A stretch of 64,000 nt of DNA from Beijerinckiaceae bacterium (lineage in GTDB: Bacteria; Pseudomonadota; Alphaproteobacteria; Rhizobiales; Beijerinckiaceae): contig WSYC01000003.1 in the NCBI GenBank assembly GCA_009773635.1, positions 1 to 64,000 of the forward strand. The letters run 5' to 3'. The notes below the pieces were generated by a model. It was not told the DNA's origin. It did not search any database and worked only from the letters and a program-made list of their open reading frames with translations. Positions 1 through 64,000 of this stretch are shown here, one piece after another. The stretch's first letter is position 1. Each line of letters starts with the position of its first letter. The position numbers and the translations under genes were made by a program.

Positions 1-74
1 TCAGCCAGAAATGGTCCCGATTCATCCAGACTTCCTTTCGGAAGCCGTGAATCACACCGCGCTGATCATGCCAA

Positions 75-596
75 CTATTTTATGGGTCTGGGCCCTAATC
101 CTTGTCTCAGATCAGCGATTGCGAACATTTTTATCGAATCTTTTGCGAAGCAACGAGTAAGTATATCGATCCCAATGCCAGCATCTTTTTGCTGAAGTTT
201 TGGCTTAACTTTTGCCCAAGGGTATACTATCTCTCTGCCTTGATCCCCATCCAAAAGCGCTATTGGGCGAACATCGATTTTTAGAAAGCCTGCACTCGAT
301 ATCAATTCAGAAGAGGGCACTTTATGAAACTTAAAACCTTTGTTAAAATATAGCTTGCCAAATGCATCAAATGCCTCGCAAAGATATTTCTTTTGATGAA
401 AATTTTTTATTTTTTCAATTATTGCCCTTGCATCTTTCTCAGATGCTCCATTGAGCACTACTAAATTTACAGCGTCATACAATTCTCTATAATAAGGATA
501 ACCTTTTCCCTTTAATTGCCTTTCATATAACTTAATCTTTTTTTCTGCTGTTTCTGACGTTACTTCTAAGAACGTTCCCAGTCCAAATCTAATCAT
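75..596 (-). CDS. AT-rich hypothetical protein (173 aa)
   Basis: I do not recognise this protein. It is predicted soluble and lysine-rich, with no signal peptide or membrane segment. The ATG at 596 is preferred because GAGGA lies six bases upstream; an ATG at 617 would add seven residues but has no visible ribosome site. Base composition differs sharply from everything else in the window: A/T-ending codons and AAA/AAT/ATT are frequent, whereas neighbours are strongly GC3-biased. That suggests recent acquisition. An 8+1+8 palindrome sits about 50 bases upstream. The coding call rests on an uninterrupted frame in AT-rich DNA, which is more telling here than in the GC-rich surroundings. Function unknown. 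Confidence 0.55.
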   Translation of the reverse strand: MIRFGLGTFLEVTSETAEKKIKLYERQLKGKGYPYYRELYDAVNLVVLNGASEKDARAIIEKIKNFHQKKYLCEAFDAFGKLYFNKGFKFHKVPSSELISSAGFLKIDVRPIALLDGDQGREIVYPWAKVKPKLQQKDAGIGIDILTRCFAKDSIKMFAIADLRQGLGPRPIK

Positions 597-642
597 TTTA
601 TCCTCGCTGATTCGCATTGATCAAAAGGATGCATGATTCCAT

Positions 643-659
643 CACAATTTCAAATTGTG
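643..659. promoter_or_regulatory. Palindrome CACAATTT-C-AAATTGTG
   Basis: A perfect 8-bp inverted repeat with a single central base lies between the AT-rich gene (start 596, minus strand) and the stop of the ABC exporter gene. It could be an operator for the AT-rich gene or a short bidirectional hairpin. There is no T-run typical of a terminator. Only the symmetry is seen; the role is inferred. Confidence 0.3.
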
Positions 660-672
660 CTCCTGCCAATGG

Positions 673-2544
673 CTACTCCGCCTCCACCACCGCCCGCTTC
701 GGCTCCACGATAAACCCGCCCGATTGCCGCGCCCAGAGGTCGGCGTAGAGCCCACCCGCTGCCAGCAGTTCTTCATGCGTGCCCTCTTCGAGGATGCGCC
801 CGGCATCGAGCACCACCAGCCGATCCATGATCTGCAAGGTTGAGAGCCGATGCGCGATGGCGATCACGGTCTTGCCTTCCATCAACGTGGCCAAGCTTTC
901 CTGAATCGCGGCCTCGACCTCGCTGTCGAGCGCCGAGGTCGCTTCATCCAGCACCAGAATCGGCGCGTTTTTCAGAATGACGCGCGCCAGCGCGATCCGT
1001 TGCCGCTGCCCGCCGGAAAGCTTCACGCCGCGCTCGCCGACATGGGCATCGAGCCCGCGGCGGCCCTTCCAGTCGGAGAGCGAACCCACAAATTCCGACG
1101 CCTTCGCCTTTTCGATGGCCTCCGCGATCTCGGCTTCCGACGCCTCGGGGCGGCCGTAGACGATGTTGTCGCGGATCGAGCGGTGCAGCAGCGAGGTATC
1201 CTGCGTCACCATCGCGATCCGCGCGCGCAAGCTTTCCTGCCGGATGCCGGCGATATCCTGCCCGTCGAGCGTGATGCGGCCCGATGTCACCGGGTTGAAA
1301 TGCAGCAGCAGGTTGACCAGCGTCGATTTGCCCGCACCGGATCGCCCGACGAGGCCGATCTTCTCACCCGGTTTAATGGTCAGCGAAATCCCGTTGAGCA
1401 CCGGCAGGCGCGCGTCATAGCCGAAGCTGACGGCCTCGAACGCGATCTCGCCGCGCCGGAAATCGAGATCGACCGCGCCCGGCGCATCCTGCATCGTCAC
1501 GGGCACCGCGAGGCTCTCCATCCCCTCCTGCACGACGCCGATATTCTCCATGATCCCCGCGATTTCCCACGCCACCCATCCGGACATGCGCCCGAGCGAG
1601 GTGACAAGCGCCAGCGTCATCGCGAAGGCACCGACCTCGATCGTGCCCTCACGCCACAGCCAGACGCCGATCGCGGCGGTCGAGGTGATCGTCACCATCG
1701 AGAGCATGGAGAGCGCGAGCGAAAACCCGACCTGAAGCCGCTGCTGGTGGTGGAAGAGCCCGTTCGCCTCGCGGATCGCACCGCTCATGTAGGCATCCTC
1801 GCGCGCCTTGCGCCCGAAGAGCTTCAATGTCTGGATATTGCCGAAACTGTCGACGATCTTGCCCATCAGGATCGAGCGGCCGTTCGAAGCCGCCTGCGCG
1901 CGGGACCGCTGCTCCGGCAGAAACGCCCTGAGGATCACGATATAGAGCACCAGCCACGCGATGACCGGCAGCGCGAGGCGCCAGTCCTGCGCCGCGATCA
2001 GCCCGAAGGTGCCGATCATGTAGAAGAGGATGTAGACGACAGCCGTAATCACTGCCATCGCCGCCTGCCGGACCGCGCCACCGGTCTGCATCACGCGGTT
2101 GGCGAGCCGGCCGGCGAAATCGCTCTGGAAGAAGCCAAGGCTTTGCGAGGCGAGGCGCGAATAGAATTGCCAGCGCAGCCGGTTGGTCAGGCCGGGATCG
2201 ACGCCGACGCGCCCGAAGGCCACGCCCGCGACATAGATGAACGGGCGGATGAGCATGATGCCAAGAATGATCAGCAGCGTTGGGCCGGCCTCGGTGAGCA
2301 GCTTCTCGCGCGGCGTATGGGTCAGCAGATCAACCAGCCGCCCGATGAAATAGGGCACCAGCGTATCCGAGAGCGCGTCGAGGATGCTCAGGGCCAGCAC
2401 GACGGCGAGCGGCCCGCGCACTTGCGTCAGCTGCTGGCGCAGGAAGGCTGCCAGCCGTGTCGGCTGGTTCGGCTCGCCGGGAGCGATCGGGTCGATCAGC
2501 CGCTCAAGCCACAGGAAAACGGATTGGATCATCTGGGGTGCCAT
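673..2544 (-). CDS. ABC transporter, fused permease and ATPase (exporter type)
   Basis: This is a type IV ABC exporter half-transporter of about 623 residues, working as a dimer in the inner membrane. The N-terminal half has the expected six hydrophobic segments (roughly residues 55-330). The C-terminal ATPase shows Walker A GRSGAGKST near residue 400, signature [13 protein letters not shown] near 510, and Walker B followed by DEATSALDSE near 530, with the switch His in IAHRLSTL. This layout resembles MsbA/MdlB-like multidrug or lipid exporters; the substrate cannot be read from sequence. The longest frame begins at a GTG at 2616, but ATG 2544 or ATG 2532 better fits the family N-terminus. 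No clear Shine-Dalgarno precedes any of these. It is probably transcribed alone. Confidence 0.85.
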   Translation of the reverse strand: MAPQMIQSVFLWLERLIDPIAPGEPNQPTRLAAFLRQQLTQVRGPLAVVLALSILDALSDTLVPYFIGRLVDLLTHTPREKLLTEAGPTLLIILGIMLIRPFIYVAGVAFGRVGVDPGLTNRLRWQFYSRLASQSLGFFQSDFAGRLANRVMQTGGAVRQAAMAVITAVVYILFYMIGTFGLIAAQDWRLALPVIAWLVLYIVILRAFLPEQRSRAQAASNGRSILMGKIVDSFGNIQTLKLFGRKAREDAYMSGAIREANGLFHHQQRLQVGFSLALSMLSMVTITSTAAIGVWLWREGTIEVGAFAMTLALVTSLGRMSGWVAWEIAGIMENIGVVQEGMESLAVPVTMQDAPGAVDLDFRRGEIAFEAVSFGYDARLPVLNGISLTIKPGEKIGLVGRSGAGKSTLVNLLLHFNPVTSGRITLDGQDIAGIRQESLRARIAMVTQDTSLLHRSIRDNIVYGRPEASEAEIAEAIEKAKASEFVGSLSDWKGRRGLDAHVGERGVKLSGGQRQRIALARVILKNAPILVLDEATSALDSEVEAAIQESLATLMEGKTVIAIAHRLSTLQIMDRLVVLDAGRILEEGTHEELLAAGGLYADLWARQSGGFIVEPKRAVVEAE

Positions 2545-2836
2545 GCCGGAAAACAGGAAAAAACCGTACGCGCCCCGTTTCCGGGGTAACGCTCGGCCAA
2601 AACGGAAAAACGTCACGCAACCGCCCGAAAACGCCGGCCGAACCCTTGAACAGAGACCCGGAATTGCCCGAATCGCCTCCCGGAAACCGCATCGGGAGGC
2701 CGGAGCCAGCGAGGAAGAATCACCTTATGGGCAACCCGGAGCGGCATTAGACCGCACGAGGCAACCCATGGGCAAGCCCTCCCGGACCGGGCTGACCGGG
2801 TTAGATCATCTGCACGGTCGTTGGATCAGGCAGAGA

Positions 2837-3844
2837 TCAGCCTGCAGAAGCCCCGACTTCCTTGATCAGACTACCCCATTTGTCGCTCTCGGCCTTGAGA
2901 AAGCTGCCGAGTTCCGCAGGATTGGAGCCGACAATCTCCGCGCCGAGCTTGCCCAACCGGTCGACAACGCTGGGATCGGCGAGAACCGTTTTCGTATCGG
3001 CGCTCATTTTCGCGATAATGTCCTTCGGCGTTTTCGCCGGCACGAACAGCGCAAACCACGAGGAGACATCGAACCCCGGGACGGTATCGTTGATCGGGAC
3101 AAGATCCGGCGCGAGCGTCGAGCGCTTCGCCGTCGTGATGCCGAGCGCCCGCACCGTTCCGCCCCGCGCTTGTGGCAGGGCGGCGGTGATATTGTCGAAG
3201 ATGCAGTCGATCCGCCCGGCGATGAGGTCGTTCTTCGCCTCCGCCGTGCCCTTGTAGGGCAGATGCACCATCTTCGTGCCGGTCAACTTCTGGAACAGTT
3301 CGCCCGAAAGATGGACCGAGGTGCCGATGCCCGAGGACCCATAGGTCATCTTGCCGGGATTGGCTTTTGCGAGCGCGATGAACTCCGCAACGCTTTTCGC
3401 GGCGTGGTTTGCCGGGATCACCATGATATTCGGCACCATCGCCAGCAGCGACACCGGCTCGAAATCGCGGATCGGATCATAGGGCAGCGACTTGTAGAGA
3501 TACGGGTTCGTTGCCATGCCAACCGAGACAACGAGGATCGTGTTGCCATCCGGCGCGGATTTCGCGGCCTGATCAGTACCGATGTTGCCGCCAGCACCAC
3601 CCTTGTTCTCGATCACGATCTGGTTGCCCCAGAGTTGGCCGAGCTTCTCCGCCACGATGCGCCCGATCACATCGGTTGCGCCGGCAGGCGGAAAGGGAAC
3701 GACCAGCTTGATCGTGCCACCCTTCGGCCAGACGGCTTGTGCTCCCGCTGCGCGCGGCAAAAGGCCGGCGGTGCCGAGCGCAAGCGCGCCCTTGGCAAGA
3801 TCACGACGGGTCAGCGAAACATCAGTCAGGCGACGCGAGGCCAC
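2837..3844 (-). CDS. Tripartite tricarboxylate transporter (TctC/Bug) periplasmic binding protein
   Basis: This is a Bug-family solute-binding protein (335 residues). GTG 3844 is chosen because AAGGAGG lies six bases upstream. The N-terminus has a twin-arginine-like TRRDLAKG stretch followed by a hydrophobic segment and a cleavage-like region ending near AAGAQA, so export by Tat or Sec is likely. The mature protein begins WPKGGTIKLVVPFPPAG, typical of the family, and carries VIENKGGAGGN near residue 80. Bug proteins bind carboxylates such as citrate or nicotinate for TctAB permeases. No tctA or tctB lies nearby, so this is an orphan binding protein, which is common in proteobacteria. The ligand is unknown. 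Confidence 0.88.
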   Translation of the reverse strand: MASRRLTDVSLTRRDLAKGALALGTAGLLPRAAGAQAVWPKGGTIKLVVPFPPAGATDVIGRIVAEKLGQLWGNQIVIENKGGAGGNIGTDQAAKSAPDGNTILVVSVGMATNPYLYKSLPYDPIRDFEPVSLLAMVPNIMVIPANHAAKSVAEFIALAKANPGKMTYGSSGIGTSVHLSGELFQKLTGTKMVHLPYKGTAEAKNDLIAGRIDCIFDNITAALPQARGGTVRALGITTAKRSTLAPDLVPINDTVPGFDVSSWFALFVPAKTPKDIIAKMSADTKTVLADPSVVDRLGKLGAEIVGSNPAELGSFLKAESDKWGSLIKEVGASAG

Positions 3845-4016
3845 GGCATTCCTCCTTGAGCGGGCAGCTCTTGGGCTGCTTTGGCGGCGAGCGTAACGCA
3901 GTTTGCCGTTTTGGAAAGCGCGGAATTCACCCGCCGGTCCCGTCCGGGCGGAGAGCCGTCGTTGACAGCGGCATCTTGCCTGTCGCCTCTGGTTAACCAT
4001 TTGCTGGGAGATTATC

Positions 4017-5057
4017 GTGGATTCTCGAACCTCTCGCGCGGGCAAAACCATGACCGGAACCACCCTATCGCGCAGCACTGCCGGGACCCTGCCGAAGCAT
4101 GGCAGGTCACGCACGGGAATTCTCGCAGTCCTCGCAGGATTTGCGCTCGCCATCGGTCTGCCGGCGGCAGCCGTCGCACAGCAAACCCAGACCGAGGAGA
4201 TGGAGCGGCGCGAAAAAGTGCTCTCCTTGCTGCCGAACAACGCCGCGAAGCGGATCTTCGGCACCACGCCTGGCCCAGCCAACCTCGAAGCGCGCGCCAT
4301 CGGCTCATTCGCGCGCGGCTGTGTCGCCGGAGCGAAGGCGCTGCCGGTCGATGGCGAGACCTGGCAGGTGATGCGTCTGTCGCGCAACCGCAACTGGGGC
4401 CACCCGCAGCTGATATCACTGATCGAGAAGCTTGCCCGCCGGGCGCCAAAGGAAGCCGGCTGGCCCGGCCTGCTGGTGGGCGATATTTCCCAGCCACGCG
4501 GCGGGCCGATGCTGACCGGGCATGCCTCGCACCAGATCGGGCTCGATGCTGATCTCTGGCTGACACCGATGCCGGACAGGCGTCTGACACGCACCGAGCG
4601 CGAAACCATGAGCGCGACCAATCTCGTGCGCAGCGACTGGATGGACGTCGACCCCGGGCTCTACTCCAAAAGCCATCTGGCGCTGATCCGCCTCGCCGCG
4701 CGCGAGAAGACCGTGACACGGATTTTCGTCAATCCGGCGATCAAGGTCGCGCTCTGCCGCGACGCCGGCGCTGAGCGGGACTGGCTGTCGAAAGTCCGGC
4801 CAATGTGGGGCCACAACTATCATTTCCACATCCGGATCGCCTGCCCGGCCGGGGACGCTACATGCGTCGACCAGCCGCTGCCGCAGGATGAGGACGGTTG
4901 CGGGACCGAGCTGAAGGACTGGCTGAAAAAGCAATATGCGGCCATGCACAAGCCTAAACCGCCACCCGGTCCGAAGCGCGACCCCAAGCCACCTGCGAAA
5001 TTCTGGACGCTGGATGACCTGCCGGACGAGTGCCGGGAAGTCGCAGTCTCAAAGTAA
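4017..5057 (+). CDS. mepA: Penicillin-insensitive murein endopeptidase, MepA-like (M74)
   Basis: This periplasmic LAS-type metallopeptidase is predicted to cut D-Ala-mDAP cross-links in peptidoglycan. GTG 4017 is supported by GGGAG six bases upstream; ATG 4050 is the alternative. A Sec signal with hydrophobic core around residues 35-53 ends at AVAQQ. Zinc ligands fit the family: H172 and D179 region within GHASHQIGLDAD (starting at G168), and H266, H269 and H271 in WGHNYHFHIR. The C-terminal 60 residues are proline- and lysine-rich (KPKPPPGPKRDPKPP). Length (346) is somewhat longer than E. coli MepA because of the N-terminal extension and this tail. It stands divergent from the TctC gene. Confidence 0.9.
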   Translation: MDSRTSRAGKTMTGTTLSRSTAGTLPKHGRSRTGILAVLAGFALAIGLPAAAVAQQTQTEEMERREKVLSLLPNNAAKRIFGTTPGPANLEARAIGSFARGCVAGAKALPVDGETWQVMRLSRNRNWGHPQLISLIEKLARRAPKEAGWPGLLVGDISQPRGGPMLTGHASHQIGLDADLWLTPMPDRRLTRTERETMSATNLVRSDWMDVDPGLYSKSHLALIRLAAREKTVTRIFVNPAIKVALCRDAGAERDWLSKVRPMWGHNYHFHIRIACPAGDATCVDQPLPQDEDGCGTELKDWLKKQYAAMHKPKPPPGPKRDPKPPAKFWTLDDLPDECREVAVSK

Positions 5058-5157
5058 CCGGCGAGCCTGTCTGACAGCACATCTTACAGCAACGGCCCTC
5101 GGTCTTGACCGATGGGCCGTTTAGGAGCGAATGCGATGCCGAGCTTATGCGAGGGCC

Positions 5158-5189
5158 GCCTTTGAATTTGACTTATCAAATTCAAAGGC
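5158..5189. terminator. Bidirectional hairpin, 14-bp perfect stem, 4-nt loop
   Basis: GCCTTTGAATTTGA is followed by loop CTTA and its exact reverse complement. The hairpin sits between the convergent mepA-like and aminotransferase genes, 9 bases from the latter's stop. A/T stretches in both arms suit termination in either direction, although a classical long T-tail is missing. Confidence 0.6.
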
Positions 5190-5197
5190 CAAGAATC

Positions 5198-6355
5198 CTA
5201 AACCTTGAGCCTCGCGAGCCGCTCCAGTGCAGCATCGAGCGTCGCGCGCTTCTTGGCAAAGCACAGCCGCACGATCGTCTTGACGGGGTCTTCGGCATAG
5301 AAGGCCGAAACCGGAATCGCCGCGACGCCGATATCGCGCACCAGCCGCTGACAGAATTCGGCGTCATCGCTCTCGCCGAGCGGGGCGATGTCGATGTTCA
5401 GGAAATAGGTGCCGCGCGAGTTGAGCACGGAGAATCCGAGATCCGTGAGGCCCTTGGCGAGATAATCGCGCGCCTCCTGGAAATCCCGCCGCATCGCATC
5501 AAAGAACGCGTCCTCCCTGCCAAGCCCATAGGCCACGGCAACCTGAAGGTTCGGCGGGGTCGTGAAGGTCAGGAACTGGTGCGCCTTGGCGAGCACGCGC
5601 ATCAGGTTCGGCGCGGCCATCACCATGCCGACCTTCCAGCCGGTGAGCGAGAAGATCTTGCCGGCGGAGGAGATTTTCACCGTGCGCTCGCGCATGCCGG
5701 GAAAGGCGATCAGCGGCTGATGTCGGACGCCGTCGAACACGACATGCTCCCAGACCTCATCGCAGACGGCGATCGCGTCATGCGCCATGCAGAAATGCGC
5801 GAGCATCGTCAGATCCTCGGGCGGACAGACGGTTCCGGCCGGGTTGAGCGGATTGTTGAACAGCACCAGCTTTGTGCGCGGGGAAAAGGCCTGCGCGAGA
5901 TCATCCGCCGAAAAACGCCAGTGGGGCGGCTTCAGCTTGACGAATTTCGGCACGCCGCCCGCGCGTAGCACCAACGGCAAATAGGCGTCATACATCGGCT
6001 CGAACAGCACGACCTCATCACCCGGCGCAATCAGCGCGAAGAGTGCGCCGGCAATCGCCTCGGTGGCACCCGACGTCACCATGATCTCGCTGTCGGGATC
6101 GAGTTCGAGGCCCTGGTGACGCTTGTAATGCGCCGCCGCCGCCTGCCGCAGCTCGGGGATGCCCATCATCGGCGGATACTGGTTGGAGCCCGAGATCACG
6201 GCCTCCGCAGCCTTGGCGCGGATATCCGGCGCACCCGGATCATCCGGGAAACCTTGACCGAGATTGACGGCCTCGTGCTCCCGCGCCAGCCGCGACATCG
6301 TCTCGAAGATCGTCGTCGGCAGGCCGGACAGAACAGGATTGAACGCTTTGGACAT
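5198..6355 (-). CDS. PLP-dependent aminotransferase, class I/II (kynurenine/methionine aminotransferase-like)
   Basis: This fold-type I aminotransferase has 385 residues. ATG 6355 is chosen because AGAGGG lies five bases upstream. Hallmarks are the N-terminal LGQGFPDDPGAP segment, SNQYPPMMGIPELR, NNPLNPAGT, and the Schiff-base lysine K233 in SSAGKIFSLTGWKVG. The C-terminal arginine in VRLCFAKK should hold the substrate carboxylate. The motif set is closest to the YbdL/kynurenine aminotransferase subgroup, which handles methionine, glutamine or aromatic amino acids, so exact specificity is open. It is cytosolic. It is divergent from the tetR gene and has a hairpin just past its stop. Confidence 0.88.
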   Translation of the reverse strand: MSKAFNPVLSGLPTTIFETMSRLAREHEAVNLGQGFPDDPGAPDIRAKAAEAVISGSNQYPPMMGIPELRQAAAAHYKRHQGLELDPDSEIMVTSGATEAIAGALFALIAPGDEVVLFEPMYDAYLPLVLRAGGVPKFVKLKPPHWRFSADDLAQAFSPRTKLVLFNNPLNPAGTVCPPEDLTMLAHFCMAHDAIAVCDEVWEHVVFDGVRHQPLIAFPGMRERTVKISSAGKIFSLTGWKVGMVMAAPNLMRVLAKAHQFLTFTTPPNLQVAVAYGLGREDAFFDAMRRDFQEARDYLAKGLTDLGFSVLNSRGTYFLNIDIAPLGESDDAEFCQRLVRDIGVAAIPVSAFYAEDPVKTIVRLCFAKKRATLDAALERLARLKV

Positions 6356-6432
6356 GGACACCCTCTTGCAACCGGCTCCAACCCGCGCATCCGGGCGAAG
6401 CGGCGAAACTTAAGACAAAATCGAAGCCGGTG

Positions 6433-6443
6433 CATACCGTATG
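6433..6443. promoter_or_regulatory. Possible TetR-type operator CATAC-C-GTATG
   Basis: A short palindrome of the CATAC/GTATG type, resembling half-sites bound by AcrR-like regulators, lies in the divergent region between the aminotransferase and the TetR gene. It is about 78 bases upstream of the aminotransferase start and 170 upstream of tetR. The assignment is inferred from symmetry and location only. Confidence 0.25.
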
Positions 6444-6530
6444 GTGCGGGAATTTTGCAGGAAGTTTTAACCGATATTCCGGTTTCCGGCGGCGAACGCC
6501 ATCTGATGCGGCCATCACCTTTCTTCCACC

Positions 6531-6559
6531 TTGACCCAAAATATGTTGACTGTTAAAAG
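6531..6559 (+). promoter_or_regulatory. Candidate promoter for the tetR-RND operon
   Basis: TTGACC and TAAAAG are separated by 17 bases in a locally AT-rich stretch. They end about 50 bases upstream of the preferred tetR start. The match to the sigma-70 consensus is moderate. Confidence 0.4.
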
Positions 6560-6610
6560 TTGGAAATCATCACTTATCACATATCGCTAAATTCGAGCGG
6601 CACCCGCCCC

Positions 6611-7207
6611 ATGAACCTGCGCCAGAAACTCTCGGCCGATGAAATGCGCGAACGGATCGTTGCCGTCGCGGAAGAGCATTTCCGCCGCATCGGCTATGCC
6701 AAGACGGCCGTGGCCGATATCGCGGCCGCGCTCGGCATGTCGCCCGCCAATGTCTACCGCTTCTTTCCCTCGAAGAGCGCGATCAACAACGCTATCTGCG
6801 CCCGCATCATGATCGAGGTCGATCAGCTGATTTCCGGCATCTTCGAGCGCGATATCCCGCCGGCGGAGAAGCTCAAGGCCTTCTTCCTCGAACTCCACCG
6901 CTACAACAAGGCGACGCTGACACATGAGCACCGCCTGCACGACATGGTGGAAGTGGCCATGGCCGAGAACTGGCCCGCCGTCGATGCACATTGCGAATGC
7001 ATGATCGGCACGCTGACCCGCATCCTCGCTGAGGGTGTCAGGAAGGGCGATTTCCGCGCTGTCGAGCCCGCACTTTTTGCCCGCACAGCCTTTGAATCCG
7101 CCTCCAAGGTGATCCACCCCACCCTGATCGCACATTGCGCGGATCAGGATCAGGAAGATCAGGTCCACCGCATTTCCGATCTCATCCTCGCCGCGCTCCG
7201 GCCCTGA
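6611..7207 (+). CDS. TetR/AcrR-family transcriptional regulator of the adjacent RND pump
   Basis: This is a 198-residue TetR-family repressor. The helix-turn-helix spans about residues 10-55: a recognisable VADIAAALGMSPANVYRFFPSKSAI stretch, read here in two halves. The C-terminal ligand domain is divergent, as is usual. ATG 6611 (MNLRQKL) is preferred over the in-frame ATG 6560, because family members start a few residues before the HTH. It is followed after 24 bases by the RND adaptor gene on the same strand, so it probably represses its own operon and is released by a pump substrate. The inducer is unknown. Confidence 0.85.
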   Translation: MNLRQKLSADEMRERIVAVAEEHFRRIGYAKTAVADIAAALGMSPANVYRFFPSKSAINNAICARIMIEVDQLISGIFERDIPPAEKLKAFFLELHRYNKATLTHEHRLHDMVEVAMAENWPAVDAHCECMIGTLTRILAEGVRKGDFRAVEPALFARTAFESASKVIHPTLIAHCADQDQEDQVHRISDLILAALRP

Positions 7208-7231
7208 GATTACGAGAATTTCGAGGTCATC

Positions 7232-8377
7232 ATGTCCGTTCAAGACCGTTTTTCAGGAATTTCCCGCAAGGCCAGACGCCTTGCCCCGATTGCAGCCCTG
7301 TTCCTCGCGGCCGCTGGCGCGGCTGGCTGGGCCCTTGCCGGGAAGCCGGCTGAGAAGACCGCGTCGATCGCCGAAGGGCCAAGCCGCCCGGTTCAGGTTC
7401 AGGCGGTAAAAATCGAGAATCTCGTTCAGCCCCGGGTTCTCGTCGGCACGCTGCGGGCGCGGGTCGAGGGCGATCATGGCTTCCGCGTTGCCGGCAAGAT
7501 CGCTGTGCGTAACGTGCAGACCGGGGACCGGGTTGCCGCCGGAACCGTTCTGGCAGCGCTCGACCAGACCGATTTCCGCCTCACCCGCGAGAGCGCGGAG
7601 GCCGAGCTTGCGGCGGCCCGCTCCTCCGAACGGCAGGCCCAGCTGGAGCGCGAGCGCGGCACGGAGCTTCGCAGCAGAGGCTGGTCCACCGATCAGGCCT
7701 ATGACCGGCAGAAGGCGGCGTATGACGAGGCCGTCGGACGCGTCACACGCGCGCAGCGGCAGGTGGAGCTTGCGACGAATTCGCAGTCCTACACCGAGAT
7801 CAAGGCCGAGAGCGCGGGCACCGTCATCGGCGTTTTCGCCGAGGCCGGGCAGGTTGTCGCCGCCGGGCAGGCAATCTTCCGCATCGCGCGAGATGGCGAC
7901 CGCGAGGCGCAGGTGGCCATTCCCGAACAGGATCTGACGCTCGCCCGCACCGCGAAGCCGCAGGTTTCACTGTGGTCCGACCCCAAAACCGCCCACGCCG
8001 CGCAGCTGCGCGAACTCTCGCCGAACGCCGATCCGGCCACGCGGACGTTTCAGGCCCGCTACGTCGTGCCCGGGCTCGCGCCCGATGCCCCGCTGGGGAT
8101 GACCGTAACCCTGACCCTCGCCGGCACCGGTGCGACGCAGGGCGCACGGATTGCGCTCTCGGCACTGCTCAACGAGGGCGGCAGCACCGAGGTCTTCGTT
8201 GTCGACAAGGCGACCGGCGCCCTCGCCCGCAGACGCGTGGCCGTGCTCGCCTATGATGCCCGCCACGCCCTGATCAGCGCCGGCCTCGCCGAGGGCGATC
8301 TCGTGGTGACGCTCGGCACCCATTCGCTGCGCGCGGGCCAGAAGGTCCGCCCGCTCCTCGATGCCCGGCTCGGCTAA
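7232..8377 (+). CDS. RND efflux periplasmic adaptor (HlyD/AcrA family)
   Basis: This membrane fusion protein (381 residues) should bridge the RND permease to an outer-membrane channel. It has an N-terminal membrane or signal segment (about residues 15-35), a lipoyl/barrel-sandwich half near GDHGFRVAGKI, a coiled-coil hairpin of alternating charged residues (about 105-165), and a second lipoyl half near ESAGTVIGVFAEAGQVV. GAGG at suitable spacing precedes ATG 7232. It is 11 bases upstream of the permease gene. No outer-membrane factor gene is present in the window, so a TolC-type partner must be encoded elsewhere. Confidence 0.9.
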   Translation: MSVQDRFSGISRKARRLAPIAALFLAAAGAAGWALAGKPAEKTASIAEGPSRPVQVQAVKIENLVQPRVLVGTLRARVEGDHGFRVAGKIAVRNVQTGDRVAAGTVLAALDQTDFRLTRESAEAELAAARSSERQAQLERERGTELRSRGWSTDQAYDRQKAAYDEAVGRVTRAQRQVELATNSQSYTEIKAESAGTVIGVFAEAGQVVAAGQAIFRIARDGDREAQVAIPEQDLTLARTAKPQVSLWSDPKTAHAAQLRELSPNADPATRTFQARYVVPGLAPDAPLGMTVTLTLAGTGATQGARIALSALLNEGGSTEVFVVDKATGALARRRVAVLAYDARHALISAGLAEGDLVVTLGTHSLRAGQKVRPLLDARLG

Positions 8378-8388
8378 GGACAACACCC

Positions 8389-11300
8389 ATGCGCGGCATC
8401 AATCTTTCAGCCTGGGCGGTCCGGCATCAGGCCCTCGTCCTGTTTCTGATCATCGTGATCGGCCTCTCCGGCACGCTGTCCTATCTCAGGCTCGGACGGG
8501 CGGAAGATCCCTCGTTCACGATCAAAGCCGTGTCGATCACGGTGAGCTGGCCGGGCGCGACTGCGCTCGAAATGCAGAACCAGGTGACGGATCGCATCGA
8601 GAAGAAACTCCAGGAGCTGCCGTTCTTCAACAAAGTCGGCACCTACGCGAAGCCCGGGTTCGCGGCGATGCAGATGGAGTTCAAGGACTACACGCCTGCA
8701 AAGCAGGTGCCCGAACTCTTCTACCAGTTGCGCAAGAAGCTTGGCGATCTCAAACCCGAATTGCCGCCCGGCATCATCGGCCCGAACATCAACGACGAGT
8801 TCGGCGACGTCGATTCGATCCTGACGATGATCACCGGCGATGGCGCGGATTTCGCCCAGCTCAAGCGCGTGGCCGAAGACCTCAAGCGCGCCCTGCTCAA
8901 GGTGCCCGATGTCACCAAAGTGACCGTTTACGGCGCGCAGGAAGAGCGCATCTATATCGAGTTCAGCCACGCCAAGCTCGCAACGCTCGGGATATCGACG
9001 GCGACGATCTTCGATGCCATCTCGCGCCAGAACGCGATTGCGCCGGCCGGCACCTTCGAGACCGGAGCGAGCCGGATTCCGCTGCGTATCACCGGCGCGC
9101 TCGATGGTGTGGATGCCGTTGCCGCCATTCCGGTCGAGGCCGGCGGTCGCTCGTTGCGCCTTGGCGATATCGCGGAGATCACCCGCGGCTTCAAAGACCC
9201 CGGCGATTTCCTGATCAACCAGAACGGCAAGCCGGCCATCGGCGTCGGCACGGTGATGCAGAAGGGCGCGAACATCCTCACGCTCGGCGAGAACATCGAC
9301 AAGGCCGTCGCGGAATTTCAGGCCGGGCTGCCCGTCGGCATTACGCTCGACCGCATCGCGGACCAGCCGAAAGTTGTCGGCGACAGCGTCAAGGAATTTG
9401 TGAAATCCTTCATCGAGGCGCTCGCGATCGTGCTCGCGGTCTCCTTCATCACGCTGGGCTGGCGCACCGGTATCGTGGTGGCGCTCTCGGTGCCGCTGGT
9501 GCTGGCAATCGTTTTTGCGGTGATGGAAATGATCGGCATCGACCTGCACCGGATTTCGCTCGGCGCGCTGATCATCGCGCTCGGCCTGCTCGTCGATGAT
9601 GCGATCATCGCGGTCGAGATGATGATCGTGAAGATGGAAGAGGGCTGGGACCGGATGAAGGCCGCCGCCTATGCGTGGGAGTCCACGGCCTTCCCGATGC
9701 TCACCGGCACGCTTGTCACCGCCGCAGGCTTCATGCCGATCGGCCTCGCAAGCTCCGCGGTCGGTGAATACACCGGCTCGATCTTCATCGTCGTCGGGCT
9801 GGCGCTGATCACCTCATGGATCGTTGCGGTGGTGTTCACGCCCTACCTCGGCGTCAAGCTGCTGCCGCAGACGAAGGCGCATGCCGCCGGCATCGATCCC
9901 TCGCAGGGCCATGCCGCGCTCTATGACGGCAAGGCCTATTCGGCGCTGCGCGCGATCATCTCCTTCTGTGTCCGGCGCTATGGTCTGGTGCTGCTGATTA
10001 CATCAGGCGTGTTCGTCACTGCCATCCTCGGCTTCGGACGGGTGCAGCAGCAGTTCTTCCCGCTGTCGGACCGGCCGGAGCTCTTTCTCGAAATGCGTCT
10101 GCCGGAAGGCTCCTCGATCAGCGCGACCACCGAGGTTGCGCACGAGGCCGAACGGCTGCTGAAGGACGACAAGGACGTCATTCACGCCACGAGCTACATC
10201 GGGCAGGGCAGCCCGCGGTTCTGGCTGGGCCTCAACCAGATCCTGCCGAACGAGGCTTTTGCGCAGATCGTCATCCTCTCGAAGAACGTCGAGGCGCGCG
10301 AACGCATCAAGGCGCGGCTTGAAGCACGGATCGCCGAGGGAGCGTTGAGCGCAGCACGCGTGCGCATCGACCGCTTCAACTTCGGCCCCCCCGTCGGCTT
10401 TCCCGTGCAGTTCCGCGTCGTCGGGACCGACCCGGCAGAAGTGCGCAAGATCGCCTACCGCGTCCGCGATGTCATGGGACAGAACAGGAAATCGGTCGAT
10501 CCGCATCTCGACTGGAACGAGATGATGCCGTCGATCCGCCTGATCGTGGATCAGGATCGAGCCCGCGCCTTCGGGCTCGATCCCTCCTCGATCGCCCAGA
10601 CCCTGCAGACGCTGGTGTCCGGCGTGCCGGTGACGACAATCCGGGACGGCACCGAACAGGTGCAGGTGACCGCGCGCGCTGTCGCCAGCGAACGGCTTTC
10701 GCCGGCAAAACTTGCGGATTTCACGCTGATCGCCCGCAACGGTGTGCCGGTGCCGCTCAGTCAGGTCGCCCGCATCGCCTACGAGCACGAGGAGCCGATC
10801 CTCTGGCGCCGCAATCGCGACATGGCGATCACCGTGCGTTCCGATATCATCGACGGCGTGCAGGCGCCCGATGTCACCACCGAGATCTGGAAGGCGCTGG
10901 CGCCGGTGCGTGACACCTTGCCATCAGGCTACCAGATCCAGATCGGCGGCGCGATCGAGGAATCGGCCAAGGGCAATGAGTCGATCTTCAAGCTCTTCCC
11001 GCTGATGGTCATGGTGATGCTGACGCTGCTGATGATCCAGCTCCAGAGCTTCACCAAGCTGTTCCTCGTCTTCATGAGCGCGCCGCTCGGGATGATCGGC
11101 GCCAGCCTCGCGCTCAACGTCTCGGGCATGCCGTTCGGCTTCGTCGCGTTGCTCGGGCTGATCGCGCTCGCGGGCATGGACATGCGCAACTCCGTCATCC
11201 TCGTCGATCAGGTCCAGCACGATCTCGACCGGGGCATGAGCCTGGCCGAAGCGATCGTCGAATCGGTCGTCCGGCGTGCGCGACCGGTGATCCTCACGGC

Positions 11301-11553
11301 GATGACCGCGATCCTCGCGATGCTGCCGCTGACGACGTCCGCCTTCTGGGGGCCGATGGCGGTGACGGTGATGGGCGGGCTCTTCGTCGCAACCTTCCTG
11401 ACGCTGCTGTTCCTGCCGGCGCTCTACGCCTTCTGGTTCCGCCGGCGCCTGAGAGACGACCGACGCAAGGCGGAGGTGGACGAGGCAGACAAGACCGCCA
11501 AAGTCCCTGTCGGGGCAGAATCGATTGCTGCCCTGCCGCGCGCGGCCGAATAA
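8389..11553 (+). CDS. RND multidrug efflux permease (AcrB/HAE-1-like)
   Basis: This 1054-residue inner-membrane proton/drug antiporter has the full duplicated RND layout: TM1 followed by a large periplasmic loop, TM2-6, a second loop (about 555-860) and TM8-12. The charged TM4 pair is seen in LGLLVDDAIIAVEMM (Asp-Asp), and the second repeat has GLIALAGMDMRNSVILVD. The N-terminus reads NLSAWAVRHQALVLFLI, typical of the MexB/CzcA-like clade. The substrate range is unknown. It forms an operon with the preceding TetR and adaptor genes. A nested hairpin follows the stop. Confidence 0.93.
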   Translation: MRGINLSAWAVRHQALVLFLIIVIGLSGTLSYLRLGRAEDPSFTIKAVSITVSWPGATALEMQNQVTDRIEKKLQELPFFNKVGTYAKPGFAAMQMEFKDYTPAKQVPELFYQLRKKLGDLKPELPPGIIGPNINDEFGDVDSILTMITGDGADFAQLKRVAEDLKRALLKVPDVTKVTVYGAQEERIYIEFSHAKLATLGISTATIFDAISRQNAIAPAGTFETGASRIPLRITGALDGVDAVAAIPVEAGGRSLRLGDIAEITRGFKDPGDFLINQNGKPAIGVGTVMQKGANILTLGENIDKAVAEFQAGLPVGITLDRIADQPKVVGDSVKEFVKSFIEALAIVLAVSFITLGWRTGIVVALSVPLVLAIVFAVMEMIGIDLHRISLGALIIALGLLVDDAIIAVEMMIVKMEEGWDRMKAAAYAWESTAFPMLTGTLVTAAGFMPIGLASSAVGEYTGSIFIVVGLALITSWIVAVVFTPYLGVKLLPQTKAHAAGIDPSQGHAALYDGKAYSALRAIISFCVRRYGLVLLITSGVFVTAILGFGRVQQQFFPLSDRPELFLEMRLPEGSSISATTEVAHEAERLLKDDKDVIHATSYIGQGSPRFWLGLNQILPNEAFAQIVILSKNVEARERIKARLEARIAEGALSAARVRIDRFNFGPPVGFPVQFRVVGTDPAEVRKIAYRVRDVMGQNRKSVDPHLDWNEMMPSIRLIVDQDRARAFGLDPSSIAQTLQTLVSGVPVTTIRDGTEQVQVTARAVASERLSPAKLADFTLIARNGVPVPLSQVARIAYEHEEPILWRRNRDMAITVRSDIIDGVQAPDVTTEIWKALAPVRDTLPSGYQIQIGGAIEESAKGNESIFKLFPLMVMVMLTLLMIQLQSFTKLFLVFMSAPLGMIGASLALNVSGMPFGFVALLGLIALAGMDMRNSVILVDQVQHDLDRGMSLAEAIVESVVRRARPVILTAMTAILAMLPLTTSAFWGPMAVTVMGGLFVATFLTLLFLPALYAFWFRRRLRDDRRKAEVDEADKTAKVPVGAESIAALPRAAE

Positions 11554-11571
11554 GGCGCTATCGCACAAAGC

Positions 11572-11609
11572 GCAGAGCCGAAAGGCGCAATCTCGCCTTG
11601 CCGCTCTGC
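11572..11609. terminator. Nested hairpin after the RND operon
   Basis: An outer stem GCAGAGC/GCTCTGC encloses an inner stem AAGGCG/CGCCTT, with symmetrical three-base internal loops. It begins 19 bases past the permease stop. No T-run follows, so it may terminate only with help or may protect the mRNA end. Confidence 0.4.
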
Positions 11610-11648
11610 TGCGTGCTTCGTAAACCTCACTAAAGTGGGGTGGAAACA

Positions 11649-13289
11649 ATGCTAGGCCAGACCGATACCAACGGGGGCGCAAACAGCGATCTCGCCTATG
11701 ATTTCATCGTTGTGGGGGCCGGCACCGCCGGTTGCCTCCTCGCGAACCGGCTGAGCGCGGACCCGAACAACCGCGTGCTGCTCCTCGAAGCCGGCGGAAA
11801 TGATCGTTACATCTGGTTCCATATCCCTGTCGGCTATCTCTTCCTGATCGGCAATCCGCGTGCGGACTGGCTGTTCAAGACCGCGCCGAGCGCCGGGCTC
11901 AACGGCCGTTCGCTGATGTATCCGCGCGGCAAGGTGCTCGGCGGCTGCTCGGCGATCAACGGCATGATCTACATGCGCGGACAGCGCGAGGATTACGACA
12001 CCTGGGCGCAGAGGGGCCTCACGGGTTGGGGCTGGGACGACGTGATGCCCTATTTCCTCCGCCATGAGGATCATATCGGCGGCAAAACCGCCCTCCACGG
12101 GGCAGGTGGGGAATGGCGCGTCGAGCCGCCGCGCGTGCAATGGGAAATCCTCGATACCTTCCGGGATGCCGCCGAGGAGTTCGGCATTCCGAAGACGGAG
12201 GATTTCAACCTCGGTGACAACGAAGGCTCTTCCTATTTTCAGGTCAACCAGAAGAAGGGCCTGCGCTGGAGCGCGGCGCGTGGCTTCCTCGACCCTATCC
12301 GCGGCCGAAAAAACCTCACGATCCTGACCGGCGCCGAAGCCGAACGGATCACCTTCGAGGGCGCGCGCGCAACCGGCCTCAGCTTCCGGCAGGACGGCGT
12401 GATCCGCTCCGCCACGGCCCGCAAACGCGTCGTGCTGGCGGCGGGTGCAGTCGCCTCGCCCAAACTCCTGATGCTGAGCGGCATCGGTGACGGCAGCAAG
12501 CTCGCCAGATTCGGCATCACGCCGGTGGCGGATCGCCCCGGCGTCGGCGCAAACCTGCAAGATCATCTCCAGTTGCGCCCGATCTACAAGGTCAGCGGCG
12601 TGCGCACGCTCAACATGGATTACGCGAACCTCGTCAAACGCGCGTGGATGGGGGTCGAATTCGCCCTTTTCCGCAAGGGACCGCTGACGATGGCACCCTC
12701 GCAGCTCGGTGTTTTCGCGAAATCCGCGCAACACTACGCAACGCCGAACGTGCAGTTCCATGTCCAGCCGCTCAGCCTCGAAAAATTCGGCGAGGGGCTG
12801 CACCCGTTCCCGGCCTTCACGGCCTCGGTCTGCAATCTCCGCCCGACAAGCCGGGGCGAAATCCGGCTTGAGAGCCCCGATCCCTTCGCTCCGCCCGTGA
12901 TCGACCCAAATTACCTTTCCACCGAAGAAGACCGGCAGGTGGCGGTGGACTCACTGCGGCTCGTGCGCAAGATCGTCGGGGCCGAGGCGCTGAAGCGTTT
13001 CGCGCCCGAAGAGTACAAGCCCGGCGCGCATCTGACCTCGGATGGTGATCTCGCTCAGGCCGCCGGCGACATCGGCACCACGATCTTCCACCCCGTCGGC
13101 ACGGCGCGAATGGGGCAGGCGGATGACATTCACGCCGTGGTTGATGCACGCCTCCGCGTGATCGGTGTCGAGGGGCTGAGCGTTGTCGACGCCTCCGTGA
13201 TGCCGGTCATCACCTCCGGCAATACGAATTCCCCGACGCTGATGATTGCCGAGAAGGGCGCGGAGATGATCCTCGCGGATAGCCGATAG
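11649..13289 (+). CDS. GMC-family FAD-dependent oxidoreductase (choline/alcohol dehydrogenase-like)
   Basis: This GMC oxidoreductase has 546 residues. It carries the N-terminal Rossmann motif VVGAGTAGCLLANRL, the GMC signature PRGKVLGGCSAINGMIYMRG (FAD binding, about residues 90-110), and the C-terminal active-site block with FHPVGTARMG (catalytic His) and NTNSPTLMIAEKGA (catalytic Asn). Members oxidise choline, polyethylene glycol or aliphatic alcohols. There is no betB or betI neighbour, so a choline role is not supported. ATG 11649 is chosen over GTG 11640 because the purine-rich GGGGTGG is better spaced. It is cytosolic or membrane-peripheral. Confidence 0.9.
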   Translation: MLGQTDTNGGANSDLAYDFIVVGAGTAGCLLANRLSADPNNRVLLLEAGGNDRYIWFHIPVGYLFLIGNPRADWLFKTAPSAGLNGRSLMYPRGKVLGGCSAINGMIYMRGQREDYDTWAQRGLTGWGWDDVMPYFLRHEDHIGGKTALHGAGGEWRVEPPRVQWEILDTFRDAAEEFGIPKTEDFNLGDNEGSSYFQVNQKKGLRWSAARGFLDPIRGRKNLTILTGAEAERITFEGARATGLSFRQDGVIRSATARKRVVLAAGAVASPKLLMLSGIGDGSKLARFGITPVADRPGVGANLQDHLQLRPIYKVSGVRTLNMDYANLVKRAWMGVEFALFRKGPLTMAPSQLGVFAKSAQHYATPNVQFHVQPLSLEKFGEGLHPFPAFTASVCNLRPTSRGEIRLESPDPFAPPVIDPNYLSTEEDRQVAVDSLRLVRKIVGAEALKRFAPEEYKPGAHLTSDGDLAQAAGDIGTTIFHPVGTARMGQADDIHAVVDARLRVIGVEGLSVVDASVMPVITSGNTNSPTLMIAEKGAEMILADSR

Positions 13290-13437
13290 CCGATCCCGGC
13301 ACCCGCTTCTCGCGGAAGTCCTGAACGGTTGCGTGTATCAAGCCTGTCCTTTCGCGGGCAACGTGCCCGAAATCCCGGCTGATCTGTCGCGAATGTCACC
13401 AATTCGCGCCCGAAAAGGTTTCCTGCAGCACTTGTCG

Positions 13438-13466
13438 TTGACAAGTCGATGAACTGGCAATCAGAT
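13438..13466 (+). promoter_or_regulatory. Candidate promoter of the peptide-type ABC operon
   Basis: A perfect TTGACA is followed after 17 bases by TCAGAT. The -35 box overlaps the right arm of a palindrome, ACTTGTC-GTT-GACAAGT (13430-13446), which could be a repressor site. The start codon used below lies 55 bases downstream. Confidence 0.45.
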
Positions 13467-13520
13467 ATCGGCAAGGTGGCCATTCCCAGAGCCGCCGTCC
13501 CGTTTTCGGAGCGTCAGACA

Positions 13521-15134
13521 ATGTCCTTCATGCTAACCAAACGCCGCGCCATCCAGCTTGCCGCCGGCCTGCTTGCTTCCACCGCGATCACCGGGATGAC
13601 CCCGGCGCTGGCGCAGACACCGAAAGACACGGTGGTGATGGCCAAGCAGATCGATGACATCATCAGCCTCGACCCGGCCGAAGTTTTCGAGTTTTCCGGC
13701 GGCGAGGTCACCGGCAATGTCTACGACCGCCTGATCGCCTTCGACCTGAAGGATGTCTCGAAGCTCTACGGCGTCATCGCCTCGGGCTGGACGATCTCGG
13801 AGGACGGCAAGACCTACACCTTCAAGCTCAAGCCCGGCCTCAAGTTCCATTCCGGCAATCCCGTGACGGCGGCGGATGTGGTCTATTCGCTCCAGCGCGC
13901 GGTGACGCTCAACAAGACCCCGGCCTTCATCCTCACCCAGTTCGGCCTCAAGAAGGACAATGTCCTCGATGTCGTCAAGGCGGTTGACGATCTCACGGTC
14001 TCGGTCACCGTCGACAAGGCCTATGCGCCGAGCTTCTTCCTTAACTGCATGACCGCGGATGTCGCCTCGATCGTCGATTCGAAGCTGGTGAAGGCCAACG
14101 AGAAGAACGGCGATTTCGGCACCGAATGGCTGAAGAAGAATTCGGCCGGTTCCGGCGCCTATACCCTGCGCTCGTGGCGCGCGAACGAGCAATACGCGCT
14201 CGAAGCCAGCCCGAACTGGGTCGGCGGCGCACCGAAGATGAAGCGCGTCATCGTCCGCCACGTCGCCGAACCGGCGTCGCAGCGCCTGTTGCTGGAAAAG
14301 GGTGACATTGATTTCGCCCGCAACCTGCACAAGGACGGGCTCACCGCCGTCAAGGCGAACAAGGACATCCAGATCCAGCAAGGCGACAAGGGCTATATCC
14401 TCTACCTCGGCCTGAACTCGAAAAACCCCAACCTCGCCAAGCCCGAGGTGCGCGAAGCGCTGAAATGGCTCGTCGATTACGATGCCATCGAGCGCAACAT
14501 CGTGTCCGGCACCTTCCAGCCGCACCAGAGCTTCCTGCCGAAGGGCTTCCTCGGCGCGATCTCGGATCGGCCGTACAAGTATGATCTCGCCAAGGCCAAG
14601 GAGCTCCTCGCCAAGGCCGGCCTGAAGGATGGTTTCAGCGTCACGATGGACGTGCGTTCAACTTCGCCGATCTCGGACATCGCGCAGGCGATCCAGGCGC
14701 AGTGGGCGCAGGCCGGCATCAAGCTCGAGCTGATCCCCGGCGACGGCAAGGCGACGCTGACAAAATATCGCGCCCGCACGCACGACATCTACATCGGCCA
14801 GTGGGGCCCGGATTATCAGGACCCGCACACCAACGCCGAGACCTTCGCGATCAACGAGAGCAATGCGGATGACGCCCGCTCGAAGACGCTGGCCTGGCGC
14901 AATGCCTGGGACATCCCGGACATGACCAAGAAGACGCTGGCCAACGTGCTCGAGCGCGACACCGCCAAGCGCAAGGCGGTTTACGAGGAGCTCCAGCGCG
15001 AGCACCAGAAGACCTCGCCCTTCGTGATCATGTTCCAGCAGGTCGAAGTCGCGGCCTCCCGCACGAATGTCTCGGGCTTCCAGATCGGCCCGGGCTCCTC
15101 GACCAACCTCTACCATCTCCTCGAGAAGAAGTGA
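13521..15134 (+). CDS. Peptide-type ABC transporter periplasmic binding protein (SBP family 5)
   Basis: This is a DppA/OppA-class (cluster C) binding protein of 537 residues. ATG 13521 is chosen because a CGGAG sits nine bases upstream and the frame then opens with a lysine/arginine-rich signal peptide (MLTKRRAIQLAAG) ending at PALAQ. The mature protein shows the family features WTISEDGKTYTFKLKPGLKFH and GSGAYTLRSW. Ligands in this family include di- and oligopeptides, nickel, opines and glutathione; the sequence alone does not decide. It is the first gene of an SBP-B-C-D-F operon and is separated from the rest by a strong hairpin, which should give the binding protein in excess. Confidence 0.9.
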   Translation: MSFMLTKRRAIQLAAGLLASTAITGMTPALAQTPKDTVVMAKQIDDIISLDPAEVFEFSGGEVTGNVYDRLIAFDLKDVSKLYGVIASGWTISEDGKTYTFKLKPGLKFHSGNPVTAADVVYSLQRAVTLNKTPAFILTQFGLKKDNVLDVVKAVDDLTVSVTVDKAYAPSFFLNCMTADVASIVDSKLVKANEKNGDFGTEWLKKNSAGSGAYTLRSWRANEQYALEASPNWVGGAPKMKRVIVRHVAEPASQRLLLEKGDIDFARNLHKDGLTAVKANKDIQIQQGDKGYILYLGLNSKNPNLAKPEVREALKWLVDYDAIERNIVSGTFQPHQSFLPKGFLGAISDRPYKYDLAKAKELLAKAGLKDGFSVTMDVRSTSPISDIAQAIQAQWAQAGIKLELIPGDGKATLTKYRARTHDIYIGQWGPDYQDPHTNAETFAINESNADDARSKTLAWRNAWDIPDMTKKTLANVLERDTAKRKAVYEELQREHQKTSPFVIMFQQVEVAASRTNVSGFQIGPGSSTNLYHLLEKK

Positions 15135-15153
15135 GATCGGGCACGCGAGGCGT

Positions 15154-15180
15154 GGCCGGAGCCTCGGGCTCCGGCCTTTT
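15154..15180 (+). terminator. Intrinsic terminator/attenuator inside the ABC operon
   Basis: A 10-bp perfect GC-rich stem (GGCCGGAGCC / GGCTCCGGCC) with a three-base loop is followed directly by TTTT. It begins 20 bases past the binding-protein stop and 82 bases before the permease start. This is the usual position of a partial terminator that sets binding protein to permease stoichiometry. Confidence 0.7.
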
Positions 15181-15235
15181 CCGGCCGGTTGGTTGAAAAA
15201 TTGGATTTCCCCATGACAATTGCAGGAACTGCCCG

Positions 15236-16264
15236 ATGATGGGATCAGGGCTGGGGCCATCGGCGCGTGCCGTTTTCCGGGAGACGACGACGATCCTTGT
15301 CACGATTCTCGGGCTTCTCGCCGTCACCTTTCTCATTGCGCGCGTGATGCCGGTCGACCCGGTTCTCGCCGTTGTCGGGGACAACGCGCGGCCGGATGTC
15401 TACGAGAAGGCACGCCTCGACATGGGGCTCGACAAGCCGATCCTCGTCCAGTTCTGGATCTATCTCACCAAGGTGGTGCAGGGCGATTTCGGCAAATCCG
15501 TGCTGACGTCGAACCTCGTGCTCGACGATATCAAGCGCGTGTTCCCGGCGACGCTGGAACTTGCGACGCTCGGCACGCTGATCGGCATTTGTCTCGGCAT
15601 TCCGCTCGGCGTGCTCGCGGCAACGAAGCAGGGCCGCTGGCCTGATCATATCGCGCGGTTCATCGGGCTTTTCGGCTATTCCATCCCGATTTTCTGGCTC
15701 GGCCTGATGGGTCTTCTCTTGTTTTACGCCAAGCTCGGCTGGGTCGCCGGTCCCGGCCGGATCGACGTCGCCTTCCAGGATTTCGTCACCCCGATCACCG
15801 GCATCACGCTCATCGATTGCGCGCTGCAGGGCGAATGGGATGCGTTCCGCAACGCCGCCTCGCATCTCGTGCTGCCCTCCGCGGTGCTCGGGCTGTTCTC
15901 GACCGCCTACATCAGCCGGATGACGCGCAGCTTCATGATCACCGAGTTGCAGCAGCACTACGTGATCACCGCAAGGGTGAAGGGTCTGTCGGAGACGCGG
16001 GTGATCTGGGGTCATGCGCTCCGCAATGCCGTTGTGCCGCTGCTGACCGTGATCGCCCTGTCCTATGCCAACCTGCTGGAAGGCTCCGTGCTCACCGAAA
16101 CGGTGTTCGCCTGGCCGGGCCTCGGGCGCTACATCACGAATTCCCTGCTGAACTCGGATATGAATGCCGTTCTCGGCGGCACGATTGTTGTCGGCCTGAT
16201 CTTTGTCGGCATCAACCTCTTGTCCGATGTTCTGGCCCGCATTTTCGATCCCCGGGCGAGGTGA
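15236..16264 (+). CDS. Peptide-type ABC transporter permease (DppB-like)
   Basis: This inner-membrane permease has 342 residues and about six hydrophobic helices. The first helix (about 20-40) is followed by the conserved MPVDPVLAVVGDNARPD segment. The BPD-type EAA loop that docks on the ATPase lies near HYVITARVKGLSETRVIWGHALRNA, read in two parts around residue 245. AGGAA precedes a double ATG at 15236/15239. It ends one base before the next gene, so translation is coupled. Confidence 0.9.
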   Translation: MMGSGLGPSARAVFRETTTILVTILGLLAVTFLIARVMPVDPVLAVVGDNARPDVYEKARLDMGLDKPILVQFWIYLTKVVQGDFGKSVLTSNLVLDDIKRVFPATLELATLGTLIGICLGIPLGVLAATKQGRWPDHIARFIGLFGYSIPIFWLGLMGLLLFYAKLGWVAGPGRIDVAFQDFVTPITGITLIDCALQGEWDAFRNAASHLVLPSAVLGLFSTAYISRMTRSFMITELQQHYVITARVKGLSETRVIWGHALRNAVVPLLTVIALSYANLLEGSVLTETVFAWPGLGRYITNSLLNSDMNAVLGGTIVVGLIFVGINLLSDVLARIFDPRAR

Positions 16265-16265
16265 C

Positions 16266-17156
16266 ATGAGCGCGCTTTATTCCTACCTCACCTCCGAACG
16301 GCCGGCCTCGCGCCGGCAGGCCCAGCTCGGGCAATATTACCGCCAATGGCGGGCGCTGAAGCAGAACCCGCTGGCGCTGATCGGGCTTTCGATCGTGCTG
16401 ATCCTGCTGGTGGTTGCGGCTTCGGCTCCGCTGATCTCGCCCTATGACCCGCTGGCGCAGAACCTCGACCAGCGTCTGCTGCCGCCTTCCGCCGCGCATT
16501 TCTTCGGCACGGATGCGCTGGGGCGCGACATCTTCAGCCGCATCCTGTTCGGCACCCGGCTGACGCTCGCGATCGTGCTGCTGGTGGTGATCTCGGTCGG
16601 GCCGGTGGGGCTCATCATCGGCACCGTTTCCGGCTATTTCGGCGGCATCATCGATACGATCCTGATGCGGATCACCGATGTTTTTCTCGCGTTCCCGCGC
16701 CTCGTGCTGGCACTGGCCTTCGTCGCCGTGCTCGGCCCGGGCATCGAGAACGCCGTGATCGCGATTGCCTGCACGGCGTGGCCGCCCTACGCCCGCGTCG
16801 CCCGCGCGGAGACCATGGTCATCCGCAACGCCGATTACATCGCCGCCGTCCGGCTTCAGGGTGCGAGCCAGACCCGGATCATCCTCAAGCACGTCATTCC
16901 CATGTGCATCCCCTCCGTGATCGTGCGGACGACGCTGGATATGGCCGGCATCATCCTCATCGCTGCCGGGCTCGGCTTCCTCGGGCTGGGCGCGCAGCCG
17001 CCCTCGCCGGAATGGGGTGCGATGATCGCTGCGGGACGCGAATTCATCTTCGACCAGTGGTGGGTCGCGGCCTTTCCGGGGCTGGCGATCTGTCTTGTCG
17101 CGCTCGGGTTCAACCTGCTCGGTGACGGGCTCCGCGACGTGCTGGATGCGCATTGA
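16266..17156 (+). CDS. Peptide-type ABC transporter permease (DppC-like)
   Basis: This second permease (296 residues) is the partner of the upstream DppB-like protein. ATG 16266 is only one base past the upstream stop. The N-terminal cytoplasmic stretch contains RQWRALKQNPLALIGL-like residues leading into helix 1, then the periplasmic FFGTDALGRDIFSRILFGTR motif that is diagnostic of DppC/OppC proteins. The EAA loop is near YIAAVRLQGASQTRIILKHV. It overlaps the next gene by one base (TGATG). Confidence 0.9.
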   Translation: MSALYSYLTSERPASRRQAQLGQYYRQWRALKQNPLALIGLSIVLILLVVAASAPLISPYDPLAQNLDQRLLPPSAAHFFGTDALGRDIFSRILFGTRLTLAIVLLVVISVGPVGLIIGTVSGYFGGIIDTILMRITDVFLAFPRLVLALAFVAVLGPGIENAVIAIACTAWPPYARVARAETMVIRNADYIAAVRLQGASQTRIILKHVIPMCIPSVIVRTTLDMAGIILIAAGLGFLGLGAQPPSPEWGAMIAAGREFIFDQWWVAAFPGLAICLVALGFNLLGDGLRDVLDAH

Positions 17157-18013
17157 TGACGAATGACATGGCATCCGATGCCCCCCTGATCGAGGTCAAG
17201 AACCTCGCCGTCCGCTTCCATACGCCGACGCGTATTGTCGAGGCCGTGCGCGGACTTTCCTTCACACTGGGCCGCGAAAAGCTGGCGATTGTCGGCGAAT
17301 CCGGCTCCGGCAAATCGATGACCGGCCGCGCGATCCTCGATCTCGTGCCCTGGCCGGGTGAAGTCAGCGCGCAGCGCCTCGCGTATCGCGGGCGGGACTT
17401 GCAGGCCATGAAGCCGCAGGAGCGGCGCGGCCTTCGGGGAAAACACATCTCCATGGTGATGCAGGACCCGAAATTCTCGCTCAATCCGGTGATGACTGTC
17501 GGCAAGCAGATCGCGGAAGCCTACCGCGTCCACACCCGCGTCAGCGCGGCTGAAGCGCGCGAGCGGGCGCTGGCGATGCTCGAAGCCGTACAGATCCGCG
17601 AACCGGCGCGCGTTTTCGATCTCTACCCGCACGAGGTTTCGGGCGGTATGGGTCAACGCGTGATGATCGCGATGATGCTGATCGGCGAACCTGATGTGCT
17701 GATTGCCGACGAGCCCACCTCGGCGCTCGATGTCACCGTGCAGGCGCAGATTCTCGATATCCTCGAACGCCTCGTGACCGATCGCGGCATGGGCCTGATC
17801 TTCATCAGCCACGATCTGCCGCTGGTGGCCGCCTTCTGCGACCGCGTCATCGTGATGTATGCCGGCCGCGTGATGGAGACGCTCGACGCAAAGGATCTTC
17901 GTCACGGCAAGCACCCGTATACGCAAGGGCTGCTCGGCTGCCTGCCGGACCTTGATCATCCGCGCCAGCGCCTCGCGGTGCTCGACCGCGACCCTGCCTG
18001 GGCCGGAGGCTGA
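17156..18013 (+). CDS. Peptide-type ABC transporter ATPase (DppD-like)
   Basis: This ATP-hydrolysing subunit has 285 residues. Walker A is GESGSGKSM, the signature is VSGGMGQRVMIAMM, and Walker B is [13 protein letters not shown], followed by the H-loop in FISHDLPLV. The C-terminal extension includes HPYTQGLL, typical of Dpp/Opp ATPases, but the protein is shorter than E. coli DppD and lacks the usual iron-sulfur-like cysteine tail. Length is closer to NikD. ATG 17156 overlaps the preceding TGA. Confidence 0.9.
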   Translation: MTNDMASDAPLIEVKNLAVRFHTPTRIVEAVRGLSFTLGREKLAIVGESGSGKSMTGRAILDLVPWPGEVSAQRLAYRGRDLQAMKPQERRGLRGKHISMVMQDPKFSLNPVMTVGKQIAEAYRVHTRVSAAEARERALAMLEAVQIREPARVFDLYPHEVSGGMGQRVMIAMMLIGEPDVLIADEPTSALDVTVQAQILDILERLVTDRGMGLIFISHDLPLVAAFCDRVIVMYAGRVMETLDAKDLRHGKHPYTQGLLGCLPDLDHPRQRLAVLDRDPAWAGG

Positions 18014-18014
18014 C

Positions 18015-18785
18015 ATGCCCACCCTTCCCGCAATTTCCGTCACCGATCTCAACGTCAGCTTTGGCGCGGCGCATGTGCTGCGCGACGTTTCCTTCAGCGT
18101 GGCGAACGGCGAAAGCTTCGGGCTTGTCGGCGAATCCGGCTCCGGCAAATCGACCGTGCTGCGCGTCCTCTCGGGGCTTAATCCGGTCTGGAGCGGAGAC
18201 ATCGCCTTTGGCGAGACGGTTCACGCCAAGAAGCCGGCGAAAAGCTTCTTCCGGCAGGTCCAGATGGTGTTTCAGGACCCGTTTGCGAGCCTCCATCCGC
18301 GCATGACGATCGATGGCATCCTCGCGGAGCCGCTCGCGATCCACGGCATCGACCGGCCGGACGAGCGCATCGCCGGGGCGCTCCGGGATGTCGGCCTCGA
18401 TGAAGGCTTTCGCTTCCGCTATCCGCACCAGCTCTCGGGTGGACAGCGCCAGCGTGTCGCGATTGCCCGCGCGCTGGCGCTCGAACCCTCGGTGCTGCTG
18501 CTCGACGAGCCGACCTCGGCGCTGGATGTCTCCATTCAGGCCGAAGTGCTCAATCTCTTGCAGGACATCAAGCAGCAACGCAATCTGACGATGGTCATCG
18601 TCAGCCATAACCTCGCGGTGGTCGGGCATATGTGCAACCGCGTCGCGGTGATGAACGGCGGCAAAATCGTCGAGGAAACCGATATCGCGAGCCTCCGCGA
18701 GACCGGCGGGCGTGAGATCTATACCCGCGAGTTGCTCGCGGCCTCGCGCCGGGTCAGCCTGTCGGCGACACTGGGCGCGGCCTGA
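18015..18785 (+). CDS. Peptide-type ABC transporter ATPase (DppF-like)
   Basis: This is the second ATPase subunit (256 residues), starting one base after the previous stop. It has Walker [10 protein letters not shown], a Q-loop in [16 protein letters not shown], signature [15 protein letters not shown], Walker [12 protein letters not shown] and the H-loop in IVSHNLAVV. It pairs with the DppD-like subunit in one transporter. It is short for DppF and near NikE in length, so an import substrate other than dipeptides is possible. Confidence 0.9.
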
Positions 18786-18871
18786 AGTCGGCAACCTGAA
18801 ATCGGGTGGCGCAGGCGCTTTGCCTGTGCAGGATCGGCGTGAACGGCTTTATCGACGCTGAAGGGGCCCGC

Positions 18872-19126
18872 ATGCAGGATTTCAAAACCGACGAAGCCCG
18901 CTGGCTGGCTGTTGCGTCCCGCGATCACGCGGCCGATGGTGCGTTCTGGTATGGCGTACGGACAACCGGGGTCTTCTGCCGGCCATCGTGCCCCTCACGG
19001 GCCGCAAAACGTGAGAATGTCACGTTTTACACCGGCATTGCCGAGGCCGAAGCGCGCGGCTTCCGGGCCTGCCTGCGCTGTCGGCCTCTCGAAGCTGCGC
19101 GGGTTGTCCCCGATTTCCCCATGTAA
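18872..19126 (+). CDS. Stand-alone Ada zinc-binding (methylphosphotriester repair) domain
   Basis: This 84-residue protein consists only of the N-terminal Ada domain. It has the four zinc cysteines in order, FCRPSCPSR (two Cys) and CLRCRP (two Cys), together with the typical WYGVRTTGVFCRP run. In Ada, the first cysteine accepts a methyl group from DNA phosphotriesters and activates the AraC-type domain. Here the frame stops 12 residues after the last cysteine, with no AraC, AlkA or MGMT module downstream. Either it is a genuine mini-Ada or a truncated ada gene. ATG 18872 is preferred; a start at 18806 would add a non-homologous stretch. No strong ribosome site is seen. Confidence 0.7.
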   Translation: MQDFKTDEARWLAVASRDHAADGAFWYGVRTTGVFCRPSCPSRAAKRENVTFYTGIAEAEARGFRACLRCRPLEAARVVPDFPM

Positions 19127-19130
19127 TCTG

Positions 19131-19141
19131 CTGCACTGCAA
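19131..19141. promoter_or_regulatory. PhaR-like site CTGC-ACT-GCAA upstream of phaZ
   Basis: The site matches seven of eight fixed positions of the CTGC-N3/4-GCAG element that I recall for the PHA regulator PhaR in Paracoccus. It lies just upstream of the candidate phaZ -35 box. The role is inferred from position and similarity. Confidence 0.35.
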
Positions 19142-19148
19142 AAATAAT

Positions 19149-19177
19149 TTGCTCCTTGTTGACGACAGTCCTAGAAT
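19149..19177 (+). promoter_or_regulatory. Candidate phaZ promoter
   Basis: TTGCTC and TAGAAT are separated by 17 bases in an AT-rich stretch, about 115 bases before the phaZ start. This leaves a leader of roughly 110 bases. Confidence 0.4.
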
Positions 19178-19292
19178 TATCGCCTGCGTTTGCCTGCAAT
19201 GTCCAAAGTCGAATTGGTCTCTTAACGGGCCGGTGCGACAATGATGCAGTTTCGCAAGATGCGGATCGACGACGCCGAAAGGGCTTCCGGAT

Positions 19293-20573
19293 ATGCAGAA
19301 GAGCGGATACTTCTTTTACGAGGCCATGCACGCTGTGCTCGGACCGGCGCGTGCCGCGAGCGATGCCGTCGGCCTCTTCTATCGCAACCCGATGAACCCG
19401 ATTTCGCACACACCCTACGGCCGGTCGATTTCGGCCGCCTGCGAACTCTTCGAGCGCACCACGCGCCGCTATGGCAAGCCGGCCTTCGATCTTCCGACCA
19501 CGGTTGTCGAGGGCGTGACGGCCAGCGTGATCGAACGCGTTGTCTGGCAGAACACCTTCTGCAACCTCATCCATTTTGACCGCAACATGCCGACAGGTGC
19601 AAGACCGCAATCGAAGCTGCTGATCGTCGCGCCGATGTCCGGCCATTTCGCCACGCTTCTGCGCGGCACGGTCGAGGCCTTCCTGCCAAGTCATGAGGTC
19701 TACATTACCGATTGGGTCGACGCGCGCCTCGTGCCGATGAGTGCCGGCGGCTTCGATCTCGATGACTACATCGACTACGTGAAGGACATGATCCGCGCTC
19801 TCGGCCCGGATGTGCATGTTCTCGCGGTCTGTCAGCCGTCGGTGCCGGTCGCGGCGGCGATCGCCCGTCTCGAAGCCGAGGACGACCCCTGCATTCCCCG
19901 TTCGATGATCCTGATGGGCGGCCCGATCGATACCCGCGAGAGCCCGACCGAGGTCAACAAGCTCGCGCAGAAGCGCGGCATCGAGTGGTTCAAGAAGCAT
20001 TGCATCGCGCGCGTGCCTTTCCCGCATCCGGGCATCATGCGCGAGGTTTATCCGGGCTATCTCCAGCTCTCCGGCTTCATGGCGATGAACCTCGACCGCC
20101 ACATGACCGCGCATTGGGACATGTTCAACCATCTCGTCGCCAACGACGGCGATTCCGCCGAAAAGCACCGCGATTTCTACGACGAGTACATGGCGGTGAT
20201 GGATCTGACGGCCGAATTCTACCTCCAGACCGTCGATGTCGTCTTCGTCAAGCATTCGCTGCCGAAGGGCGAGATGATGCATCGCGACCAGCCGGTCGAC
20301 CTCGGCGCGATCCGCCGCTGCGCGCTGATGACGGTCGAGGGCGAGAACGACGATATCTCCGGCGTCGGCCAGACCAAGGCCACCCACGCACTGTGCAGGA
20401 ACCTGCCGGCCGAAAAGCACCTCTACCACCTCCAGAAGGATGTGGGGCACTACGGCGTGTTCAACGGCTCGCGCTTCAGGAAGCATATCGCGCCGGCCAT
20501 CGTCGATTTCACGGCAGCCCAGTCCGCTGCCGCTGTCCAGCCGATCAAGCGCAAGCTGAGCGCGGTGCGCTGA
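19293..20573 (+). CDS. phaZ: Intracellular polyhydroxyalkanoate (PHB) depolymerase
   Basis: This enzyme (426 residues) mobilises stored PHB granules to hydroxybutyrate units. It is of the intracellular PhaZ type with a cysteine nucleophile: C180 in AVCQPSVP replaces the serine of the lipase box. The acid and base are placed in EGENDDISG and DVGHYGVFNG, matching the family catalytic triad. The N-terminus (YEAMHAVLGPARAASD) is typical of alphaproteobacterial PhaZ. There is no signal peptide, fitting a cytosolic granule location. A PhaR-like site and promoter lie upstream. The PHA synthesis genes are not in this window. Confidence 0.93.
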   Translation: MQKSGYFFYEAMHAVLGPARAASDAVGLFYRNPMNPISHTPYGRSISAACELFERTTRRYGKPAFDLPTTVVEGVTASVIERVVWQNTFCNLIHFDRNMPTGARPQSKLLIVAPMSGHFATLLRGTVEAFLPSHEVYITDWVDARLVPMSAGGFDLDDYIDYVKDMIRALGPDVHVLAVCQPSVPVAAAIARLEAEDDPCIPRSMILMGGPIDTRESPTEVNKLAQKRGIEWFKKHCIARVPFPHPGIMREVYPGYLQLSGFMAMNLDRHMTAHWDMFNHLVANDGDSAEKHRDFYDEYMAVMDLTAEFYLQTVDVVFVKHSLPKGEMMHRDQPVDLGAIRRCALMTVEGENDDISGVGQTKATHALCRNLPAEKHLYHLQKDVGHYGVFNGSRFRKHIAPAIVDFTAAQSAAAVQPIKRKLSAVR

Positions 20574-20576
20574 CCC

Positions 20577-20632
20577 GTCGCCGAGAGCATACCTTGCCCG
20601 AATCCGCTATGCTGGCCAGGTGATTCGGCGAC
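20577..20632. terminator. Two-tier hairpin after phaZ
   Basis: An outer 8-bp stem GTCGCCGA/TCGGCGAC encloses an inner 6-bp stem AGCATA/TATGCT. It starts four bases after the phaZ stop and ends before the next gene's leader. There is no T-tail, so factor-independent termination is uncertain. Confidence 0.35.
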
Positions 20633-20683
20633 AATGGCGCGCCTGCGAGCCTTGGTGTCGCAGCCGCCCTGACGGAGAGGCGC

Positions 20684-21454
20684 TTGGCAGGCCGGGGGTT
20701 TTTCGATTTTCTGCGCCCGGTCCGGCCTACCCGGAGCCCGGCGCCCGAAGCGCTTTTCATCGACTGCGACGGCGCGGCCCTGCGCGTTGACGTGCGCGTA
20801 CGCGACAACGCCCGCCGCATGATCCTGCGGATCGACCGGCGCACCGGCTCGCCCTCACTCACATTGCCCCGCGGCATCGGCAAGCTCCGGGCCGAGCGGT
20901 TTCTTGTCGAACACCTCGGCTGGATCAGCGCGCGGCTCAAGGCGCGACCCCAACGGACGCGCTTTCTCGATGGCGCGGAAATCCCGGTGCGGGGAGAACC
21001 ATGCCGGATCACCCATCGCACGCCGTTTCGCGGTGAAACACGCGTCGAGACAATCGACGGCCAGCGCCTGCTGATCGTGCACGGCGATCCCGCGCATCTC
21101 GCCGGGCGCGTCGAGCGCTTTCTGAAGGCGGAAGCCCAACGCGATCTCGGGGAAGCCGTCGCCCGCCACGCACAGGCTCTCGGCGTCAGCATCGGGCGCA
21201 TCACGATCAAGGATACCCGGAGCCGCTGGGGTTCGTGCTCGGCGCGTGGCGATCTGGCGTTTTCGTGGCGACTCATCCTCGCACCGCCGCTGGTGCTGGA
21301 TTATCTTGCCGCGCACGAGGTTGCGCACAGGCTGGAAATGAACCATTCCATCCGCTATTGGCGGAATGTCGCCAGAATCTTTCCCGATTTTCGCAACGCC
21401 GAAACCTGGCTCACCCGCAATGGCGCGAGCCTTCATCTCTACGGCGGCATCTGA
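20684..21454 (+). CDS. YgjP-like zinc metalloprotease (M48-type, DUF45)
   Basis: This predicted cytosolic metallopeptidase has 256 residues. The HEXXH zinc motif is seen in AAHEVAHRLEMNHSIRYW, with the conserved MNHS and tryptophan that mark the YgjP family. Upstream, DTRSRWGSCSARGDLAFSWR is another family block. TTG 20684 is used because GGAGAGG lies three bases upstream and no ATG occurs before residue 45. Substrate and role are poorly known for the family. It is followed after about 60 bases by a drug exporter gene on the same strand. Confidence 0.82.
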   Translation: MAGRGFFDFLRPVRPTRSPAPEALFIDCDGAALRVDVRVRDNARRMILRIDRRTGSPSLTLPRGIGKLRAERFLVEHLGWISARLKARPQRTRFLDGAEIPVRGEPCRITHRTPFRGETRVETIDGQRLLIVHGDPAHLAGRVERFLKAEAQRDLGEAVARHAQALGVSIGRITIKDTRSRWGSCSARGDLAFSWRLILAPPLVLDYLAAHEVAHRLEMNHSIRYWRNVARIFPDFRNAETWLTRNGASLHLYGGI

Positions 21455-21515
21455 GGCCGTCTTTCCCGCGCCTGCCTGAATACCGGCGCCGCGCACCTGA
21501 CGGATCGGATACCTC

Positions 21516-22724
21516 GTGGCTCGCCTTGCCCCCGGAACTTTTGCGCTGACCATCCTGCTCGGCATCCTGACCGCGCTCGGGCCACTCTCGACCGATCTCT
21601 ACCTGCCTTCGCTGCCGGCGATCGCGCGCTATTTCGAGGTTTCGAGCGGGCAGGCGCAGCTGACACTCTCGGCCTATCTCATCGGCTACGGCATCGGCCT
21701 GCCGCTCTATGGACCGCTTTCAGACCGGCAAGGCCGCAAGAAAGTGCTGATGGCCGGCCTCATTCTTTACGGGGTCGCCAATGCGCTGTCCTCGCTGGCG
21801 CCTTCGCTGGAGGTGCTCATCGCCAGCCGCCTGCTGCAGGGGCTCGGTGCGGCCGGGCCGCTCGTCATCGTCCGCGCCATCGTCCGGGACCTCTATGAAG
21901 GGCGGCGGGCGGCGCAGGAACTCGCGCGCATGGGGTCGATCATGGGCGTCGTCCCGGCCATCGCGCCGGTTCTGGGGGTCCTGCTGGAGCTTGGCTTCGG
22001 CTGGCGCGCGAATTTTGTCGGCACCAGCCTGCTGGCGATCGGGCTGGCACTCTGGGCCGCAGCCAAACTGCCGGAAACGTTGACGGAGCGTCTTCTCGCG
22101 CCGTTCAGCCTTCGGGTTGTGCTCGGCGGTTTTGCGGGACTGTTGACCGACAGGCGCTTTTTGCCCTTCGGCCTTATGGCCTCAGCGACCTACACGGGCC
22201 TCTTCGCTTTCATTTCAGGATCGAGCTTCATCTACCAGCTGCATTTCGGCGTGACGCCCTTTGCCTTCGCCCTCGCCTTCGTTCTGATGGTGACCGGCTA
22301 TATCGGTGGCAGCTACGTTTCGCAGCGCCTTGCGATGCGCCACGAGCCGCGCAGGCTGCTGCTCGCCGGCGCACTGCTGCAGGCCGGCGGTGGGCTCTTG
22401 ATGCTGGCCGCTGTGCTGGCCTTGCCCCCGGGTCCCTGGGCGATCACGCTGCCGATGATGCTCTATTCGGCCGGCGTCGGGTTCTCGCTACCCCAAAGCA
22501 TGGCCGCTGCCATGCTGCCGTTCCCGGAGCGGGCGGGGGCGGTGTCCTCGCTGCTGGGCATCTTCCAGACCGGGTTTGCGGCGATCGTTGGCACCATCGT
22601 CGGTGCCTTTATCGATCGCGGCCCTCTCGTATTGGCCGGAACGATCGCGCTGTTCGGCTGTGTGGCGCTCGCGATCTATCCGTTTATCCGGCAGGTCTTA
22701 ACCGCCAAACAGGCGACTGAGTAA
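21516..22724 (+). CDS. Bcr/CflA-family MFS drug exporter
   Basis: This 12-helix major facilitator (402 residues) starts at GTG 21516. It shows the Bcr/CflA hallmarks LGPLSTDLYLPSLPAI in helix 1, the motif-A loop GPLSDRQGRKKVL between helices 2 and 3, and RLLQGLGAAGPLVIVRAIVRD in helix 4. These proton-coupled exporters handle bicyclomycin, chloramphenicol or sulfonamides, and some export cysteine. The substrate is not decidable here. Its 3' end overlaps the convergent PBP gene by 27 bases. Confidence 0.88.
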   Translation: MARLAPGTFALTILLGILTALGPLSTDLYLPSLPAIARYFEVSSGQAQLTLSAYLIGYGIGLPLYGPLSDRQGRKKVLMAGLILYGVANALSSLAPSLEVLIASRLLQGLGAAGPLVIVRAIVRDLYEGRRAAQELARMGSIMGVVPAIAPVLGVLLELGFGWRANFVGTSLLAIGLALWAAAKLPETLTERLLAPFSLRVVLGGFAGLLTDRRFLPFGLMASATYTGLFAFISGSSFIYQLHFGVTPFAFALAFVLMVTGYIGGSYVSQRLAMRHEPRRLLLAGALLQAGGGLLMLAAVLALPPGPWAITLPMMLYSAGVGFSLPQSMAAAMLPFPERAGAVSSLLGIFQTGFAAIVGTIVGAFIDRGPLVLAGTIALFGCVALAIYPFIRQVLTAKQATE

Positions 22725-24815
22725 CCCGCGCTCCTTGGCCGATGGGCCTTCCCACGCGCCGGGATTGTCATTGCCGCGCGAGGGTGGCGGGGCAGCTGGC
22801 TGGGTCTGCCCGCCCGTGAGGATCGACATCAGCCCGCCGCCTGAATCCGTGCCCGGCAGGTTCTGCGCCGGCAGTCCCTTGTGGGCGTTGCGCATGAAAT
22901 CCGCCCAGACCTCTGCCGGCAGGCCGGAGCCCGTGACCTTCTTCATGGGGTCGCCGTCGTCATTACCGACCCAGACCGCCGCCACGAGATTGGCGGTGTA
23001 GCCGACGAACCAGGCATCGCGATGCTCCTGCGTCGTGCCGGTTTTGCCGGCGGCGGGATAGCCGGGGATATCGGATTTCCGCGCCGTGCCATTGACGAGC
23101 GTTTCGCGCATCATCCGGTTGAGCTGGCCGATGATCGCGGGGTCGGCGACCGGTCCGAGCGTTTGCGGCTGGCGGCGGTAGATGACCTTGCCATCCGTGC
23201 CCTTGACCTCGAGAATCGCGTGCGGGATTACCCCCGTGCCGCCGTTGGCGAAGGCAGCATAGGCCGAGGTCATCTCCAGCGGCGAGACCTCGGAGGTGCC
23301 GAGCGCCAGCGATTCATTCGCCTTGAGCGGCGAGTGGATGCCAAGCCGCTGTGCTGTGCGCGCGACAACTTTCGGCCCGACCTCGACATTGAGCTTCACC
23401 GCGATGGTGTTGAGCGACATTGCCAGTGCCTGCGTCAACGTGACCGCACCGAAATACTCATGGGTGTAGTTCTCCGGCTTCCAGCCGCGGATATTGATCG
23501 GCGCATCCTCGCGCACGGTATCCGGCGTCAGGCCCTTTTCGAGCGCGGCGAGATAGACGAAGGGCTTGAATGAGGACCCCGGTTGGCGTTTTGCCGCCAC
23601 CGCGCGGTTGAACTGGCTCTGCGCATAATCGCGCCCGCCGAGCATCGCGCGCACCGCGCCATCGGGTGTCATCGCAACCAACGCCACCTGCTCGACATTC
23701 TGTTTGAGGCGCTTGGGCTCGAAAGCCGTTGCAATTGTCCGCTCCGCCAGCGCCTGAAGCTTCGGATCGAGCGTCGTTTTGACCACAATATCCTTCTCGA
23801 CCGCGCCGATGTGATCATCCAGCACATCCATGATCCAGTCGGCGACGTAATTGCCGGCACCGGGCCGCGAGCGCTTCTTCGCATCCGCCGTGTTGGTTTT
23901 CGCGAGCTTGGCCATCTCTGCGGTCGCAAACCCCTGATCGACCATCCGCGCGAGCACCAGCGCCGCACGCTCCGCCGCGCCTTCCGGGTTGCGGTTTGGC
24001 GCAAGCCGCGAGGGCGATTGCACGAGCCCTGCGAGCACCGCCGCCTCGCCGAGGCTGACGGCGCGCGCGGATTTGCCGAAGAATTTCTGGCTGGCAGCCT
24101 CGATGCCATAGGCCCCCGCGCCGAAATAGACGCGGTTCATGTAGAGTTCGAGGATCTGATCCTTCGAGTAGTTGCGTTCCAGCCAGAGCGCGAGCAGCGC
24201 CTCCTGCGCCTTGCGGGAGAGCGTGCGCTCCTGCGTGAGGAAGATGTTTTTCGCCAGCTGCTGCGTCAGGGTTGAGCCGCCCTGCTCCATCCGGCGCGAG
24301 GTCAGGTTCTTGACAACGGCACGCGCGAGGCCAAGCGGATCGATGCCGAAATGCTGGTAGAACCGGTGATCCTCGATCGCGACAAAGGCTTTGCCGACAT
24401 AAGCCGGCAACTCGCCAATCGGCACAGCCGAGCCGCCGGTTTCGCCGCGATTGGCAATCAACGTGCCATCCGCCGCGAGAATCGCGATGTTCGGCGGCCG
24501 CTTGGGCACCGCGAGCTGGTCGATCGGCGGCAACTTCATCGCGAAATAGGCAATCACGCCGCCAACAGCGACGAGGCCCCAGAGCGCCAGAATGAAACTC
24601 CAAAACCCGCGCCCGCCGGAGGAGCGGCGGCGCGAGCGGCGGTCATTCGGTGCTTTGCCGCGCGGGTGACGGGTTGAGGGCTCTGGCCTGCGGGGCGTGC
24701 GCGATCGCGACGGCCGGTCCTCAGCGGAAACCCTGAGGTCACCGCTGTCCCTGCCGCCGAAATCATCCTCGAAGCGCGGCTCGTGGCGCTCCCGTTGTCG
24801 CTGCCCCCTGGCCAT
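22698..24815 (-). CDS. Class A penicillin-binding protein (PBP1A-type bifunctional)
   Basis: This 705-residue peptidoglycan synthase has a disordered, arginine-rich cytoplasmic head (about 1-70), one membrane helix (about 75-95), a GT51 glycosyltransferase domain and a transpeptidase domain. The glycosyltransferase shows catalytic E148 in IEDHRFYQHFG, plus GGSTLTQQLAKN and RKAQEALLALWLE. The transpeptidase has S414 in GSSFK, an SLN motif in MSLNTIAV and KTGTT. It polymerises and cross-links murein in the periplasm. The glycine/proline-rich tail has no obvious domain. ATG 24815 is preferred to the GTG two codons upstream. It converges on the MFS gene with a 27-base overlap. Confidence 0.92.
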   Translation of the reverse strand: MARGQRQRERHEPRFEDDFGGRDSGDLRVSAEDRPSRSRTPRRPEPSTRHPRGKAPNDRRSRRRSSGGRGFWSFILALWGLVAVGGVIAYFAMKLPPIDQLAVPKRPPNIAILAADGTLIANRGETGGSAVPIGELPAYVGKAFVAIEDHRFYQHFGIDPLGLARAVVKNLTSRRMEQGGSTLTQQLAKNIFLTQERTLSRKAQEALLALWLERNYSKDQILELYMNRVYFGAGAYGIEAASQKFFGKSARAVSLGEAAVLAGLVQSPSRLAPNRNPEGAAERAALVLARMVDQGFATAEMAKLAKTNTADAKKRSRPGAGNYVADWIMDVLDDHIGAVEKDIVVKTTLDPKLQALAERTIATAFEPKRLKQNVEQVALVAMTPDGAVRAMLGGRDYAQSQFNRAVAAKRQPGSSFKPFVYLAALEKGLTPDTVREDAPINIRGWKPENYTHEYFGAVTLTQALAMSLNTIAVKLNVEVGPKVVARTAQRLGIHSPLKANESLALGTSEVSPLEMTSAYAAFANGGTGVIPHAILEVKGTDGKVIYRRQPQTLGPVADPAIIGQLNRMMRETLVNGTARKSDIPGYPAAGKTGTTQEHRDAWFVGYTANLVAAVWVGNDDGDPMKKVTGSGLPAEVWADFMRNAHKGLPAQNLPGTDSGGGLMSILTGGQTQPAAPPPSRGNDNPGAWEGPSAKERGLLSRLFGG

Positions 24816-24971
24816 TCTCACCCCGGACCAAGACCGACCCTACCGCACCCAAACGTGCGGCAGGCCGAATTCGTGCGGGAAACCATGCACGCCCGGCCTT
24901 AAGGGGAGGTTATTCACGCCGCAATCGCGCGTGGTTGGGGCCGAATTCGGGCGCGAATGTGGAGAATAGCG

Positions 24972-26711
24972 CTATTTCGACGCCTTTGCCTTCTCACGCA
25001 GGGCGGAAATCGTCGTCGAGGGCGTGATCGCCTCGGGATCGATGAAGCAATGCACGATCGCCGGTTTGCCGGAGGCCAAAGCGCGCTCGAACGCCGGTGC
25101 GAACTCCGCTGTCGTTCTCACCGTTTCGCCATGGCCGCCGAAGGCACGGGCATAGGCCGCGAAATCCGGGTTCTTCAGCGCCGTCGCCGAGACACGGCCG
25201 GGGTATTCCCGCTCCTGATGCATGCGGATGGTGCCGTACATGCCGTTATCGATCAGCACGACCACGATCGGCAGATCATACTGCACGGCCGTGGCAAACT
25301 CCTGTCCGTGCATCATGAAGCAGCCATCACCGGCAAAGCACACCACCGTCCGCTCCGGGAAGCGGCGCTTTGCACCAACGGCGGCCGGCAATCCATAGCC
25401 CATCGAGCCCGAGGTCGGCGCGGCCTGCGTGCCAAATTGCCGGAAACGATAGAAGCGGTGCAGCCACGTCGCGTAATTGCCCGCGCCATTGGTCATGATC
25501 GCATCCACCGGCAGCGTTTCGCGCAAGTAGGCCATCACCTCGCCCATCTGGAGCGCGCCGGGGATCGGCTTGGGTTCCGTCCAGCCTTCGAAGGACGCAT
25601 GCGCTTTGGTTGCTTCGCCCTCCCACGCCAGCGCGTTCGGCGGCTGCAAGCCTTCAAGCGCCGCACAGAAACTGCCGGCATCGGCATGAATGGCCTGCAC
25701 CGGCGCGTAGACACGGCCAAGCTCGCCGATATCGGCGTGGACATGGACAAGGCGGGAGCCATCGCCGGGGATATCGAGCAGCGAATAGCCCTGGCTTGGC
25801 ATTTCGCCGAGCCGCGCACCGATCGCGAGGATGAGATCGGCCTCCTCAAAGCGCTTCAGCAGCGCCGGGTTGGGGCCGATCCCGAGATCGCCGGCGAAAT
25901 TCGGGTGATCCGCTGGAAACAGCATCTGCCGGCGGAAACTCACGGCAACCGGCAGGTCGAACCGCTCGGAAAAACGCACGAGCGAGCGCACCGCGGCCTC
26001 ATCCCAGCGCGTGCCGCCAACGAGCACCATCGGCGATTTCGCGGCCCAGAGCCGCTTCTGGAGTTCCGCCATCTGGGACAGCGATGGCGCGGTGGGGACA
26101 GGCGCCACGAACGGGGCGTCCGCCACCTCGGCCAGCTCGACGAGCATATCCTCCGGCAGCGCGATCACCACCGGCCCGGGCCGCCCGGACATCGCGACAT
26201 GAAACGCGCGGCTGACGATTTCGGGAATGCGGCGGGGATCGTCGATCTCGGTCGCCCATTTGGTCATGGTGCCGAACACAGCGCGATAGTTCAGCTCCTG
26301 AAACGCCTCGCGCTCGCGCATCTCGCGCCCGATCTGCCCGACGAACAGGATCAGCGGGATCGAGTCCTGATGCGCGATATGGATGCCGGCGGAGGCATTG
26401 GTCGCCCCCGGGCCGCGCGTGACGAAGCAGATGCCGGGCCGCCCGGTGAGCCGGCCGACGGCATCCGCCATCATCGCCGCGCCGCCCTCCTGGCGGCAGA
26501 CCGTCACGCGGATTTTTGGGTGCTGTGTCGCAAAATCTTCACGCGAACCGGCTTCCACTTCGCTTGATTTTGCTTCGACATCGTGCAGGCTATCCAGCAC
26601 CGCGAGATAACTCTCGCCGGGCACGCAGAAGATGTCCGTCACCTCCTGCCTGATCAGCTGATCGACGAGGATTTGCGCGCCGGTGCGCGGCTTGATCGAG
26701 GCGTTCGACAT
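24972..26711 (-). CDS. Thiamine diphosphate-dependent enzyme (acetolactate synthase-like)
   Basis: This ThDP enzyme has 579 residues with three domains: an N-terminal Pyr domain with the catalytic-glutamate-type RQEGGAAMMADA, a central DHS-like domain, and a PP domain. The ThDP/Mg motif is GDGCFMMHGQEFATAVQYD, ending at the conserved NGMYGTIRMHQE. It resembles the large-subunit family of AHAS, glyoxylate carboligase and oxalyl-CoA decarboxylase. No ilvH-type small subunit is nearby, so a biosynthetic AHAS role is unlikely. The start is one base after the stop of the CoA-transferase gene, so the two are translationally coupled. The reaction is unknown. Confidence 0.85.
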   Translation of the reverse strand: MSNASIKPRTGAQILVDQLIRQEVTDIFCVPGESYLAVLDSLHDVEAKSSEVEAGSREDFATQHPKIRVTVCRQEGGAAMMADAVGRLTGRPGICFVTRGPGATNASAGIHIAHQDSIPLILFVGQIGREMREREAFQELNYRAVFGTMTKWATEIDDPRRIPEIVSRAFHVAMSGRPGPVVIALPEDMLVELAEVADAPFVAPVPTAPSLSQMAELQKRLWAAKSPMVLVGGTRWDEAAVRSLVRFSERFDLPVAVSFRRQMLFPADHPNFAGDLGIGPNPALLKRFEEADLILAIGARLGEMPSQGYSLLDIPGDGSRLVHVHADIGELGRVYAPVQAIHADAGSFCAALEGLQPPNALAWEGEATKAHASFEGWTEPKPIPGALQMGEVMAYLRETLPVDAIMTNGAGNYATWLHRFYRFRQFGTQAAPTSGSMGYGLPAAVGAKRRFPERTVVCFAGDGCFMMHGQEFATAVQYDLPIVVVLIDNGMYGTIRMHQEREYPGRVSATALKNPDFAAYARAFGGHGETVRTTAEFAPAFERALASGKPAIVHCFIDPEAITPSTTISALREKAKASK

Positions 26712-26712
26712 A

Positions 26713-27903
26713 TCAGGCTTTCTTCCAGTGGGGATCGGCGAGGATTTCGGTGGAATGCTGGCCAAGCCCCGGCGAGGGCCGGGGTGAGACCTGCGGGACG
26801 CCGTCGATCAGGATGGGCGTGCGGACTGTCGGCACCGAGCCTGCCTCCGCCTCCGGCAGTGCAAGATCGACGCGCATGCCGCGCGCGATCACGTGGCTGT
26901 CGGCAAAGACTTCGCCGATGCCGTTGATCGGCCCGGCAGGCACGGACAACGCTTCAAGCCGGGCGAGCAAATCCGCCTTCGCATGCTGCGCCGTCAGCGC
27001 GGAAATCGCGGGCACCAGCGCCGCCCGGTTCGCGACGCGCCCGCGATTGGTCGCGTAATCCGGGTTCGCTGCGAGATCGTCAGCGCCGAGCGCTTCGCAG
27101 AGCTTGCGATACTGCCCGTCATTCCCCGTAGCGATGATGATGTAGCCGTCCGCAACGGGAAAAACCTCGTAGGGCACGATGTTGGGATGCGCGTTCCCGA
27201 GCCGCTTCGGCGGTTTGCCCGAGACGAGATAGTTCATCGCCTGATTGCCGAGCACCGCGATCTGGCTGTCGAGGAGATTGCAGTCGACCGTCGCCCCGGC
27301 TCCGGTCTCGTCGCGACGGCGCAGCGCGGCAAGGATCGCGACGCTGGCATACATGCCCGTGAAAATATCTGCCGTGGCATAGCCGGCCTTGGTCGGCTGG
27401 CCGTCGGGCTGCCCGGTGATATCCATTGCGCCGGCCATGCCCTGGATCAGAAAATCATAGCCCGCGCGCGGCGCATAGGGGCCACTCTGGCCGAACCCGG
27501 TGATGGAGCAATAGATGAGCTCCGGCTTCAGCGCGCGCAGCGATGCCGCATCGAGCCCGTATTTGACGAGGCCGCCGAGCTTGAAATTCTCGACGACGAC
27601 ATCCGCCGCCATCGCAAGCTCACGGATCACAGCGATATCGTCAGGGTCCTCGAAATCCGCCTCGATCGAGCGTTTGCCGCGGTTGCAGGCGTGGAAATAG
27701 GCGGCACCGAGGTCGCCGCCGCCCCGTTTTGTGACAAACGGCGGGCCCCAGCTGCGGGTGTCATCCCCCGCGCCCTTGCGTTCGACCTTGACAACATCCG
27801 CGCCGAGATCCGCCAGCAGCTGGCCGATCCATGGACCGGCAAGGATACGGGCGAGCTCCAGAATTTTGAGGCCCTCGAGCGGGCGAGCGCTGTTTTCAAC
27901 CAT
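26713..27903 (-). CDS. Family III CoA-transferase (CaiB/BaiF/formyl-CoA transferase-like)
   Basis: This CoA-transferase has 396 residues. The N-terminus has PLEGLKILELARILAGPW and ADVVKVERKGAGDDTR, and the catalytic aspartate is expected in the AGYDFLIQGMAGAMDITG region near residue 160-170. ATG 27903 is chosen over the GTG six codons upstream. Family III enzymes move CoA between carboxylates (formate/oxalate, succinate/malate, carnitine). Its stop lies one base before the ThDP enzyme start. Paired with a ThDP enzyme, the arrangement recalls frc-oxc, but neither protein has features that prove oxalate use. Confidence 0.85.
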   Translation of the reverse strand: MVENSARPLEGLKILELARILAGPWIGQLLADLGADVVKVERKGAGDDTRSWGPPFVTKRGGGDLGAAYFHACNRGKRSIEADFEDPDDIAVIRELAMAADVVVENFKLGGLVKYGLDAASLRALKPELIYCSITGFGQSGPYAPRAGYDFLIQGMAGAMDITGQPDGQPTKAGYATADIFTGMYASVAILAALRRRDETGAGATVDCNLLDSQIAVLGNQAMNYLVSGKPPKRLGNAHPNIVPYEVFPVADGYIIIATGNDGQYRKLCEALGADDLAANPDYATNRGRVANRAALVPAISALTAQHAKADLLARLEALSVPAGPINGIGEVFADSHVIARGMRVDLALPEAEAGSVPTVRTPILIDGVPQVSPRPSPGLGQHSTEILADPHWKKA

Positions 27904-28114
27904 GGGAAACACAGGGACCACAGGGCGCAGCGCGCTGCAAGCGGTGCAAGGCCGTTCGTTGAAAATTTACAGCTGCGCTTCGCGGGGACCGTATCTGCTC
28001 ACGACCGCCTCGCTCAAGCGTGATCAAACGTGGTTTCATCTTTGTACCGTATTGGCGCAAAGTACACGGGCTGAGGGCACCGGCACCACGAGGCCGGCAA
28101 CAGGGGGGAAGACC

Positions 28115-28756
28115 ATGCAGACAGCCACCACCAACGGGCAGGGCGGCCTTGCGCTGCCGGGCACGCGAACCATCATCAACCTGATGATCGGCGGCGCGGT
28201 CGGCCTTTTCATCTGGGAAATCTGGGCACGCGTTCTGACCAAGGCCGTGCTCGGCTATCCGCTGGAGCCGGCAGGGCTGATCGACGCCATCGCCAACCAC
28301 CAGCTCGGGCTGATGGTGCCGTATCTCGTGCGCGAAGCACTGCATTATGCGGTCGGCATCATCGGCTACCCGGTCTTCTACTATATCGTGTCGCGATATC
28401 TGAAGAACTGGAGCTTCACGCTCGACGCCATCGTTTTCGCCACCTTCTCGGCCGGTGTTGCCTATTACTTCCTGAAGGGGATGGGGACGACGGGTCATCT
28501 GATCTTCTGGGTCGTGGTCACGGCGTTCATCGCGACGCGCTTCATCAACAAAAACATCCGCCTGCGCGATTCGATTGCCTGGGGCACCTTCACCTGGTTG
28601 AACGCCCTCGGTCTGATGGCGCCCATCGGCGGGCTCTCGTTCTATCTGCTGGGCGAAGGCGGGCAGCTCTCGTTCATGAGCTTTGCGGGTCACGTCATCT
28701 ATGGTGCGGTTGCCGCGTGGATTTTCGAGGCCCGCGAGGACAAGGCGAGCGCCTGA
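28115..28756 (+). CDS. Conserved hypothetical multi-pass membrane protein
   Basis: I do not recognise this 213-residue protein. ATG 28115 has an excellent AGGGGGG ribosome site. About five or six hydrophobic segments are visible: near residues 18-40, 75-95, 105-125, 130-145, 160-180 and 185-205. Charged loops include RYLKNWS and NKNIRLRDS. There is no known transporter or enzyme motif. It is divergent from the CoA-transferase gene and convergent with the aldehyde dehydrogenase gene, so it is probably transcribed alone from the 27.9-28.1 kb gap. Confidence 0.7.
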   Translation: MQTATTNGQGGLALPGTRTIINLMIGGAVGLFIWEIWARVLTKAVLGYPLEPAGLIDAIANHQLGLMVPYLVREALHYAVGIIGYPVFYYIVSRYLKNWSFTLDAIVFATFSAGVAYYFLKGMGTTGHLIFWVVVTAFIATRFINKNIRLRDSIAWGTFTWLNALGLMAPIGGLSFYLLGEGGQLSFMSFAGHVIYGAVAAWIFEAREDKASA

Positions 28757-28775
28757 GCGCGCGCCCTTTCCGGGT

Positions 28776-30344
28776 TCAGCCGTCGACGTCGAACTTCACG
28801 CCCTGCGCCAGCGGCAGGGTGGTGCCGTAGTTGATGGTGTTGGTCGTGCGCCGCATATAGGCTTTCCAGCTGTCGGAACCGGCTTCGCGACCGCCGCCGG
28901 TTTCCTTCTCGCCGCCGAAGGCGCCGCCGATTTCGGCTCCCGATGGTCCGATGTTCACATTGGCGATACCGCAATCCGACCCGGACGCCGAGATGAACAG
29001 CTCGGCCTCCCTGAGATCGCGCGTGAAGATGGACGAGGACAACCCCGCGCCAACGGCATTGTTGAGGGCAATCGCCTCCTCGATCGTGTCATAGGCGGTA
29101 ACATAGAGGATCGGCGCGAAGGTCTCGCGCAGCATCGGGCCGGACTGGCCGGGCATTTCCACGAGCGCCGGGCGCGCGTAAGCCCCGGAACCCGCGATGC
29201 CCTCGAATCGCCCGCCGCCGTGCACCGTGCCACCGGCCGCGCGCGCCTCGGCCAGCGCCGATTCCATGCTCTGGAAAGCCGCGTCATCGATCAGCGGACC
29301 GATCAGCGTGCCGGCCTCACGGGGATCGCCGATTTTCGCCGTTGCCCAGACTTTCACAAGGCGCGGCATGAGATCACCGATCACGCTCCGGTGCACGATC
29401 AGGCGACGCAGCGTCGTGCAACGCTGCCCGGCAGTGCCCATCGCGGCAAAGGCGATGCCGCGCAAGGCAAGATCGAGATCAGCGGAAGGGCTGACGATCG
29501 CGGCGTTGTTGCCGCCGAGTTCAAGCAGCGCCCGCGCGAAGCGCTCGGCGAGGCGCGGGCCGACCTTCCGGCCCATCGCGGTCGAACCGGTCGCGGACAC
29601 CAGCGGCACGCGGTGATCCTCAACGATCGCGGCGCCGATGTTGCCGCCGCCGATGACAATCTCGCTGAGGCCTTCAGGGATTTTGCCATTGCCTTCTGCC
29701 TCGAAGCGCGCGGCGGCACGGGCCACGATCGCACCGACCGCCAGCGCTGTCAGCGGGGTTTTTTCCGATGGCTTCCAGATCACGGGGTTGCCGCAGACGA
29801 AGGCGAGCGCCGCGTTCCAGCTCCAGACCGCGACCGGAAAATTGAAAGCGCTGATGACGCCGACCGGGCCGAGGGGATGCCAGGTCTCCATCATCCGGTG
29901 GCTCGGTCGCTCGGTCGCGATCGTCAGGCCGTAAAGTTGGCGTGAGAGCCCGACCGCGAAATCGCAAATGTCGATCATTTCCTGCACTTCGCCAAGACCC
30001 TCGGAGGTGATCTTGCCGGCTTCCAGCGTCACGAGGCGGCCCAGCTCGTGCTTGGCCTTGCGCAACTCGTCGCCCAGAATCCGCACGAATTCGCCGCGTC
30101 TGGGGGGCGGCACCAACCGCCATTCGGCGAAGGCTGCGACATTGCGGCCAATGGCGGCCGTAACGTCCTCGGGCGTATTGTCATGGAGTTCCGCCATGCG
30201 CTCGCCGTTGATGGGCGAGCGGACGATGCGGGTTCCACCCGCCAGTTTGGCGGCGGCCAGGCCGAAGCTTTCGAGGATGCTGGCTGCTTCTTCTTTCGGT
30301 GCGGACAGAATGGAGGCGAATTCTTGCTGGAGAAAGCTGGACAT
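28776..30344 (-). CDS. amaB: ALDH7-type aldehyde dehydrogenase (alpha-aminoadipate semialdehyde / piperideine-6-carboxylate)
   Basis: This NAD-dependent dehydrogenase (522 residues) has the antiquitin signature at its C-terminus: GGEKETGGGREAGSDSW followed by MRRTTNTINYGTTLPLAQG. The nucleophile cysteine is in GTAGQRCTTLRRL and the general base glutamate is in LLELGGNNA. The NAD site includes ISAFNFPVAVWSWNAALA. ALDH7 enzymes oxidise alpha-aminoadipic semialdehyde in lysine degradation, hence the amaB/pcd name. No other lysine-pathway gene is adjacent, so the in vivo role is inferred. A TTGGT-N10-ACCAA repeat lies about 80 bases upstream of the start. Confidence 0.85.
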   Translation of the reverse strand: MSSFLQQEFASILSAPKEEAASILESFGLAAAKLAGGTRIVRSPINGERMAELHDNTPEDVTAAIGRNVAAFAEWRLVPPPRRGEFVRILGDELRKAKHELGRLVTLEAGKITSEGLGEVQEMIDICDFAVGLSRQLYGLTIATERPSHRMMETWHPLGPVGVISAFNFPVAVWSWNAALAFVCGNPVIWKPSEKTPLTALAVGAIVARAAARFEAEGNGKIPEGLSEIVIGGGNIGAAIVEDHRVPLVSATGSTAMGRKVGPRLAERFARALLELGGNNAAIVSPSADLDLALRGIAFAAMGTAGQRCTTLRRLIVHRSVIGDLMPRLVKVWATAKIGDPREAGTLIGPLIDDAAFQSMESALAEARAAGGTVHGGGRFEGIAGSGAYARPALVEMPGQSGPMLRETFAPILYVTAYDTIEEAIALNNAVGAGLSSSIFTRDLREAELFISASGSDCGIANVNIGPSGAEIGGAFGGEKETGGGREAGSDSWKAYMRRTTNTINYGTTLPLAQGVKFDVDG

Positions 30345-30420
30345 CGGGATTCCCGTGATGTGATGGCCTGATCGACGAGCCTGACAGCAGGAAAGTGCTG
30401 TCGGCCCGGCCCGGCGCGCG

Positions 30421-30440
30421 TTGGTGCAAAACTAGACCAA
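30421..30440. promoter_or_regulatory. Inverted repeat TTGGT-N10-ACCAA between amaB-like and FAD oxidoreductase genes
   Basis: The two half-sites lie about 15 bases apart centre to centre, one and a half helical turns. They are in the divergent intergenic region, about 77 bases upstream of the ALDH start. This may be an operator; no regulator gene is adjacent. Confidence 0.25.
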
Positions 30441-30593
30441 AGGGGGGCAAAGTGGAATTGCGTTTTTCGCCAATCCGCGCCGCCGAAACCGGGATTTATT
30501 CTTGATATCGATCATGATTCTGCGGATCATCCCGGCAACCCGTCTCGATTCCCGCTTGCTTGCCCGTTCAACGGGAAGCGCCAGGAGATATCC

Positions 30594-31778
30594 ATGTCCG
30601 ATGTCTATGATGTCGTGATCGCCGGTGGCGCGGTCATCGGCTCGTCTGTTGCCTGGCATCTTGCCTCGCACCCGGGGTTTTCCGGGTCCGTGCTCGTCAT
30701 TGAGCCCGATTCGACCTACCAGTTCTCGGCCTCCGCACTCTCCGCCGGATCGATCCGTCAGCAATTTTCGCAACGCGTCAACATCGCGATCTCGCTTGAT
30801 GGCATCGCCTTCCTGCGCGAGATCGGTGCGCGGCTTGCCGTTGACGGCGATCAGCCGGATATCGGCCTTTATGAAGGCGGCTATCTCTACCTTGGCACAG
30901 AGGCGGCGCGTTCGGTGTTCGAGGCCAACAACGCCGACCAGAAAGCGCTCGGCGCCGATATCGCCTTGCTCGATCGTGCCAGCCTTGCGGCCCGCTTCCC
31001 GTACCTCAACATGGACGATCTTGCTGTTGGCTCCTACGGGGTCAGCGGTGAGGGCTGGTTCGACGGCTACGGATTGATGCAGGCCTTCCGCAAGGCTGCG
31101 CGCGCGAAGGGTGTCGAGTACCGGCAAAGCCGCGTCGTCGATATCGAGCGAGCGGATGCGCGGATCGTGGCTGTCATGCTGGAAGATGGCTCCCGCATCA
31201 CTTGCGGCGCGTTCGTCAACGCCGCCGGGGCTTCGGGCGCTCGCGTGCTGACGGAAAAGGCAGGCTTTCCCGTGCCGGTCTATGCCAAGAAGCGCTCGGT
31301 TTTCGCGTTCTCATGCAAGGAAAAGCTGGCCGATCATCCGCTCTTGATCGATACCACCGGGGTCTGGTGGCGGCCGGAAGGCGAGGGCTACATCACCGGC
31401 TATTCCCCGGATGAGCCGGAGGCACTGGATTTCAGCGGTGATTTCGAGGTCGACTGGCCGATCTTTGAGGAGATCATCTGGCCTGCACTGGCGCACCGCA
31501 TTCCGGCTTTCGAGGCGATCCGCCCCGGTCGGGCCTGGGCCGGGCACTACGACATGAACCTTCTTGATCACAACGCCATTGTCGGGCGGCTCGGCGATCT
31601 CGCCAACGGTTATCTCGCCTGCGGTTTTTCCGGTCATGGGCTCCAGCAATCGCCCGCCGTCGGGCGCGGGCTCGCCGAACTCATCGTCGATGGCCGCTAC
31701 ACGAGCCTTGACCTCGGTGATCTCGGGTTCGAGCGGATCACTGCCAAGCGCCCGCTGCTCGAGCGGAATGTAATCTGA
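30594..31778 (+). CDS. FAD-dependent oxidoreductase, DAO family (D-amino-acid/glycine oxidase-like)
   Basis: This flavoprotein has 394 residues. The N-terminal dinucleotide motif is VVIAGGAVIGSSVAWHLA, the second substrate/FAD block has SAGSIRQQFS, and the C-terminal block is CGFSGHGLQQSPAVGRGLAEL. All are typical of the DadA/sarcosine/glycine oxidase group. AGGAGA precedes ATG 30594. The substrate may be a D-amino acid, an N-methyl amino acid or a hydroxy acid. Its stop is four bases from the convergent dehydrogenase gene, so it borders the sugar-acid locus but is transcribed against it. Confidence 0.85.
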   Translation: MSDVYDVVIAGGAVIGSSVAWHLASHPGFSGSVLVIEPDSTYQFSASALSAGSIRQQFSQRVNIAISLDGIAFLREIGARLAVDGDQPDIGLYEGGYLYLGTEAARSVFEANNADQKALGADIALLDRASLAARFPYLNMDDLAVGSYGVSGEGWFDGYGLMQAFRKAARAKGVEYRQSRVVDIERADARIVAVMLEDGSRITCGAFVNAAGASGARVLTEKAGFPVPVYAKKRSVFAFSCKEKLADHPLLIDTTGVWWRPEGEGYITGYSPDEPEALDFSGDFEVDWPIFEEIIWPALAHRIPAFEAIRPGRAWAGHYDMNLLDHNAIVGRLGDLANGYLACGFSGHGLQQSPAVGRGLAELIVDGRYTSLDLGDLGFERITAKRPLLERNVI

Positions 31779-31782
31779 GCTC

Positions 31783-32688
31783 TCAGCCCTTCGTCTTGCG
31801 CGTAAAACCGTTCGATTCGGCGACGAAATCCGCGATCATCGGCACGAACTTGTTACCGTTGCCGGCCCCGACCGCCTGCGCGAACAGGTTCTTGGCGGCG
31901 CTGGATATGGGGTTCGCCACTTGCGCTGCGTTCGCCATCGCATCGACATAGCGCAGGTCTTTTGCGCCGTTCGAGAGCGTGAACTTGTGCGAATTTTCGT
32001 TTCCTTCGAGCACGTAGCCCATGAAAGTCTGGTAGAAGCCGCAATCCATCCGGCCACCGCGCACGACGGAATCGAAGGTTTCGACGGAGATGCCGACCTT
32101 CTGCCCGATGGCGAGCGCCTCGGCGTAGATCGCGGCATAGCCCATCGAGAGGAAGTTGTTGAGAAGCTTCATCTTGTGACCGGCGCCGACCGGGCCAAGA
32201 TGGACGATCTTTGACGCCCAGGCACCAATCGCGCCCTCGATCCGCGCGAACACCTGCGGCTCGGCGCCGACCATGGCTGAGAGCTGGCCGGTTTCGGCCT
32301 GCGCCGGCGTGCCGCCGAGCGGGGCGTCGGCAAAATCGACACCGACTTCGGCCAGTTCCTGCGCCAGCACTTCGGTAGAAACCGGGTTGGCAGTCGAGCA
32401 ATCGACGACGATCAACCCCTTGTGCGCCCCGGCCTTCACGCCATCGGCATCCCGGATGATCTTCTCGACGGTCGGCGAATCGGTGACGCAGATGAACACG
32501 ATATCCGAGGCAGCGGCGACATCACGGGGCGTTTTGACCTCGCTCGCGCCGCGCCCGACGAGATCTTCGACCGGCGCACGGTTGCGGTTGCCCATGATCG
32601 TCAGCGGGAACCCTTTCTCCAGGATGTTCTTGGCCATGCCGTGACCCATGAAGCCGACGCCGATGAAGCCGATCCGTGGTTTGGTCAT
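31783..32688 (-). CDS. Beta-hydroxyacid dehydrogenase (GarR/3-hydroxyisobutyrate dehydrogenase-like)
   Basis: This NAD(P)-dependent enzyme has 301 residues. The Rossmann motif is IGFIGVGFMGHGMAKN, the substrate loop is DAPLGGTPAQAETG, and the catalytic lysine is in GAGHKMKLLNN. GAGGAGA precedes ATG 32688. Members reduce tartronate semialdehyde or oxidise hydroxyisobutyrate, threonate and related acids. It is the last gene of the transporter operon (malK-SBP-malF-malG-LtnD-like-this). A role in converting an imported sugar acid is therefore likely, but its substrate is unknown. Confidence 0.87.
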   Translation of the reverse strand: MTKPRIGFIGVGFMGHGMAKNILEKGFPLTIMGNRNRAPVEDLVGRGASEVKTPRDVAAASDIVFICVTDSPTVEKIIRDADGVKAGAHKGLIVVDCSTANPVSTEVLAQELAEVGVDFADAPLGGTPAQAETGQLSAMVGAEPQVFARIEGAIGAWASKIVHLGPVGAGHKMKLLNNFLSMGYAAIYAEALAIGQKVGISVETFDSVVRGGRMDCGFYQTFMGYVLEGNENSHKFTLSNGAKDLRYVDAMANAAQVANPISSAAKNLFAQAVGAGNGNKFVPMIADFVAESNGFTRKTKG

Positions 32689-32711
32689 GGAATTCTCCTC
32701 GGTAGAATGGG

Positions 32712-33599
32712 TCAGGTCGTGCCGTTGAGCGCACGATAGGAGCGGATGACCTGGCTGTCATCCGCTGCGCCGTGCCCGGCGCCGGATGCTGCCAGAAACA
32801 TCTGATGCGCGGAAGCCGCCAGCGGCAGGGCCACTTTGCTCGCCCGCCCGGCATCCAGAACCAGGCTGAGGTCTTTCACAAAGATATCGACCGCGCTCGT
32901 CACGGCCGGATCGGCCTCAAGCATGCGCGGGCCGCGGTTGTTGATCATCCAGCTCGATGCCGCCGATTGTCCGAGGATTTTCAGCAGCAGCGCTGTATCG
33001 AGCCCTGCCTTCTCACCGAGCGCGAAAGCCTCCGCCGCCGCCGCGATATGGACACCGCACAGCAGCTGGTTGATGGTTTTCACCATCGCGCCGTCGCCCG
33101 CGTTCTGCCCGACATGGTAGAGCTTGTCGCCGAGGACAGCGAGGTAGGGCTGCGCGGCCTCGACAATCGCGGCATCGCCGCCGGCCATGATCGTGAGCGT
33201 GCCCGCTTCCGCGCCGACAACCCCGCCCGACACCGGGGCATCAAGAAAGCGCTTGCCGGCCTTCTCCACCATGCCGGCAATTTCCCGCGCGTCGGAAGGC
33301 GCGCAGGTCGCCATCAGGATCACGAGCGCGCCAGCCGGCAAGGCATCGAGTGCGCCGGAGGTCACCAGCGCGGCACGCGCCTGAGCGGCGTTCACGACCA
33401 TCAGGATCAGCGCTTCCGCGCCGGTTGCGGCCTCGACTGCCGACGCAGAAGCCGTGCCGCCGTTGGCCGCATGGGCTTCAAGCGCGCGCGGGTTGAGATC
33501 GAACCCCTGCACCCGGAACTGCTTCTCGACGAGCCGCCGCGCCATGGGAATACCCATCGCGCCAAGACCGATGAAGGCGAGGGTTCTCGAGGAAGACAC
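32712..33599 (-). CDS. Beta-hydroxyacid dehydrogenase, L-threonate dehydrogenase (LtnD)-like
   Basis: This is a second member of the same family (295 residues), distinct from its neighbour. It has IGLGAMGIPMARRL, DAPVSGGVVGAEAGTL, and the catalytic lysine in GDGAMVKTINQLLCG. The C-terminal AASGAGHGAADDSQV region resembles LtnD proteins, which oxidise L-threonate at C2. GTG 33599 is supported by GGAG seven bases upstream, and it begins four bases after the permease stop. No otnK, otnC or otnI gene for the later threonate steps is in the window, so LtnD function is only suggested. Confidence 0.85.
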   Translation of the reverse strand: MSSSRTLAFIGLGAMGIPMARRLVEKQFRVQGFDLNPRALEAHAANGGTASASAVEAATGAEALILMVVNAAQARAALVTSGALDALPAGALVILMATCAPSDAREIAGMVEKAGKRFLDAPVSGGVVGAEAGTLTIMAGGDAAIVEAAQPYLAVLGDKLYHVGQNAGDGAMVKTINQLLCGVHIAAAAEAFALGEKAGLDTALLLKILGQSAASSWMINNRGPRMLEADPAVTSAVDIFVKDLSLVLDAGRASKVALPLAASAHQMFLAASGAGHGAADDSQVIRSYRALNGTT

Positions 33600-33603
33600 G
33601 TGC

Positions 33604-34491
33604 TTACTCCTTCACCGCACCGGTCATCGCGGAGACGTAATATTCCACGAAGAACGAGTAGAGGATGACGAGCGGCAGCGAGCCCACCAGCGCGCCGGCC
33701 ATCAGCGAACCCCACTTGTACTGGTCGCCATCGGTAAACGCGGTCACGATCGCCACCGGGACGGTCTTCTTGTCCTGGGAGTTGATGAAGGTCAGCGCGT
33801 AGATGAACTCGTTCCAGCACAGCGTGAGGCAGAAGATACCCGCCGAGATCAGCCCGGGCACCGCCAGCGGCAGGATGATCTTGACGAGAATCTGCCAGCG
33901 CGTCGCACCGTCGATCAGCGCGCATTCCTCAAGCTCGTAGGGGATGGTCTTGAAATAACCCATCAGGAGCCAGGTCGAGAACGGGATCAGGATCGTCGGG
34001 TAGGTCAGGATCAGCGCGAACGGCGTATCGAACAGGCCGTAGTTGAAGATCACCGTCGAGAGCGGGATGAAAAGGATCGAGGGCGGTACGAGATAGGCAA
34101 GGAAGATCAGCCCGCCGACGAGCTGCCCGCCCTTGAACCGCACCCGGACGATGGCATAGGCCGCGAACACGCTGGCAATCAGCGCCAGAACTGTCGCGGT
34201 GACCGAGATGAACATCGTGTTCCACAGCCAGAGCGGATACTCCGTCTCGAACAGCAGCGCCCGGATGTGCTCGAAGGTCGGGGTGAGCGTGAAGAACGGG
34301 CTGTGCGTGTCGAGATCGAGCAGATGCTCCTTCGGCTTCACGGCAGTGATCGTCATCCAGTAAAATGGAAAGATCAGCACCACGATGATCAGGAACAGCG
34401 GCAGATAGACCGTCACGAGGCGGCTGCGGACGGTGTCGAGATAGCTCATGCCATCCGAATTGTCGTCCCGGTTCGGTGTTGTTTCTGCCAT
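33604..34491 (-). CDS. Carbohydrate ABC transporter permease (MalG-like)
   Basis: This inner-membrane permease has 295 residues. ATG 34491 is selected because GAGGACAGGAC is immediately upstream; ATG 34560 and 34449 are alternatives. Six helices are visible, with the EAA docking loop in ELEECALIDGATRWQILVKI and the typical MalG C-terminus YYVSAMTGAVKE. It is preceded by a duplicated fragment of the malF end and a hairpin. It works with the MalF-, SBP- and MalK-like proteins encoded upstream on the same strand. Confidence 0.9.
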   Translation of the reverse strand: MAETTPNRDDNSDGMSYLDTVRSRLVTVYLPLFLIIVVLIFPFYWMTITAVKPKEHLLDLDTHSPFFTLTPTFEHIRALLFETEYPLWLWNTMFISVTATVLALIASVFAAYAIVRVRFKGGQLVGGLIFLAYLVPPSILFIPLSTVIFNYGLFDTPFALILTYPTILIPFSTWLLMGYFKTIPYELEECALIDGATRWQILVKIILPLAVPGLISAGIFCLTLCWNEFIYALTFINSQDKKTVPVAIVTAFTDGDQYKWGSLMAGALVGSLPLVILYSFFVEYYVSAMTGAVKE

Positions 34492-34562
34492 TGTCCTGTC
34501 CTCGTTTTCGGCAGTGGGCGTCTGGGCCGCGCCTGCCGGAAGTGCGTGAGTCTTTGTCATTC

Positions 34563-34584
34563 CGAGAGGGTGGCGGGCCTCTCG
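34563..34584. terminator. Hairpin CGAGAGG/CCTCTCG between malF- and malG-like genes
   Basis: A 7-bp perfect stem with an 8-base loop lies just beyond the duplicated malF end. On the minus strand it directly follows the TGA of the ghost copy, so it may be the original 3' structure of the gene. There is no T-run. Confidence 0.35.
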
Positions 34585-34586
34585 TC

Positions 34587-34733
34587 AGTCATTGTCCGAA
34601 CCCTGCTGCCACTTGCGCTTCTGCAGGCCGAACACCGCGCTTGGGGCTTGCCCCATTCGCGACCAAGAAAACGCGTGGTTCGGCCTAGTCATTGTCCGAA
34701 CCCTGCTGCCATTTGCGCTTCTGCAGGCCGAAC
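34587..34733. repeat. Direct repeat: duplicated 3' end of the malF-like gene
   Basis: Bases 34587-34633 and 34687-34733 match over 47 positions with one mismatch (34612 C versus 34712 T), offset exactly 100 bases. The right copy is the true end of the malF-like gene and encodes FGLQKRKWQQGSDND followed by TAG. The left copy encodes the same residues followed by TGA. The 53 bases between include GGGG-CTTG-CCCC. This looks like a partial tandem duplication or insertion that moved the stop. Confidence 0.9.
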
Positions 34734-35641
34734 CACGAGATCATGATTGCGGCGAGCAGGAAGGGGATCATCGCGGTCGAGATGGCGGCACCCTCGCCGA
34801 TCCGCCCGCCGAGGATCGCGGTGTTGTAACTCATCGTCGCCATCAGTTCGGTCGAGCCGGCAGGGCCGCCGTTGGTGAGCACCTTGATGAGCTGGAAATC
34901 CGTGAAGGTGAACAGCACCGAGAAGGTCATGACCACCGCGATGATCGGGGTCAGGATCGGGTAGGTGACAAAGCGGAAGAGCTGCCACTTGTTCGCACCG
35001 TCCAGCGTCGCCGCCTCGTAGAGCGAGGGTGACACGGTCTGGAGGCCGGCGAGCAGGGTGATGGCGATGAAGGGCACGCCGCGCCAGACGTTGGCGAAGA
35101 TCACGCTGAACCGCGCGTTCCAGGGGTCGCCGAGGAAGTCGATATTGCCGGAAATCCAGCCGAATTTGCGCAAGCTCCAGGAGATCACCGAGAACTGCGG
35201 ATCGAAAATCCACCAGAAAGCGATGGCGGAAAGCACCGTCGGCACGATGAACGGAATGAGGATGATCGCGCGGATGAAGGCCTTGAACGGCAGGTTGTTG
35301 TTCAGGAGCAGCGCAAGATAAAGTCCCACCGCGAATTTGATGACGCTGGCGACGAAGGTGTAGAACAGGGTGTTGAACACGGCGGTCTGGAACTTCGAAT
35401 CCCCGATGATCCACTCGTAGTTCTCCAACCCGACGAAGCTGCCGGGTGTGCCGATCTTGGTGTCGGTGAAGCTGAGCCAGACCCCGAGACCCAGCGGATA
35501 GACCAGAAACAGGATCAGGAACGCGGCCGCCGGCAGCATGAACCAGAAGCCGAGAAAATTGCGGTTCGTCGTCATCATCTCCCAGCGCGTTGGCGCATAG
35601 GCGGTGAAGGCGGTTTTTCCGGCGGGAATTGCGTCACTCAT
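34685..35641 (-). CDS. Carbohydrate ABC transporter permease (MalF-like)
   Basis: This permease has 318 residues and six or seven helices, starting with a cytoplasmic head and helix 1 around residues 30-52 (FWFMLPAAAFLILFLVYPLG). The EAA loop is YEAATLDGANKWQLFRFVTYP, given here as its core YEAATLDGANKW. ATG 35641 follows GAGGAAACA at a slightly long spacing. Its last 15 codons are duplicated 100 bases downstream. It is the partner of the MalG-like subunit and belongs to the CUT1 sugar transporter class. Confidence 0.9.
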   Translation of the reverse strand: MSDAIPAGKTAFTAYAPTRWEMMTTNRNFLGFWFMLPAAAFLILFLVYPLGLGVWLSFTDTKIGTPGSFVGLENYEWIIGDSKFQTAVFNTLFYTFVASVIKFAVGLYLALLLNNNLPFKAFIRAIILIPFIVPTVLSAIAFWWIFDPQFSVISWSLRKFGWISGNIDFLGDPWNARFSVIFANVWRGVPFIAITLLAGLQTVSPSLYEAATLDGANKWQLFRFVTYPILTPIIAVVMTFSVLFTFTDFQLIKVLTNGGPAGSTELMATMSYNTAILGGRIGEGAAISTAMIPFLLAAIMISWFGLQKRKWQQGSDND

Positions 35642-35728
35642 GCCAGTGTTTCCTCAAGCAAGATCGGCGCGCCACAAAGCGGGGCACGGTGAGCCCGCCA
35701 GACGGCGGTTGGGCCAAGAGAGTTGAAT

Positions 35729-35756
35729 CCGGAGGGCCGGCAGGCCCGCCCTCCGG
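35729..35756 (-). terminator. Hairpin after the sugar binding-protein gene
   Basis: CCGGAGGGC pairs with GCCCTCCGG across a 10-base loop, 7 bases past the binding-protein stop and before the malF-like start. As in the peptide-type operon at 15.2 kb, its position suits partial termination that boosts binding protein over permeases. Confidence 0.55.
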
Positions 35757-35763
35757 TTAAGGC

Positions 35764-37092
35764 TTAGCGATAGATTCGCTTGGCCTGCCGCTCGGCGACG
35801 GCAATGGCCTCCGCCGGTGTCGCGCGGCCTGTGCAGACCGAGGCGAACATGTCCATCACCAGGAAGTCGGCGAGCGCGGAGGCTGCCTTCTCGCCAACCG
35901 AGCCGAGGCCACCGGCGGTGAGGGTGCGACGGCTCGCATCCTTCGCGACGGCCAGCTTCGGATCGGACTTCCACACCGCGTTCGCATCGTAGGCGTTGAG
36001 CGAATGCGTGAGATAGGCCACCGCCGATTCAAGCCACGGATTGTGGTTCTCGGCTTCCATCGTGAACGCGAGAAAAGCCTTCACCGCATTCGGGAACTTC
36101 GAATACTTCATGCCGACCATCGGGTAGGCGATGTGGAACTCGGTCGGCTTGCCCGCCGGGCCAACCGGCCAGAGCGAATGATTCATGTCGTCCCGGATGA
36201 CCTTCAGCTTCTCGTCCTTGTCCGCGCCCGCCTTGGCGGCGGCATAGATCGAAACGCCGTTGTTGGTCAGCGAAAGCTCGCCGGAAAGGAAAGCCTTGTT
36301 GTTGAAGCTGTCGTTCCACGAGGCCGTGCCCGGAATGAACTGATCCGAGAGTGCCTTGGCGTATTCAAGCGCCTTGACCGTTTCCGGCGAGTTGAGGGTC
36401 ACCTTGTCGTTCTTGTCGACGAGGTTGCCGCCAAAAGCCCAGAGCGCCCAGTGAACCCAGGCGTTGCCATCGCCCGAGGCGCGGCCCAGCGCAAAGCCAC
36501 CCGGCGTTCCCTTGGCCTTGAGCGCCTTCATCAGTTCAAGGAAGCCGGCCGTATCCCCCGGGATCGACTTGAAGCCGGCAGCTTCAATCATCGATTGGCG
36601 ATAATTGATGACGTTGGCGTTGTAGGCGACCGGAATGGCAATCCATTTGCCCTTCGATTGCCCATAGGTCACGGCGGTGGGAACCCAGCCACCGTATTTC
36701 TTGCCGAGGAAATCGGCGACATCGGTCACATCCAGACACTTGGTCGGGAAGAGATGCGGCAGCGAATAGAGACCCCAGAAGATGTCTGGGCCCTGATTGG
36801 TATTGGCAGCGACGGAGGCCTTCGGCTGCACGTCGTCGAGACCTTCGTTGATCACGTTGACCGCAACGCCGGTCGCCTTGGTGAAGGCGGCAACGAGCTT
36901 CATGAAGCCGTCTTCCTCAGACTGGATGAAGCGCTTCCAGCGCAGGATTTGCAGCTTGGCACCCGCCTCGGGCTTCCACTGCGTTGACTGCGCCCAGGCC
37001 CGGGCGAAGTCGGTGAGGCCGGAGCCGGCGAGCATGGTGCCTGCGCCAAGCGCGGCGCTGCCCTTGAGAAATCCACGGCGGTTGGTTGTCAT
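35764..37092 (-). CDS. Carbohydrate ABC transporter binding protein, Tat-exported (SBP family 1)
   Basis: This periplasmic binding protein has 442 residues. ATG 37092 has a near-perfect GGAGGAAACG ribosome site. The N-terminus reads TNRRGFLKGSAALGAG, a twin-arginine signal, with a cleavage-like RAWAQS near residue 36. The mature part has ILRWKRFIQSEEDGF and NQGPDIFWGLYSLPH. Such SBPs serve CUT1 importers for oligosaccharides, polyols or glycerol-3-phosphate. The ligand is unknown, but the linked dehydrogenases and DgoR-like regulator suggest a sugar acid or polyol. Confidence 0.88.
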   Translation of the reverse strand: MTTNRRGFLKGSAALGAGTMLAGSGLTDFARAWAQSTQWKPEAGAKLQILRWKRFIQSEEDGFMKLVAAFTKATGVAVNVINEGLDDVQPKASVAANTNQGPDIFWGLYSLPHLFPTKCLDVTDVADFLGKKYGGWVPTAVTYGQSKGKWIAIPVAYNANVINYRQSMIEAAGFKSIPGDTAGFLELMKALKAKGTPGGFALGRASGDGNAWVHWALWAFGGNLVDKNDKVTLNSPETVKALEYAKALSDQFIPGTASWNDSFNNKAFLSGELSLTNNGVSIYAAAKAGADKDEKLKVIRDDMNHSLWPVGPAGKPTEFHIAYPMVGMKYSKFPNAVKAFLAFTMEAENHNPWLESAVAYLTHSLNAYDANAVWKSDPKLAVAKDASRRTLTAGGLGSVGEKAASALADFLVMDMFASVCTGRATPAEAIAVAERQAKRIYR

Positions 37093-37263
37093 CGTTTCCT
37101 CCATTAAGGGCCTTTGGCCCAACGACTTCTGCATCAGTTCTTCCGCTCGCCCCACCGGCCAGATCTGGCTTCGTCAGGGCAGGCACGATCCCCATAAAAG
37201 GACCGTTCGGGCCCCGGCTTCTGGTGGCCGGGTGCCGGATTCGAGCGTCGCGAGATCGCAGGA

Positions 37264-38322
<1,059 letters not shown>

Positions 38323-38375
38323 CGAACGAACCCTCCCAGGTCGACTTCCACGTCATCACCACCTGAATATCGGGC

Positions 38376-38398
38376 GTGTGATGACAGCTCCATCACAC
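38376..38398. promoter_or_regulatory. Operator-like inverted repeat GTGTGATG-N7-CATCACAC
   Basis: Perfect 8-bp arms with a 7-base centre lie in the malK/gntR divergent region, 54 bases upstream of malK. The half-sites are one and a half turns apart, which suits a dimeric regulator. Binding by the adjacent GntR protein is inferred, not shown. Confidence 0.4.
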
Positions 38399-38471
38399 CG
38401 TCAGCCGGCACGTGAAGCGTTGATTGGTTTTATTTTTGCCCTTCGAGCCCTGAGTGATGCACAAGCTCGAA

Positions 38472-38501
38472 TTGCACTTGCCTAAAAAGTCATATTATAT
38501 T
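38472..38501 (+). promoter_or_regulatory. Candidate promoter of the GntR regulator gene
   Basis: TTGCAC and TATATT are separated by 18 bases in a conspicuously AT-rich stretch, 50 bases before the start codon. Confidence 0.45.
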
Positions 38502-38550
38502 TTGTATTCTGTCAAGCGGATCGTTGCAAACTTTCCATTCAGGAGCCAAA

Positions 38551-39345
38551 ATGAACGATGAAGCCTTCGTCAGGCCACCGCGCGCCGGCTCCGACTCGCT
38601 GTTCGGGCAGGTAACGCACCGCCTTGCGGTGGCGATCGTATCCGGCGCTCTTCCGGCTGGCGCCCTCGTGCCGAACGAGGATGATCTGCGGGCCGAAATC
38701 TCGGCGTCCCGGACAGCGTATCGGGAAGCCATCCGCTTCCTTGCCGGCAAAGGACTGATCGAGGCAAAGCCGCGCAGCGGCACCCGCGTCGCTCCCCGCG
38801 CAGCATGGCACTTGCTGGACCCCGACGTGCTGCGCTGGTCGCTCTCATCGGCGGCCAACGAGGGCTTCATCCGCGATCTCTTCGAACTGCGGGGACTGGT
38901 CGAGCCGGGATGCGCAAAAATTGCTGCATTGCGAAGAACTTCCGCGCATCTCGCGCGCATCGAGGAGGCGCTCGAGGGGATGCGTGTCTCACCCCCCTAC
39001 ACCGAAGAGGCCATGCGCTACGATCTGGCCTTTCACGACGCGATTTTCGATGCCGCTGGCAATGCTGCGATCGCAGCGCTGAAGGACGTAGTGGTGACCA
39101 CGCTGCTGTGGTCTCTCCGCATCCAGACCGAGCGGACGCTGGAGAGCTTTTCGATCCCGCTTTCGGATCATCGCCGGCTCTACGAGGCCATCGCCCGCCA
39201 GGACGGCGACATGGCGGAAATGACCTCGCGCATTCTCGTGGCGGATGCCCTGCGTGACACGCTTTCGGCGTTTCTCAAAAGCAAGGGGGTGCCGGCACCC
39301 GGTCTTGGCGAGAAACCAAAGGCTACGGAATTGGCGGTTAAATAG
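38551..39345 (+). CDS. GntR-family (FadR subfamily) regulator, DgoR-like
   Basis: This regulator has 264 residues. AGGAG lies five bases before ATG 38551. The winged HTH (about 10-80) is recognisable in VPNEDDLRAEISASRTAYREA, shown here by its core NEDDLRAEISASRTA. The linker WHLLDPDVLRWSL is typical of DgoR-type galactonate/aldonate regulators. The C-terminal FCD domain (about 95-230) has the metal-binding-type acidic and His residues in RYDLAFHDAIFDAAGN. It is likely a repressor of the divergent transporter operon, relieved by a sugar acid. Confidence 0.88.
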   Translation: MNDEAFVRPPRAGSDSLFGQVTHRLAVAIVSGALPAGALVPNEDDLRAEISASRTAYREAIRFLAGKGLIEAKPRSGTRVAPRAAWHLLDPDVLRWSLSSAANEGFIRDLFELRGLVEPGCAKIAALRRTSAHLARIEEALEGMRVSPPYTEEAMRYDLAFHDAIFDAAGNAAIAALKDVVVTTLLWSLRIQTERTLESFSIPLSDHRRLYEAIARQDGDMAEMTSRILVADALRDTLSAFLKSKGVPAPGLGEKPKATELAVK

Positions 39346-39427
39346 TATTATTATTTGATCATCGTGAACCGGCGCCGTTGCGGCGCGCATCAAAAACAGG
39401 CCCATGCGGGCACAGGAGGAAAACGTC

Positions 39428-40180
39428 ATGCTCATCAAGGGTCAGGTTGCCATCATCACCGGCGCGGCATCAAAACGCGGGCTTGGCCTCGCGACAGCAC
39501 GGCTTTTCGCCGAGCACGGGGCGCGCGTAGCCATCCTTGATCTCGACCTTGCCGCTGCGAAAGAGGCTGCTGCCAGCCTCAAGGGACGCGGTCACATGGC
39601 GCTCAAATGCGATGTCACCAACCCCAACCATTGCCTGAAGGCGGTCGAGCGCATTCTCGCGCGCTTCGGGCGGATTGATATCCTCGCCAATATCGCCGGC
39701 ATTACCTCGCCGCAGCGGATCATGGAGGTCGACGCCGCCACCTACGACCGGATTTTCGACATCAACATGCGCGGCACCCTCCACATGACGCAGGCCGTCG
39801 TACCGGTGATGCGGCCCCAAAAATCCGGCTCCATCGTCAACATGTCTTCGGTCTCGGCGCAACGTGGCGGCGGCGTGTTCGGCGGCTCGCATTATGCCGC
39901 CGCCAAGGGCGCGGTGCTCGGCTATACCAAGGCCTGCGCCCGCGAGCTGGGGCCGGACAATATCCGCGTCAACGCGATCTGCCCGTCGCTGATCAACACG
40001 GATATCACCGGCGGGGCGCTGACCCCGGCGCGGCTCGCGGAGATCAACGCCACGATCCCGATGGGGCGCCCTGGCGAGGCCTCGGAGGTCGCGGGCTGCT
40101 GCCTGTTCCTGGCCTCGTCCCTCTCGAGCTACGTGACCGGCTCGGAAATCGACATCAACGGCGGCAGTCATATCCACTGA
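39428..40180 (+). CDS. Short-chain dehydrogenase/reductase (SDR)
   Basis: This classical SDR has 250 residues. ATG 39428 follows AGGAGG at eight bases. Cofactor binding is in TGAASKRGLGLATA, then NIAGITS. The catalytic serine is in VNMSSVSAQRGG and the YxxxK pair in SHYAAAKGAVLG. The C-terminus ends GSEIDINGGSHIH. It lies 82 bases after the GntR gene on the same strand and is probably cotranscribed, so it may oxidise a polyol or sugar acid brought in by the adjacent importer. NAD versus NADP preference leans to NAD(H) because of the acidic residue in ILDLD. Confidence 0.88.
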   Translation: MLIKGQVAIITGAASKRGLGLATARLFAEHGARVAILDLDLAAAKEAAASLKGRGHMALKCDVTNPNHCLKAVERILARFGRIDILANIAGITSPQRIMEVDAATYDRIFDINMRGTLHMTQAVVPVMRPQKSGSIVNMSSVSAQRGGGVFGGSHYAAAKGAVLGYTKACARELGPDNIRVNAICPSLINTDITGGALTPARLAEINATIPMGRPGEASEVAGCCLFLASSLSSYVTGSEIDINGGSHIH

Positions 40181-40208
40181 CAGCAAAACTGCGCTGATCC
40201 GCCCCGGA

Positions 40209-40230
40209 CAGCCGTCTGGCAAGACGGCTG
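40209..40230. terminator. Hairpin CAGCCGTCT-GGCA-AGACGGCTG after the SDR gene
   Basis: A 9-bp perfect stem with a 4-base loop starts 28 bases past the SDR stop. A T-rich stretch follows only weakly. A second palindrome, CATATGCGAA-A-TTCGCATATG, lies at 40240-40260. Together they separate the SDR gene from pyc. Confidence 0.5.
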
Positions 40231-40239
40231 CTCCAGTTT

Positions 40240-40260
40240 CATATGCGAAATTCGCATATG
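40240..40260. promoter_or_regulatory. Palindrome CATATGCGAA-A-TTCGCATATG
   Basis: This perfect 10-bp inverted repeat has a one-base centre. It could be a protein-binding site rather than a hairpin because there is no loop. It is about 150 bases upstream of pyc. Confidence 0.35.
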
Positions 40261-40324
40261 CCTGCTGCGCAAGTCGCAGGGCTGGGCGGGTCGACTCTCA
40301 ATCTAACCTCCTCGAATACGCACG

Positions 40325-40358
40325 GAGTGTGTCACACTCGCGACGGAGTTCGTGTGAC
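40325..40358. promoter_or_regulatory. Clustered GTGTGAC/GTCACAC half-sites upstream of pyc
   Basis: GAGTGTG-T-CACACTC is a perfect 15-base palindrome (40325-40339). A further GTGTGAC at 40352-40358 is inverted with respect to the GTCACAC inside it. The cluster ends 50 bases before the pyc start, in promoter or leader position. A regulator site is inferred from symmetry. Confidence 0.35.
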
Positions 40359-40407
40359 CTGAGGCCAGGGCGTTGTCGCACCGGCCGAAGTTCAGGGGAG
40401 AATGCCG

Positions 40408-43400
40408 ATGCCGATCCGCCGCCTGCTGGTTGCCAATCGCAGTGAAATCGCAATCCGCGTGTTCCGCGCCGCGACCGAACTCGGTATCCGCACGATCGCG
40501 ATCTATGCCGAGGAAGACAAGATCTCGCTCCACCGCTTCAAGGCGGATGAAGCCTATCTCGTCGGGCGGGGCCCGCATCTCGCCAAGCCGATGGGGCCGC
40601 TCGAGGCCTATCTCTCCATCCCCGAAGTGATCCGTGTCGCCAAGGAGGCAAACGCGGACGCGATCCACCCCGGCTATGGCTTCCTGTCCGAAAGCCCGGA
40701 ATTCGCCGAGGCCTGCGCCGAGGCTGGCATCATCTTCATCGGCCCCTCCCCGGAAACCTTGCGCCAGCTTGGCAACAAGGTCGATGCGCGCAACCTTGCG
40801 ATCTCGGTTGAAGTGCCGGTGATGCCGGCAACCGCTCCACTCCCCGATGACCCGGAGGTCATCAAGCGGCTCGCGAACGAGGTCGGCTACCCTGTCATGC
40901 TGAAAGCGAGCTGGGGCGGCGGCGGGCGTGGCATGCGTCCGATCGAGAGCGAGGATCAGCTCATTGACGCCGTCTTCACTGCCAAGCGTGAGGCCAAGGC
41001 CGCCTTTGGCAAGGACGAGGTCTATCTCGAAAAGCTCGTGCGCCGCGCCCGGCACGTCGAGGTCCAGATCCTCGGTGACCGGCACGGCAATCTCGTCCAC
41101 CTCTATGAGCGCGATTGCTCGATCCAGCGCCGCAACCAGAAGGTCATCGAACGCGCACCGGCACCCTACCTTGACAGCGCCACGCGCACGGCACTGTGCA
41201 ATGCCGCGCTCCGCATCGGCAGGGCAACCGAATACGTCGCCGCCGGCACGGTCGAGTTCCTGCTCGATGCCGATAGCGGCAAGTTCTACTTCATCGAGGT
41301 CAACCCCCGCATCCAGGTCGAGCACACGGTGACGGAGGTCGTCACCGGGCTCGATATCGTGAAAGCGCAGATCCGCATCCTCGAAGGCTGCGCCATCGGC
41401 GCGCGCGACGCGGCAGGTGTGCTGAAAACCGGCATTCCCGAGCAATCCGGCATCCGCCTCGAAGGCCATGCGATGCAGTGCCGCATCACCACCGAGAACC
41501 CCGAGAACAACTTCATCCCGGATTATGGCCGCATCACCGCCTATCGCGGCGCCATGGGCTTCGGTATCCGCGTCGACGGCGGCACCGCCTATTCCGGCGC
41601 GATCGTCACCCGGTTCTATGACCCGATGCTGGAGAAGATCACGGCCTGGGCGCCAAGCCCCGGCGAAGTCGTCAACCGCATGGATCGCGCGCTCAGGGAG
41701 TACCGTATCCGCGGCGTTGCGACCAACCTCACCTTCCTCGAGGCCGTGCTCGCGCACCCGAAGTTTCTGGCCAATGAATACACCACCCGCTTCATCGACG
41801 AGACACCCGAACTTTTCCGGCAGGAAAAGCGCAAGGATCGCGCGACCAAGCTCCTGACCTACATCGCCGATGTCTCGGTCAACGGCCATCCCGAAACACG
41901 GGATCGCCCGCGCCCTCCAGCCGATGCGCGCACGCCGGAGGCACCGCTGTTTGCCGCCGAACCCGCAATTGGCACGCGCCAGCGGCTCGAACAGCTCGGC
42001 CCCAAAGGATTTGCTGAATGGATGCGCGGCGAGCGCCGCGTGCTGATCACCGACACCACCATGCGCGACGGGCACCAGTCCCTGCTCGCGACGCGCATGC
42101 GCACGCATGACATCATCGCCATCGCACCGGCCTATGCCCGCGCGCTGCCGCAGCTCTTCAGCCTTGAGTGCTGGGGCGGTGCGACTTTTGACGTTGCCAT
42201 GCGCTTCCTGCAGGAAGACCCGTGGGAGCGACTGCGCCTCATCCGCGAACGGGTGCCCAATATCCTCACACAGATGCTGCTGCGCGGCGCCAACGGTGTC
42301 GGCTATACCAATTACCCCGATAACGTCGTGCGCGATTTCGTCGATCAGGCCGCCAGAGCCGGGATGGACCTCTTCCGCATCTTTGATTGCCTCAACTGGG
42401 TCCCGAACATGCGCGTCGCCATCGATGCGGTGCAGCGCTCGGGCAAGCTCGCGGAAGGCGCGATCTGCTACACCGGCGATATCCTTGACCCCACCCGCGC
42501 GAAATACCCGATCAGATACTACGTCGATCTCGCCAAGGAGCTGGAGAAGGCGGGTTGCCATATCCTCGGCCTGAAGGACATGGCCGGCCTGCTGAAGCCC
42601 TCCGCCGCACGCGTGCTGGTCAAGGCGCTCAAGGAAGAGGTCGGCCTGCCCATCCATTTTCACACGCACGATACCTCCGGCATCGCAGCCGCTTCGATTC
42701 TCGCGGCGGTGGAAGCGGGCGTTGACGCCGTCGACTGCGCGATGGATGCGATGTCCGGCACGACCTCGCAGGTCTGCCTCGGCTCGATTGTCGAAGCGCT
42801 GACAATGACAACGCGTGGTACCGGGCTCGACCCGGAGGCCATCCGCCAGATCTCTTTCTATTGGGAAGCCGTGCGCACGCAATACGCGGCTTTCGAGAGC
42901 GATCTCAAATGCGGGGCCTCCGAGGTCTATCTCCACGAGATGCCCGGCGGTCAATTCACCAACCTCAAGGAGCAGGCGCGCTCCCTCGGGCTGGAAACGC
43001 GCTGGCACGAGGTGGCGAAGGCCTACCGCGCGGCGAACGATCTCTTCGGCGATATCGTCAAGGTCACGCCTTCCTCGAAGGTGGTGGGCGATCTCGCGCT
43101 GATGATGGTCAGCCAGGAGCTGACACCGGCGGATATTCTCGATCCCATCAGAGAAGTCGCCTTCCCGGCCTCGGTGATCGAGATGCTCCGGGGCGATCTC
43201 GGTCAGCCTCCGGGCGGCTGGCCCGCCGAGTTGCAGAAAAAGGCGTTGAAGGGCGAAAAACCGATCACCGTCCGGCCCGGTTCGCTGCTCGAACCCAAGG
43301 ATTTCGACGCGGCGAAGGCGGAAGTCGAAGGCAAGGTCGACCGCGCCGTCAACGACGAGGAGCTTGCCTCGTATCTGATGTATCCGAAGGTTTTCACGGA

Positions 43401-43881
43401 TTTCGTGACGCTTCAGGAAAAATACGGTCCGGTCTCGGTGCTGCCGACGCCGATCTATTTCTACGGCATGAAGCCCGGCGAGGAAGCCACCATCGAGATC
43501 GAACGCGGCAAGTCGCTGGTGCTGCGCCTCCAGACGCTCGGTGCAACCGATGACGAGGGGCAGGTCAAGGTGTTCTTCGAACTCAATGGCCAGCCGCGCA
43601 TTATCAAGGTGCCAAACCGCGCCGCTTTCGCCAAGGTCATCGCGCGGCGAAAAGCCGAGGAAGGCAACGCCAAACACATCTCGGCGCCGATGCCGGGCTC
43701 GGTCTCTTCAATTGCGGTCGAGGTCGGTCAAGCTGTCAAGGCCGGCGATATCCTGATCACGCTGGAAGCGATGAAGATGGAAACCGCCATCCATGCCGCC
43801 ATTGATGGCACAATCGCGGAAATCCTGATCAAGCCGCACGGACAGGTTGATGCGAAGGATCTCGTGATCGTTTTTGCCTGA
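40408..43881 (+). CDS. pyc: Pyruvate carboxylase (biotin-dependent, four-domain)
   Basis: This enzyme of about 1157 residues converts pyruvate, bicarbonate and ATP to oxaloacetate, replenishing the TCA cycle. Domains in order are biotin carboxylase (RLLVANRSEIAIRV; ATP-grasp with KASWGGGGRGM; FIEVNPRIQVEHTVTE), carboxyltransferase (DTTMRDGHQSLLATRMRT, metal-binding HFHTHDTSG), the central allosteric linker, and a C-terminal biotin carrier with K1123 in EAMKMET. ATG 40408 is preferred to the ATG two codons upstream because GGGGAG is seven bases away. Full length matches the alpha4-type enzyme of rhizobia. Confidence 0.96.
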   Translation: MPIRRLLVANRSEIAIRVFRAATELGIRTIAIYAEEDKISLHRFKADEAYLVGRGPHLAKPMGPLEAYLSIPEVIRVAKEANADAIHPGYGFLSESPEFAEACAEAGIIFIGPSPETLRQLGNKVDARNLAISVEVPVMPATAPLPDDPEVIKRLANEVGYPVMLKASWGGGGRGMRPIESEDQLIDAVFTAKREAKAAFGKDEVYLEKLVRRARHVEVQILGDRHGNLVHLYERDCSIQRRNQKVIERAPAPYLDSATRTALCNAALRIGRATEYVAAGTVEFLLDADSGKFYFIEVNPRIQVEHTVTEVVTGLDIVKAQIRILEGCAIGARDAAGVLKTGIPEQSGIRLEGHAMQCRITTENPENNFIPDYGRITAYRGAMGFGIRVDGGTAYSGAIVTRFYDPMLEKITAWAPSPGEVVNRMDRALREYRIRGVATNLTFLEAVLAHPKFLANEYTTRFIDETPELFRQEKRKDRATKLLTYIADVSVNGHPETRDRPRPPADARTPEAPLFAAEPAIGTRQRLEQLGPKGFAEWMRGERRVLITDTTMRDGHQSLLATRMRTHDIIAIAPAYARALPQLFSLECWGGATFDVAMRFLQEDPWERLRLIRERVPNILTQMLLRGANGVGYTNYPDNVVRDFVDQAARAGMDLFRIFDCLNWVPNMRVAIDAVQRSGKLAEGAICYTGDILDPTRAKYPIRYYVDLAKELEKAGCHILGLKDMAGLLKPSAARVLVKALKEEVGLPIHFHTHDTSGIAAASILAAVEAGVDAVDCAMDAMSGTTSQVCLGSIVEALTMTTRGTGLDPEAIRQISFYWEAVRTQYAAFESDLKCGASEVYLHEMPGGQFTNLKEQARSLGLETRWHEVAKAYRAANDLFGDIVKVTPSSKVVGDLALMMVSQELTPADILDPIREVAFPASVIEMLRGDLGQPPGGWPAELQKKALKGEKPITVRPGSLLEPKDFDAAKAEVEGKVDRAVNDEELASYLMYPKVFTDFVTLQEKYGPVSVLPTPIYFYGMKPGEEATIEIERGKSLVLRLQTLGATDDEGQVKVFFELNGQPRIIKVPNRAAFAKVIARRKAEEGNAKHISAPMPGSVSSIAVEVGQAVKAGDILITLEAMKMETAIHAAIDGTIAEILIKPHGQVDAKDLVIVFA

Positions 43882-43980
43882 GAACGCTTTTGGCGTTGAC
43901 AGACGGGCCGAAAACCCTTCCCTCCCGGGTTCGGGGCGCGCGCCATACGGGCATCCCGTTGTCTTATCGCCGGGGGAAAC

Positions 43981-45312
43981 ATGGCAGGGGACCAACCCTT
44001 TTCGGTTGTGGCACAGGGCCTGGCCGCGGATCTCGCCGCACGCGAGGCCTCGGGCCATCCGGTTCGCGTCGGTATCATCGGCTGCGGCGAAATGGGGACC
44101 GATCTCGTCACCCAGATCGCACGCATGAAGGGCCTCAGGGTTGCGGCAATCGCGGATCGTTCGGGGCGCAACGCGCAGGAAGCCATCCGCATCGCCGGGT
44201 ATGACGCCGACCATGGCGCGGCTGTCGACGGCCTGCCGGCGCTCGACCGGGCGATCAAGCGCAAGGCCATCGCCATCACCGACGACGCGCACACCATCCT
44301 GCGCTCGGGGCTGATCGATGTCATCATCGATGCGACAGGCCGCCCCGCCGCCGGCGCGGAGCTTGGCCTCGCCACGATCCGCGAGGGCAAGCACCTCGTG
44401 ATGATGAACGTCGAGGCGGATGTCACCATCGGCGCCTATCTCAAGCGCGAGGCGGACAGGGCCGGTGTTGTCTACACCATCGGTGCGGGTGACGAACCCA
44501 CCGCGACGATGGAACTGATCAATTTCGTCACCGCACTGGGCTACCCCGTTGTCGCGGCCGGCAAGGGCAAGAACAACCCGTTCAACCCCGATGCCGTGCC
44601 CGACGATTACCGTGAGGAAGCCACGCGCCGGAACATGAACCCGCGCATGCTCGTGGAATTCGTCGATGGCTCGAAGACCATGGTCGAGATGTCCGCCATC
44701 GCCAATGCGACCGGCCTGACGCTTGATATTCCCGGCATGCACGGGCCGGAAGCCACGCTCGACACGCTCGACAAGATCCTCATCCCGAAGGCAGATGGCG
44801 GCATTCTCGGCCGCAAGGGCGTCGTCGATTTCACGGTCGGCAAGGGTGTCGCGCCCGGCGTTTTCGTGGTCGCGGAAATGGATCATCCGCGCCTTCGCGA
44901 GCGCATGCACGATCTGAAACTTGGCGGCAAGGGGCCGTATTACACTTTCTACCGCCCGCATCATCTCACGAGCCTCGAAGTGCCGCTCTCGGCGGCGCGC
45001 GCCGTGCTTTACCGGCAGGCCGAGATGTTCCCGCTGCCGCGCCCGATCGCCGAGGTCTGCGCCCGCGCCAAACGCGCCCTCGCGCCCGGCGAGCATCTCG
45101 ATGCGATCGGCGAGACCTGCTACCGCTCCTGGGCTATGCGGGCGGATGAGGCCCGCGCCGCCAACGCCTGGCCCGTCGGCGTGCTCGACGGCGGCAAGGT
45201 CATTGCGCCCATCGCCAAAGGCGAGCTGATCACACGTGACAAGGTGGTCTTGCCGATGGAGACGCCCTTGATGACAATGCGCCTCGCGCAGGAAGCGATG
45301 TTCTGGGGTTGA
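43981..45312 (+). CDS. Homoserine dehydrogenase-like NAD(P) oxidoreductase with C-terminal SAF domain
   Basis: This protein has 443 residues. The N-terminal Rossmann motif is VGIIGCGEMGTDLV (about 30-43). A homoserine-dehydrogenase-like catalytic region follows: IDVIIDATGRPAAGA, MNVEADVTIG, YTIGAGDEP and AAGKGKNNPFNPD. The last 100 residues (ARAKRALAPGEHLDAIGE, then GELITRDKVVL) resemble a SAF domain, which often leads to annotation as flagellar FlgA. The combination is known in carbohydrate-acid catabolism loci, but the reaction here is unknown. It follows pyc after about 100 bases on the same strand. Confidence 0.78.
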   Translation: MAGDQPFSVVAQGLAADLAAREASGHPVRVGIIGCGEMGTDLVTQIARMKGLRVAAIADRSGRNAQEAIRIAGYDADHGAAVDGLPALDRAIKRKAIAITDDAHTILRSGLIDVIIDATGRPAAGAELGLATIREGKHLVMMNVEADVTIGAYLKREADRAGVVYTIGAGDEPTATMELINFVTALGYPVVAAGKGKNNPFNPDAVPDDYREEATRRNMNPRMLVEFVDGSKTMVEMSAIANATGLTLDIPGMHGPEATLDTLDKILIPKADGGILGRKGVVDFTVGKGVAPGVFVVAEMDHPRLRERMHDLKLGGKGPYYTFYRPHHLTSLEVPLSAARAVLYRQAEMFPLPRPIAEVCARAKRALAPGEHLDAIGETCYRSWAMRADEARAANAWPVGVLDGGKVIAPIAKGELITRDKVVLPMETPLMTMRLAQEAMFWG

Positions 45313-45321
45313 CTATCGAGC

Positions 45322-45411
45322 CGTCATGCCCGGCCATGTGCCGGGCATCCACGACTTCGAGGATATCACAACGCAAAGTCATGGATGGCCGGGCTGAACC
45401 CGGCCATGACG
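45322..45411. repeat. Pair of inverted REP-like palindromes
   Basis: Two 34-base units (45322-45355 and 45378-45411) are inverted copies of each other, matching at 24 of 34 positions. Each is itself a GC-rich hairpin (CATGCCCGG...CCGGGCATC type). The stem change at unit position 8 (C to G) is matched by the opposite change at position 24 (G to C), while most other differences fall in the loop. This compensatory pattern marks a structured interspersed element. It sits between two genes, 13 bases before the TauE start. Confidence 0.75.
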
Positions 45412-45424
45412 CTGGAGTATAAAC

Positions 45425-46186
45425 ATGACCTTCCTGCCTGCTGGTGTTGATGCGCTGACCGCAATCCTGCTGATCGGCATTTCCTTCTTCACCTCCGCGC
45501 TGACAGCGGCCTTCGGCATTGGCGGTGGCGTGGCGATGCTCGGCGCGCTTGCGGGCGCTGTGCCGACGAATGTCGTGGTGGCCGTGCACGGCGTCGTGCA
45601 ACTCGGCTCGAACCTCGGGCGTGCCATTCTCCAGCGTGCGCACGCGGATTGGGCTGCCGTTCGCCGGTTCCTGGCCGGCGCCGCCATCGGCGTGGCGCTC
45701 GGTGCATGGCTGTTCGTTTCGTTACCAGAACGATTTCTGCTTGGCCTGCTCGGGGTGTTCATCCTGATCATGGTCTGGGTGCCCAAACCGCGCATTCCCG
45801 GCCTGTCGAAGGCGGGCCTTGTCATCGGCGGCGCGATCTCCTCGGTGCTGACGATGTTCATCGGCGCGACCGGGCCGTTCACGCAGGCCGTGCTTCTGCC
45901 GCTCGGCCTCGACCGCAAGGGGTTGATCGCCACGCATGCGGTGATGATGGCTTTCCAGCACGCGCTGAAGGTCATCGCCTTCGGCTTCATCGGCGTCGCG
46001 CTGATGCCGTGGCTGCCGATGGTGGCCGCGATGATCGTTTCCGGCTTTATCGGCACGGTGACCGGCACTCGGCTGCTGGAAAAAATGCCGGAAGCCCTGT
46101 TCCAGACGATCCTGAAGGTATTGCTGACGGTTGTAGCAATCGATCTGTTGCGCCGGGCCGCCGGGATCAGAATCCCCGGCCTGTAA
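45425..46186 (+). CDS. TauE/SafE-family sulfite/organosulfonate exporter-like membrane protein
   Basis: This integral membrane protein has 253 residues and about eight hydrophobic segments in two repeats. The first repeat has AFGIGGGVAMLGAL and the second FIGATGPFTQAVLLP, the paired glycine/proline signatures of the TauE/SafE (DUF81) family. GGAG is seven bases before ATG 45425. Substrates of the family include sulfite, sulfoacetate and other small anions. No sulfur gene is adjacent, so the substrate is open. It abuts the convergent dsbA-like gene with no gap. Confidence 0.85.
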   Translation: MTFLPAGVDALTAILLIGISFFTSALTAAFGIGGGVAMLGALAGAVPTNVVVAVHGVVQLGSNLGRAILQRAHADWAAVRRFLAGAAIGVALGAWLFVSLPERFLLGLLGVFILIMVWVPKPRIPGLSKAGLVIGGAISSVLTMFIGATGPFTQAVLLPLGLDRKGLIATHAVMMAFQHALKVIAFGFIGVALMPWLPMVAAMIVSGFIGTVTGTRLLEKMPEALFQTILKVLLTVVAIDLLRRAAGIRIPGL

Positions 46187-46846
46187 TCAGCCGCAAGCAG
46201 CCCGCTCGCATTGCCGGAACGCCGCGATCGCGGCCTGCTTCTGCTGAAGGTTGAGGAAGCCGGTGAACCCGTCGCGCCCCAGAAGATAGGACGGCGTCGC
46301 CTGAAACCCGAAACGCTGGCCCAGTGCCGATGCCGCCTTCATGGCTGCCGTGACAGGATCGGAATCAGCATCCTCAACCAGCTTGGCCTTCTTTGCCCCG
46401 AGTTTGAGCGCGACCTCGATCGCATGATTGGCATCGATCGTCCCGCGCCGGGCGAACAGTGCTTCGTGAAAATCCAGATAGCGGCCCGCCTTCTGCTGCG
46501 AGAAGGCCAGCGCCACCCGCGTCGCGCCGATTGAGGGAATGCCGAGCACGGCATAATTCACCAGCGTGACCGCGAGATCCTTGTTGCTCTTGAGCAGCGG
46601 CCGGATTTCCTTCGCGGTCTGCTTGCAGAAGCCGCAGTTGTAATCGAAAAACTCGTAGAGCCGGATATCGGCCTTGGGATCGCCCAGCGTCACGGTGCCC
46701 TGAAGCCCGTCAAGTCCTGAAAGCACCTCCACCGGAATAGGGTAGAACTCGGCTTTCTCCGCAGTGGCCTGCGCGCGCGCCGCGAACGGCAGAGCTGCAA
46801 AGCCTCCGGCAAGTCCGCCGATCAGAACGCGACGGGAAACGCTCAT
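46187..46846 (-). CDS. DsbA-family thioredoxin-fold periplasmic oxidoreductase
   Basis: This thiol oxidoreductase has 219 residues with an N-terminal signal (SRRVLIGGLAGGFAALPFAARAQA, with RR that may allow Tat export), of which VLIGGLAGGFAALPF is the hydrophobic core. The active site is C71-G-F-C74 in FDYNCGFCKQT, with the cis-proline loop at QATPSYLL. The CGFC motif resembles BdbD/ScsC/DsbG-like members more than E. coli DsbA (CPHC). A C-terminal Cys pair (CERAAC) is additional. Its ATG overlaps the fabI stop by four bases (ATGA), so it is the last gene of the fab operon. Confidence 0.87.
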   Translation of the reverse strand: MSVSRRVLIGGLAGGFAALPFAARAQATAEKAEFYPIPVEVLSGLDGLQGTVTLGDPKADIRLYEFFDYNCGFCKQTAKEIRPLLKSNKDLAVTLVNYAVLGIPSIGATRVALAFSQQKAGRYLDFHEALFARRGTIDANHAIEVALKLGAKKAKLVEDADSDPVTAAMKAASALGQRFGFQATPSYLLGRDGFTGFLNLQQKQAAIAAFRQCERAACG

Positions 46847-47649
46847 TCTTCAGCCTCAGCCTTCATATCTTCGGCGCGCGGCATCTTCATGATCGAATAG
46901 CCACTGTCGACATAGTGGATTTCGCCGGTAACGCCGCCGGAGAGGTCCGAGAGGAGATACAGCGCAGAGCCACCGAGTTCCTCGAGGGTAATCGGGCGAC
47001 GCAACGGCGAATGCTTCGTCTGGTAGGCGAAGGTGAAGCGCGCGTCGGTGATCCCCGCGCCGGCAAGCGTGCGCACGGGACCGGCCGAGATCGCGTTGAC
47101 GCGGATGCCGTCGCGGCCAAGGTCTGCCGCGAGATAGCGCACGGAGGATTCGAGCGCCGCTTTCGCCACACCCATCACGTTGTAGTTCGGGGAGACGCGG
47201 TTGGCACCGCCGTAGGTCAACGTCAGGAGCGAGCCGCCATTCGGCATCATCGCTGCCGCGCGCTTCGCGATTTCCGTGAAGGAGAAGCAGGAAATCACCA
47301 TCGTCCGCGTGAAATTCTCGCGGGTGGTATCGGCGTAACGGCCCTTCAGCTCGTTCTTGTCGGAAAAGCCGATGGCATGGATGACGAAATCGAGCGTCCC
47401 CCACTTCTCTTTCAGTGTCTCGAAGACAGCATCGACCGACGCAATATCCTCGACGTCGCAGGGGATCACCAGCGACGAGCCGACGCTTTCCGCCAGTGGT
47501 TTGACGCGCTTGCCGAGCGCCTCGCCCTGATAGGTGAAGGCGAGTTCAGCGCCCTGCGCGGCCAGCGTTTTCGCCATGCCCCAGGCGATCGAATTCTGGT
47601 TCGCGACACCCATGATGAGGCCGCGTTTTCCTGCCATCAGCGACATCAT
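46843..47649 (-). CDS. fabI: Enoyl-[acyl-carrier-protein] reductase (NADH)
   Basis: This enzyme (268 residues) carries out the last reduction of each fatty acid elongation round. It has the FabI-type cofactor loop GLIMGVANQNSIAWGMAK, IPCDVED, and the catalytic Tyr/Lys in SPNYNVMGVAKAALE, which match the triclosan-target family. GGGAG lies eight bases before ATG 47649; a second ATG follows at once. It is downstream of fabA and fabB on the same strand, with a DUF3303-like gene in between, and is coupled to the dsbA-like gene by an ATGA overlap. Confidence 0.95.
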   Translation of the reverse strand: MMSLMAGKRGLIMGVANQNSIAWGMAKTLAAQGAELAFTYQGEALGKRVKPLAESVGSSLVIPCDVEDIASVDAVFETLKEKWGTLDFVIHAIGFSDKNELKGRYADTTRENFTRTMVISCFSFTEIAKRAAAMMPNGGSLLTLTYGGANRVSPNYNVMGVAKAALESSVRYLAADLGRDGIRVNAISAGPVRTLAGAGITDARFTFAYQTKHSPLRRPITLEELGGSALYLLSDLSGGVTGEIHYVDSGYSIMKMPRAEDMKAEAEE

Positions 47650-47677
47650 GCGCGTGGCTCCCTGTTCTTGATTATGG

Positions 47678-47950
47678 TCAAAGATGCTTCTTCACAGCTT
47701 CGTAGGTCTCTTTCGAGCCAACGAGCGGGATGATTTCAAAGCGCGCGAGATCGCCCCAGGCGAGCACCCATTCCTGGAGCAGGCTGGCATCCTCCGTCTC
47801 CATCACCTGGAAGCAGCGCGCGAAATCCGCCGAAATCCAGCTCGAAACGTAATGGAGACCATCCGGGATCATCCGCCCCTTCTCGTGGAAGCGGGTGTAG
47901 ATATCCTTCACGCGGGCCTGATCGAAATGCTCGATCACCATGAACAGCAT
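47678..47950 (-). CDS. DUF3303-like small protein inside the fab operon
   Basis: This is a soluble protein of 90 residues. ATG 47950 is chosen because GAGGAG lies upstream; the frame extends 5 codons further without a site. It opens MLFMVIEHF and contains MIPDGLHYVSSWIS and RCFQVMETEDASLLQEWV, which fit a ferredoxin-like DUF3303 (NIPSNAP/EthD-like) fold as I remember it. No catalytic residues are known. It lies between fabB and fabI with spacings of 28 bases on each side, so it is almost certainly cotranscribed with them. Confidence 0.75.
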   Translation of the reverse strand: MLFMVIEHFDQARVKDIYTRFHEKGRMIPDGLHYVSSWISADFARCFQVMETEDASLLQEWVLAWGDLARFEIIPLVGSKETYEAVKKHL

Positions 47951-47978
47951 GGGCAAACTCCTCACCGGAAGGAGGCGC

Positions 47979-49199
47979 TCACGCCTCCGGATGCTTCAGG
48001 ATGATCGTCGCGTTGGTGCCGCCAAACCCGAAGGAATTGCTCATGACATGCCCGAGCTTGGCGTTGTCGATGCGCTTCCTCACGATGTTCATATCGGCGA
48101 AGGCGGGATCGATTTCCTCGATATGGGCACTCTCGCAGACAAAGCCGTTCTGCATCATGATCAGCGAGTAGATCGCCTCCTGCACGCCGGTTGCACCGAG
48201 GGAGTGGCCCGTCAGCGACTTCGTGGAAGAGATCGGCACACCCGTGGCCTTTGCGCCGAACACTTCGCGGATCGCGTCGATTTCCTTGATATCGCCAACC
48301 GGTGTCGAGGTGCCATGCGGGTTGATGTAATCGATCGGAGCGTTCAGGCCCTGCATCGCCTGCCGCATGCAGCGCACCGCCCCCTCGCCCGAGGGGGCGA
48401 CCATGTCGTAGCCATCCGAGGTCGCGCCATAGCCAACAATCTCAGCGAGGATCTTCGCCCCGCGCGCCTTCGCCATCTCGTATTCCTCGAGCACGACGAC
48501 ACCGGCACCGCCCGCGATCACGAACCCGTCGCGGTTCTTGTCGTAGGCGCGGGACGCGGTTGAGTTGTTGTAGGTCGAAGACATCGCGCCCATCGCATCG
48601 AAGAGCACGGAAAGCGTCCAGTCGAGCTCCTCGCAGCCGCCGGCGAACACGCGATCCTGCTTGCCCCACTGGATCAACTCGTAGGCATTGCCGATGCAAT
48701 GGTTCGAGGTCGCGCAGGCCGAGGAGATCGAGTAATTCACGCCCTTGATCTTGAACCAGGTGGCGAGCGTGGCGGAAGCGGTCGATGACATGCCCTTCGG
48801 CACCGCAAACGGGCCGACACGCTTCGAATTGCCGGATTCGCGCGCCTTGTCGACGGCTTCGATCAGCGCAACGGTGGAGGGGCCGCCTGAGCCCATGACG
48901 ATGCCGGTGCGCTCGTTGGAAATCTCGGCTTCGCTGAGGCCGGCGTTGCGGATGGCCTGATCCATGGCAACATGGTTCCAGGCCGTGCCACCGCCGTGAA
49001 AGCGCAGCGCACGCCGATCGAGGATCGTTGTCGGGTCAAGCGAAGGCATGCCGAACACGCGGGAGCGGAAACCGTGCTCCTCGAAGGAGGGTGAATAGGA
49101 AATGCCCGATTTGGCCTGATGCAGCGAGGCGGTCACCTCCTGCACATCGTTGCCAATCGATGAGACAATGCCCATCCCGGTGATGACGACGCGCCTCAT
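47979..49199 (-). CDS. fabB: Beta-ketoacyl-ACP synthase I
   Basis: This condensing enzyme (406 residues) is needed for elongating unsaturated fatty acids. The catalytic triad is C162 in SSACATSNH, His in [11 protein letters not shown], and His in TGHSLGATG, the KAS I/II Cys-His-His type. The C-terminal [15 protein letters not shown] is typical. ATG 49199 ([10 protein letters not shown]) is the standard KAS N-terminus; the longer frame from 49295 is not homologous. It is placed directly after fabA, which argues for FabB rather than FabF function. Confidence 0.95.
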
Positions 49200-49373
49200 A
49201 TCCCTCACTCCATCCAACCGCGCGGGCTCGGCTTGCGGGTCCGGCGGGCCGTTGATCTCACGCGCTGACATGGACCGTCGCGCGGTCTTTCGCAAGGGGT
49301 AACCACACCATCCGGAGGAATTGATCTGGTAAAATCACCCCTCAAATGCGTGTGAATGCCGAGTTTGCCATGA

Positions 49374-49399
49374 GTTTTGCGTCGTTGGCGACGCAAAAC
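49374..49399 (-). terminator. Strong hairpin between fabA and fabB
   Basis: An 11-bp perfect stem (GTTTTGCGTCG / CGACGCAAAAC) with a 4-base loop lies 49 bases past the fabA stop and 175 bases before fabB. A T-run is not adjacent. It could attenuate, or set differential stability of, the fabA and fabB messages. Confidence 0.5.
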
Positions 49400-49448
49400 A
49401 ACGCAATATGACAAAAGGCGCCGTTCACGATCTCGTTCCGGCCGGCTT

Positions 49449-49970
49449 TCACGTTGGCTGGAACAGCCCAACGCGCATATCGCTGGTGGTGTAGATGCGC
49501 TTGCCATCCGCCTCGAGCCAGCCATCGGCGATGCCGAGCACAAGCTTGCCCTTGAAGACGCGCTTGAAATCGACGCCGTAGACGACCTTTTTTGTCGTCG
49601 GCAGCACCTGCTCGGCGAATTTGACCTCGCCGACACCCAGCGCGCGACCGCGGCCCGGCAGTCCGAGCCAGCCAAGGTAGAAGCCGGTCAACTGCCAGAG
49701 CGCATCAAGCCCGAGGCAGCCCGGCATCACCGGGTCACCCTTGAAGTGGCAGGGAAAGAACCAGAGGTCGGGCCGCACATCGAGTTCGGCACGGATATGG
49801 CCCTTGTTGTTGGCGCCGCCCGCTTCCGTGACCTCGACGATGCGATCGAACATCAGCATCGGCGGCATCGGGAGCTGGGCGTTGCCCATGCCGAACAATT
49901 CGCCGCGCCCGCAGGCCAGAAGCTCTTCATAGGTGAAGCTCGATTGCCGCGTCGTCACTTCGCTGCTCAT
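49449..49970 (-). CDS. fabA: 3-hydroxydecanoyl-ACP dehydratase/isomerase
   Basis: This enzyme (173 residues) introduces the cis double bond in anaerobic unsaturated fatty acid synthesis. The hot-dog active site is H75 in [19 protein letters not shown], with the conserved aspartate D89, spaced 14 residues as in E. coli FabA. It starts with [25 protein letters not shown] 49970 fits the family N-terminus. It is the first gene of the fab cluster and stands divergent from irr, with a GACCAAA/TTTGGTC inverted repeat in the shared promoter region. Confidence 0.95.
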
Positions 49971-50048
49971 TGTCGTCGGTTCCGCCCCGTTTATGGCCCG
50001 GCTTGCGCCGGAAGCTGCCGTCATTCCTTCATCAGGTCCTCCCGTCTA

Positions 50049-50084
50049 GACCAAATCTGCGCGCGGCAGAACTGAATTTTGGTC
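50049..50084. promoter_or_regulatory. Inverted repeat GACCAAA-N22-TTTGGTC in the fabA-irr promoter region
   Basis: Perfect 7-bp arms lie 79-114 bases upstream of fabA. On the minus strand the distal arm overlaps a CAAAAT that is 17 bases from TTGCCG, a possible fabA promoter. This may be an operator of a fatty acid or iron regulator; it does not match the ICE motif I recall for Irr. Confidence 0.35.
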
Positions 50085-50177
50085 GAATGAACAGCATCCG
50101 GCAAAATTCCTGCCCCCCGCGGCATCGGCACTTCCCGCGTGAACGGGGGGATTCGGGCGGCCTCATACAGCAGGAAC

Positions 50178-50206
50178 TTGTTTCCGGCAGCCACAAGAGC
50201 TAATTA
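50178..50206 (+). promoter_or_regulatory. Candidate irr promoter
   Basis: TTGTTT and TAATTA are separated by 17 bases, 40 bases upstream of the GTG start. Confidence 0.45.
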
Positions 50207-50245
50207 AGGCTCAGCCGGTAAGATGGCTTGAAACAGGAGAGACTT

Positions 50246-50740
50246 GTGGCGCGGATGGTCACGCTGATCAGGGGAACGGGACAGGGCACCTCGCCCGAGG
50301 CGCAGCGCGCCGTGCCGAGCCTTGCCGGCTGCCCGGTCCATGACCTCAAGGAGCGCCTGCGCGATGTCGGCCTCCGGCCCACGCGCCAGCGCGTCGCGCT
50401 CGGCTGGCTGCTGTTCGGCCGCGGCGATCGCCACCTTTCAGCTGAAACGCTGTTCGAGGAAGCCAACCGCGCCCGCGTGCCGGTGAGCCTTGCGACCATC
50501 TACAACACGCTGAACCAGTTCACGCAGGTCGGCCTCCTGCGCGAGATCGCGATGGATGGTTCGCGCACCTATTTCGACACCAACACCAGCCATCACCACC
50601 ATTTCTTCGTCGAAGGCGGAGACGGCCTCGTGGATATCCCGGAGCAGGATATCGCGGTGACGAACCTGCCGGTGCCGCCCGAGGGCATGGAGATCAGCCG
50701 TGTCGAAGTGGTTGTGCGGCTCAGGAAGAAGACGAGCTGA
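50246..50740 (+). CDS. irr: Iron response regulator Irr (Fur family)
   Basis: This Fur-family regulator (about 164 residues) is of the alphaproteobacterial Irr type, which controls heme synthesis and iron genes through heme-dependent stability. The winged HTH includes LRPTRQRVALGWLLFG and SLATIYNTLNQF. The histidine cluster H116-H119 in TSHHHHFFVEG is the Irr heme/metal site. GTG 50246 is preferred because AGGAGAG lies four bases upstream; TTG 50228 and ATG 50255 are alternatives. Irr next to fabA/fabB is a recurrent arrangement in Hyphomicrobiales. The cysteine-containing heme regulatory motif GCP is present near the N-terminus. Confidence 0.9.
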   Translation: MARMVTLIRGTGQGTSPEAQRAVPSLAGCPVHDLKERLRDVGLRPTRQRVALGWLLFGRGDRHLSAETLFEEANRARVPVSLATIYNTLNQFTQVGLLREIAMDGSRTYFDTNTSHHHHFFVEGGDGLVDIPEQDIAVTNLPVPPEGMEISRVEVVVRLRKKTS

Positions 50741-50773
50741 GGCCCGCTCGCGCGCAATTTCACGCGCAGGCCG

Positions 50774-51319
50774 TTATTTCACCCGTTCATCGGCGTAGAC
50801 GCCCCAGACGGCATCCTTCTTCAGGTAGCCCGAATAACCCTCGATCGACACCTTGCACCAGCTCACCGTGCAATTCTCGACGTTGGCGATCACGCCCGGC
50901 TGGAGCCGCGCGACGACAGCAGCACCGTCCCGGTCATCCTTCATCAGATTTTGCTCGGGCTTGTCCTTGCCAGCGCGGACGATCACCGTGCGCCGGTTCG
51001 AGAGCCGGCCGAAATAGACCCAGCCATCGGTTGATTCGGAATCGCGGATGCGGCGCCATTGCTCGTGCTCGCCGATGACCTCGACCGGCAGACCCTCGCG
51101 CTTGAACACCCACTTGATGCGATGCTCCTTGCTCGGCCCCTCGCGCATCGGCGTATCCGACGGCTTGAGGCTGACAAAGCGGGGGATCGGCAGCTTGGTG
51201 ACCGAGCCGGTTGTTGTCTCCTGCGCCCCGGCACCGGCGGCAAACATCAGACCGGCAAACATCAGACCTGCCAGCATCCCCGCCAGCACTCTCGTTTTGC
51301 AGCGGCTGAAAACGGTCAT
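50774..51319 (-). CDS. Secreted SH3-domain protein
   Basis: This exported protein has 181 residues with a signal peptide (core LAGMLAGLMFAGLMFAAGAG, ending AGAQE). The mature region has an SH3_3-like fold: LKPSDTPMREGPSKEH, GLPVEVIGEHEQWRRI, DGWVYFGRLSNRRTV, then a second half ending VSIEGYSGYLKKDAVWGVY. Bacterial SH3 domains often bind peptidoglycan. Function is not known beyond the fold. The signal peptide carries a 15-base tandem repeat. It converges with irr, 33 bases apart. Confidence 0.8.
   Translation of the reverse strand: MTVFSRCKTRVLAGMLAGLMFAGLMFAAGAGAQETTTGSVTKLPIPRFVSLKPSDTPMREGPSKEHRIKWVFKREGLPVEVIGEHEQWRRIRDSESTDGWVYFGRLSNRRTVIVRAGKDKPEQNLMKDDRDGAAVVARLQPGVIANVENCTVSWCKVSIEGYSGYLKKDAVWGVYADERVK
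51239..51268. repeat. 15-base perfect tandem repeat in a signal peptide
   Basis: GGCAAACATCAGACC occurs twice in direct succession. It is in frame and encodes AGLMF twice in the hydrophobic core of the SH3 protein's signal peptide. A short slippage-type duplication is likely. Confidence 0.85.
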
Positions 51320-51565
51320 CGGCGGCAGGCCTCCTGCGATCGGTTTGTCATGATCGCCCCGGGGATGCTAACCCTTTGTGGCCAGCGCAAGGCGCAACGA
51401 AATTCGGTTCGACATCTGTTTTTTGTCGATGCCCGTTAACGTTCCGTTTATTGCGCGCTAAAGAACATGAGCGACGGCATCGATGCGTGGTTTTCCGGCC
51501 CCAAAGCGCTGGCAGAACGACTCAAACCCTGCCATGGACAAGAACACCTGCTGGACGAAAAGCCG

Positions 51566-52564
51566 ATGAATCGCGAAAAACCGCTCGTCATCCTCACCCG
51601 CCGCCTGCCGGAGGGGATCGAGACGCGCATGCACGAACTCTTCGATCTCGTCCGCAACGGGAGCGATGAGCCACTCGCGCGCGAAGCGCTGGCCGCCGCC
51701 ATGCAGCGCGCGCGCGTCCTCGTGCCGACGATCACCGACCGGATCGATGCCGAGCTGATCGCGGCCGCAGGGCCGCAACTCAAACTGATCGCCAACTTCG
51801 GCAATGGCACGGACAACATCGATGTCGCCGCCGCCATGAAGCGCGGCATCACCGTCACCAATACACCCGGCGTTCTCACCGAAGACATGGCGGATTTCAC
51901 GATGGCGCTGATCGTCGCGGTCGCCCGTCGCTTTGTCGAGGGCGTGCGCGTCGTGCCGGCCGGCAACTGGCACGGCTGGTCACCAAGCTGGATGCTCGGC
52001 CACCGCATCCACGGCAAGCGCCTCGGCATCATCGGCATGGGCCGCATCGGCCTTGCGGTGGCGCGCCGCGCCCGCGCCTTCGGGCTTCAGGTGCACTATC
52101 ACAACCGCCGCCCGGCGCCCAAACGCGTCGAGGAGGAATTGCAGGCAACCTATTGGGACAGCCTCGACCGGATGCTGGCGCGGATGGATATCATCTCCGT
52201 GCACTGCCCGCATACGCCGGCAACCTTCCATCTCCTGTCCGCCCGCCGCCTCAAGCTGATGAAGCCGGATGCGATCCTCGTGAACACGGCGCGCGGCGAA
52301 ATCGTCGATACCGACGCGCTCTCGGATGTCCTGGAATCAGGCCAGCTCGCGGGAGCCGCGCTCGACGTTTACGAGCACGAGCCGGCGGTATCCCCGCGCC
52401 TGGTGCGCCTCGCGGAACAGGGCAAGGTGGCGCTGATGCCGCACATGGGCTCATCGACGGTCGAAAGCCGCAATGAGATGGGCGAGAAGGTCATCATCAA
52501 CATCAAGACCTTCATCGACGGGCACACCCCGCCCGACCGCGTGCTGGTGCTGCCAGGCGGGTGA
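51566..52564 (+). CDS. D-isomer-specific 2-hydroxyacid dehydrogenase (glyoxylate/D-glycerate reductase-like)
   Basis: This NAD(P)-dependent enzyme has 332 residues. The cofactor motif is LGIIGMGRIGLAVARRAR, and the catalytic residues follow the family: Arg in VNTARGEIVDTD, Glu in ALDVYEHEPAV, and His in MPHMGSSTVE. N-terminal substrate loop: NFGNGTDNID. The closest fit is the glyoxylate reductase/D-glycerate dehydrogenase group. ATG 51566 (MNREKPLVIL) is preferred over ATG 51467, which would add 33 non-homologous residues. It converges on the NDUFA9-like gene with a 4-base gap. Confidence 0.88.
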   Translation: MNREKPLVILTRRLPEGIETRMHELFDLVRNGSDEPLAREALAAAMQRARVLVPTITDRIDAELIAAAGPQLKLIANFGNGTDNIDVAAAMKRGITVTNTPGVLTEDMADFTMALIVAVARRFVEGVRVVPAGNWHGWSPSWMLGHRIHGKRLGIIGMGRIGLAVARRARAFGLQVHYHNRRPAPKRVEEELQATYWDSLDRMLARMDIISVHCPHTPATFHLLSARRLKLMKPDAILVNTARGEIVDTDALSDVLESGQLAGAALDVYEHEPAVSPRLVRLAEQGKVALMPHMGSSTVESRNEMGEKVIINIKTFIDGHTPPDRVLVLPGG

Positions 52565-52568
52565 AACC

Positions 52569-53534
52569 TCACGCCGCCTGTGGCTTCTCGAACTGCCCGT
52601 GCTTGCGGAAGGCGTAGAGATAGCTCGGCACCACCGATTCATAGGTTGTGGGCGTAATGCCAAGGCCCTGAAGCGTGCGGCCCTCAACCGCCGCCGCCGC
52701 GCTGACCACATTGTCGGTTTCCAGCAGCGTCACCTGATCCACCGTCAGCAGCTTGCCGGGCAGGAGCTCCAGCACGCTCGCCTGCATCTTCGCGATGGCG
52801 AACGGCAGGTTCACCAGCGCGCGGCTGCGGCCGGTAACAGCCAGAATGTATTCGAGCAGAGCCTTGAACGAGGCCACCTCTGGCCCGCCAAGCTCATAGA
52901 CCGCGCCCGGCTTCGCACCGCCGTTCAGCGCCTCGACCGCGGCTTCCGCGACATCGCCCACGTAAACCGGCTGGAACTTCGTCTCGCCGCCGCCGATCAG
53001 CGGCAGGGCCGGCGTGAACCGCGCCATGTTCGCGAAGCGGTTGAAGAGCTGGTCCTCCGGCCCGAAAACGATGGACGGACGCAGCACCACAGCGGTCGGC
53101 ACGGCGGACAGCACAGCCGCTTCGCCGAGCGCCTTCGAACGCGCGTAATCCGACGCCGAACCGGCATCTGCGCCAATGGCGGAGACATGCACGAGGTGGG
53201 TGATTCCAGCCTTTGCGGCCTCTTCCGCGACAAAGCGCGCGCCCTGAGCCTGCACGGTTGAAAACTTCTGCCGGCCGCTCTCGGCGAGGATGCCGACGAG
53301 GTTGATCACCGCATCCGCGCCGGCCATCGCCCGCGCGATCGAGTTGCGGTAGCGCAGGTTGGCCTGAACAGCGTGGATCTGCCCGACACCGCCGAGCGGC
53401 TGGAGATGCCCGGCGAGATCCGGCCGGCGCACCGCAACGCGGACCCGCCACCCATCCCTGGCCAGCGCCCGCACCAGATGCCGCCCGACAAACCCGGACC
53501 CACCAAAACTAGTCAATTCGCGCCGAGGGATCAA
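52569..53534 (-). CDS. NAD(P)-binding protein, complex I NDUFA9-like (extended SDR)
   Basis: This atypical SDR has about 321 residues. It carries FGGSGFVGRHLVRALA, VNLVGILAESGRQKF, HVSAIGADAGSASDYARSK and RPSIVFGPEDQLFNRF, matching the NDUFA9-like family found in alphaproteobacteria and mitochondria. The N-terminus is odd. The frame is closed by a TGA just upstream, and only TTG codons (53534 or 53516) precede the motif, where homologues normally have a methionine and a short beta strand (LVTVFGG). A degraded start or a small frame change is possible. It is downstream of the small membrane protein gene on the same strand. Confidence 0.8.
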   Translation of the reverse strand: MIPRRELTSFGGSGFVGRHLVRALARDGWRVRVAVRRPDLAGHLQPLGGVGQIHAVQANLRYRNSIARAMAGADAVINLVGILAESGRQKFSTVQAQGARFVAEEAAKAGITHLVHVSAIGADAGSASDYARSKALGEAAVLSAVPTAVVLRPSIVFGPEDQLFNRFANMARFTPALPLIGGGETKFQPVYVGDVAEAAVEALNGGAKPGAVYELGGPEVASFKALLEYILAVTGRSRALVNLPFAIAKMQASVLELLPGKLLTVDQVTLLETDNVVSAAAAVEGRTLQGLGITPTTYESVVPSYLYAFRKHGQFEKPQAA

Positions 53535-53580
53535 TCACCCGGAGGTCTCGGATCGCACTCCCCGGGGCTGATATCCCAGA

Positions 53581-53943
53581 TCAACCCTGCCGCCGGGAGC
53601 GGCGCGCCGGAACCCGGGACAGGGCGGGCGTCAGCGCGGCCAGTTCGCGCTTTCCCGAACGCGGCCCCGAATCACGACCCTTGCCCAGCATCATGACCGC
53701 GCCGCCGGTCACCACGCTGGCGAAGGTGACCATGCTGCCGACGGAAAGAAGGGCCAGCGCGATGGCACCATCAGCGGAGAGTGTCAGCAGCTTGCGCAAA
53801 TGCCCGATATCGAGCGCCAGAACGCCGGCAACAAACAGCAGGCCGAGCCCGGCACCCCAGAGCGCATTGATGGCCAGCATGGCCAGAAGCGGCGAAGCCT
53901 GGCGGCTTGCCGGATCGCGAGAACCAGAATAATCCCTGTTCAT
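53581..53943 (-). CDS. Small hypothetical membrane protein with two helices
   Basis: I do not recognise this 120-residue protein. ATG 53943 has a clear GGAGGAATT ribosome site. Two hydrophobic helices are seen (about 20-45 and 58-85) separated by a short charged loop (GHLRKLLTLSADG), and the C-terminal 30 residues are arginine-rich. It lies 46 bases upstream of the NDUFA9-like gene and is probably cotranscribed with it. Confidence 0.65.
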   Translation of the reverse strand: MNRDYSGSRDPASRQASPLLAMLAINALWGAGLGLLFVAGVLALDIGHLRKLLTLSADGAIALALLSVGSMVTFASVVTGGAVMMLGKGRDSGPRSGKRELAALTPALSRVPARRSRRQG

Positions 53944-54097
53944 GTCGAATTCCTCCGCAACGCATTGCGCCCTGTCGGCAGTCTATGCCCACGAATGAAG
54001 GACGCAACGGGAAAAACAGGCTAGGCGTTCGCCAGACAAAGTCTTTGCGCGGAGCCGGTTGACAATCGAACGCGGCATCGCCATTGAAGCGATCTGG

Positions 54098-54182
54098 GCC
54101 CAGGTGGCGGAATTGGTAGACGCACTGCTTTCAGGTAGCAGCGGGTAACACCGTGGAGGTTCGAGTCCTCTCCTGGGCACCA
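54098..54182 (+). tRNA. tRNA-Leu (anticodon CAG), CCA encoded
   Basis: This is a class II tRNA. The acceptor stem GCCCAGG pairs with CCTGGGC (54172-54178), followed by discriminator A and an encoded CCA. The D-arm is GCG...CGC, the anticodon stem CTGCT/AGCAG encloses loop TTCAGGT with anticodon CAG at 54132-54134, a long variable region follows, and the T-loop is TTCGAGT. It reads CTG, the dominant leucine codon in this genome. A terminator follows. Confidence 0.97.
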
Positions 54183-54213
54183 TCACACCCTTCGCAGAGA
54201 TGCGCAGATGACC

Positions 54214-54241
54214 AAAAACCGGCTCAAAAGGCCGGTTTTTT
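54214..54241 (+). terminator. Rho-independent terminator of tRNA-Leu
   Basis: AAACCGGC pairs with GCCGGTTT across a 7-base loop, with A's before and a run of T's after. It lies 32 bases past the tRNA end. Confidence 0.85.
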
Positions 54242-54290
54242 GCTGTTTGGACCCAGCGGGTGTTCGGCATCTTCCGTTGGCACCCGTGTG

Positions 54291-54335
54291 GTTTGTTGGC
54301 CTTGGCATGAAGCCAACAAACGCGAGGCCAACAAA
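54291..54335. repeat. Three copies of GCCAACAAA in the tRNA-MCP gap
   Basis: GTTTGTTGGC at 54291-54300 is the exact reverse complement of GCCAACAAAC at 54312-54321, and GCCAACAAA recurs at 54327-54335. They form a 10-bp stem with an 11-base loop plus a direct repeat. The role is unknown; the 54242-54435 gap contains no gene that I can support. Confidence 0.6.
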
Positions 54336-54435
54336 TGCCTTTGACGGATATCGCTTTTTGGGCTGCAAAGCCTTCCCGAACCACCCAGAAACTGTCTTTG
54401 ATGGGAACCGGCTTGAACAAGCCGAACCAGCGCTC

Positions 54436-55695
54436 TCAGGCTGCCCGAACCGCATCAAGAAGCACGCCGACCTCGCTGCGCATGACCTCGGCCTGTTTTG
54501 ACAGTTCGCCAGCAGCGGCAAGAATCTGGCTTGCGGCTCCCGCCGTATCCGATGCCGCGCCGCTGACACCGCCGATCGACCGGCTGACATTGTCCGTCCC
54601 CTCGGCGACCTGCTGAACATTGAGCGCAATCTCGAGCGTCGCGTGGGACTGCTCGGTCACGGCCCTGCGGATTTCCCCGCTCGTCTGGGCAATGAGGGTG
54701 ATGGCCTCGTCGATCTTCTGCACCGCGATCACGGTCTGGCCGGTGACGTTCTGGATGTGCCCGATGGTTTCGGAAATCTCGTTTGTCGCGCGGCTGGTCT
54801 GGTTGGCGAGCTCCTTGACCTCGGCAGCGACAACCGCAAAACCCCGACCGGCCTCGCCGGCGCGCGCTGCTTCAATCGTTGCGTTGAGCGCCAGAAGGTT
54901 GGTCTGGCTCGCGATCGCGTTGATGATATCGACGACCGAACCGATCTTGGTCGCAGCCTCCGAGAGCTGGCGGATATGCGCGCTCGTCGTCTGCACGGTT
55001 TCAACCGCCTGATCGGATGATCGGCTGGAATCCTCCAGCATCCGCGCGATGTCCGTTGCCGAGGCCGACAACTGCTCGCCGGCCGAAGCGAGCCCCTGCA
55101 CGTTGGTCGACACTTCCTTGGAGGCGGTTGTCACGGTGGTGGCCTCCTCGGTTGTCTGTTGTGCGGTGCGCGAAAGCTCCATTGCCGAAGCTTCCAGCTC
55201 ATTGGCCGCAGTCGACAGCGTGACCACGATATCGAGGGCGTTGACCTCAAACCGGCCGATGGACGTGGAGATATGATCCTGACGCCGCTGCTCGGTTTCG
55301 CGCCCGGCCTGCGCCTCGGTGACGCTGGCTTGCGTCTCTGCCAGCCGGCCACGCAATGCCTCCAGCGCCACCGCGAGGATGCCGATGTCTCCCTTGTGAT
55401 CCTGCGCGGGAATCGCGATATCGAGGCGCCCCTTCGCCATCGCCGAGACGGCATCGATAACGCCCGCGATCGCGGCGGAACCCGAGCGTCCGAAGAGCAG
55501 GCAGGGGACAAGCGCGGCGGCGAAAATCGTTGTGATCGCGCCAAGGCTTCCAAATCCACCCCCGGCAAGAAGCCACCCCCCCGCGAGAACCGGGACGGCC
55601 AGACTTGCGGCGAACGCCATGGTCCGGTTGTCGACCCCTGACGTTCTGCGGCTTTCGAAGGCTTCTCCCCGCAAGCGGGATTCGTTCGGCGTCAT
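54436..55695 (-). CDS. Methyl-accepting chemotaxis protein without a periplasmic sensor domain
   Basis: This chemoreceptor has 419 residues. ATG 55695 is preferred because GGAGA lies close upstream; ATG 55713 is the alternative. Two hydrophobic segments (about 27-45 and 52-70) are joined by only a few residues, so there is no periplasmic ligand domain. A HAMP-like region and coiled coil follow, then the signalling domain with the conserved tip [37 protein letters not shown], of which [20 protein letters not shown] is the core. It probably senses an internal or membrane state. No chemotaxis genes are adjacent. Confidence 0.9.
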
Positions 55696-56067
55696 GGGAG
55701 TCTCCAATGCCATTTTCGCGCAAGTGCCGGATGCTTATCCTCAAAATGCAATAAATTTTCGTAAAGCAACCTGGAGTTATTAATGGTTAAAAAATGCAAC
55801 TGAATGGTGTTTTTGCTGCTGTATCCATATTCTTTTGAGGTTTTCAATAGTGGTCTGATGAAAAATTGAATCATTTGAAACATTTTAGCAATGTCAAATA
55901 ACTCCTAATTTTGAGTATTTATCTGAAAAACATAACAATCTATATTATAATAATCTAATAAATTGAATTCTCATATAATATAATTGATGTATATCTCCAA
56001 TATTTCATGAAAAATTAAATTGTCATGTGATTTCAATACCCGCACTGAAGATCTTCAGGAGGGAACT
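55696..56067. other. AT-rich intergenic region upstream of the three-gene cluster
   Basis: This 372-base stretch is conspicuously AT-rich from about 55740 to 56040 (many ATAAT, TATTA and AAATT words) in a GC-rich genome. Reading frames here are short and unsupported. Several TATAAT-like words occur, for example near 55945 and 55975, but none has a convincing -35 at the right distance. It presumably holds the promoter of the 69-residue gene and of the divergent MCP gene, and may be a silenced or xenogeneic-type regulatory region. Confidence 0.6.
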
Positions 56068-56277
56068 GTGGGAACGTTATTCAGTATTTGCGAATGGGTG
56101 AAAAAAGAAGGCTCGCCCGATGCAATCGATCGTCTGCGTGTCAAGATTCTGGCCGTTCTCATGAAAGAGGGCGTCACCATGAAGAGCATGACGAAGGACA
56201 CCGTCATCAGCCCGGGTGCCTTGAAAGCAGTCAGCGCAGCAGCGGCCGAAGTAGTCGGCAAGCCGTGCACGGCGTAA
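56068..56277 (+). CDS. Small unknown protein (69 aa), first gene of the V4R-like cluster
   Basis: I do not recognise this protein. GTG 56068 has an excellent AGGAGGG ribosome site four bases upstream. The sequence is amphipathic and partly helical (AIDRLRVKILAVLMKEGV), with Cys near the N-terminus (SICEWVKKEG) and Cys third from the end (GKPCTA). It has no signal peptide and no transmembrane helix. It is 47 bases upstream of the 431-residue gene, so it should be cotranscribed. Size and position would fit a peptide precursor, a small subunit or a regulatory protein; none is proven. Confidence 0.65.
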   Translation: MGTLFSICEWVKKEGSPDAIDRLRVKILAVLMKEGVTMKSMTKDTVISPGALKAVSAAAAEVVGKPCTA

Positions 56278-56324
56278 CGCACTGCTGAACCGCCCTGAAA
56301 TCTCATTTCAAGACAGGACAAATC

Positions 56325-57620
56325 ATGTCAAACCAGAACAGTCACCCCGATCTGCAAACGCCGATCGCCTTCGATGGCGATCATCGCCACCTGTTTGTTG
56401 GCTCAGGGAAGGGCGCATCCGGCCATATTCTTCATTGCAACTACTACAACAACTATCTGCAACGGACGATCTGGTATGACGCCCGCGAGTTTGCGAGCGG
56501 CCAGGATATACTGATCGGTGCCGGCGCCGAACAGGCTTACTATGGCCTGTCCCGCCTGTTTGCGGATCTGCAGCTGAAAGATATCGCGCAGAAGAAGCAC
56601 TGGGCTTCCCATTTCTACAGCTGGCAGGGTCTTGGTGCACTGGACTTCTCCTCGATCACCGAGAAGGGCGGCGAGATTGCTACCGCCAGCCAGCATTACG
56701 CCGAGGGTTGGCGGCTGCAGTTCGGCAATGCCTCCGAACCTGTCGGCTTGCTGACACAGGGCTGGATTTCCGGTGCCGCCTCCGCGATCTTCGGCATGCC
56801 GCTCGGTGCCTTCGTGCCGAGCCAGTCGAAATGCGCCGCCGTCGGCCCCGACCTCGCCAACGTCTTCCGCATCGTGCCGGGCAAGGCCAGCTTCCCGATC
56901 TATGACGGCAAGGCCGCGCTTCAGCTTTCCGCAAAGCGTGAACCGGTCAAGATCGCGCCGAACAATATCGACGAGGCCGCGGTGATGAACGCCGTGTTCA
57001 CGCTGCCGCTCTTCGGCTCGCCGAAGGTTGCGGGTGGGCTCATCAAGCAGTTCGACGTGATGATCTCGTGGTTGCCGCACCTCTATTATGACCGGGTGAG
57101 CTTCGAGTGCATCCATGAGGGTGAGCGCCGTTTCGGGGTCGATGGCCGCGAGGCTGTCGAGGTCCTGCTGGAGGAGGCAGGGCATCGCTGCGCCTTCCGC
57201 ACCTTCGGCGGCATCTGGCGCTCGATGGAATGGGCCGCCGTGGTCGAACCGATGTGCAAGACCCGCGAGGATTGGGTGCATGGCATGGGCGCGATCGCCA
57301 ACTGCGCCGGCTGGGGCCGGATCGAATGCACGCGCCTGACCAAGGACGAAGCCGAGTTCGTCGTGCACGACGATTACGAGAGCGTCGGCTACACCGCGCT
57401 CTACGGCAAGGCGGCCTTCGCGCCGAGCTACCTGCTCAAGGGCGGGTTCCGGGGCATCATGAACCTCGTCTACAACGGCGATATCCAGTCCAAGCCGATG
57501 CTGACGGAGGAATACTACAACCGCCTCTGCCAGCGCCCGGATGCTTTTGTGACCGATGTCGTCAAGTCGGCCGCGCAGGGCAGCCCGGTTTCCGTGTTCC
57601 ACGTCCATCGTCGGGGCTGA
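56325..57620 (+). CDS. V4R/DUF5943-like protein (431 aa), function unknown
   Basis: This soluble protein appears to have two parts. The N-terminal third contains SGHILHCNYYNNYLQRTI and AGAEQAYYGLSRLF, which recall the opening of V4R-domain proteins. The C-terminal part (GAIANCAGWGRIECTRLT, then YTALYGKAAFAPSYLLKGGF and SPVSVFHVHRRG) resembles a second V4R-like or DUF5943 module. V4R domains bind small hydrophobic or tetrapyrrole ligands. The assignment is by memory of motifs and is moderate. Several Trp and Cys residues may be structural. Expression with the 69- and 144-residue genes is suggested by close spacing; the next start is two bases past its stop. Confidence 0.6.
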   Translation: MSNQNSHPDLQTPIAFDGDHRHLFVGSGKGASGHILHCNYYNNYLQRTIWYDAREFASGQDILIGAGAEQAYYGLSRLFADLQLKDIAQKKHWASHFYSWQGLGALDFSSITEKGGEIATASQHYAEGWRLQFGNASEPVGLLTQGWISGAASAIFGMPLGAFVPSQSKCAAVGPDLANVFRIVPGKASFPIYDGKAALQLSAKREPVKIAPNNIDEAAVMNAVFTLPLFGSPKVAGGLIKQFDVMISWLPHLYYDRVSFECIHEGERRFGVDGREAVEVLLEEAGHRCAFRTFGGIWRSMEWAAVVEPMCKTREDWVHGMGAIANCAGWGRIECTRLTKDEAEFVVHDDYESVGYTALYGKAAFAPSYLLKGGFRGIMNLVYNGDIQSKPMLTEEYYNRLCQRPDAFVTDVVKSAAQGSPVSVFHVHRRG

Positions 57621-57622
57621 GC

Positions 57623-58057
57623 ATGCACGCTGCGGCGTCAACCACCGCGCCGGTCCAGGCTGTCCAGGATCTGGACTGCCTGGACCGGGTAAAATTCCGC
57701 TACACGCTTCCGCACCCGCTGACGGATGCCTTTCTTGAGGCCTTTCCGGGGGCGCAGGCGCGCCGGATGCCGTTCTCCCGGCTTGTCCCGAACGGCCGCG
57801 ATCTCTACGTTGTGGAGCACGAGGGCGTGTTTCATGCGGAAGGAATCCACGGCGGCGATACGCTGATCGTAGCCTTCGAGGGCAATCCGCTGGATTGGCC
57901 TCTCGAGGCGATCCGCAGCTTCAATCTCCGGCTTGCAGGCCTCGCCTACGGCCCGATCCACATGACAACGGGCGAGAGCGCCGATTGCGCGAACTGCGCG
58001 AGCCGCTTTGCCAAGAAATGCCGCGGCCTGGCGCAGCCGCACGCAGCAGCATCCTAG
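57623..58057 (+). CDS. Unknown 144-aa protein with C-terminal Cys cluster
   Basis: I do not recognise this protein. It begins two bases after the stop of the V4R-like gene, so translation is coupled. The middle part reads as alternating strands (RDLYVVEHEGVFHAEGIH, DTLIVAFEGNPLDWPLEA). Near the C-terminus, SADCANCASRFAKKCRG gives a C-x2-C-x7-C set that could bind metal or an iron-sulfur cluster. There is no signal peptide. Conserved linkage to the V4R-like gene would imply a complex or a shared pathway. Confidence 0.65.
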   Translation: MHAAASTTAPVQAVQDLDCLDRVKFRYTLPHPLTDAFLEAFPGAQARRMPFSRLVPNGRDLYVVEHEGVFHAEGIHGGDTLIVAFEGNPLDWPLEAIRSFNLRLAGLAYGPIHMTTGESADCANCASRFAKKCRGLAQPHAAAS

Positions 58058-58373
58058 GGTCAGAACCTGCAACTTCCGGCTATCAGCGCCGGATGTTGCG
58101 TTCCCGCCGGGTGAGAAGCTCAACGTCGAAGCGTAAACCCGCAACCGCCTCCGGCCACCCCGAAGACAAGGACACCAACAGCCGCGTAGAGTTGCCTGAT
58201 GAACCCCGGCCGGCGTCCATGCACACTGAAGATGCGCCCACTGCCGCTGAGGATATCGACATCGGCACCCGCGATGGCACGCAGGGCCTTGATGCAGACA
58301 GTCCTGAGGACGCATTTTCATGGGATTGATGCCGGCAGGAAGCTGTCGTGCCGCCGCAGGGCCACGCTTCTCG
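58058..58373. other. Gap between the V4R-like cluster and the convergent apbE-like operon
   Basis: The gap contains a hairpin at 58071-58097. It also has an open frame of 78 codons on the plus strand (58093-58329) encoding an acidic peptide ending PEDAFSWD. That frame lacks a ribosome site, and its third-position GC is lower than in neighbouring genes, so I do not call it a gene. Nothing else is seen. Confidence 0.5.
58071..58097 (+). terminator. Hairpin after the three-gene cluster
   Basis: AACTTCCGGC pairs with GCCGGATGTT (one mismatch) across a 7-base loop, 13 bases past the stop of the 144-residue gene. No T-run follows. Confidence 0.4.
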
Positions 58374-59312
58374 TCATGGAAGATTTGAGAGCACTTTTCC
58401 GTCTTCCAGCACAAAAATCGCGTTGAGGCCCAACGCCTGCGCCATTTTTGGACCGCGCTGCTCGCCCATGACCAGCAAGGTCGTCGCCATGGCGTCTGCC
58501 TCCATGCAGGTGCCCGCCAGCACGGTCACGGAAACGAGTTTGTTGTTGAGCGGAAGCCCGGTTTTCGGGTCCATCGTGTGCGAAATGCGCCCATTGGCGC
58601 TATCGCGGAACTGGCGATAGCTGCCGGAAGTCGCAACGGCGACATCCGTAAGGGCAAGAACACCCATCGCCGCGCGTCGGTCAGGTTCGGGGCGTTCAAC
58701 GGCGATCGCCCAGAGTTCTCCATCGGGCTTTGCGCCTTGCGCGCGCATTTCGCCGTCAATTCCGACCAGCCATGAGGGGATTTCGAACCGGTCGAGGGCG
58801 CGGGCCAGTTCATCGACGCCAAACCCCTTGGCGATACCGGAAAGATCGAGCGACACCGGTCCGAGACGACGGGCGCGATGATGGCCGTGATCGAGTTCCA
58901 GCAGGCCGCCCGCCGAGACAGGCGATGCGCCGGCCCTTGCCGCGCTGGCAGCCGGATCTGGGTCTCCCGGCATGGCGCCAAATCCGTGTTTTGCGACGAG
59001 ATCGCCGACCGCCATATCAAAGGCACCACCCGACAGCCGCCCGATCCGCAGTCCTTCGGCCAGCACCTGTCCGAGTTCGCGGGGAACCTCGACCCACGCG
59101 CCGATCGATGCCCGGTTCAGCCGGTTGAGATCGGAGTCCGGCTTCCATGTGGACATCTGCCGGTCCACGCGATCAACCGCGGCAAACAAGGCGTTGGCAA
59201 TTGGCGCGGTATCGCGGTTCGCAGGCGCGTAGAACGTTGCTGAATAGCGCGTGCCCATGGTCGCACCGTTCAACACATGGCGATGAAGGGGTGGCTCAGT
59301 AGATGTCTTCAC
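58374..59312 (-). CDS. apbE: FAD:protein FMN transferase (ApbE family)
   Basis: This enzyme (312 residues) transfers FMN from FAD to a Thr/Ser of target proteins. It has the family opening NGATMGTRYSATFYAP, SLDLSGIAKGFGVD, DVAVATSGSYRQF, ISHTMDPKTGLPL and the Mg-site EADAMATTLLVMG. GTG 59312 is chosen because AAGGA precedes it and it overlaps the reductase gene by 17 bases. From this start no signal peptide or lipobox is visible, which is unusual because most ApbE proteins act in the periplasm. It is the last gene of the reductase operon, and its likely substrate is the DUF2271-like protein two genes upstream. Confidence 0.88.
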   Translation of the reverse strand: MKTSTEPPLHRHVLNGATMGTRYSATFYAPANRDTAPIANALFAAVDRVDRQMSTWKPDSDLNRLNRASIGAWVEVPRELGQVLAEGLRIGRLSGGAFDMAVGDLVAKHGFGAMPGDPDPAASAARAGASPVSAGGLLELDHGHHRARRLGPVSLDLSGIAKGFGVDELARALDRFEIPSWLVGIDGEMRAQGAKPDGELWAIAVERPEPDRRAAMGVLALTDVAVATSGSYRQFRDSANGRISHTMDPKTGLPLNNKLVSVTVLAGTCMEADAMATTLLVMGEQRGPKMAQALGLNAIFVLEDGKVLSNLP

Positions 59313-61509
59313 AGTAGCGTCCTTCTTGCCGCAACGTCGAAAGATCGCTTCCCAACTTGCCGAGAATGGCGTTGACAGCGCGCGCAACCTCCTGGCCCAT
59401 GTCGCGCCCGCCGCAGACCATGATCTCAGCACCCTGTCCGATCATCTCAGTGATCGGCGTGGCATTTGCGAGAATTTCGCTCTGCACATAGCGCCCGCCC
59501 GAAGTGCGCGAGAACGCCGCGTGCAGTGCGGTCAGGCGTCGATCCCTCAGGCATTGCGCCAACTCGTTTTCGTAGAGGAAATCCGATTTCGGGCTTCGCC
59601 CGCCCCAGTAAAGGTGAACCGGGCGGCACCCCGCATTCTGGCGAATGAAGCCCATCAGCGGCGCAATACCCGCGCCGGCGCCAACGAGGATCAGGGGTGT
59701 TCTCGCGCGCGAGGGCCGGAAGGCGGGATTGGGCCGGATGAAGGCGTTGATGCGCTCCCCAGGCTTCAGGTCGTGCAGGAACCCCGAGCAAAGGCCGCCG
59801 GGCTGCTTGCGGACACAGATTTCGAGAAATCCGTCCTTGCGCGAGGAAGCGAGGGAATAGAAGCGCGGAACATGACTGCCGGGCGGCAGGATACCGACGA
59901 GATCGCCGGCTTCGAATGCCGGCAGGCGTGAACGCCGGAAAAATCGCGCGAACCCGTTCCTGCTCCCTTCTTGCGGCACGGTAAAGCGCTGGATGGCCGT
60001 CGCGGCCTGAACATCGGCGCCGTAATCTGTTCGCGTTTCAAGCGCGAATGAACGGGTGGCGGGGCGTGCCGCCACATGGTTGAGCGTGAGGTCAATGCCC
60101 ATCGCTGCGCCGAGCAGCCTGCCCCAGGCGGCGAAGTCCTGCGCCGATTGCCGGTCGATCCGGTGAAGGCCGAGCATTGCGGGAAAGCCTTTGGCCTCCA
60201 GTGCTGCTCCGACAGCTTCCGCATAGCGGCAGAATTTCGGGAAGGCCCGATCCCCGAATCCCAGAACCGCCACAGGAAGCGGTTTGGCGAAGGTTTCAAG
60301 CCGGGCGAGGAAGCTTTTGGCGGAGGCCGGAGCATCGCCGTCGCCATAGGTCGCGGTGAGGATGATCATGCGGCGCGCGTTTGGGTAGCTTTTGGCCAGC
60401 GCATTCATCGGTGCGGCGTGAACGCTCTGGCCGGATTTCACCAGCGCAGCATGGAGCGTGGCGGCAAAACCCCAGGTGCTGTTACCCTCAGTGCCGACAA
60501 GCAGGATGGTTTCGGCGGCACCTGCGCTGGCATTGCGGGGGATGCGCACGCTTGCCTTCTGCCGCTGCCACCAGATCAGACCGCCGGTGAACGCAAAGAA
60601 CGGCACGGCCAGTGCACAAAGCCCGAGCAGCAACGCGAGCGGCCAAAGGCCCTGCCCGGTGTGAAGCATATAGATCATTTCATGGATGCGCCGGGCAGCG
60701 CCATGCGGCTCGAAGCCGAGGGCTTCGCCCGTGGCAGCATCGATCTGCGTCACGCCCTCGCCGGTGGTCAGCGTATAGGTGTCCGTGAGATCGGCGGAAT
60801 AAGGGAAGGTCAATTCGCGGAGATCCTTGAGATCGATGCCCTTGAGTGCGCCGATCTCCTGCACGGCGAGGCGCGGGCCACCGCTGCCGCTGGCTGTCGG
60901 CGCACTCTGGTTCGATCCATCCGGCAGGATCTCGAAGGTCGAGAGCGAGAGATAAATGCCGCTCAAGGATGTGACCAGCAGGCCGATCATGGCGAGACGG
61001 CCAAGGTCAGCATGCCATTTCTGAACCGGCGTGCCACGGGCCGGGCGCAGCAGCGCGCGATAACCGCCAAGCCGCGCGGCCAGCAGCATCGTGCCGGAAA
61101 TCGTCAGAAGCAACATCAGCGCTGCGCCGATCCCCACCGCGATGCGCCCTGCATCGCCCATCAGCAAGGTGCGGTGCAGGTTGGTGACAAAGCGCGTGAA
61201 CCCGGCCGGGGCGTGCGGGCCAAGCACCTTGAAGCTGTGGGGATCGACAATGTTCGCCCCCGCCTTCTCGCCGTCGAAGAAGGTGACGACAATCGAGCCC
61301 GAAGGTGTCTGCCGGATCTTGTCGATCTCCGGATATTGCGACTGGATCAGCCCCGCGAACGTGGCCACATCGATGTCGCCGGCCTCCACCACCGGTGCGG
61401 AAAACCGCTCGCGCGCCGGTTCAATGGCGAGGAATGCACCTGTGATGGCAACAAGAGCGAGAAGCAGGCCGGCCACAAGCCCCGGCAGCGAATGGATCTG
61501 GCGCACCAT
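59296..61509 (-). CDS. PepSY-TM / flavodoxin / FAD-NAD(P)H reductase fusion (membrane electron-transfer protein)
   Basis: This 737-residue protein has an N-terminal PepSY_TM half and a C-terminal diflavin reductase. The membrane half has helices near 10-30, 120-145, 170-190 and 290-315, with conserved histidines (QIHSLPG, NLHRTLLMG, KWHADLG, IHEMIYMLHTG) that could ligate heme as in PiuB/FoxB-type proteins. The cytosolic half has a flavodoxin domain (GTEGNSTWG; TATYGDGDAP; GFGDRAFPKFC), FAD-binding RFYSLASS, and NAD(P)-binding LVGAGAGIAPLMGF with MVCGGRDMG. It should carry electrons from NAD(P)H across the inner membrane. It sits between the DUF2271-like and apbE genes. Confidence 0.88.
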   Translation of the reverse strand: MVRQIHSLPGLVAGLLLALVAITGAFLAIEPARERFSAPVVEAGDIDVATFAGLIQSQYPEIDKIRQTPSGSIVVTFFDGEKAGANIVDPHSFKVLGPHAPAGFTRFVTNLHRTLLMGDAGRIAVGIGAALMLLLTISGTMLLAARLGGYRALLRPARGTPVQKWHADLGRLAMIGLLVTSLSGIYLSLSTFEILPDGSNQSAPTASGSGGPRLAVQEIGALKGIDLKDLRELTFPYSADLTDTYTLTTGEGVTQIDAATGEALGFEPHGAARRIHEMIYMLHTGQGLWPLALLLGLCALAVPFFAFTGGLIWWQRQKASVRIPRNASAGAAETILLVGTEGNSTWGFAATLHAALVKSGQSVHAAPMNALAKSYPNARRMIILTATYGDGDAPASAKSFLARLETFAKPLPVAVLGFGDRAFPKFCRYAEAVGAALEAKGFPAMLGLHRIDRQSAQDFAAWGRLLGAAMGIDLTLNHVAARPATRSFALETRTDYGADVQAATAIQRFTVPQEGSRNGFARFFRRSRLPAFEAGDLVGILPPGSHVPRFYSLASSRKDGFLEICVRKQPGGLCSGFLHDLKPGERINAFIRPNPAFRPSRARTPLILVGAGAGIAPLMGFIRQNAGCRPVHLYWGGRSPKSDFLYENELAQCLRDRRLTALHAAFSRTSGGRYVQSEILANATPITEMIGQGAEIMVCGGRDMGQEVARAVNAILGKLGSDLSTLRQEGRYCEDIY

Positions 61510-61530
61510 GGTGAGAGCTTTCTGTCCGGA

Positions 61531-62019
61531 TCACATGTCGATGGTCAGGGAGCGCACATAGCCCTTGCCGGCGATGGGCTTGCCGATATTGCCGCTGGTG
61601 AGCGGTGCCACCACGTCGGCAGGGATGTCGTTTTCCTTCTCCACCGCGCTGTCGACGCGGATCTGGTAACCGGCGTCGATCAGGGCATCGGCGATATCCA
61701 CGCTCACCTTGAGGGTGGTTCCCGCGCCGACACTGGCACCGGTAGTGCCATCGATCCGCCCGCCCGATTGCCGGAACCAGCCGGCGAGGTGCTTGTGATA
61801 CTTGGCCTTCGAACCGGCCACGCGGATGGTTTTCTGCAATTTACCGCTGGCATCGGTGAGGTAGATCGCGAGATAGGCCCCATCGCCGCCATAGTTTTTC
61901 AGCGTCGTCGTCAGCCGCACCATGCGCGCTTCGGCGGTTGCGGGCAGGGCTGCGGTCGCCAGCACGGCAAGTGGCAGGGCAAGCGCGGCGTTCTGACGGA
62001 AAGATCTGGAATTCGACAT
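61531..62019 (-). CDS. Secreted DUF2271-like protein with a predicted FMN-attachment motif
   Basis: This 162-residue protein starts at ATG 62019, with AGGAGA upstream. A Sec signal peptide with hydrophobic core 11-27 ends at ATAEA (about residue 31). The mature part has LKNYGGDGAYLAIYLTD, HKHLAGWFRQSGG and YQIRVDSAVEKENDIPADV, resembling DUF2271. D90-G-T-T-G-A-S96 fits the ApbE target consensus D-x-x-(S/T)-G-A-(S/T), so S96 (or its neighbour) may carry phosphoester-linked FMN. It precedes the reductase gene by 21 bases. Predicted role: periplasmic flavin electron carrier or terminal reductase. Confidence 0.82.
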   Translation of the reverse strand: MSNSRSFRQNAALALPLAVLATAALPATAEARMVRLTTTLKNYGGDGAYLAIYLTDASGKLQKTIRVAGSKAKYHKHLAGWFRQSGGRIDGTTGASVGAGTTLKVSVDIADALIDAGYQIRVDSAVEKENDIPADVVAPLTSGNIGKPIAGKGYVRSLTIDM

Positions 62020-62110
62020 GAAGGTCTCCTGTGCGGATCGAGTGCAGGAGAGATGCGCCTTCAAACTGACGCGGCGCTGAAGCCGATGCAGAAAGCTGTT
62101 CAGCCGGATG

Positions 62111-63475
62111 TCAGGTTTGGACGGGGCGTGGCAGCCGGATGCGCGCTTCAAATCCATCCGGGAGGCCGGACGCCGGGGATAGCAGGTCCAGCCTGCTGCC
62201 CACACCGGCGGCGATCGTGGCAGCAATCGCAAGGCCCAGCCCTGAGCCCTCGGTTTCAGCGGTGCCCCGCTCGAAGCGATGGGTCAGACGATCGAGAACC
62301 TCACGCGGGACAATCGCTCCGCGATTGGAAACCGAGAACAAGGCGTCAACATCGAGCGATATTTTAATAGGCTGCCGGGAATCACCGTGTTTCAGGGCAT
62401 TTTCGATGAGGTTGCGCGCCAGAATGGCAAAGGCATCGATATCGATCAAGGAAACCGTCGTGCCGTTTTCCGGTACTTCAACCTCGATGCGCTCCGCGTG
62501 GGCGGGGCGCCTGGTAAATTCATCGACGATGATATCCAGGACCGGCACGAGATTGGCGGGCTCTTCGGCAACAAGGCCGCTGCCTTCCGCTTTGGCGAGC
62601 TGAAGCAGCTTTTCCGAAAGGCGCGCCAGACGGTGCAAGGCCGCCTCGATCTCGCCGGCGCGCTCGCGAACCGGCCCGTCAATCAGTTCGGAGCGCAAGC
62701 GCTGGGTCTGCGCCAGAGCCGCAGCGACCGGCGTGCGCAATTCGTGCGCGCTGTTGGCGGTGAAGGTCCGCTCGGCGTCGAGCGTGCGCCTCAGCCTTTC
62801 CATCAGACGATTGATGGCTTCGGCGATCGGGCCGATCTCGCCGGGCAACAGCGAGGTGTCGAGCGGCGCAAGGTTACCGCCGTCGCGATGCTCGATGTCA
62901 TCGCGCAGGCGTACCACGGGCCGGAATGCCAGGGCGATCATGCTCCATGTGCCGAGAATGCCGAGAGGTAGCATTACGGCCAGCGGCCAGACGAGCATCT
63001 TCACGGCGTCGAGCAACGCCTTCTGCCGGTGCCCGGGACGTTCGGCGGCGGTGACGATGATCGTGCCCTTCACCGCATTCTCGGTGTAGAAACGGGTGTT
63101 CTGCCCGCTCAGGAAGCCATGGGCAGGGTTATGCGGGAAGTGTTCCGGTTCAGCATCGTGCGATTGCAGCAGCACCCGGCCTTCGGCGTCGCGCACGATG
63201 TAGGTGATGAATTCCTTGTGCTCGCCCACCGATGGTAATTGCTGCGGCGCGGCGTCCCCGCTCTCCCGGTTGAGAATTTCCGTGTAGGCCAGCGGCAGCA
63301 CGCGCTGCACGACCTCCTGCAAGGCGCTGTCGAAGACTTCATCGATTTCCTCGCGCAGGATGAAACCGGCCGCCAGTGTTCCCGCCAGCCAGAGAGCGGT
63401 AAAGCCGAGGGTGAGTATCAGGCTCAACCGACGCTGGAGGCTGCCTCTGGGGGGGAATAGTCGCGCTGTCTTCAT
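62111..63475 (-). CDS. Sensor histidine kinase (QseC/PmrB-like, EnvZ-OmpR class)
   Basis: This inner-membrane kinase has 454 residues. ATG 63475 (MKTARLFPP) lies five bases after the regulator's stop. Helices are near 20-42 and 165-190, enclosing a periplasmic domain of about 120 residues with acidic and His-rich patches (HDAEPEHFPHNPAH) that could sense a metal. A HAMP-like linker, the H-box H244 in NSAHELRTPVAAALAQ, an N-box NLIENALKHGD and a G-box GSGLGLAIAATIA follow. It phosphorylates the adjacent regulator and probably controls the downstream reductase operon. Confidence 0.9.
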   Translation of the reverse strand: MKTARLFPPRGSLQRRLSLILTLGFTALWLAGTLAAGFILREEIDEVFDSALQEVVQRVLPLAYTEILNRESGDAAPQQLPSVGEHKEFITYIVRDAEGRVLLQSHDAEPEHFPHNPAHGFLSGQNTRFYTENAVKGTIIVTAAERPGHRQKALLDAVKMLVWPLAVMLPLGILGTWSMIALAFRPVVRLRDDIEHRDGGNLAPLDTSLLPGEIGPIAEAINRLMERLRRTLDAERTFTANSAHELRTPVAAALAQTQRLRSELIDGPVRERAGEIEAALHRLARLSEKLLQLAKAEGSGLVAEEPANLVPVLDIIVDEFTRRPAHAERIEVEVPENGTTVSLIDIDAFAILARNLIENALKHGDSRQPIKISLDVDALFSVSNRGAIVPREVLDRLTHRFERGTAETEGSGLGLAIAATIAAGVGSRLDLLSPASGLPDGFEARIRLPRPVQT

Positions 63476-63480
63476 GCTGC

Positions 63481-64000
63481 TCAGGCACCGCCGGGCTGAC
63501 CAAGGCGATAGCCGAGGCCGCGCTCCGTGCATATTGTGTCCGCTCCGAGTTTTTTCCGGAGGCGCGCGACATAGACTTCGATGGTGTTGCTCTCAACCTC
63601 GGCGCCGAATGTATAGAGCCGCTCTTCAAGCTGTCCCTTCGAGAGCAGCATGCCCGGCCGCTGGAGGAATGCCTCGAACAGGCTCCATTCGCGTGCCGTC
63701 AGGGCGATCTGGCGTCCGGCCCTGCGGATGGATCGGGCGGCCATGTCGATGGTGAGTTCGCCGAGCTGGACTTCGGGGTTCGGTTTGCCGGCATAGCGCC
63801 GCGCGACCGCGCCAAGACGTGCGGACAATTCATCGAGATCGAACGGCTTGACGAGATAATCGTCCGCTCCGGCATTGAGCCCGGCGATCCTGTCCGAAAC
63901 CTGATCGCGCGCCGTCAGCACGATCACCGGCATGGTGTCGCCGGCCTGCCGACGGTGGCGCAGGAAATCGAGGCCGCGTCCGTCCGGCAACATGAGGTCG
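63481..64000 (-). CDS. OmpR-family response regulator (partial, runs off the window)
   Basis: This is the C-terminal part of a two-component regulator. The frame is open to the right edge and begins here with DLMLPDGRG, so the phospho-acceptor Asp is the first complete codon (63997-63999). The receiver continues with IVLTARD and DDYLVKPFDLDEL. The winged-helix DNA-binding domain has LTAREWSLFEAFLQRPG and NTIEVYVARLRKKLG, then GLGYRL. About the first 50 residues lie outside the window. It heads the operon of kinase, DUF2271-like protein, PepSY reductase and ApbE, and is the likely activator of it. Confidence 0.93.
   Translation of the reverse strand, partial: DLMLPDGRGLDFLRHRRQAGDTMPVIVLTARDQVSDRIAGLNAGADDYLVKPFDLDELSARLGAVARRYAGKPNPEVQLGELTIDMAARSIRRAGRQIALTAREWSLFEAFLQRPGMLLSKGQLEERLYTFGAEVESNTIEVYVARLRKKLGADTICTERGLGYRLGQPGGA

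Follow-up and report, generated by a model that had tools for sequence, protein, structure and literature searches.

The gene cluster that closes the window (the 64,000-nucleotide stretch of Beijerinckiaceae contig WSYC01000003.1 analysed here) places a two-component system beside a flavin transferase, a transmembrane reductase and an exported DUF2271 protein. The locus thus raises the question of which genes form the unit, what signal and acceptor it may serve, and on which side of the membrane the flavin would be attached.

The gene unit and its distribution

The operon proposed by a sequence-only reading of this DNA is confirmed: its five minus-strand genes lie in the claimed order, and Pfam matches were obtained for all five claimed families. 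The response regulator gene (Response_reg/Trans_reg_C) is cut by the window edge, so that only the part encoding its C-terminus (63481..64000, minus strand) is included, the likely start being at contig position ~64149. It is followed by a sensor histidine kinase with HisKA and HATPase_c domains (62111..63475, minus strand), whose start is most likely ATG 63475, just past the regulator end; this codon was preferred by eye over a start at 63532. The DUF2271 gene (61531..62019, minus strand) encodes, from ATG 62019, a protein of 162 residues with a Sec-type N-terminal leader (PF10029, E 4.8e-29), and the next gene (59296..61509, minus strand) a diflavin protein of 737 residues that joins a PepSY_TM part (PF03929, E 1.2e-37) to flavodoxin (Flavodoxin_1) and FAD-NAD(P)H reductase (NAD_binding_1) domains. 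The last gene, apbE (58374..59312, minus strand), encodes a FAD:protein FMN transferase of 312 residues (PF02424, E 2.8e-74) and, as judged by eye, most likely starts at GTG 59312, behind AAGAAGG, which results in a 17-nt overlap with the reductase gene; a longer open reading frame from 59432 lies within the reductase gene in a different frame.

Judged from sequence, the unit is one of six genes, not five. The sixth encodes a secreted PepSY_2 protein (PF13670, E 2.2e-28) and lies outside the window, at contig 64322-64597, divergent from the regulator. The EB_dh and DUF2231 genes adjoining it were rejected as members because they recur at just one (L027) of the 80 named loci and are missing from all nine relatives.

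All six genes are present in each of the nine relatives that have the whole locus. Of 80 named loci from alpha-, beta- and gammaproteobacteria, 54 have the core without ApbE, a count in which presence required at least 300 bits for kinase and regulator, 250 for ApbE, 100 for DUF2271 and 70 for PepSY_2, and in which contigs that end early are scored as lacking the gene. The window genome has one ApbE and one DUF2271 protein; among the genomes of 61 relatives, DUF2271 exceeds the cut-off in 10, and ApbE accompanies it in all 10. Relatives of the reductase also occur in 99 plasmid records, 70 of them typed as conjugative, and the trait is therefore mobile.

Proposed signal control and predicted electron path

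The PepSY_2 protein carries an N-terminal leader in 78 of 79 cases and an invariant pair of cysteines in all 79, and together with the kinase it would form a periplasmic sensing pair. The best NCBIfam match of the kinase is QseC/PmrB-like, under the cut-offs of those models. An ExxE motif just after TM1 (E35 in 64/72, E38 in 62/72), of the Fe-sensing type, was set aside as a weak lead; acidic stretches at this point are frequent in this kinase family.

Of 67 PepSY_2/regulator regions, 62 contain the direct-repeat operator TTCAG-N6-GTCAG, against a mean of 0.03 after shuffling. In each of these regions the two genes exceed the score threshold and lie on opposite strands at a distance of 30-2500 nt; 11 regions span 965-1649 nt. 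At the window locus the operator forms inverted pairs: one 5' of the DUF2271 gene (62066..62114, no strand assigned) and the other outside the window, between the regulator and PepSY_2 genes (contig 64196-64244). The inverted pair is found at these two places only in the window genome, and is the only specific form of the operator. The 17-nt single operator has four matches in that genome, three at the locus and one elsewhere (one in the backward control), and from zero to four per genome in ten genomes where no DUF2271 was found; it was thus discarded as a genome-wide regulon finder. An operator within 330 nt of DUF2271 is absent at 59 of 92 loci, and a scan of the control region for promoters and terminators gave no signals above chance.

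The response regulator would act on the putative operators at its own divergent promoter and at the DUF2271 promoter, its binding and the sign of that binding being what we infer here. With the regulator at both promoters, it is proposed that it therefore controls DUF2271, the reductase and ApbE. Since the operator pair is restricted to this locus in the window genome, such regulation is directly testable through the operator and the sensor partner.

The membrane part of the reductase has four histidines invariant in 80 of 80 homologues (H6, H112, H166 and H283 in the window protein), and its flavodoxin and FAD/NADP-type domains resemble CysJ and P450 reductase in both sequence and fold. An S-R...V-Q motif is present in 64 of 80 reductases, and 78 of 80 end in Y or F, features which we take to be the signature of NADPH-diflavin enzymes (CysJ/CPR). 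No solved relative of the PepSY_TM part was found by sequence (best E 0.47), and FoxB does not appear among the best 50 of 314 fold matches (E<=0.001), all 50 being diflavin enzymes.

Together, these features suggest a path in which electrons would leave NADPH in the cytosol and reach a periplasmic FMN by way of FAD, FMN and b-type hemes. The route given by the sequence-only reading, from NAD(P)H through a diflavin and heme to an exported FMN protein under two-component control, is supported, in that it fits the domains, the invariant histidines, the conserved motif, the synteny and the shared operators. The system is probably a signal-controlled transmembrane reductase, which would sense an extracytosolic signal, deliver electrons from cytosolic NADPH to an exported flavinylated DUF2271 protein, and have a metal output; the acceptor beyond the membrane would most likely be a metal, e.g., Fe(III).

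Links between PepSY proteins and iron are on record in passages of PMC8238504, PMC12004947 and PMC7190382. Within 9 kb of the 80 loci, raw counts give VIT-type genes 25 times (nine of the 25 loci from Pseudomonas), ferric-reductase-like genes 19 times and P-type ATPases 10 times, BLAST pieces below 40% of the query having been left out. VIT-type genes are likewise present in all five plasmid regions viewed, in one of which DUF125 is taken as VIT. Within 20 kb around the window locus, neither a metal context nor a metal transporter was detected.

The same machine might instead relieve periplasmic oxidative or redox stress, as in the comparison system of HprRS-controlled MsrPQ, with the cysteine pair of PepSY_2 as a redox sensor and an output that keeps a periplasmic carrier reduced. 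This reading is considered unlikely. The invariance of both cysteines and the lack of a detected metal transporter near the window locus would fit it, as would the presence of the same sensor and operator beside a cytochrome b561 at six of six loci without DUF2271 in the stretch examined; however, the cysteines may form a mere structural disulfide, and the neighbourhood of the operon repeatedly includes VIT, ferric-reductase-like or P-type ATPase genes. As a separate observation, the PepSY/two-component module DbfQRS of V. cholerae is described as not responding to iron in the parts of PMC12714742 drawn on here, which may count against a metal output.

The predicted acceptor site and the possible compartment of flavinylation

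In another species, a DUF2271 protein is flavinylated at [S/T]GA[S/T] by its cognate ApbE, according to passages of PMC8238504. The window protein has this target consensus as TGAS, within the DGTTGAS that the sequence-only reading had placed at residues 90-96, in agreement with the 162-residue protein (codons 61732..61752, minus strand). That reading had named S96 or T93 as the acceptor. G-A-S is kept in 79 of 80 homologues and residue 93 varies, which upholds S96 as the predicted FMN acceptor at the expense of T93. No solved relative of DUF2271 was found by sequence (best E 0.28) or by model fold (best E 0.045).

The modification of S96 would be carried out by the operon ApbE, which matches PF02424 along its full length and keeps the segment SHTMDPKTG; aligned to the solved structure 6nxi, it retains the histidine of SHxxDPxTG. 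A test for a hydrophobic N-terminus found no export leader or lipobox on any of 67 operon ApbEs, the window protein included. The same hydropathy method finds a leader on 85 of 92 DUF2271 proteins (that of the window among them), as well as on the 78 PepSY_2 proteins mentioned above. The contrast is unexpected, as no signal for export can be recognised on the flavin transferase, although its target has one.

DUF2271/PepSY clusters are regarded as sites of extracytosolic flavinylation, and nearly all examined DUF2271-linked ApbEs are without a visible export signal. In a phylum-wide sample drawn from 40 of 65 genomes over the cut-off, a leader is present on 1 of 21 of these enzymes; the ApbE of L312 is one with a leader. 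Where the operon has no apbE, a leadered ApbE is encoded elsewhere in 23 of 24 genomes (24 of 25 such loci, L067 being left out). Genomes with an operon apbE were searched for ApbE in 30 of 55 cases, among which Pseudomonas fluorescens FW300-N2E3 (locus L043) encodes a second ApbE, and the comparison set excludes matches below 80 bits or 220 residues, as well as identical cores.

A tentative reading, held at slightly short of even confidence, is that DUF2271 systems flavinylate before export: a leaderless cytosolic ApbE would load FMN, taken from cytosolic FAD, onto the unfolded precursor, which would then pass through Sec, while lineages with a periplasmic Nqr-linked ApbE would have dropped the operon copy and would modify the same substrate after export. 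With cytosolic loading in one set of lineages and periplasmic loading in another, the compartment would therefore have been switched during evolution within one substrate family. Were this true, a periplasmic FAD supply would no longer be required, and the rule that FMN is attached to secreted proteins outside the cytosol would fail for a large class.

On the other hand, the operon ApbE might reach the periplasm without a leader, by an unknown route or by piggy-back, and act there as in other systems. This is somewhat doubtful, considering that no hydrophobic N-terminus was seen on the 67 enzymes by a method that catches most DUF2271 and PepSY_2 leaders, and that no signal-independent export route was seen. 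In its favour are the leadered ApbEs of genomes whose operon lacks apbE, that of L312, and an old complementation in which, with a different target, a truncated cytosolic ApbE did not substitute for the periplasmic enzyme (reported in PMC12052999, in the passages used). Moreover, the available text of PMC8238504 mentions a cognate ApbE truncated for its signal peptide, and therefore at least one DUF2271 partner has been described with a leader.

It is very improbable that the operon ApbE acts on some cytosolic protein and that DUF2271 is not its substrate. Such a case is known from Klebsiella, where the ApbE is cytoplasmic and has a soluble fumarate reductase as its substrate (passages of PMC12052999). 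However, no FMN_bind domain was found in the window genome, the ApbE-type motif is present in none of 80 reductases and in none of the scanned kinases, regulators and PepSY_2 proteins, and DUF2271 both keeps its motif and travels with ApbE.

Comparison with known systems

Like the cytosolic ApbE from Klebsiella, the operon enzyme holds no signal peptide, but the Klebsiella target is cytosolic (PMC12052999, in part), whereas the apparent target here has a Sec-type leader. With CysJ and P450 reductase the reductase shares a flavodoxin and a FAD/NADP-type domain, fused here behind a transmembrane domain predicted to bind heme. With the FoxB-type PepSY_TM siderophore reductase (sections of PMC11334425; structure 7ABW) it shares a membrane part with conserved histidines, here putative heme ligands; unlike FoxB, it carries a flavodoxin/FAD/NADPH reductase in the same polypeptide and has a predicted flavinylated protein as partner.

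The sensor side resembles the DbfQRS-like modules, in which, as described in parts of PMC12714742 (Nat Commun 2025), a small secreted PepSY protein lies beside a kinase and a regulator, in some cases encoded on the other strand. In V. cholerae, where DbfQ binds the sensor domain of DbfS, the module governs biofilm and envelope responses. In nine of nine relatives of the window genome, a small secreted PepSY protein is encoded within four genes of the kinase and regulator. That study relied on the PepSY domain entry, while PepSY_2 was found here by PF13670; PF03413 matches the PepSY_2 of two relatives weakly (E 0.0045 and 0.007). In contrast to DbfQRS, the protein here is of the PF13670 type, has the invariant cysteine pair, and is connected with a reductase operon through a defined operator.

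The closest relationship is with the PepSY-like flavinylation systems of Meheust et al. (2021, eLife, PMC8238504), whose open-licence text, without supplements, gives 3220 clusters, 2833 of them with DUF2271, and 1077 PepSY genes with a NAD-binding domain. In these systems, PF03929 or PF16357 is clustered with ApbE, FMN-binding, DUF2271 or DUF3570, and at least one target gene has a signal peptide; here PF03929 is clustered with ApbE and with a DUF2271 protein whose leader is seen by hydropathy. No DUF4198 was found among the operon genes scanned, a set without L134-L143. In that same text, two-component control, PepSY_2 and shared operators are not described: "two-component" appears once, in a reference, and "histidine kinase" and "sensor" are absent. 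As far as that text describes the class, the operon is a two-component-controlled variant of the published PepSY-like/DUF2271/ApbE systems, sharing with them the PepSY_TM protein, a DUF2271 protein with [S/T]GA[S/T] and ApbE, and differing from them in its dedicated two-component system, its PepSY_2 protein, its shared operators and its leaderless ApbE.

Composition and conservation of the six-gene unit

The families proposed in the sequence-only reading for five tightly packed genes on the minus strand (response regulator, histidine kinase, DUF2271, PepSY_TM/diflavin reductase and ApbE) are borne out by Pfam matches and strands, in a genome of 3.24 Mb that is 98.7% complete. The response regulator gene extends beyond the window edge and was recovered complete from further contig sequence, where it is adjoined by a sixth, divergent gene (contig 64322–64597, outside the window) encoding a secreted PepSY_2 protein of 91 residues (PF13670, E 2.2e-28). 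Three further genes lie behind PepSY_2 (contig 64720–67079, outside the window; 6721–9080 of locus L003). These encode a small secreted His-rich protein that matches no Pfam family, a heme-domain protein resembling ethylbenzene dehydrogenase (PF09459) and a DUF2231 membrane protein (weak match), the latter two recurring in one of 80 named loci (L027). The surroundings also hold a 431-residue protein (window 56325–57620, plus strand), whose sole family match, V4R, is below the cut-off, and an EcoRII-N type restriction gene (L003 9764–12001), adjoined by ORFs that by eye resemble a short-patch repair endonuclease and a DNA cytosine methyltransferase.

Among 61 genomes from the genus, family and order, DUF2271 exceeds the cut-off in 10, the window genome included, and an eleventh match (G049) falls under it. 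All six genes occur together, in two arrangements, in 9/9 of the remaining DUF2271 genomes; a tenth contig, located in G010 via its ApbE, is 4.7 kb long and shows apbE and a partial reductase. A GTDB genome scan with a reductase alignment, from which the best 80 of at least 531 confirmed relatives were retained, so that the set is skewed to close relatives, spans alpha-, beta- and gammaproteobacteria. These loci contain DUF2271 (80), PepSY_2 (67), kinase (60), regulator (60) and ApbE (55). All five genes other than ApbE are found in 54/80, and the complete six in 33/80; all these counts are lower bounds, because some contigs end early.

The N-terminal part of the reductase is a PepSY_TM region with four long helices, read as membrane spans. 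Four histidines (H6, H112, H166 and H283 in the window protein) are invariant in the best 80 loci, and PepSY-like proteins have been described with two hemes bound via conserved histidines (PMC11334425, as available in part). For the C-terminal part, searches by sequence and by fold both match CysJ and P450 reductase. An S-R...V-Q pattern (64/80) and a C-terminal Y or F (78/80), which we take as a sign of NADPH use, lead us to read the enzyme as a probable NADPH reductase.

A conserved predicted flavin site and an ApbE without leader

The DGTTGAS motif is present at residues 90–96 of the window DUF2271, and the proposed ApbE-type site withstands alignment, with G-A-S retained in 79/80 homologues. 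The pattern G.[TSA]GA[STC] fits 78/80, always with S at the final position, the deviating proteins being L103 (SITGAS) and L048 (GITGGS). Since residue 93 varies among T, S and A while G-A-S is kept, S96 is the predicted FMN acceptor. In the AlphaFold model (pLDDT 89, mostly strands), the motif forms a loop within the block of lowest confidence. In another species, according to the accessible text of PMC8238504, a DUF2271 protein was flavinylated by its cognate ApbE, and altering the site abolished flavinylation. ApbE and DUF2271 each occur once in the window genome, in which a search found no FMN_bind domain. Across 17 genomes of the genus, ApbE occurs in 7, DUF2271 in 6 and FMN_bind in none. 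The genome that makes up the difference, G010, is 78% complete.

Leaders were scored as the highest 12-residue hydropathy between the first possible start and the domain (threshold 1.9; a measure distinct from SignalP). Whereas 85/92 DUF2271 and 78/79 PepSY_2 proteins reach this value, none of 67 operon ApbEs does (maximum 1.07). In 27/66 listed loci there is no space for a leader, because the apbE frame opens just 34 or 40 nt ahead of the reductase gene end. The best window start is GTG 59312, preceded by AAGAAGG and 17 nt within the reductase gene; in three plasmid records, the public annotation likewise has apbE begin 20 nt within the reductase gene. Of 40 DUF2271 loci sampled across the phylum, the analysis covered the 21 that have an ApbE in about 10 kb, with a leader in one (L312) and a next-highest score of 1.71. 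In alphaproteobacterial DUF2271 loci of another layout, 1/10 ApbEs reaches 1.9 (L143), with an N-terminus that by eye is not a classical leader; a single ORF of L144 (4987–6462) matches both ApbE and DUF2271, and this fusion begins with a leader-like stretch. A short R-V-L-V-P-like N-terminal stretch takes the place of a leader in the ApbEs of further DUF2271 loci (L299, L300, L313, L315, L316, L135, L137 and L140). In a tree built by a quick method, the operon ApbEs form one clade (SH-aLRT 96), together with one more leaderless ApbE (L207); this clade lies close to the ApbEs from the remaining DUF2271 loci and is separated from the majority of other ApbEs.

Loci without an operon apbE differ. 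Of 25 such loci, 24 entered a genome-wide search, and 23 of these genomes encode ApbE elsewhere; the exception is L060, whose contig stops beside the reductase. The best ApbE scores at least 2.0 in 23/23, and 28/30 of all ApbEs shown from these genomes reach that value (L185 and L191 are low). A reductase-like ORF adjoins the best ApbE in 19/23, identified as NqrF in 5/5 tested. On the other hand, 11 of 30 genomes with an operon apbE have no second ApbE, and the window genome and five congeners have one each; thus, the leaderless ApbE is often the sole enzyme for the sole visible target.

Sec tolerates small attached groups, and FMN may be attached to DUF2271 in the cytosol, ahead of Sec export, a possibility we place slightly short of an even chance. 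In favor, the operon ApbE is leaderless and several genomes have no other ApbE; moreover, truncated ApbEs function inside the cytosol of E. coli, and some cytosolic targets are served by cytosolic ApbEs (both from the accessible part of PMC12052999). Our estimate is no higher because a cytosolic ApbE was unable to stand in for its periplasmic counterpart when tested by growth (same part of PMC12052999), and because the DUF2271 study mentions a signal-peptide-truncated cognate ApbE (PMC8238504, in part). Both points favor the alternative, attachment in the periplasm by an ApbE exported without a recognizable leader. The same eLife study retained clusters as long as a signal was present on at least one among four target genes, so leaderless ApbEs would pass its filter; no mention of them was found in its accessible portions (PMC8238504).

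Operators and predicted control

The operator TTCAG-N6-GTCAG occurs in 62/67 divergent PepSY_2/regulator regions, in both orientations in 44, against a mean of 0.03 regions in single-base shuffles, although these regions are related, many being from Pseudomonas, and do not represent 67 independent events. The window holds two operators, with 0.07 expected. Inverted pairs occur at two places in the genome, both at the operon locus: upstream of DUF2271 (62066–62114) and between regulator and PepSY_2 (contig 64196–64244, outside the window). Across the class, 10/385 genomes hold the pair (backward control, 0 matches in every row); in the nine besides the window genome, it lies between PepSY_2 and regulator in eight and elsewhere in one (G336). 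Single 17-nt sites count against specificity: they number 2–8 per genome in ten genomes with DUF2271 but also 0–4 in ten without detected DUF2271, and one lies elsewhere in the window genome.

In 33/92 loci, the 330 nt upstream of DUF2271 contain an operator, and where PepSY_2 precedes DUF2271, the latter may share its promoter. In loci without two-component genes (by threshold), none of 19 has an operator within this distance, and four have sites elsewhere in the stretch. This distribution over control regions, pairs and DUF2271 upstream regions is taken as good evidence that the two-component system controls the operon, as had been proposed earlier, and also itself.

In five of the eight loci with the pair between PepSY_2 and regulator, no DUF2271 was found in the 3 kb examined, nor in 10 kb at L263, a second locus of G040 located through two single sites. 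A cytochrome b561 gene stands beside PepSY_2 in all six, and L263 also holds VIT1. These loci (L254, L255, L256, L259, L261 and L263), with PepSY_2, regulator, kinase and the same operator type, constitute a sister module. The PepSY_2 cysteine pair is conserved in 79/79 proteins, and in 10/10 of a later, overlapping set.

Proposed electron route, probable acceptor and related systems

A signal would act through PepSY_2 and the kinase on the regulator and its operators, and electrons would pass from NADPH via FAD, FMN and heme to FMN-Ser96 and an external acceptor, a scheme in which the earlier electron route and control find support at the sequence level. A metal is favored as acceptor, because VIT (25), ferric-reductase-like (19) and P-type ATPase (10) genes recur, as raw counts, within 9 kb of the 80 loci, and because related DUF2271/PepSY clusters have been linked to iron (PMC8238504, PMC12004947 and PMC7190382, each in its accessible part). 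Against a metal, a search of 20 kb at the window locus detected none of these genes, and Pseudomonas accounts for 9 of the 25 loci with VIT. Plasmid relatives of the reductase comprise 99 records, 70 typed conjugative, from environmental bacteria and Enterobacterales; VIT-type genes lie nearby in 5/5 regions viewed (L264–L268), which likewise favors a metal.

Small PepSY proteins encoded next to two-component systems have been described before. According to the available portion of PMC12714742, DbfQ of V. cholerae, similarly placed, binds its kinase, while DbfQRS did not respond to iron, which counts against a metal. The operon belongs to a known type of system, here in a regulated form. New are its grouping of six genes with an operator of their own, and the discrepancy that the modifying enzyme lacks a leader while the predicted target is secreted.
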